Source of the DNA: a virus | Reading direction: 5' to 3' (one strand) | IMG/VR virus record: IMGVR_UViG_3300030118_001921 | Span: 1 to 24,959 of that record | Length of the DNA: 24,959 bases | Shown here: positions 1-24,959 of the stretch, one piece after another | How positions within the stretch are numbered: the first letter of the stretch is position 1 | Layout of the letters: each line of letters opens with the position of its first letter | Made by a program: the position numbers and the translations under genes | The notes under the pieces: generated by a model | The model's database searches: none | What the model saw: only the letters and a program-made list of their open reading frames with translations | Told to the model about the DNA's origin: nothing

Positions 1-1659
1 GGAACAATAACATCTACAGGAACAATAGGAATCACACAAGCATCTGCAAGTGCTAATGGATATTTAAGCTCAACAGATTGGACGACATTTAATAATAAAA
101 CATCAAACGCAGGTACAGTTACAAGCGTAGCTACATCAGGTGGTTTAACGGGAGGAACAATTACATCTAGCGGAACAATATCAATTGCAGACGATGGTGT
201 AACCCAAGCTAAAATGGCTGACAATTCAGTAGGAACAAACCAATTAATTTCTGATTCAATTACTTCAGCTAAAATCGGAGATGAAGAGGTTGGCACAGAC
301 CAATTAGCAAATGATTCAGTTACGGCAGCAAAGCTTGCAGATACTTCAGTTACTGCAGGAAGTTATACAAATACTAACTTAACAGTAGATGCTCAAGGTA
401 GAATAACGGCAGCATCTAACGGTTCAGGTGGTGGCGGAGGTACTATATCAGGTAGTGGAACTACAGGAAAGGTAGCGAAGTTTACAGGTAGTACATCAAT
501 TGGAAGTGGAGATATAACTTTCGGCACTAATACAATTACTTTAGGCGACCCTACAAGTAGTAGCACCGCTACTCTGTTTGTAGATACATCAAACAGAAGA
601 GTTGGTTATAGAACCATAAATCCTACCTCAGCTTTTGAAGTAGTAGGTACAATAAACACTCAGGGATTAAATGCCAATGAAAAACAATTTTTTAGTCCAA
701 AAAATGAAAATTATATACAAGCAGGTAATTATGGTGGTGGGGAATATTTTGGCGTATCAGGAACAGGCAATGATGACAAACAGCCTAAATATACAGCCGC
801 TTTTGGTAATTCAGGTATATTTGTTGAATATGATAGAATAGAAACTGTTAAGATACAAGGGTCAGGTTTTTATAATTGGTTTAGCACCGGACTTGTTCTT
901 ATACCTTCTCAAGGGCCAAATAGTCTTATTATTGTAAAAGATGTTCTTGTTTGGAAAAGTGCAGGTTCTAATCCAACTACAATGGGTGCAGTTTATTTTG
1001 GATTTTGTGAACAATCATCACCAACTTCAGATTGTCAGATGTTTGGAGCAAATCATCAGTTTGATTTTTGGGGTAAAATAAACTCCAATATAGTTCAAAG
1101 AACAGGAACATGGTTGTGGCAAGCTCAAAGACCTATAGATTCTCCCGGTAATGAAGGCTCAGATATTTCATCAAGATTAGGCAGACCTTTTCTTATGAGA
1201 AATGCTTCAGGCGGCCAAGTCACCTCGGGAACATTTAATGCCCCTTGGTATGTACAAGTTAGATACCAAAAAATAAATTATTTAGCAGGATTACAAAATA
1301 ATGTTGATAGAACAATTACTGCAAGTCCGGGAACAGGCTCGGGTGCAAGAACATCGTTCCTTGCTTCAAGTGTACAAGTATTTAGTGCAATATGTCCGGG
1401 TAATGCTAACGTAGCACCATCTGTTGACCAACAATATTTCTTTGCTGACACATCAGGTTGTGCAGGAAACGGTGGTTACCCTGCATATAACGACACAGTT
1501 TATACTACGTCAACCGGTTCAACTGTTGCATCCGCAGGTTATTATTTCTTGTATTCAGGTGCAGGAAAGAGATATTATATTCAAATAGGTGCGAGTGGAA
1601 TAGTCGTAGGTACTGATTGTACTGATAGTATATCTTCTTGTGACCAACCTGACTCATAG
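1..1659 (+). CDS. Tail fibre protein, C-terminal part (5' end outside window)
   Basis: The frame is open from base 1, so this is a partial gene; the ATG at 214 is internal, not a real start. The first ~75 codons are Gly/Thr/Ser-rich with a repeated GTIT-S-GTI motif and a GYLSSTDWTTFNNK motif, which is common in trimeric phage fibres. Next come imperfect repeats of the type 'VTxAKxxDxSVGTxQL' (about 190-350) and 'VDAQGRITAAS' (about 388-420), again typical of fibre shafts. The middle is aromatic-rich beta-type sequence. The last ~90 residues (about 1384-1656) form a Cys-containing module that recurs in the 19066-20565 protein. The likely role is adsorption to the host surface. The gene ends TAG immediately followed by TAA. 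Fibre identity is inferred from repeat style; the receptor is unknown. Confidence 0.75.
   Translation, partial: GTITSTGTIGITQASASANGYLSSTDWTTFNNKTSNAGTVTSVATSGGLTGGTITSSGTISIADDGVTQAKMADNSVGTNQLISDSITSAKIGDEEVGTDQLANDSVTAAKLADTSVTAGSYTNTNLTVDAQGRITAASNGSGGGGGTISGSGTTGKVAKFTGSTSIGSGDITFGTNTITLGDPTSSSTATLFVDTSNRRVGYRTINPTSAFEVVGTINTQGLNANEKQFFSPKNENYIQAGNYGGGEYFGVSGTGNDDKQPKYTAAFGNSGIFVEYDRIETVKIQGSGFYNWFSTGLVLIPSQGPNSLIIVKDVLVWKSAGSNPTTMGAVYFGFCEQSSPTSDCQMFGANHQFDFWGKINSNIVQRTGTWLWQAQRPIDSPGNEGSDISSRLGRPFLMRNASGGQVTSGTFNAPWYVQVRYQKINYLAGLQNNVDRTITASPGTGSGARTSFLASSVQVFSAICPGNANVAPSVDQQYFFADTSGCAGNGGYPAYNDTVYTTSTGSTVASAGYYFLYSGAGKRYYIQIGASGIVVGTDCTDSISSCDQPDS
160..420 (+). repeat. Fibre-shaft degenerate repeats
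   Basis: This part of the partial fibre gene encodes imperfect tandem units: TQAKMADNSVGTNQL, then TSAKIGDEEVGTDQL, then TAAKLADTSV, followed by a VDAQGRITAAS segment. Such units are seen in trimeric phage fibre shafts. The DNA copies have diverged, so this is a protein-level rather than a recent DNA repeat. Confidence 0.7.
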
Positions 1660-1673
1660 TAAATCTATTTTAG

Positions 1674-1681
1674 TATATTTG
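1674..1681 (+). promoter_or_regulatory. Bacteroidota-type promoter core (TATATTTG)
   Basis: The octamer fits the Bacteroidota -7 consensus TAnnTTTG. It lies in the 47-bp gap after the fibre gene and 25 nt before the ATG at 1707. I see no clear TTG-type -33 element at the usual spacing, so this is a core-only call. Confidence 0.5.
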
Positions 1682-1706
1682 TAATTATAACTTAAATTTT
1701 AATAAA

Positions 1707-1979
1707 ATGGCAAAACAATTATCGAAAGAAGAACTTAAAAAAGTTCAAGATATGACATCTGCATATAACCAAGGAAAGGTTGAATTAGCAGATACTATGT
1801 TAAAACAAGACTCTATAAAAGAAGCTATGTCTCAAGTTAAGACAGCTTTTGCAGAATATGAGAAAGTTTTAATGGAGAAATACGGTGCTAACTCTGTAAT
1901 TAATATAGCTACAGGTGAAGTTAAAACCGCAGAAGAAGTTGAAAAAGAAAAAGAAAAAGAAAAAGAAAAAAAAGAATAG
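1707..1979 (+). CDS. Small charged coiled-coil phage protein
   Basis: This 90-residue protein is rich in Lys, Glu and Gln and has a helical pattern through most of its length. Near the C terminus it carries a KYGANSVINIATGEV segment, a 'KYG..xxIN..TGE' pattern I associate with small accessory proteins of phage structural operons. It ends in a Lys/Glu tract encoded by a GAAAAA repeat. There is no membrane segment and no catalytic motif. It follows a putative promoter and an A/T-rich leader without Shine-Dalgarno. Its TAG stop is directly followed, in the same frame, by the ATG of the next gene. Function is unknown; a structural or chaperone-like helper is possible. Confidence 0.75.
   Translation: MAKQLSKEELKKVQDMTSAYNQGKVELADTMLKQDSIKEAMSQVKTAFAEYEKVLMEKYGANSVINIATGEVKTAEEVEKEKEKEKEKKE
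1941..1973 (+). repeat. GAAAAA hexanucleotide microsatellite with A8 run
   Basis: Five perfect GAAAAA units (1941-1970) are followed by three more A, making an eight-A run at 1966-1973. The tract encodes alternating Glu-Lys at the end of the 90-aa protein. Loss or gain of whole units keeps the frame, but slippage in the A8 run would change the frame just before the TAG stop. Confidence 0.85.
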
Positions 1980-2510
1980 ATGGCAAAAATTAGCAGTACA
2001 TTATCATACCCTTCAATAGGCACAGTAGTCGGAACAGACTATTGGGTGCTTACAGACGCAGAAAGTGATTTAGCAACTAAATCAGTTAGTGTAAATCAAA
2101 TTCAAAAGTTTTTAGGGTTAGAAGGTTCTGCTGTTTCTCAAGTAACTGTGACTAGTGCTCAGTTACTTAACCTTGCTAATGTTCCTATGAATTTAATTGC
2201 TGCACCGGGCACAGACAAAATAATTGATATATTGAGTATTGCAGTTTTTTCAGATTTTGATACAACTGCTTATAATTTTGGTAATGACGTAGAAATTAAG
2301 ATGGGCTCAATTCTTTTTGGTTCTCTAAGTGGAAGCGAAACAAACGCAGCAAGCGATGTAGTAAGTAAAATGGGATACATTGGTGGTACAAGAATATTAC
2401 CTACAGATACTGCTGTAACATTAGAAACAGCCGCTAATCCTACACAAGGAGATGGTACTATGAGGTTTAATATTCTTTATAGAGTTTTAAAAGCCGGAAA
2501 CACATTTTAA
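1980..2510 (+). CDS. Putative virion beta-domain protein (fibre or decoration type)
   Basis: This 176-residue protein starts at the ATG that abuts the preceding TAG, with no gap. Residues 1-45 follow the pattern 'SxLxxxxxVxxxDYWVLTDAESxxATKSVSVxQIxxFL', resembling N-terminal attachment segments of phage fibre or virion proteins. The rest is beta-rich; it includes 'SAQLLNLANVPMNLIAAPG' and a DTTAYNFGNDVEI stretch, typical of a compact beta-barrel domain that recurs in phage structural proteins. No signal peptide, membrane segment or enzyme motif is seen. Its place between the fibre and the packaging genes supports a virion role. A head-fibre or decoration protein is the best guess, without proof. 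Confidence 0.6.
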   Translation: MAKISSTLSYPSIGTVVGTDYWVLTDAESDLATKSVSVNQIQKFLGLEGSAVSQVTVTSAQLLNLANVPMNLIAAPGTDKIIDILSIAVFSDFDTTAYNFGNDVEIKMGSILFGSLSGSETNAASDVVSKMGYIGGTRILPTDTAVTLETAANPTQGDGTMRFNILYRVLKAGNTF

Positions 2511-2514
2511 TTAA

Positions 2515-2742
2515 ATGATTATTAGAAAACTTTCTATTGGCCCTGATTATAAATCAGGAGCAATGCACTACTTAGTAGGGCAAGAAGTATTGAATGCAAA
2601 CTTTGAAATTCATTTAATTAAGTTTAATCCTTCCGATTCTACATATTCTATTTATATTCAAAACAAGCAAGATGAAATATTGCTGTGGAAATCTTTTTCC
2701 GCTACAATGCCTGTTGCTATAGAATATAATATTAGTTTTTAA
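2515..2742 (+). CDS. Small conserved-type phage protein, unknown function
   Basis: This 75-residue protein begins MIIRKLSIGPDYKSGAMHYLVGQ and has an alternating hydrophobic/polar pattern suggesting a single small beta domain. It lies 4 nt after the previous stop and 12 nt before the next start, so it is part of the same transcript. The opening 'IRKLSIGxDYKxxAMHYxVGQ' looks like a pattern in small genes near terL of Bacteroidota phages, but I cannot assign a function. No membrane, nuclease or DNA-binding motif is visible. Confidence 0.7.
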   Translation: MIIRKLSIGPDYKSGAMHYLVGQEVLNANFEIHLIKFNPSDSTYSIYIQNKQDEILLWKSFSATMPVAIEYNISF

Positions 2743-2754
2743 ATACTATTACAT

Positions 2755-3318
2755 ATGAAATCACCTTATCAATTTATAGTCAAAGCTGTAGATAATAAGA
2801 GGTATAATAACACAAAACAATTAGGTGATGTTGAATTAATAACTTCTACTTCTAAAGAAGACCATAAAGCTTCTAATAGACAAGCTATTGTATTATCTAC
2901 ACCATTAGGTTATTCAGGAGATATTGTTAAAGGTGATATTCTTTTAGTTCATCATAATGTTTTTAAATATTATTATGACATGAAAGGTAGAGAACAAAGC
3001 GGTAAAAGTTTTTTTAAAGATGATATATTTTTAATTGATTACGACCAATTTTTTTTATACAAGCACGATGATGAATGGAGAACTCACGATAAGTATTGTT
3101 TTGTAAAACCTATATTAAGTAAAGATTCTTATTTAGCAAAAAATGAATTAGAAGAACCTTTACATGGTATATTAAAATATTCCAACAAACAATTAGAAAA
3201 GCTAGGAGCAAAAGAAGGAGATAAAGTTATTTTTACTCCGGAAAGCCAATACGAGTTTTACGTGGATGGAGAAAAGTTATATAGAATGTTTACTAATAAT
3301 ATTGTTTTAATTTTATGA
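2755..3318 (+). CDS. Putative tandem GroES-like co-chaperonin
   Basis: This 187-residue protein has two halves with the same layout. Residues ~43-102 contain QAIVLSTP, then VKGDILLVHHNVFKYYYD, a short loop, and FFKDDIFLIDYDQFFLY. Residues ~135-187 contain LHGILKYS, then KEGDKVIFTPESQYEFYVDGE, and LYRMFTNNIVLIL. This matches the order of GroES/Cpn10 elements: a 'G.V..' strand, 'vkvGDiVif', a variable segment, and a final 'eeyliv.e.DIlai' strand. Phage T4 gp31 is a known phage GroES-type protein needed for capsid folding, so a role in folding the capsid protein is plausible. No clear GroES-style mobile loop is obvious; residues 20-40 are a candidate. The C terminus overlaps the next start as ATGA. 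The fold is inferred from pattern only. Confidence 0.5.
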   Translation: MKSPYQFIVKAVDNKRYNNTKQLGDVELITSTSKEDHKASNRQAIVLSTPLGYSGDIVKGDILLVHHNVFKYYYDMKGREQSGKSFFKDDIFLIDYDQFFLYKHDDEWRTHDKYCFVKPILSKDSYLAKNELEEPLHGILKYSNKQLEKLGAKEGDKVIFTPESQYEFYVDGEKLYRMFTNNIVLIL

Positions 3319-3596
3319 CAAATAAAGAAATCAAATTAAAAATAATAGAAGCAGGCGAAAAAGCAGTTAGACAACTTATTAAAGTTGCAAAAGAAGATAT
3401 TATCAAGCCTGACCCTCAAGACGATTTAGCTGCGGATAGATTAAAAAATGCTGCAGCTACTAAAAAACTAGCAATATTTGACGCATTTGAAATTTTAAAT
3501 AGAATAGAAGTGGAAAGAGAAAATATTGTAACATCCGAAAAGGGTGTTAGTGTAACAGATAATAAACAAGGTTTTGCAGAAAGAAGGTCAAAATAA
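3315..3596 (+). CDS. Candidate terminase small subunit
   Basis: This 93-residue helical protein overlaps the previous gene by ATGA and the TerL reading frame by 23 nt. It has a helical segment EAGEKAVRQLIKVAKEDI, a DDLAADRLKNAAATKKLAIFD segment, and ends with GFAERRSK. Its size, helical character and position just before terL suit a small terminase subunit. I see no clear helix-turn-helix, so the call depends mostly on position. The alternative is a small protein co-translated with TerL that has another packaging role. Confidence 0.45.
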   Translation: MTNKEIKLKIIEAGEKAVRQLIKVAKEDIIKPDPQDDLAADRLKNAAATKKLAIFDAFEILNRIEVERENIVTSEKGVSVTDNKQGFAERRSK

Positions 3597-5823
3597 TATA
3601 TATAGAATACTTACAGGTGTTGTTCCTAAAAACGTATTAAGCAATAAAAATCGAAATAAATCTTGGTTGTACGGATACAATGATAAATATGATTTTGTGG
3701 TTATATCTCGTTCCGGTGAAATTGGTGATATTATTTCAATTCAAGGTTTAAAAATTGCATTACCTAAGTCTCCAAAAAAGTGTCTTCAAAGACACGAAAA
3801 GAAAGAAAAACAATATTGGGAAAAATTAAACTATCCAAAACCTTTGTCTAAAATTTCAAACATTTTCCAATGGAATGAAAAACCGTCTGCATTTAAAAAC
3901 CAATGGATTGAATATATAGAAGATGAGTTTGATAGAAGGGAGCAAGGATTATGGTTTATGAATAATGGAACACCCACCTATATTACAGGTGCTCATTATA
4001 TGTATTTGCAATGGACTAAGATAGATGTTGGTTCACCTGATTATAGAGAAGCTAACAGATTGTTTTTTATTTTTTGGGAGGCTTGCAAAGCAGACAGAAG
4101 AAGTTTTGGTATGTGTTATCTTAAGATTAGGCGTTCAGGTTTTTCTTTTATGGGTTCTTCTGAATGTATTAATACCGCTACATTAGCTAAAGATTCACGA
4201 GTAGGTATTTTATCTAAAACAGGTTCTGATGCAAAAAAAATGTTTACAGATAAAGTTGTTCCAATAGGAACTAATTTGCCTTTTTTCTTTAAACCAATTC
4301 AAGATGGTATGGATAAACCAAAAACAGAATTAGCTTTTCGAGTACCCGCATCTAAAATAACTAAAAAAAATATGTACACTATAGAAGATGAAGATTTAAC
4401 AGGTCTTGATACAACTATAGATTGGAAAAATACAGATGATAACTCTTATGATGGAGAAAAACTTTTACTCTTGGTTCATGATGAATCCGGCAAATGGTTA
4501 AAACCTAATAACATTTTAAATAATTGGCGAGTTACAAAAACCTGTTTAAGACTAGGTAGTAAAGTTATAGGAAAATGTATGATGGGCTCAACATCAAATG
4601 CTTTAGATAAAGGAGGGGATAATTTTAAAAAATTATATGAAGATTCGTGTATTTCAACTAGGAACTTTAATGGACAAACAAAATCAGGTTTATATTCTTT
4701 GTTTATTCCGATGGAGTGGAATATGGAAGGATTTATAGATAGATACGGTATGCCTGTTTTGCAAACTCCTGACAAACCTGTGTTAGGAATAGATAATGAA
4801 ATGATAGGAATGGGAGCTATAGATTATTGGTCTAACGAAGTAGACTCGTTAAAAAAAGATGCGGATGCTTTAAATGAATATTACAGACAGTTTCCAAGAA
4901 CAGAATCACACGCTTTTCGAGATGAAAGTAAACAATCCATTTTTAATTTAACTAAAATATATCAACAAATTGATTACAATGACAGTTTAATTAAAGAGCA
5001 TCATTTAACTCAAGGTACTTTTTATTGGGAAAATGGAGTGAAAGATACAAAAGTAGTTTGGAGACCGGATAGAAATGGACGTTTTATCGTATCATGGACT
5101 CCAAAAAAATCTCTTCAAAATTGTGTATTTTTGAAGAACGGAATTAAACATCCTGCAAATGAGCATATTGGTTCATTTGGATGTGATTCATATGATATAT
5201 CAGGAGTCGTGGGTGGAGGAGGTTCAAATGGTGCATTGCATGGTTTGACCAAGTTTAATATGGAAGAAGCTCCATCAAATGAATTTTTTTTAGAATATGT
5301 TGCTCGTCCTCAGACAGCAGAAATATTTTTTGAAGAAGTTTTAATGGCTTGTGTTTTTTATGGGATGCCTATTTTGGTAGAAAATAATAAACCACGTTTG
5401 CTATATCATTTTAAAAACAGAGGTTACAGGGGGTTCTGTATGAATAGACCTGATAAAGTTTATAATAAACTTTCTAAAACTGAAAAAGAATTAGGAGGTA
5501 TTCCTAATTCAAGCGAAGATGTTAAACAAGCTCATGCTTCTGCAATTGAATCATATATTGAAAAACATATAGGTATTGATTTGCAAGGTGAGTACAGAGA
5601 AAACGGAATAATGGGTTATATGCCATTTACTAGAACATTAGAAGATTGGGCTAGATTTGATATTTCAAATCGTACAAAGTTTGATGCTACTATTAGTTCA
5701 GGATTAGCAATTATGGCAAACCAAAAGCATTTGTACACACCGCAAAGAAAAGAGTCAAAAATAAGCATTAACTTTGCAAGATATACGAATAAAGGAACAT
5801 TGAGTGAATTATTAAATAAATGA
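3574..5823 (+). CDS. terL: Terminase large subunit
   Basis: This 749-residue protein is the ATPase-nuclease motor that packages DNA through the portal. The N-terminal region contains WLYGYNDKYDFVVISRSGE, which resembles crAss-like TerL. A deviant Walker A lies at K184-I-R-R-S-G-F-S (around 4123-4146), with no canonical GKT. Walker B is LLLLVHDES with D303-E304. The C-terminal nuclease domain has GSFGCDSYD (D538) and an acidic SSED segment near D649, fitting the RNase H-like fold. The chosen start is TTG at 3574, because the first internal Met lies about 125 codons downstream, past conserved-looking sequence; an ATA at 3598 is another option. The stop overlaps the portal start as ATGA. Confidence 0.9.
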   Translation: MQKEGQNNIYRILTGVVPKNVLSNKNRNKSWLYGYNDKYDFVVISRSGEIGDIISIQGLKIALPKSPKKCLQRHEKKEKQYWEKLNYPKPLSKISNIFQWNEKPSAFKNQWIEYIEDEFDRREQGLWFMNNGTPTYITGAHYMYLQWTKIDVGSPDYREANRLFFIFWEACKADRRSFGMCYLKIRRSGFSFMGSSECINTATLAKDSRVGILSKTGSDAKKMFTDKVVPIGTNLPFFFKPIQDGMDKPKTELAFRVPASKITKKNMYTIEDEDLTGLDTTIDWKNTDDNSYDGEKLLLLVHDESGKWLKPNNILNNWRVTKTCLRLGSKVIGKCMMGSTSNALDKGGDNFKKLYEDSCISTRNFNGQTKSGLYSLFIPMEWNMEGFIDRYGMPVLQTPDKPVLGIDNEMIGMGAIDYWSNEVDSLKKDADALNEYYRQFPRTESHAFRDESKQSIFNLTKIYQQIDYNDSLIKEHHLTQGTFYWENGVKDTKVVWRPDRNGRFIVSWTPKKSLQNCVFLKNGIKHPANEHIGSFGCDSYDISGVVGGGGSNGALHGLTKFNMEEAPSNEFFLEYVARPQTAEIFFEEVLMACVFYGMPILVENNKPRLLYHFKNRGYRGFCMNRPDKVYNKLSKTEKELGGIPNSSEDVKQAHASAIESYIEKHIGIDLQGEYRENGIMGYMPFTRTLEDWARFDISNRTKFDATISSGLAIMANQKHLYTPQRKESKISINFARYTNKGTLSELLNK

Positions 5824-8255
5824 AAGATGTTAAGGTAAATATAACATCTGCAGGTTTCCCTAGTCAATTTGTTTCTGACGCAGAAAAAGCCACAGATGAA
5901 TTTGGATTACAAATAGGTCAAGCTATTCAATATGAGTGGTTTAAAAAAGACGGTACGGGCTGTCGATATTATAATCAATGGCGTGAGTTTATGCGTTTGC
6001 GTTTATATGCCCGTGGTGAGCAATCAATTAAAAAATACAAAAATGAATTAGCAGTAGATGGAGATTTAAGTTATCTTAACTTAGATTGGTCTATTGTTCC
6101 TATTATTCCCAAGTTTGTAGATATTGTAGTAAATGGTATGGCTGATAGATTGTTTGATGTAAAAGCATATGCTCAAGATGCAATGTCTCAATCTAAAAGA
6201 AGTAAATATCAAGATATGATTGAGGCTCAAGTAGCCGGAAAAGATATTTTACTTAAAGTACAAAAAAATGCTAATGTAAATCCTTTTACAGTTGAACCTG
6301 ATGATTTACCTTCTAATGACCAAGAAATGTCTTTATATATGCAGTTAAATTATAAACCTGCAATAGAAATAGCTTGTGAAGAAGCGATTAATACTTTGTT
6401 TGAAGAAAATCAATATGTTGATTTAAGAAAAAGATTTGATTTAGATTTAACTACTTTAGGTATAGCAGTAGCAAAACACGAGTTTCTAAAAGGAGATGGT
6501 GTTAAAATTAATTATGTAGACCCGGCCAATGTTGTATATTCTTATACAGAAGACCCTCATTTTAAAGATTGTTTTTATTGGGGTGAAATTAAAACTGTTC
6601 CTATTATAGAGCTTAAAAAAATTGACCCTGATTTAACTAATTCAGATTTAGAAGAAATATCTAAATATGGTCAAAGTTGGTATGATTATTTTAATACTGC
6701 TCAATTTTATGAGAATGATATATTTTATAGAGACACTTGTACTTTAATGTATTTTAATTATAAAACTACAGAAAACATAGTTTATAAAAAGAAAAGATTA
6801 AAAAGTGGTGGAAATAAAATGATTGAAAAAGACGACCAATTCAATCCACCTGTAGAACTACAAGAAGAAGGTGGGTTTGAAAAAATACAAAAATCTATAG
6901 ATGTTTGGTATGAGGGAGTTTTAGTTATGGGTACAAACATTTTATTAAAATGGGAAAAAGCCGAAAACATGGTTCGTCCAAAATCTGCTAGTCAACACGC
7001 AATGCCTAATTATGTAGCGGTTGCTCCAAGAATGTATAAAGGTAATATAGAATCTTTAGTTCGCAGAATGATTCCTTTTGCAGATTTAATACAAATAACT
7101 CATTTAAAATTACAACAAGTTATTGCTAGAGTAGTTCCGGATGGTGTTTATATTGATGCAGATGGGTTGAATGAAGTTGATTTAGGCACAGGAAATGCTT
7201 ATAACCCTGAAGATGCTTTACGTTTATATTTTCAAACAGGTAGTGTTGTAGGTAGAAGTTTTACTCAAGATGGAGAATATAATCACGCTAAGATACCTAT
7301 TCAACAATTAACATCTAATTCAGGAGCATCAAAAACTCAAATGTTAATTACTAATTACAATCATTACCTTAATATGATTCGTCAAGTAACAGGACTTAAC
7401 GAAGCAAGAGATGCTTCAAGTCCTCACCCTGATGCACTAGTCGGTGTTCAAAAACTTGCAGCTTTAAGTTCAAACACAGCTACTCGCCATATATTAAACG
7501 GGTCACTTTATATTTATAGAAAATTGTCAGAAGCTTTAGCAATAAGAACTTCTGATATATTAGAATATTCTGATTTCAAAGAAGAATTTATAAATCAAAT
7601 TGGAAAATACAATGTGTCTATACTTAGTGAAATAAAAGATTTGTATATATACGATTTTGGAATTTTTATAGAGGTTGCTCCTGATGAAGAGCAAAAGAAA
7701 CAACTTGAAGATAATATTCAAATGGCTTTACAAAAAGGAGACATTAATCTTGAAGATGCCATTGATATAAGAGAGTTGAAAAACATAAAACTTGCAAATC
7801 AATTACTAAAGGTTAAAAGACAAGCAAAGCAAGATAGAGAAGAAAAGTTTGCAATGCAACAACAACAACAAAAAGCACAACAAGCTGCTCAAGTACAACA
7901 AATGCAAGCTCAGGCTGCTATGCAAAAAATGGAAGCTGAAGGTCAACAAAAAATGCAGATTAAACAAGCCGAGATTGCTTTTGAAATTGAAAAGATGAAA
8001 ATGGAAGCTCAATTGAAAAGTCAGTTAATGAGAGAGGAGTTTGGCTACAACCAATCTCTTAGAAATATTAGCGAACAATCATTAGCGATGAGAGAGATGC
8101 AAAGAGAAAAATCTAAATCAGAACGTATTAGTCAACAAAACCAAGAACAATCAAGGTTGATTAATCAAAGAAAAAACAATTTACCTCCTCAAAGGTTTGA
8201 ATCTAATGAAGATTCATTAGATGGCTTTGATTTAGCGGAATTTGAGCCAAGATAG
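5820..8255 (+). CDS. Portal protein
   Basis: This 811-residue protein should form the dodecameric ring at the packaging vertex. The N-terminal ~110 residues (RYYNQWREFMRLRLYARGEQ, then LDWSIVPIIPKFVDIVVNG) match the opening of crAss-like and related podovirus portals. The central part is the mixed alpha/beta clip and wing. From about residue 660 the chain becomes a long helix rich in Gln, Lys and Glu; it includes MQQQQQKAQQAAQVQQMQAQ around residue 680 and runs nearly to the end, like a barrel or helical tail projecting into the head. The start overlaps terL by ATGA, implying coupled translation. The stop is TAG; readthrough would add only 12 codons. Confidence 0.88.
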   Translation: MKDVKVNITSAGFPSQFVSDAEKATDEFGLQIGQAIQYEWFKKDGTGCRYYNQWREFMRLRLYARGEQSIKKYKNELAVDGDLSYLNLDWSIVPIIPKFVDIVVNGMADRLFDVKAYAQDAMSQSKRSKYQDMIEAQVAGKDILLKVQKNANVNPFTVEPDDLPSNDQEMSLYMQLNYKPAIEIACEEAINTLFEENQYVDLRKRFDLDLTTLGIAVAKHEFLKGDGVKINYVDPANVVYSYTEDPHFKDCFYWGEIKTVPIIELKKIDPDLTNSDLEEISKYGQSWYDYFNTAQFYENDIFYRDTCTLMYFNYKTTENIVYKKKRLKSGGNKMIEKDDQFNPPVELQEEGGFEKIQKSIDVWYEGVLVMGTNILLKWEKAENMVRPKSASQHAMPNYVAVAPRMYKGNIESLVRRMIPFADLIQITHLKLQQVIARVVPDGVYIDADGLNEVDLGTGNAYNPEDALRLYFQTGSVVGRSFTQDGEYNHAKIPIQQLTSNSGASKTQMLITNYNHYLNMIRQVTGLNEARDASSPHPDALVGVQKLAALSSNTATRHILNGSLYIYRKLSEALAIRTSDILEYSDFKEEFINQIGKYNVSILSEIKDLYIYDFGIFIEVAPDEEQKKQLEDNIQMALQKGDINLEDAIDIRELKNIKLANQLLKVKRQAKQDREEKFAMQQQQQKAQQAAQVQQMQAQAAMQKMEAEGQQKMQIKQAEIAFEIEKMKMEAQLKSQLMREEFGYNQSLRNISEQSLAMREMQREKSKSERISQQNQEQSRLINQRKNNLPPQRFESNEDSLDGFDLAEFEPR

Positions 8256-8281
8256 CCTAAATCACGTATTTATTTTATTAT

Positions 8282-8289
8282 TAACTTTG
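8282..8289 (+). promoter_or_regulatory. Bacteroidota-type promoter core (TAACTTTG)
   Basis: A TAnnTTTG octamer lies in the 57-bp gap between portal and scaffold genes, 23 nt before the scaffold ATG. It would let scaffold and capsid be transcribed independently of terL and portal. A -33 element is not evident. Confidence 0.5.
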
Positions 8290-8312
8290 TCTAAAATTAA
8301 ATTTAATTAATT

Positions 8313-9440
8313 ATGGAATTAAAAGGAAACTTTAAAGTAAGAGACTTGGGTTCAGTTGAACAAAAGTCTAAACAAGAAGTAGAGCAAGAACTACTTGATA
8401 AAAAAGCCGAACAAGAAGTTCAGGAACAACCTGAGCAAGAAGTGGTAGAAAAGAAAGAGGTTGAAGAAAAAACCGAAGAGCCTGCAAAGGCTGAGGAGCA
8501 ACCTAAAGAATTAGAAGAAAGTGAAGTTCTTTCATATATTGAAAAAAGGTATGGCAAGGAAATCAAATCATTAGATGATTTGACTGCTGAAAGAGAAACA
8601 CAGGCGGAAATGCCTGAAGATGTTGCAGCATACTTAAAATATAAAGAAAAAACAGGGCGTGGATTTGAAGATTACGTTAAGTTAAACGAAGACTTTAATT
8701 CACTACCCGATGATGTATTGCTAGAGAAATTTTATCTCGACACGAAAGAGGCTATAGACATTGAAGATGTTGATGTTCTGTTAGAGGATTTTGATTATGA
8801 TGAAGAGGTAGATGAGCCTAAAGAGATAAAAAAGAAAAAACTAGCAAAGAAAAAAATTATTGCTAAAGCCAAAGATTATTTTGAGCAGCAAAAGGAGATG
8901 TATCACAAGCCTCTTGAGTCAAGCGGGCCTGTTATCTCTGAAGAAGATGCACGGAATTTAGAGGCATATAAGCAATATGTTAATAGTGCAAAGTCCTATG
9001 AAGAGGAAGCTAAGAAAAAGTCTGAATGGTTTACCAAAAAGACAGATGAAGTTTTTAGTAGTGAGTTCAAAGGTTTTGAGTTTACGTTAGGTGAAAATAA
9101 AATCACTTATGCTCCCGGAGATGCACAGGAATTAAAAAAGGCTCAGTCCAATGTAACTGCTTTTTTAAATAAGTTTATGGACGAAAATGGATTAATGACT
9201 GACGCAACGGGCTATCATAGAGCTCTAGCTATTGCGATGAATCCCGAAAAGTTTGCTTCGTTCTTTTATGAACAAGGTAAATCGGATGCAACTGAGGATG
9301 TGGTCAAAAAGACTAAAAATGTTAATATGTCTATTCGACAGACACCACAGGTTAAGTCTAAAGGGGATGGAATCAAAGTACGAGTTTTAAATCCTGACTC
9401 AGGTCGTGGTTTAAAAATCAAGAGTATAAAACGTAAATAG
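8313..9440 (+). CDS. Capsid scaffolding protein (putative)
   Basis: This 375-residue protein lies between portal and major capsid protein, the usual scaffold position. Residues ~15-75 are almost entirely Glu, Lys, Gln and Val, a disordered or coiled-coil acidic arm. The middle contains helical and acidic stretches such as DIEDVDVLLEDFDYDEEVDE, followed by a Lys-rich patch. The last ~25 residues are basic (KVRVLNPDSGRGLKIKSIKRK region), like the capsid-binding tails of P22- and phi29-type scaffolds. There is no protease signature, so it is more likely a scaffold than a scaffold-protease fusion. It is probably expressed from the promoter core just upstream. It ends in TAG. Confidence 0.7.
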   Translation: MELKGNFKVRDLGSVEQKSKQEVEQELLDKKAEQEVQEQPEQEVVEKKEVEEKTEEPAKAEEQPKELEESEVLSYIEKRYGKEIKSLDDLTAERETQAEMPEDVAAYLKYKEKTGRGFEDYVKLNEDFNSLPDDVLLEKFYLDTKEAIDIEDVDVLLEDFDYDEEVDEPKEIKKKKLAKKKIIAKAKDYFEQQKEMYHKPLESSGPVISEEDARNLEAYKQYVNSAKSYEEEAKKKSEWFTKKTDEVFSSEFKGFEFTLGENKITYAPGDAQELKKAQSNVTAFLNKFMDENGLMTDATGYHRALAIAMNPEKFASFFYEQGKSDATEDVVKKTKNVNMSIRQTPQVKSKGDGIKVRVLNPDSGRGLKIKSIKRK

Positions 9441-9469
9441 AAGTTTAACATTTTAAAAATTTAAAAATT

Positions 9470-10900
9470 ATGGCAGGTTCAGTATCAGCAAGTCCTACTT
9501 TCGCACTACAACCTAGTGCAGAGCAGGTTGCTTTATCAACCAACTATATCACAGATTTTGATTTTACAAATCAGTATTTACCTGATACGTATGAAAAAGA
9601 ATTTGAAAGATATGGAAACCGTACTATTGCATCATTCTTAAGAATGGTGGGTGCGGAAATGCCTTCTAATTCTGACCTTATTAAATGGGCGGAACAAGGA
9701 AGGTTACACACTAAATATACAAATGTTACATTAGTAGGAGCTAACGCAGGTGATACTGCTACAGCAACTGTTAATGATACATTAGTACCGGGTAGTGGTG
9801 GAATAGCTGTGAGAAAAGGTCAAACAGTAATGTTTACTGACAACACAGCAGCTTCCAATTTAAGTAATAAGGCAATTATTACAGATGTAGATACAGCAAA
9901 CGGAACATTTGATGTAGCATTTTATGAAGCAGCAGGTATCGCAGCATATGCGGGAAGCGTTTCTGTATTTATTTATGGTTCAGAATTTAAAAAAGGAAGT
10001 GATGCAATGGAAGGCTCATTAGAGGCTGACGATGTAATCTTCAGTAATTCACCTATTATCTTAAAAGATAAATATGCGGTGAATGGTTCTGATATGGCTC
10101 AAATCGGTTGGGTAGAAATCCAAACAGAAGATGGAGCTACAGGTTATCTATGGTATCTAAAGTCTCAGCACGAGACTAGATTGAGATTCGATGATTACAT
10201 TGAAACTTCAATGATAGAAGCAGTTCCGGCAGTAGCAGGTTCAGGTGCAGCTAACGCAGCATTAAACCCTAACTACGGTAACAAAGGTTCAGAAGGTATC
10301 TTCTACGTTGTAGAGGAAAGAGGTAACATTTGGAGTGGTGGTAACCCATCAACACTAGCTGAGTTTGATAGCATTATTCAAAGACTAGACAACCAAGGAG
10401 CTATTGAAGAAAATGTAATTTTCGTAAATAGAGAATTTGGATTTGACGTTGATGATATGCTTGCAGCATTAAACGGTTTTAATGCCGGTGGTGCATCAAA
10501 TGCAGCTTCATTTGGTTTATTCGATAATGATGAAGAAATGGCTCTTAACCTTGGATTCCAAGGATTTAGAAGAGGTTATGATTTCTACAAGTCAGATTGG
10601 AAATACTTAAATGACCCAACAATGAGAGGTAACATAGTAGGTGGAGCAGTAAACGGACTATTAGTTCCTGCAGGTTCTACTACAGTTTATGACCAAATAC
10701 TTGGTAAAAACGCTAAGAGACCTTACTTGCACGTTAGATATAGAGCTTCTCAATCAGAAGACAGACGTTATAAATCTTGGATTACAGGTTCTGCAGGCGG
10801 AGCTATGACTTCAGGAAAAGACGTTATGGAAGTACACTTCCTGTCTGAAAGAGCAGTATGTACATTAGGTGCAAACAACTTCTTTATCTTCAAGAACTAA
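9470..10900 (+). CDS. Major capsid protein, HK97-fold type
   Basis: At 476 residues this has the expected size of a crAss-like capsid protein. It follows the scaffold by 29 nt and is closed by a strong terminator, as expected for the most abundant virion protein. The N-terminal arm reads QYLPDTYEKEFERYGNRTI and leads into MPSNSDLIKWAEQGRLHTKY. Residues ~85-180 form a beta-rich insert with VRKGQTVMFTDN, candidate for an inserted surface domain. The second half contains mixed alpha/beta segments such as NREFGFDVDDMLAALNGF and ends VHFLSERAVCTLGANNFFIF. It uses C-ending codons (TTC, AAC, TAC, ATC) more than its neighbours, fitting high expression. No protease cleavage site can be seen with certainty. 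Confidence 0.85.
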   Translation: MAGSVSASPTFALQPSAEQVALSTNYITDFDFTNQYLPDTYEKEFERYGNRTIASFLRMVGAEMPSNSDLIKWAEQGRLHTKYTNVTLVGANAGDTATATVNDTLVPGSGGIAVRKGQTVMFTDNTAASNLSNKAIITDVDTANGTFDVAFYEAAGIAAYAGSVSVFIYGSEFKKGSDAMEGSLEADDVIFSNSPIILKDKYAVNGSDMAQIGWVEIQTEDGATGYLWYLKSQHETRLRFDDYIETSMIEAVPAVAGSGAANAALNPNYGNKGSEGIFYVVEERGNIWSGGNPSTLAEFDSIIQRLDNQGAIEENVIFVNREFGFDVDDMLAALNGFNAGGASNAASFGLFDNDEEMALNLGFQGFRRGYDFYKSDWKYLNDPTMRGNIVGGAVNGLLVPAGSTTVYDQILGKNAKRPYLHVRYRASQSEDRRYKSWITGSAGGAMTSGKDVMEVHFLSERAVCTLGANNFFIFKN

Positions 10901-10920
10901 AATATAGAAGAGTAATTAAT

Positions 10921-10948
10921 AGGGAGGAGTTTTCTCCTCCCTTTTTTT
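10921..10948 (+). terminator. Strong Rho-independent terminator after capsid gene
   Basis: A perfect 9-bp stem, AGGGAGGAG (10921-10929) with CTCCTCCCT (10934-10942), closes a TTTT loop. It is followed by a run of seven T (10942-10948, overlapping the last stem base). It lies 20 nt after the capsid stop. No promoter core is visible between it and the next ATG at 10972, so downstream expression may depend on readthrough. Confidence 0.92.
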
Positions 10949-10971
10949 AAATTAAATTAAATTTTATTGAA

Positions 10972-11727
10972 ATGAAAAAAATTAAAAAACAGGAGATTAA
11001 GGCAAAAGCTTACAAGCTATGTCAAGATGCAACTCCTTTATCATATACAATCGCATCAAGAAATTCACGTAGATTTTCGTTATTACATTGGGATGAAGAA
11101 CAAGGCATAAACAGACCGTTAAGGTATGCAAGAAACCAAAAGTCTCCATTTGAAGATGAACAAGACGGAAATGCTATTTTAGAACCTGTTGTATTTGAAG
11201 ACGGGTTTTTAAGAGTTCCAAGAACTAATCAAGTATTGCAACAATTTTTAGCCTTACATCCACAAAACAAATCCAATGGAGGTACTGTGTTTGAAGAAAT
11301 AAATACTGAAAAAGATGCTGAGGCAGAAATTGAAGTATTAAACGCAGAAGTAGATGCTTTAATAACTGCAAGACAAATGGATTTAGACCAAGTTTTAGAA
11401 ATTGGTAGGGTTTTATTTGGAGATATATCTAAAATTTCAACAAAAGAAATTAAGAGAGATTTGCTTGTTTATGCAAGACGAGACCCTCAAGGTTTTTTAA
11501 ATCTTGTAGATGACCCAATGGTAAAGCTACAATCTAAAATTCAAACATTTTTTGATAATAAATTATTAGTCTTAAGAAATAAAGATGTTTATTATAATAC
11601 TAAGAGTAATAAAAAAAGAATGTTAGTTGTTCCTCAAGGTGAAAAACCACTTGAAATGGTGGCTTTGTATTTACAGTCAGATGATGGAATACAAGCTTTA
11701 AAAATGCTAGAAAATAAACTAGATTAA
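10972..11727 (+). CDS. Conserved-type phage protein of the capsid-neck region, unknown function
   Basis: This 251-residue protein is mostly helical and charged. The N-terminal half holds SYTIASRNSRRFSLLHWDEE and DGFLRVPRTNQVLQQFLALHP. The second half contains an acidic helix (TEKDAEAEIEVLNAEVDALI), then RDLLVYARRDPQGFLNLVDDP, and a C-terminal segment with YNTKSNKKRMLVVPQGEKP. There is no catalytic signature or membrane helix. It sits between two terminators, 71 nt after the capsid gene, so it may be made at low level by readthrough. Position suggests a minor capsid, head-completion or assembly protein; I cannot name it more exactly. Confidence 0.7.
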   Translation: MKKIKKQEIKAKAYKLCQDATPLSYTIASRNSRRFSLLHWDEEQGINRPLRYARNQKSPFEDEQDGNAILEPVVFEDGFLRVPRTNQVLQQFLALHPQNKSNGGTVFEEINTEKDAEAEIEVLNAEVDALITARQMDLDQVLEIGRVLFGDISKISTKEIKRDLLVYARRDPQGFLNLVDDPMVKLQSKIQTFFDNKLLVLRNKDVYYNTKSNKKRMLVVPQGEKPLEMVALYLQSDDGIQALKMLENKLD

Positions 11728-11752
11728 ACATACTAATATATAGTGGTTTGAA

Positions 11753-11785
11753 GGGGCTGTCTTAAAAAGCAGTCTCTTTTTTTTT
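11753..11785 (+). terminator. Rho-independent terminator, fused to next promoter
   Basis: An imperfect stem pairs GGGGCTG (11753-11759) with CAGTCTC (11770-11776), with two G-U pairs. It is extended by CTT/AAG across a one-base bulge, with an AAA loop, and followed by nine T (11777-11785). The T-run leads directly into a TAnnTTTG promoter core three bases later. Confidence 0.75.
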
Positions 11786-11787
11786 GT

Positions 11788-11795
11788 TATCTTTG
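11788..11795 (+). promoter_or_regulatory. Bacteroidota-type promoter core (TATCTTTG)
   Basis: This perfect TAnnTTTG core follows the terminator T-run and precedes the ATG at 11823 by 27 nt. The stretch 11774-11797 (CTC, nine T, then GTTATCTTTGTA) is identical to 12595-12618, which supports function. Confidence 0.72.
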
Positions 11796-11822
11796 TATTT
11801 TAATAATAAAAATTTTATACAC

Positions 11823-12545
11823 ATGGCAAAACTTATTTCTATTCCTGTAGCCAAAGAAACAGGTATATCAGGAACAACAACGTTAGTGGCTTCAGGAACT
11901 GCAACAAGTTACACAGCCAATAAACTAACAGACTCCGGTGCTACATTTATTACAGATTTAGTAGCAGTTGGAGATACAGTCAAAGATGTTACAAACGGTG
12001 ATACAGCTTTAGTAACAGCAATTGATTCAGAAACTGTATTATCATTAGATACTGACATTTTTAGTGCATCTAATGAAGATTATGAGGTTTCAGTACCGGC
12101 AAATGAATTGTTTGACAGTTCAGCCGATTTTAGTTCAGGCGTTTCAGCAGGTGATTGGGTAATCAATACCACAGCAAATCCTGATACAGATGCAAAAGTT
12201 AAGCATATAAAAAGTAAATTCAGGTTAGAATTAACAGAAAATATAATGTCCGTAAGTGAAGCATATAAGCTTGTTGAAGGTAAAGCAACTTCAAATCAAT
12301 ATATTAGCTCAAGCGATATAGTGATGGTACAAAGAACAGGCGATTTGTCTACAGTTATTTCTTTAAATACATTAAGTAACAATACTTGTACATTAGTAAC
12401 AACTACAGATAGTGCTGCTAATGAGTATGTAAAGAAAGCGGTTCAATTAGCAATGGTAAAAGCAGAGCAAGGTGCTCCTGCAATTCCTGTTGAAGTAGAA
12501 ATTGTTCCACCGGATGTACAAATTTTAAGTGTGGATTTATCATAA
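11823..12545 (+). CDS. Neck/head-region protein with repeated beta module
   Basis: This 240-residue protein starts at the ATG at 11823. A longer frame from a TTG at 11784 is rejected because that start overlaps the terminator T-run and promoter core. Residues 33-89 form a module of the pattern 'KLTDSGATF...VAVGDTV...VTAIDSETVLSLDTDIF...YEV', followed by a shorter second copy at 92-130 (ELFDSSADFSSGVSAGDWVINTT). The same module sits inside the next protein. The C-terminal half has strands such as DIVMVQRTGDLSTVISL and a helix near AANEYVKKAVQLAMVKAEQG. It is flanked on both sides by terminator-promoter junctions, so it is effectively monocistronic. A virion-surface or neck accessory protein is likely; dosage may be regulated separately. 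Confidence 0.72.
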   Translation: MAKLISIPVAKETGISGTTTLVASGTATSYTANKLTDSGATFITDLVAVGDTVKDVTNGDTALVTAIDSETVLSLDTDIFSASNEDYEVSVPANELFDSSADFSSGVSAGDWVINTTANPDTDAKVKHIKSKFRLELTENIMSVSEAYKLVEGKATSNQYISSSDIVMVQRTGDLSTVISLNTLSNNTCTLVTTTDSAANEYVKKAVQLAMVKAEQGAPAIPVEVEIVPPDVQILSVDLS

Positions 12546-12572
12546 ATCCTTTTTGTTTTTTGATTGTTTGGG

Positions 12573-12606
12573 AAGAGGGCAAAAAAATAATGCCCTCTTT
12601 TTTTTT
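12573..12606 (+). terminator. Rho-independent terminator, fused to next promoter
   Basis: A perfect 9-bp stem pairs AAGAGGGCA (12573-12581) with TGCCCTCTT (12591-12599) around a 9-nt A-rich loop, followed by a nine-T run (12598-12606) that overlaps the stem end. It lies 27 nt after the stop of the 240-aa gene. Confidence 0.9.
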
Positions 12607-12608
12607 GT

Positions 12609-12616
12609 TATCTTTG
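12609..12616 (+). promoter_or_regulatory. Bacteroidota-type promoter core (TATCTTTG)
   Basis: This perfect TAnnTTTG core begins three bases after the terminator T-run and 15 nt before the ATG at 12632, giving a very short leader. It lies in the same 24-bp identical block found at 11774-11797. Confidence 0.75.
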
Positions 12617-12631
12617 TAAAAAAGTATTTAT

Positions 12632-13612
12632 ATGATAAATAGTGTAAGGGAAACTGTATTAAGTGTACTCAATAAAAATAATTACGGCTATGTATCTCCT
12701 CAAGACTTTAATTTATTTGCTAAACAAGCTCAATTAGACTTGTTTGAAGATATTTTTTATCAATACAACTATCAAATAAATAAAGAAACTGCGAGACAGT
12801 CGGGTACAGGATATGCTAATATTACTAAAGGCATAGTAGAGGTTATAGATTTATTTTCCGTTTTATCTCCTTTAACACTTCAACAAGATGGTGCAGGTAA
12901 CAATGTTATTAGTAATATTTACCAAATGCCTTCAGAATTAACTACAGGAAGTGATTACTATTTAATCAATAAAGTATTGTGTTATAACAATCAATTAGTT
13001 TCTAGTACCACAACAGGTAATACAGATTATAAATTAATAGATAACACCCAAAACTTTACAAGCACTTCAATACCTGTGGGTAGTTTAGTTGTAAATATTA
13101 ATAGTGCAAATCCAATTTATGCTTACGTAACTGCAGTTGACAGCACATCAGTTTTATCATTAAGTGCAAATGTTATGGGCACAATAGAAGATTATGTAAT
13201 TTATAATAATGTTATAAGTGCGGAAGCAGAAAGAGTTAGTCAGAGTAAAATTAATATGTTAATAAATTCAAATGTTAATATGTTGACTTCGCCTACAACT
13301 TTATATCCTGCATATACCACTCAAGGAAGTTTAATATCTTTGTATCCCGTTACTATTAATCAACCGGGCCAAGTGTTTGCTCAGTATATAAGATACCCGG
13401 CAGACCCACAATGGACATTTACTACAATTACAGGCAATGAACCTGTATTTAACGAAAGTGCTGCAAACTATCAAGATTTTGAGTTACCGGAAGATTATGA
13501 ACCGGATTTAGTAACAAAAATATTAAGCTATTCAGGAATGTCAATAAGAGAGATTCAAGTAGCACAATACGCAGAAAGCGAAGAAAACATGGATAACCAA
13601 ACTGAAAGATAA
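12632..13612 (+). CDS. Neck/ring (tail adaptor) protein with inserted beta module
   Basis: This 326-residue protein opens with helices (SVRETVLSVLNKNNYGYVSP, then FNLFAKQAQLDLFEDIFYQY), as in podovirus neck adaptor proteins. Residues 133-191 are an inserted copy of the 'DYKLIDNTQNFTSTSIPVG...VTAVDSTSVLSL...YVI' module shared with the preceding gene. The C-terminal part reads VFAQYIRYPADPQWTF, then NYQDFELPEDYEPDLVTKIL and SGMSIREIQVAQYAE, a pattern I associate with ring proteins of Bacteroidota podoviruses and marine relatives. It begins a new transcript at the 12609 promoter core and overlaps the next gene by one base (TAATG), implying coupled translation. The ring role is inferred from order and pattern. 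Confidence 0.68.
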   Translation: MINSVRETVLSVLNKNNYGYVSPQDFNLFAKQAQLDLFEDIFYQYNYQINKETARQSGTGYANITKGIVEVIDLFSVLSPLTLQQDGAGNNVISNIYQMPSELTTGSDYYLINKVLCYNNQLVSSTTTGNTDYKLIDNTQNFTSTSIPVGSLVVNINSANPIYAYVTAVDSTSVLSLSANVMGTIEDYVIYNNVISAEAERVSQSKINMLINSNVNMLTSPTTLYPAYTTQGSLISLYPVTINQPGQVFAQYIRYPADPQWTFTTITGNEPVFNESAANYQDFELPEDYEPDLVTKILSYSGMSIREIQVAQYAESEENMDNQTER

Positions 13613-14538
13613 TGGCATATTTAAACGAATATCAATATTACGAAAATGAAGGTAATCAACCTACTAATGCAAATTGGGGTTCTTATCAGTATGTTTCATT
13701 AGCTGAAATAATAAATAATTTTTTGTTAATGTATGACGGCAATCACAGTATGGTTAATAATACTGAGAGATATAAAATTTTATTTCATGCAAAACGTGCA
13801 ATACAGGAATTAAATTACGATGCTTTTAAAGAAATAAAAATATTAGAGCTTAGTGTATGTGATACATTAAGATTTGTTTTACCCCCTGATTATGTTAATT
13901 GGGTAAGAATATCCTTATATGATACCAATGGACAACTAAGACCATTAACGGAAAATATTCAAACTAATTATAGTAATGCTTATTTACAAGATAATGATTG
14001 TGCTATTTTGTTTGACCAAGACGGTAATATATTAAAACCTGAAAATTCTACAATAGATGTAAAAAGATTAGCAGGTCAAAATAAAACTATGTATTTAAAC
14101 AATGGAAGTTTTATGGATGGCCAAGAAGGTTGGTTAATTGATGGTAAATGGTATTTTGAATATAGAATAGGAGCTAGATATGGTTTAAATACAGAAACAG
14201 CTAATGTAAATCCTACATTCAGAATTGACAAAAAAAATGGAGTAATTAATTTTAGTTCAGATATGGCTAATCAATTATGTATTTTAGAATATGTTTCAGA
14301 CGGTATGGAGGGTGGAAATAATGACGAGATAAGTGTAAATAAACTATTTGAAGAATATGTATATGCTTATATACAATACGCTATTCTAAATGCTAAACTA
14401 GGAGTACAAGAATTTGTAGTTAAAAGAGCTCAAAAAAACAAATCAGCTTTATTAAGAAACGCAAAGATTAGGATGAGTAATTTGCATCCGGGCAGATTGT
14501 TAATGAATCTTAGAGGTGAAGCAAAATGGATAAAGTAA
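13612..14538 (+). CDS. Neck/tail adaptor protein (P22 gp4-like position)
   Basis: This 308-residue protein has an N-terminal helical region (SLAEIINNFLLMYDG, then YKILFHAKRAIQELNYDAF) followed by beta strands (LELSVCDTLRFVLPPDYVNW). This is the layout of head-tail connector and tail-tubular proteins of podoviruses. The C-terminal part has a long helical segment, EEYVYAYIQYAILNAKLGVQ, and ends NLHPGRLLMNLRGEAKWIK. It overlaps the preceding ring protein by one base and is separated from the 1505-aa protein by a single base, so the three are probably made in set proportion. Position between ring and stabilisation protein suggests the second neck ring. Confidence 0.65.
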   Translation: MAYLNEYQYYENEGNQPTNANWGSYQYVSLAEIINNFLLMYDGNHSMVNNTERYKILFHAKRAIQELNYDAFKEIKILELSVCDTLRFVLPPDYVNWVRISLYDTNGQLRPLTENIQTNYSNAYLQDNDCAILFDQDGNILKPENSTIDVKRLAGQNKTMYLNNGSFMDGQEGWLIDGKWYFEYRIGARYGLNTETANVNPTFRIDKKNGVINFSSDMANQLCILEYVSDGMEGGNNDEISVNKLFEEYVYAYIQYAILNAKLGVQEFVVKRAQKNKSALLRNAKIRMSNLHPGRLLMNLRGEAKWIK

Positions 14539-14539
14539 T

Positions 14540-17500
14540 ATGGCTAATTTACAAAGAAATTTTATAGCAGGACGAATGAACAAGGGCGTGGATGAACGCC
14601 TAGTTCCCAATGGGGAATATATTGATGCTATGAATGTGAGGTTGGGTTCAACAGAAACAACTGAAATAGGTTCTGTAGAAAACTCGAGAGGAAATCTTTT
14701 ATTAGCTACTCCTCAATATACCCAAGGCACAAACACTTATGATTTAAGTTCTGATGCAAGATGTATAGGGGCATTTGAAGATGGCTCTAATGAAACTATA
14801 TATTGGTTTGTACATGACCCTAATTTTACTGCAGCAGGAGCAACAGGAAAACTTGATTTAGTCGTATCATATAATACTATTTCAGAAACTATTACAAATC
14901 ATTTAGTTAGTATAGACGATGGAGGTGGTGTAAATACTACTTTAAACTTCAATCCTACATATATTATTACAGGAGTAAATAAAGTAGAAGATTTACTTTT
15001 TTGGACTGATAATTATAATCAGCCGAGATTTATAAACGTAACTAGAAATTACGATATACCAATAAGTAACATAGACCAATTTTCTAATGAAGCCATTTTA
15101 GTAATAAAGAAACCGCCTCGTGATGCACCTGAAATAGCACCATATAACGTAGCAGGTGAAGAAAACTTTTTAGAAGAAAGATTTGTATGCTTTGCGTATA
15201 GATATAAATATGCAGATGGAGAGTTTTCAGCAACAAGTCAATGGTCAGATGCCGCATTTGCTCCAAAATCATATGACTTCGATTCGTCAAGTTTTTTAAA
15301 TGAAGGAATGGTTAATGTCTATAATGCAGTTAATGTAACGGTAAATACCGGTAGCAAATTAGTTGTAGGTTTTGAAATATTATTTAAAGAATCAGCTTCA
15401 AATATTATTAAAGTAATAGATAAATATGACAAAGAAGAACTAGCCTTAATAGATGACACAAACTTTACAATCACATTTGACAACAGTAAAATATTTACAA
15501 TATTATCAGAAGGTGAGCTTTTAAGATTATATGATAATGTTCCTAGGTTTGCAAAAGCTCAGACATTAATGGGTAACAGACTAATGTATGGTAACTATAA
15601 AGAGGGTTATGATTTAGTCGATAGTACAGGTGCTGAAATTCAGTTAGATTATTTTGTTGAAGGAAAATCAGAATTAATTGGTTTGACCACTCTTGACACA
15701 ACTCTATCAGACGGTACTTATGGTTTTGGTTCTGTAGGTTTAGTAAAAGACTCAATATTTGAAATAGATTTTGGAACGGCTGAGTTAAAGGCCGGTTCAG
15801 CTATAACTATAGTATTAAGTTTTGCAGGTGAAAATTTTTCAGGAACTGCTCCATTTCCAACTACAAACACACAAATTACAAGTGTAACATTTAGTTTTAT
15901 TTTATCTACGGACTATGCTAATGCTTTTGAATTAGGTACGAGTCCGGAGTTTGGTGAAGCAGTTGGTAAAATAAACAATATAAAACCCGTGTTTGATTCT
16001 AGTGGCGGAGAGACATCTTGTGCGGGTGGTACATGGACAGATATATTTAACTGCTCTATAGCATCTACTTTTCCTTGGAGTTCAGGTAGTTTAAGTGGTG
16101 ATTTACATAAGTATGCTTCAGGACTTTCTAATGCAGGGCAACCAATTAGTATAAGCACTAATTCAGCTACACCTAACAAAATAAGTTTTCAAATTCCTGT
16201 AATAGAGCTTGTTGATACAGCAGCCGTAACAACTCCTTTTCCCGCACCATTACAAAGAGTGTACGAATCATATAGCATTAGTTTAGTAGATGTTGAGTTT
16301 CAAGAGGTAGCAAATCCAACAAGTTTACACAGTAACAGAGATTATGAGGTAGGAATAGTATATATGGATGAATATAAAAGAGCTACTAGTGCATTAGTAA
16401 GTGCTCGTAATGATGTGCATTTTGGTTGTAGTTTATGTGATACTCGAAACACTATACAGGTTACCATACCTACTACACAAAAACCCCCTAGTTGGGCAAA
16501 AACATACAAGTTTGTTTATAAACCTGATGCAGATTTATATGAAACAATATACACTCGTCAATATTATAAAGACCCACAAGGGAACAATACTTTCTTTTTA
16601 TTGCAAGGGGAAAATGCACAAAAAGTAGAAAAAGGAGATAGATTAATTGTTAAAAGAGATAGTATTGGGCCGGCTTTAAATTGTGCATACGCTACGGTAC
16701 TAGATAAAACAACTGAATCTAAAAACTTTTTAGAAATACGTAACCCGTTACAAAACGACCCGACTGAAGATGATTACTTTATAAATATACCTGCGGGAGT
16801 ATATATGCAAATAAAAGCCACGGATTTTAGAGCAGAATCTGACGTTGATAATCAAGTAGATTTTCGTGAGGTAACAACAAACGAAGATGATGCCGGTGAT
16901 TTTGTTTTTCAACGATATACTGTTACGAGAAAAGTAAACGGTGTAGAAACAGATGTAGAAATACCTGAAGGTAGTAATATATTAATAAATATAAAATTTC
17001 AAAGACGTGGCCCGGGTAAAGGTAATGGAAGCTGTGAAAGAAGAATATATACTTTAGAGTTAGATTTAACTTCATCACAAACTTATGGTAGTTTTCAAGA
17101 TTGGTGGAATGGAGACCAAATAGCACAATATATTAATGATGGAGCTTGGGAAGGTGGAGATGGTGCTTCTGCCCCACAAAACATTTATCTTTCAACATTA
17201 GTGTCAGGGCCAAATGACCCTGTTAGGTCAGATGTTCCTGCAGCTTTATCTATTAATTATTATCAATTTGGAAAAAACACTACTACAGGAGAAACCTTTT
17301 TATTGTTAAGTGGAACTCAACGTTGTGGTGGTGTACTGTCAAAACAAAAACGTAGAAGTTCAATTAGAACACATATACAAATATTTAAATCCGATGATGA
17401 TATAGTTTTTGAGACAATGCCAACCGAAACTAATCCTGAATTATTTTATGAAACTGAAACTAATTATGACATCGTAAATGGTTTTCATTTGTCAGGAACT

Positions 17501-19057
17501 AAAGATGGCGACCAAAACCAAACTGCATCACTTCCGGCTATAATTAATACAGACATAAGCAACTGTTGGTCTTTTGGAAATGGGGTAGAAAGTTATAAAA
17601 TCAGAGATTCAATTAAAGGTAAAAATTTAGCTTCAGGAAATAGAGTAACGGCTGTAGCTGAACAAGATTATAAAGAAGCTCATAGATTTGCAGATATAAC
17701 CTATAGTGGAATATATAATGATGAAAGCAATGTAAATAAACTTAATGAGTTTAATCTTGGGTTGTTGAACTTTAAACAACTTGAAGATTCATTTGGACTG
17801 ATACAAAAATTAGATGGTAGAGAAACAGATGTTTTAGTTCTTCAAGAAGATAAAATATCTTATGTATTGGCGGGGAAAGATTTATTAAGTGACGCTGCAG
17901 GTAGTCAGTTATTGAGTTCAGTTCCAAGTGTGTTAGGTACACAAATAGCTAGAACAGAAGATTTTGGTATTAGTAATAACCCTGAAAGCTTTGCAAAGTT
18001 TGGCCCTGATAAATTTTTTACAGATGCCAAAAGAGGTGCAGTAATTAGATTAAAAGGAAGCTCTGCTCAAAGTGAACAGTTGAGTGTTATATCAGAAACA
18101 GGTATGCGTTCTTGGTTTAGAGATTTATTTATTTCAGATTTTGATACACAAAAATTAGGTGGATTTGACCCATATATGAATGAATATGTTTTAGGGAACA
18201 ATCTAATTAAAGTTCAAGGAGATGATAGAATATTTCCTTGTGGTCAGCAAATTATTGCTCAAGATGTTGCGGCAGGAACACCACAGGAGTTTACTTTAGA
18301 TTTAGGTTCAGATGGAGGAGTTTGCACGGTAAATTATAATCCATCCACTATAAGTTCAGGAACTGCTAGTATAGTTGTTAATTATCAAGGTAGCTCTTTT
18401 TCATCAGGTAATATTACTACAGCAGGTAGTTTTTCATTTAATAAAAGTGACCCTGAAAATTCAGCTACTATGACAATAACAAGAAGCACAGGCACATTAG
18501 ACGAAATGATTGTAGATGTATCATGTCCAAAAGGAGCAGCTATAGGTATTGTAGAAGTAACACTTAATAATGCTGCAGATGGGGGTAAATTTATTCACAA
18601 TCAATGGAATTATACAGACAGTCTTTCAGTATTACCTACTCAAACAAAACAAATAACTATGTCTGCTGTTGGTTCAGCACCAATAGTATGTGATTATGAG
18701 CTTTATACAGGAACACAAGGTTCAGGGCCTTTTCCTCCTAATGGGGCTACAATAAAACTAATAAGTAATAAATTTGGTTTTGATAACTTTGTGTTTAATT
18801 CAAGCTCTAACAAGTTTAGGTTTTTAAGAAGTAATACATTATATCAAAACACACAATCAGATATACTATCTTTGTTATCAGCTTCAACTGAGTTGACAAC
18901 TGATACAAGCTTACAGCCTGCTACTTATAGTGCAGAAACAGCAGCTTTAAGTGGAAGTGAAGCATATTTGTATTTTATATGGGATTATAGAACACCTGTA
19001 TCAGCAGCTTTGTGTTATTCAAACACATCAGCAGATGATGCGTGTTGTGGATGTTAA
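14540..19057 (+). CDS. Tail stabilisation ('muzzle') protein, P22 gp10-like, 1505 aa
   Basis: This is the largest gene in the window. The N terminus MANLQRNFIAGRMNKGVDERLVPNGEYIDAMNVR is a typical opening of large phage tail stabilisation proteins. Residues ~200-350 include FVCFAYRYKYADGEFSATSQ and VPRFAKAQTLMGNRLMYGN, the 'NRLmYgNY.eGyD' pattern seen in P22 gp10-like and crAss-like muzzle proteins. The remainder is beta-rich with repeated Ser/Gly/Thr stretches, and the protein ends LYFIWDYRTPVSAALCYSNT followed by a CCGC-type Cys cluster. The likely role is to close the tail channel below the neck. It is co-transcribed with both neck proteins upstream and the module protein 8 nt downstream. 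The unusual Cys-rich end may be a zinc or disulfide site. Confidence 0.75.
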   Translation: MANLQRNFIAGRMNKGVDERLVPNGEYIDAMNVRLGSTETTEIGSVENSRGNLLLATPQYTQGTNTYDLSSDARCIGAFEDGSNETIYWFVHDPNFTAAGATGKLDLVVSYNTISETITNHLVSIDDGGGVNTTLNFNPTYIITGVNKVEDLLFWTDNYNQPRFINVTRNYDIPISNIDQFSNEAILVIKKPPRDAPEIAPYNVAGEENFLEERFVCFAYRYKYADGEFSATSQWSDAAFAPKSYDFDSSSFLNEGMVNVYNAVNVTVNTGSKLVVGFEILFKESASNIIKVIDKYDKEELALIDDTNFTITFDNSKIFTILSEGELLRLYDNVPRFAKAQTLMGNRLMYGNYKEGYDLVDSTGAEIQLDYFVEGKSELIGLTTLDTTLSDGTYGFGSVGLVKDSIFEIDFGTAELKAGSAITIVLSFAGENFSGTAPFPTTNTQITSVTFSFILSTDYANAFELGTSPEFGEAVGKINNIKPVFDSSGGETSCAGGTWTDIFNCSIASTFPWSSGSLSGDLHKYASGLSNAGQPISISTNSATPNKISFQIPVIELVDTAAVTTPFPAPLQRVYESYSISLVDVEFQEVANPTSLHSNRDYEVGIVYMDEYKRATSALVSARNDVHFGCSLCDTRNTIQVTIPTTQKPPSWAKTYKFVYKPDADLYETIYTRQYYKDPQGNNTFFLLQGENAQKVEKGDRLIVKRDSIGPALNCAYATVLDKTTESKNFLEIRNPLQNDPTEDDYFINIPAGVYMQIKATDFRAESDVDNQVDFREVTTNEDDAGDFVFQRYTVTRKVNGVETDVEIPEGSNILINIKFQRRGPGKGNGSCERRIYTLELDLTSSQTYGSFQDWWNGDQIAQYINDGAWEGGDGASAPQNIYLSTLVSGPNDPVRSDVPAALSINYYQFGKNTTTGETFLLLSGTQRCGGVLSKQKRRSSIRTHIQIFKSDDDIVFETMPTETNPELFYETETNYDIVNGFHLSGTKDGDQNQTASLPAIINTDISNCWSFGNGVESYKIRDSIKGKNLASGNRVTAVAEQDYKEAHRFADITYSGIYNDESNVNKLNEFNLGLLNFKQLEDSFGLIQKLDGRETDVLVLQEDKISYVLAGKDLLSDAAGSQLLSSVPSVLGTQIARTEDFGISNNPESFAKFGPDKFFTDAKRGAVIRLKGSSAQSEQLSVISETGMRSWFRDLFISDFDTQKLGGFDPYMNEYVLGNNLIKVQGDDRIFPCGQQIIAQDVAAGTPQEFTLDLGSDGGVCTVNYNPSTISSGTASIVVNYQGSSFSSGNITTAGSFSFNKSDPENSATMTITRSTGTLDEMIVDVSCPKGAAIGIVEVTLNNAADGGKFIHNQWNYTDSLSVLPTQTKQITMSAVGSAPIVCDYELYTGTQGSGPFPPNGATIKLISNKFGFDNFVFNSSSNKFRFLRSNTLYQNTQSDILSLLSASTELTTDTSLQPATYSAETAALSGSEAYLYFIWDYRTPVSAALCYSNTSADDACCGC

Positions 19058-19065
19058 AATAAATT

Positions 19066-20565
19066 ATGGCAAGTACAGTAAATATATATTTAGACGCACC
19101 GGATTTAGCAACAGCTACTGCAGTTTTTACTGATTCAGCATTAACAGTAAAGGCATCGGATGGTTGGTATTCTAATGGAGTAATTAGTAGAAAGCAAGTG
19201 AGTGGTGAATTACAAGTCGCAGAAACTTGTGTAACTTGTAGTGTTCCTTGTTCAGGAAGTATTAATGCTACAGGTAGCGTAGGAGCTTATGTTTTACCTG
19301 TCAATGTAGGAGATACTGCAAGTGATGTAGGTGCTGTAATCATTTATTTTGACCCTGTTAATATACCCGATGGTATAAAGGTGGTATATGATGGTGTTAC
19401 ATATAATGAAGGTGTTATATTAGATAACAACGAAGGCTATGTAACTGCAACAGGAACTAATCCATTGTTTACAGGTAAGTCAGGTTCTGCAGGCAGTTGT
19501 CCTTCAGGATTTACAGGTGGAGGTACGACTACGGTAGACCAATATACTTATAATGCTTCATCAAGTTCGTTTGTACAAGATTCAGGCGTTACACAAACAG
19601 TTACTTGGACTTCAAGTGATGTTCATTTAACAACTGATGCACCTGAAGAGGTAATGATGGTAATTCCAAAACCTAATGCAAGTCCGGGAAATTTGGAAGT
19701 AACTGTTTATGGAGTTTGTGGCTCAACAGGTTGGGGTATAGAATTAAATTGTCCTGACGTTTTGCCAAGCTTTCAATCTAGCGAGGATGCTTCTGCGTCT
19801 ATTACTGCAGCTTGTGGAGAAGCAATTGACATATCTTATTATGTTGCTAACCATAAAGGTCATACTTCAGGAACTATTAATTTAATGGATAGAATTTATA
19901 TTGATGAAGATGCTGTACAAAATTTAGGTGCAGAAAAAGGAGCAGGGTATTTTAAATATGATACCAATAAATATTATCAAATTGATGTAAACGGAGTTGT
20001 AATTTCCAAGGGTAATTGCCCTTCTGTTTCATCTTTCCAAGGAAGTGCAAACACTAACTTTAATAGTATATGTGCAGGAGGAACACCTCCAACAGTAGGA
20101 ACTACATACTATCACAATGGTTCAGGAGCATATCCAACTACAGGAGATGTGGTTTATACTGATTCGGGTGCTACAACTTTTGCACCTGCAGGATATATAT
20201 ATTTATACAATTCAGGTGGTAATAATTACTACATTCAAATTGGTGCAAACGGTGTTGTTACTAGTGATAATAATTGTAGTGCTCCTAGCAACACATTCTT
20301 TAGAAGTGGTGTACAAAGTACCTGTAGTAATTTCTGTACCGGAAACTATACTATTAGCGTACCTGCTGCAACAGACACCAACCATAGCTTCTTAAATGTT
20401 ATAGAAGGTGATGAAATAGTAGGTGGTTCATTGACAGATGGATGGTATGCTTATGCTGCTACAAGTACCAACACATCTACAGGAACGTTTTTAATTATGC
20501 AGTTACAAAGCAATGAGGTTGTAGCAAGGGCTGAATGTGATGGAACTAGTTGTTTATTATTATAA
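19066..20565 (+). CDS. Tail-associated protein with repeated Cys-ended modules
   Basis: This 499-residue beta-rich protein is composed largely of repeats. Three tandem units of about 80-85 residues lie at ~236-318, ~323-404 and ~412-491. Each has an 'F..S...C' opening, a 'GD.VYTD' or 'DRIYID' turn, a GYxxL or GWYAY core, a 'YYxIxxNGVV' strand and a final Cys. A shorter related unit lies near the N terminus (~17-55: VFTDSALTVKASDGWYSNGV ... ELQVAETC). The same unit forms the C terminus of the fibre at 1384-1656. Short Cys motifs (CVTCSVPC) suggest disulfides or metal binding. It sits directly after the muzzle gene, so it is probably a surface-exposed, possibly receptor-binding tail component. 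No enzyme motif is visible. Confidence 0.65.
   Translation: MASTVNIYLDAPDLATATAVFTDSALTVKASDGWYSNGVISRKQVSGELQVAETCVTCSVPCSGSINATGSVGAYVLPVNVGDTASDVGAVIIYFDPVNIPDGIKVVYDGVTYNEGVILDNNEGYVTATGTNPLFTGKSGSAGSCPSGFTGGGTTTVDQYTYNASSSSFVQDSGVTQTVTWTSSDVHLTTDAPEEVMMVIPKPNASPGNLEVTVYGVCGSTGWGIELNCPDVLPSFQSSEDASASITAACGEAIDISYYVANHKGHTSGTINLMDRIYIDEDAVQNLGAEKGAGYFKYDTNKYYQIDVNGVVISKGNCPSVSSFQGSANTNFNSICAGGTPPTVGTTYYHNGSGAYPTTGDVVYTDSGATTFAPAGYIYLYNSGGNNYYIQIGANGVVTSDNNCSAPSNTFFRSGVQSTCSNFCTGNYTISVPAATDTNHSFLNVIEGDEIVGGSLTDGWYAYAATSTNTSTGTFLIMQLQSNEVVARAECDGTSCLLL
19747..20538 (+). repeat. Three tandem Cys-ended protein modules
   Basis: Within the 499-aa protein, residues ~236-318, ~323-404 and ~412-491 are degenerate copies of one ~82-residue unit, with boundaries set by 'SFQ/FFR.S' openings and terminal 'G/D/A-x-C'. 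The best matched pair is the second unit here and the C terminus of the fibre at 1384-1656. Repeat is recognised at protein level; DNA identity is low. Confidence 0.65.
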
Positions 20566-20571
20566 AAAATT

Positions 20572-21411
20572 ATGCCGAATTATACATTAACATATAGCGA
20601 ATCAGTAAACGGATGGCCTTCGTTCTACTCTTATTATCCTGAGTGGATAATAGGTATGAATCAATATTTATACACATTTAATGGTGGCAGATTGTGGAGA
20701 CATAACGTAAACGACAATAGAAACTCATATTACGGTGATACTTCAGTAGGCTCTATGATGAAAAGTGTTATAAATGATATGCCTTTGCAAAATAAATTAT
20801 TTAAAACAATAAATTTAGAATCAGATTTAGCGTGGGATACAATATTAGAAACCGATATACAGACTACAGGTTTTATTAATGCAGCCGATTATGAGCAAAA
20901 AGAAGCTTCATGGTTTGCTTATGTAAGAAATCAAGGTACTACCCCTGCTAATGCAGGCCAAGAATTTCCCTTAAGGTCAGTAAATGGTATAGGAAGAAGC
21001 AATACATTAGATGCTACAACACCGAGTGCAGTAATTGTAGGGTTTCCACAAACCACTACAATAGCAAATGTACAGCCGGGCACATTAGGTGTGGGAGATG
21101 CTTTGTATTTTATTGACCCTGTAGGTGGTAATATACCTGCAAATGCAGCTCCTGTTTATGCAGGAGTAATAACTGCTCAAAATGTGGATTTAAACGCAGA
21201 CCCTTATGTTAATACATTAGTGGTCGACACTACCGTTGTAGATGCCACAGCCCCCACTAATACAGACGCTTATTATATGGTTGTAAAAAATCAGGTAGTA
21301 GAATCACACGGAGTATTAGGGCATTACTGTATTTTTAAAATAACTAACAACAGTACAAACCCTACTGAACTATTTGCGGTTGAATCTGAGGTTATGAAAA
21401 GTTATCCTTAA
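20572..21411 (+). CDS. Tail structural protein
   Basis: This 279-residue protein begins TLTYSESVNGWPSFYSYYPEW and continues NQYLYTFNGGRLWRHNVNDN, then LFKTINLESDLAWDTILETD. The 'YSESV.GW.SF.S..PE.....N..Y.F..G.LW.HN' pattern recurs in tail-tube or stabilisation proteins of short-tailed phages and in marine phage structural proteins. A beta domain around residues ~150-215 (PSAVIVGFPQTTTIANVQPG, then GVGDALYFIDPVGG) appears inserted. It lies 6 nt after the module protein. The role is probably tail structural; the exact subunit is not identifiable. Confidence 0.65.
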   Translation: MPNYTLTYSESVNGWPSFYSYYPEWIIGMNQYLYTFNGGRLWRHNVNDNRNSYYGDTSVGSMMKSVINDMPLQNKLFKTINLESDLAWDTILETDIQTTGFINAADYEQKEASWFAYVRNQGTTPANAGQEFPLRSVNGIGRSNTLDATTPSAVIVGFPQTTTIANVQPGTLGVGDALYFIDPVGGNIPANAAPVYAGVITAQNVDLNADPYVNTLVVDTTVVDATAPTNTDAYYMVVKNQVVESHGVLGHYCIFKITNNSTNPTELFAVESEVMKSYP

Positions 21412-21418
21412 AAATTAG

Positions 21419-21426
21419 TATCTTTG
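21419..21426 (+). promoter_or_regulatory. Bacteroidota-type promoter core (TATCTTTG), near-leaderless
   Basis: A perfect TAnnTTTG core ends only 6 nt before the ATG at 21433, so a transcript from it would start at or very near the start codon. No terminator is seen just upstream, so the gene may also be read from upstream transcripts. Confidence 0.6.
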
Positions 21427-21432
21427 TGGTAA

Positions 21433-21840
21433 ATGAAATTTAATGTAAGAGTATTGTCAGAAGAAGATTATGACTCTATTTTAAGTAAATGGTGGAAAGA
21501 TTGGGGATTTACCCCACCAATTAAAGAATCACTACCGTTAAATGGACAAGGAGGAATAATTGTAGAATGGGAAAAAACACCTGTTTGTGCAGGTTTTTTA
21601 TATGAAACTAATTCAAGCATTGCATGGGTAGAGTGGATTATATCTAATAAAAATTTTAGATTAAAACCCCAAAGAAAAGACGGTATTCATTTAGTAATAC
21701 AAACATTAACAGATGTTGCTAAAAATAAAGGATATAAAGTTGTTTTTAGTAATAATAATAATCAACATTTGCAACAATCATTTGTAAATATCGGTTATTT
21801 GAAAGGTAATAAAAATGTTGAATTGATAAAAAATTTATAA
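21433..21840 (+). CDS. GNAT-family acetyltransferase (putative)
   Basis: This 135-residue protein has the size and element order of a GNAT enzyme. A strand opening FNVRVLSEEDY is followed by a helix with WWKDWGF, strands GGIIVEWEKTPVCAGFLYET and IAWVEWIISNKNFR, then RKDGIHLVIQTLTDVAKNKG in the region of the acetyl-CoA pyrophosphate loop, and VVFSNNNNQHLQQSFVNIGY at the last strand. The canonical Q/RxxGxG/A loop is degenerate (Q-R-K-D-G-I), so catalytic ability is uncertain. It has its own promoter core and overlaps the next gene by one base (TAATG). It is the only probable enzyme among structural genes after terL. The substrate is unknown: a virion or host protein, or a cell-wall or sugar amine. 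Confidence 0.65.
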   Translation: MKFNVRVLSEEDYDSILSKWWKDWGFTPPIKESLPLNGQGGIIVEWEKTPVCAGFLYETNSSIAWVEWIISNKNFRLKPQRKDGIHLVIQTLTDVAKNKGYKVVFSNNNNQHLQQSFVNIGYLKGNKNVELIKNL

Positions 21841-22943
21841 TGGGTTTAGAAACAGCAGCAATTCTCGGTATAGCAAGTTTGGCGGTAAGTGTTGGTACAA
21901 CCACAGCTTCTTTTGTTAAAGCAGGAAGCCAAAGAAAAAAAGGTCTAAAAGCTCAAGCTGAAGCAGATAGAATAGCAGAAAAAATTAGAGGTGATTTAGA
22001 TAAAAACTTTTATGAAAATTTAAGTGTTAATAAAGAGGCTGCAGAAATGGCTAGAGAAGCTTTATTAGTACAAGGAGCTACAGCAACCGATGCTATTATA
22101 GAATCAGACAGAGGCCCTGCTTCAGGAGTTGGTAGAGTATTAGCTGCACAAAACCAAGGTCAACAAGGTATTAGAGTTGGTCAAGTAGATGAAAAATTAA
22201 AATTAGATAAATTAATTGCTGAAGAAGAAAGTAGATTAAGAGACATTGGAACTCAATTAGATTTAGGAGAAATAGCAGGTGCACAACAGGCTGTAGCTGA
22301 TGCAGAAAAAGCAAGAAATCAAGCTGTGCAACAAGGGATTGGTGGGGTAGCTTCAACAGCGATGCAAGCAGTACAAGTTGGAGTTCCGTTATACAATAAA
22401 AGTCAAGCAGCGAAAGGATACCAAGATGCTGCTAAAACTGCTACAGCTCAAGGAGTTGATTTAACAGATGTAATACAAAACAACTCAACTGCTTTAGCAG
22501 CTCAAGGAGTAGATGTAAGTGGTGCACAAGGATTAACAGGAGATGCCTTACAAGATTGGATGCAAACTAATTTAACTAGAGATATGATGAAAGATTTAAG
22601 TTTTACTGCTCCATCCAAAAATCCTACACCTTTAAATGTTAATAATCCTGCAAATATTGTTGGTAGTAATCCAATATTACAAGCAGCAAACAATGCAAGG
22701 GCTATACAAAGACAAAGAGAGAGTACGGCAGTAAGAGATTTTAATACCGCTATGAATGCTATGAATATGCCTTATCTTGGACAAAATTCAATACCGGCAT
22801 ATGGAGCACAGCCATTGCAGTTTGGAAATCAATTTCAATTTCAACCAAATCCATTTTTTCCTAACGCTAATGCTTTTCCACAGGTAATGCCACCCGCATA
22901 TGGTTTACAACCAAATATGGGAGGTTCTAGTTTTGGTTATTAA
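21840..22943 (+). CDS. Internal virion / ejection protein (T7 gp14-like layout)
   Basis: This 367-residue protein has one hydrophobic segment near the N terminus (residues ~4-26: ETAAILGIASLAVSVGTTTA), then a long charged helical region (~28-175) rich in Ala, Glu, Gln and Lys. A second helical block follows, and the C-terminal tail (~300-367) is low complexity and rich in Asn, Gln, Pro and Phe. This N-terminal membrane-helix plus coiled-coil layout is that of T7 gp14-type internal proteins, which insert into the host membrane at DNA entry. It is translationally coupled to the GNAT gene and followed 11 nt later by another probable ejection protein. Identity is inferred from layout, not from sequence homology I can name. 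Confidence 0.6.
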   Translation: MGLETAAILGIASLAVSVGTTTASFVKAGSQRKKGLKAQAEADRIAEKIRGDLDKNFYENLSVNKEAAEMAREALLVQGATATDAIIESDRGPASGVGRVLAAQNQGQQGIRVGQVDEKLKLDKLIAEEESRLRDIGTQLDLGEIAGAQQAVADAEKARNQAVQQGIGGVASTAMQAVQVGVPLYNKSQAAKGYQDAAKTATAQGVDLTDVIQNNSTALAAQGVDVSGAQGLTGDALQDWMQTNLTRDMMKDLSFTAPSKNPTPLNVNNPANIVGSNPILQAANNARAIQRQRESTAVRDFNTAMNAMNMPYLGQNSIPAYGAQPLQFGNQFQFQPNPFFPNANAFPQVMPPAYGLQPNMGGSSFGY

Positions 22944-22954
22944 AATAAATAAAT

Positions 22955-24959
22955 ATGGCAAAGACTTATTTAGGTTATGTTAAAAGAGATGCAGGAGACC
23001 AAATTAATTGGCAAGAAGTTGGTGCAAATATTAACAAAACTTTACAAGCAGAAGTATTAAGAAGAGAAGCTTTAAAAGCAGAAATAGATAAGGCTTCAGA
23101 TGAGTTTGGTGAAGTTCTTGCGAATGCCCCTCAAAGTGAACATCAAAGTTTACAACAATTTTCATTAGGTTTTGCGGACAATGCTGCACAAGCTAGATTA
23201 GTGCAGGATAGATTGTTAAAAAATGGTAGTCTCAAAATGAGAGACTATGTAAAAATGCGTCAAAATTTAACAGACGGAACAGATGATTTATTTTCTTTAG
23301 TAAAAGATTATGATAAATATTTTACTGAAAAAAAGGAAAGAATGAATGGTATTGAAGTAGATGGAAAAATAATTAAAAGTGCATACCAAGAACAATGGGA
23401 TATGGCTAACGCAGAGCAGTTTACAAATTTAAGTGGAACTGAAGCTTGGATAGACCCTATGACTTATACTGTAAGTGTAGGAAAAAAAGTAAATCAGAAT
23501 GGAGTTGTTTCTTTATCAAAAGACCCTAACGATTTTACTTCATTACAAAGTCTTAGATTAAGATTGAGACAAGAAGTAAACCAATACAATGTAGATGAGG
23601 GTTTAAAAGTAGGTGTAGATAAATTAGCTGAAACTTATTTAGTAGCTGAATATATGGGAGACAGAAAAGGGAGTGATGATGTAAGGCAAATGCCTGAATA
23701 TATAAAAGCAAGAGATAATTTTATTGCTTCTCAAATGACTAATCCACAAGACGTGGGTAGCGTATTAACTGATTATATAAGTGTAACACCTGAAGGAAAT
23801 ACATATTCTTTTACTTATGACCCTAAAATGAAAGGAAAAGTAGTAGATGGAGAAGAATTAATTTTATTAATTGATGACCCTAATAATCCGGGTTCAGGGC
23901 GTAAGATGCCTGATTTAACAGACAAACAATTCAAAGCAGCAAAAGATGCTTTGACTACTAGGTTTGAATCTATGGTAGATAGAAAAGATGAGATAAGAGT
24001 AGAACCTAAAGACAGAGTAGATAAGGACGATAAAGATAAATTAAGAGGAGCAAAAGAAGATGGTAAAATAGTGAGCAATATAGCTGCATTATATTATGGA
24101 GATGAAAATGAAGGTAGAACAGCCTTAAGTTTCTTAAGTGGTTTAGATAGAAACAAAGATTTCTTCAAGATGGATAGAGATAAAGATAACGTTATCTTAT
24201 ACGCAAGAGATAAGGATGGTAACATTACTACTACAACACTTCCATTTAGAGATAGTAAAGGCGATGTAATGACGCAAAAAGACTTTATTATTAGTGCCTC
24301 TTCAAGATTAGGTGGTGTTACAGATGTGGAAGCAGCTCTTAAACAAAGTCAATATGACCCTAATAAAACGTTTAATGAAGAAGCGACTTACTTTACCGAA
24401 ACTACAACAGAACAGCCTGACCCTAATGCAGGTAATACATTTAGTACAGCAGAAATCCCTGAAGGAGATAGTTTCGTTACTGTAATTGATTTTGTAAACA
24501 GAAAGACAGATGACGCAGGTGATAGTTCAGGTGCAATTAAATGGACTTCGATGTTCCCTGATGGTGTTAAGAAAAGACAAAACATGATGATAGGTAATGC
24601 ACAAAAAGCATTCAGTACATTGCCGGGGCAAAGAGGAGTATCAATACAACCTACAAGCTCTGATAGTAAAAGTGACGGTGGTATTATGATAAGTATTGAT
24701 GGTATCACAAGTGCTCCATTAGTAGTTCCTGCAACTACAAATAACCAAGGAATATATACGGCAGTTATGCAGTATGTGTATGATAAAGCTGCAAAAGGTG
24801 AGACCGTTAGACCTAATGACATAAAACAGTTCTTTACTGACTCAGCTAAATACGAATCTTATAATAATGAAAAAGTAGCAAAAGATAATGGTTATGGTGA
24901 TAATTGGAATGGTGGTGATGGAAACCCTAATATGCAAATAAATAGTATGGCAGGGGGGG
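22955..24959 (+). CDS. Large virion / ejection protein, N-terminal 668 codons (3' end outside window)
   Basis: I translated this frame from the ATG at 22955 to the window end and found no stop, so it is a partial gene. It starts MAKTYLGYVKRDAGDQINWQ, then a helical region (EVLRREALKAEIDKASDEFG) and QFSLGFADNAAQARLVQDRL, followed by KMRDYVKMRQNLTDGTDDLF. This pattern resembles a large protein found after gp14-type genes in Bacteroidota and marine podoviruses. The rest is very charged with mixed helix and strand, without a lysozyme or transglycosylase motif in the visible part. It follows the membrane-helix protein by 11 nt. The likely role is virion cargo delivered with the genome. Confidence 0.65.
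   Translation, partial: MAKTYLGYVKRDAGDQINWQEVGANINKTLQAEVLRREALKAEIDKASDEFGEVLANAPQSEHQSLQQFSLGFADNAAQARLVQDRLLKNGSLKMRDYVKMRQNLTDGTDDLFSLVKDYDKYFTEKKERMNGIEVDGKIIKSAYQEQWDMANAEQFTNLSGTEAWIDPMTYTVSVGKKVNQNGVVSLSKDPNDFTSLQSLRLRLRQEVNQYNVDEGLKVGVDKLAETYLVAEYMGDRKGSDDVRQMPEYIKARDNFIASQMTNPQDVGSVLTDYISVTPEGNTYSFTYDPKMKGKVVDGEELILLIDDPNNPGSGRKMPDLTDKQFKAAKDALTTRFESMVDRKDEIRVEPKDRVDKDDKDKLRGAKEDGKIVSNIAALYYGDENEGRTALSFLSGLDRNKDFFKMDRDKDNVILYARDKDGNITTTTLPFRDSKGDVMTQKDFIISASSRLGGVTDVEAALKQSQYDPNKTFNEEATYFTETTTEQPDPNAGNTFSTAEIPEGDSFVTVIDFVNRKTDDAGDSSGAIKWTSMFPDGVKKRQNMMIGNAQKAFSTLPGQRGVSIQPTSSDSKSDGGIMISIDGITSAPLVVPATTNNQGIYTAVMQYVYDKAAKGETVRPNDIKQFFTDSAKYESYNNEKVAKDNGYGDNWNGGDGNPNMQINSMAGG

Follow-up and report, generated by a model that had tools for sequence, protein, structure and literature searches.

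A putative composite of terminator and promoter at the capsid/neck boundary in a lineage of Bacteroidota podoviruses, and the accessory genes in front of it

The late module and its two junctions

The DNA analysed here (hereafter the window) is a whole virus record, a linear sequence of 24,959 bases. It bears a podovirus late module in which genes for the terminase, the portal, a scaffold-like protein and the major capsid protein (MCP) are followed by a 251-aa gene, a 240-aa gene, a neck-region gene and more structural genes (Table 1). The labels 'MCP', 'scaffold' and 'neck' were assigned from gene position, PHROG class and inference. At 20572-21411, the record encodes a crassvirus muzzle C-terminal domain (PF25729). 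Named phages related to the window by their MCP, neck or terminase genes include phi38:1, phi40:1, Calle and phi13:2 (all Cellulophaga), Elemovirus (Flavobacterium), Maribacter phage Panino, Tenacibaculum phage Gundel_1 and MW202828; phi13:2 is the outgroup of a sequence analysis in the accessible part of PMC10172136. The gene order terminase, portal, scaffold, MCP, ~250-aa gene and neck gene is common to the window, Pervagoviridae and Elemovirus, in line with kinship to Crassvirales and flavophages. In Pachyviridae, this order is kept with genes inserted (phi13:2) or with the terminase and portal genes elsewhere (Gundel_1).

Table 1. Features of the window around the capsid and neck genes
Feature	Position	Strand	Basis and remarks
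-7 box TAACTTTG of the putative promoter of the scaffold gene (start 8313), lacking both a hairpin and a long T-tract	8282-8289	+	Motif scan; among relatives, box 62/66, hairpin 1
MCP gene, 476 aa, phrog_13704 'virion structural protein'	9470-10900	+	MCP by position and inference
Terminator-like hairpin and T-run between the capsid and 251-aa genes, no promoter box after it	10921-10948	+	Terminator scan
251-aa gene closing the putative capsid transcription unit, phrog_34748	10972-11727	+	ORF, PHROG
Hairpin 1, putative terminator stem-loop after the 251-aa gene (stop 11727)	11750-11779	+	11 pairs, 8-nt loop; RNAfold and pattern scan
Core copy 1: CTC, T9 (11777-11785), G, T, -7 box TATCTTTG (11788-11795), TA	11774-11797	+	Exact match
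240-aa inserted accessory gene, ATG at 11823	11823-12545	+	ORF; relatives at the same locus; domain repeat
Hairpin 2, putative terminator stem-loop after the 240-aa gene	12572-12600	+	10 pairs, 9-nt loop; RNAfold
Core copy 2, the lineage-wide conserved junction: CTC, T9 (12598-12606), G, T, -7 box TATCTTTG (12609-12616), TA	12595-12618	+	Exact match; 69/69 scorable MCP-relative loci
Neck-region gene, 326 aa, phrog_14543; start marked by the conserved junction	12632-13612	+	ORF, PHROG

A preliminary description of this DNA had proposed that the 240-aa gene is bordered on both sides by a hairpin, a nine-T run and a promoter core, forming a compact insulated junction around one gene. Both units were located by RNAfold and exact matching, each in the 5' to 3' order hairpin, U-tract, promoter core, and the proposal holds well as anatomy. 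The 24-mer CTC-T9-GTTATCTTTGTA is present in two exact copies on the + strand, at the positions first given for it. The hairpins that abut these copies on the 5' side are unlike each other in sequence, as had also been reported. A search of the rest of the window at up to 3 mismatches returned no further match, and 100 dinucleotide shuffles contained none, which rules out a chance repeat. Of the two hairpins, a simple terminator scan with a loop limit of 8 picked up the first and missed the second, the loop of which has 9 nt.

The promoter core of the block, TATCTTTG, matches the Bacteroidota sigma-A -7 box TAnnTTTG. According to the accessible text of PMC9723704, TAnnTTTG is the flavobacterial consensus, and the box occupies positions -12 to -5 in Flavobacterium psychrophilum. 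With this geometry, transcription is predicted to start near 11800 and 12621, giving predicted leaders of 23 nt (11800 to 11823) and 11 nt (12621 to 12632). A scan for E. coli-type (sigma-70) promoters, which is unsuited to promoters of the Bacteroidota type, gave none at either block on this strand. Within the window, TAnnTTTG alone is not enriched (24 found versus 40 expected) and TATCTTTG is slightly so (5 found versus 1.8 expected); the case for the core therefore rests on its position and conservation and not on such counts. No known RNA family reached the gathering score within 11400-12960.

Further TAnnTTTG boxes at 1674-1681 and 21419-21426 end 6-25 nt before the gene starts at 1707 and 21433 and are candidate promoters of the same type without a hairpin.

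Conservation of the junction in front of the neck gene

We collected 80 IMG/VR loci of MCP relatives without using the block, 69 of which were scorable at the neck gene and 11 not. Near-duplicates are present among the 69, which correspond to 62 distinct junctions. A second set of 119 loci, selected through the block itself and hence a biased sample, included 4 that could not be scored at the neck gene. The scan took the box nearest to the ATG within 80 nt. In the MCP-found set, a box and a T-run precede the neck gene in 69/69 cases, with an abutting hairpin in 67/69; junctions lacking a hairpin by the criterion used number 2/69 in this set and 6/115 in the block-found set. The geometry is narrow: the T-run, 6-11 long, begins 7-14 nt ahead of the box, and 13-21 nt separate the end of the box from the neck ATG (13-18 nt in 68/69 cases).

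Other gene starts of these loci were scored for a box, for a box with T-run and for both with a hairpin. The scaffold gene has 62, 15 and 1, respectively, out of 66. The corresponding figures are 0, 0 and 0 of 79 for the MCP gene, 1, 0 and 0 of 77 for the 251-aa gene, 4, 0 and 0 of 58 for the first gene after the neck gene, and 0, 0 and 0 of 55 for the second. The portal gene has a box in 45 cases out of 49, never with a T-run or a hairpin. We left these portal boxes out of account: the examples inspected end within the terminase gene, 44-45 nt short of the portal start, and a T-run accompanies none of the boxes.

The exact 24-mer has at least 119 copies in IMG/VR, and all 119 listed sit at most 150 nt upstream of a neck gene, on the same strand. 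It is found at only 1/69 MCP-found neck junctions, and the architecture at 69/69. The exact sequence therefore marks some clades, and the architecture marks the lineage. What relatives had been expected to share, the block behind a hairpin, is conserved across the lineage in its architecture.

The hairpins behave likewise. Among 56 distinct neck-junction hairpin regions, 54 have a stem score of at least 8, versus 16.5% of dinucleotide shuffles; chimeras made of two natural hairpin arms attain that score in 48.7% of cases, and the median MFE z of the natural regions is -4.2. The same 56 regions contain 49 distinct 5' arms, showing that sequences vary and stems persist. A stable stem directly followed by a U-tract, the feature of intrinsic terminators, is present in 54/56 distinct regions.

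Among the named phages, a fused junction also precedes the neck gene in phi38:1 (Pervagoviridae), Elemovirus and MW202828. Three others have the two parts separate. Panino has a terminator-like hairpin behind its ~250-aa gene, then five annotated genes, and after these the box that precedes the neck gene. In Gundel_1, tens of bases separate the hairpin from the box. Between its counterparts of the ~250-aa and neck genes, phi13:2 (L206 16869-19742) has, in this order, a terminator-like hairpin, eleven genes on the minus strand and a box. These unfused arrangements suggest that the terminator/promoter pair at this boundary is older than its fusion, or that the fusion was split repeatedly.

Accessory genes in the gap

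The gap between the 251-aa and neck genes contains 1-4 extra ORFs in 11/69 MCP-found loci and in 83/104 loci of the biased, block-found sample. On a tree of 123 MCPs, obtained by a quick search with SH-aLRT support only, presence or absence of an insert changed at least 13 times, 10 of these changes being forced by supported branches. The relative that pairs with the window on this tree (L039, support 98, long branches) has no insert.

Single linkage places 154 of the 159 insert proteins (125 distinct) in one superfamily; clustering at 30% identity and 70% coverage gives 13 clusters in all. The 240-aa protein of the window belongs to the large group. It harbours a domain of ~60 aa twice (residues 22-87 and 95-148) and a C-terminal part common to insert proteins of ~92 aa. 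The ~60-aa domain is also found inside the neck protein of the window (35% identity over 68 aa). With 326 aa, the latter is longer than its counterparts in phi38:1, Elemovirus and MW202828 (232-256 aa by annotated gene lengths), and the shared domain of ~65 aa may therefore have moved between the insert and the neighbouring neck gene.

A structural model of the 240-aa protein (mean pLDDT 79) matched viral proteins of 91-108 aa in BFVD, with TM-scores of 0.61-0.72 (target) and E values of 0.0017-0.0065. Fold matches in the PDB all had E values above 0.001, and no match to PHROG or Pfam was found for this protein. Two weak matches obtained for single relatives were not considered credible. The 240-aa protein is probably a virion surface protein.

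We then considered how insert genes are preceded. Among the 73 distinct first insert genes, a fused junction stands before 42, a box and T-run before 1, a box alone before 27 and none of these before 3, with a classifier that misses variants such as L123 (fused junction with a mutated box) and L114 (A+T-rich stem). Most later insert genes (48 of 53) have no box. This distribution is as expected for added transcription units: an insert would usually bring its own promoter, in many cases preceded by a terminator, and later insert genes would be read from the start of the first.

In four loci (L081, L093, L165 and L194), the insert gene begins 4 nt after the -7 box (TATCTTTGTGGTATG), and by the F. 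psychrophilum geometry the mRNA is predicted to be leaderless, starting on the ATG. The second insert gene of L194 has a stretch of the 94-aa-type gene in tandem duplicate, with only a 67-aa ORF called.

Breakpoints of gene exchange

We made eight alignments of related loci. One (L187/L118) repeats a pattern seen in another pair and one (L012/L051) joins two loci that both carry an insert, leaving six informative pairs with versus without insert. The break falls where the neck hairpin begins on its 5' side in four of them (L147/L112, L187/L116, L114/L102 and L151/L118; the pattern repeated by L187/L118), so that hairpin and core stay with the neck gene. In the other two (L057/L066 and L080/L040), it falls in the 3' arm of the hairpin or in the T-run. 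As four of the six breaks coincide with the 5' edge of the hairpin, the block appears usually to be a fixed edge and not the seam.

An alternative is that the core itself is the seam of recombination, as proposed for the promoter early stem-loops (PeSLs) of T4-like phages, with repeated cores recombining so that short homology lets cassettes swap, and that the window's identical cores are the footprint of copying. Such a seam would account for the identity of the two 24-bp cores that flank the window's gene, for the two breaks within the hairpin arm or T-run, and for the same four loci L081, L093, L165 and L194, in which a gene looks inserted between hairpin and core: the neck-proximal core stands without a hairpin directly behind a gene of the 94-aa type, and a hairpin and core lie upstream of that gene. 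However, most informative breaks fall outside the core, and among 42 distinct loci with a fused first-insert junction, the window is the only one whose insert core is identical to that of the neck gene; besides, any shared flank would serve homologous recombination. We consider this explanation unlikely as a general one; the core can probably act as a seam, and mostly seems to be a fixed edge.

The same figures make it doubtful that the element was 'duplicated', as first described. In L076, T9GTTATCTTTGTA stands at the insert junction and a different core at the neck gene, indicating that this sequence can arise at an insert junction without being copied from the neck core. With identical cores at 1/42 loci, there is no support for deriving the window's two cores from recent duplication alone; copying within the window is possible but unnecessary. 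The related idea that the gene is exchangeable as a cassette is in keeping with the repeated changes in presence and absence on the MCP tree, but the break seems usually to lie just upstream of the hairpin, outside the block.

The T-tract and the promoter

The Bacteroidota sigma-A consensus includes a -33 TTG element. Sought 15-26 nt upstream of the box, it is mostly absent, being present at 9/62 and 0/59 distinct neck junctions, and scaffold promoters mostly lack it as well (present in 8/57 and 2/30). The predicted promoter may accordingly be weak or depend on another factor.

If the box lies at -12 to -5, as in the accessible text of PMC9723704, the T9 run would span about -23 to -15. The U-tract had been proposed to serve both as termination tract and as upstream promoter DNA, and by position the overlap is real. 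A role in promoter function fares less well. In the same phages, a T-run of at least 7 is found at 7/87 distinct scaffold-promoter sites versus 117/121 sites at the neck gene, and first-insert promoters have T-tracts almost only together with hairpins (42 fused junctions versus 1 box with T-run, and 27 boxes alone). The overlap thus appears to be positional, the T-tract tracking the terminator and not promoters generally.

A truly dual T-tract, which would terminate transcription and also replace the missing -33 element, is accordingly a doubtful reading. It would fit the location of the T-run and the general lack of the -33 TTG at fused junctions, the T-run retained in a few hairpin-less cores, and some other promoter-like sites with a T-run and no hairpin, although these sites were chosen for their T-run. 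Against it, scaffold promoters mostly do without both the -33 TTG and a long T-run, 27 of the 73 first-insert promoters consist of a box alone, and the hairpin-less cores may be too recent for the T-run to have decayed.

Occurrence in host genomes and elsewhere in phages

The 24-mer is absent from a genome collection of 84,980 species with one genome each, and the idea of a host-derived element was rejected on this ground. The shorter T9GTTATCTTTGTA has 5 matches in cellular genomes, all in Hallella/Prevotella, one of them with a hairpin (L234). The pattern T8, 1-3 bases and TATCTTTG occurs in 7/61 sampled Bacteroidota genomes, seed genome included, and several times in two Prevotella-type genomes. 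A hairpin abuts 6/23 of the host sites examined, giving hairpin, T-run of at least eight and TATCTTTG fused in Bacteroidota chromosomes (L244, L251, L252, L256, L257 and L259). The fused architecture thus appears to be available to the hosts and rare there; chromosomal sites share it with the phage junction, but the latter is found at a fixed position.

One or more sites with T6 and a box, a less strict pattern than was applied to the hosts, occur in each of 20 long phage records. At 2 of 19 non-neck places examined in these records, a strong stem abuts the T-run, the stems being judged by eye from the fold. These two cases (L211 in G004 and L223 in G017) are fused units of hairpin, T-run and box located elsewhere in two related phages. 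The L223 unit precedes the apparent counterpart of window gene 2515-2742, a gene without a comparable gap in the window.

Nature of the hairpins

The hairpin and T-run between the MCP and 251-aa genes, with no promoter box, recur in 65/77 relatives. Scored in the same way, three other gene starts never have a hairpin and T-run (0/79, 0/58 and 0/55), and the scaffold gene has them in 3/66 cases. This hairpin is probably an attenuator, which would raise MCP transcripts above those of the 251-aa gene.

It also bears on the view that the junction hairpins protect or process mRNA ends instead of terminating transcription. Sequence by itself does not separate the two functions, and a similar structure is found inside the capsid unit, where complete termination would shut off the 251-aa gene. 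Partial termination is compatible with that hairpin, however, and a T-run of 6-11 nt at every scorable neck junction, with an abutting stem at 67 of them, is the signature of intrinsic termination. We regard a processing signal as improbable. A chance origin of the block in A+T-rich phage DNA, where T-runs and TAnnTTTG are common, can be dismissed, given two copies against none expected, its architecture at 69/69 starts of one gene and nearly none of the others, and at least 119 copies in IMG/VR versus 0 in the cellular genome collection.

Discussion

It is likely that the block is the middle of a composite terminator-promoter at a fixed boundary between capsid and neck genes, with a docking gap in front of it. 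Transcripts from upstream would end at the hairpin and T9, and the -7 box right behind them, of the host sigma-A type, would restart transcription for the next gene. The copy at 12595-12618 would be the old, fixed boundary in this lineage of Bacteroidota podoviruses between a capsid unit (scaffold, MCP and 251-aa genes) and a neck/tail unit, with high-copy capsid genes expressed independently of the low-copy neck/tail ones. The gap just upstream of this boundary would be a docking site for the gain and loss of accessory genes, almost all from a single superfamily, and in the window phage it would be occupied by the 240-aa gene with its own composite junction (11750-11797).

We found no description of a junction of this kind in the literature searched, most subscription papers being outside its coverage. 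Three known systems are comparable in part, PeSLs being the closest in kind. Lambdoid morons are accessory genes with their own promoter and terminator, located between two genes of a structural operon. The window's gene resembles them in having elements on both sides and in being absent from the relative L039. In contrast with morons, the neighbouring genes here also own a terminator and a promoter at that point. Furthermore, the inserts resemble virion parts, whereas moron genes are expressed from prophages, and the window is not known as a prophage.

PeSLs are described as 'composite conserved promoter-terminator motifs' (Arbiol 2010 and Comeau 2014, via the accessible parts of PMC4503421 and PMC3950731). 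As far as those sources describe them, the likeness is that of a composite of promoter and stem-loop in the intergenic DNA of tailed phages, tied to gain and loss of neighbouring genes. They differ in that PeSLs occur at high density, whereas the present junction lies at one fixed place in a late structural module, with one or a few copies per genome. They also differ in promoter, a T4 early promoter versus a Bacteroidota -7 box, and here the break appears usually to fall outside the element. T4-like phages and T4-type early promoters define that family; the window has a late module, belongs to another phage lineage and shows no sigma-70-type promoter. The junction would work like a PeSL, outside the T4 PeSL family.

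In the haloarchaeal virus HGTV-1, composite regulatory motifs were likened to PeSLs by their authors (PMC3950731, accessible part). There, too, a conserved promoter-like region with an inverted repeat lies ahead of genes, but according to the same text the promoter is archaeal and TATA-box-like, and the motif precedes most ORFs of one genome arm instead of marking a single locus.

We see the chances as about even that the composite is an obligate capsid/neck-tail boundary throughout this lineage, with a docking site of accessory virion genes in front of it that often bring composite junctions of their own, and that it evolved independently as a late, single-locus counterpart of PeSLs. It offers a second, apparently independent case of promoter-terminator composites tied to gene exchange, testable in the cultured phage phi38:1. 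For mostly uncultured Bacteroidota phages, the succession of hairpin, T-run and TATCTTTG offers a landmark for dividing late operons into transcription units, and the gap in front of the junction designates a hotspot for accessory virion genes. The junctions also suggest short natural insulators for Bacteroidota genetics.
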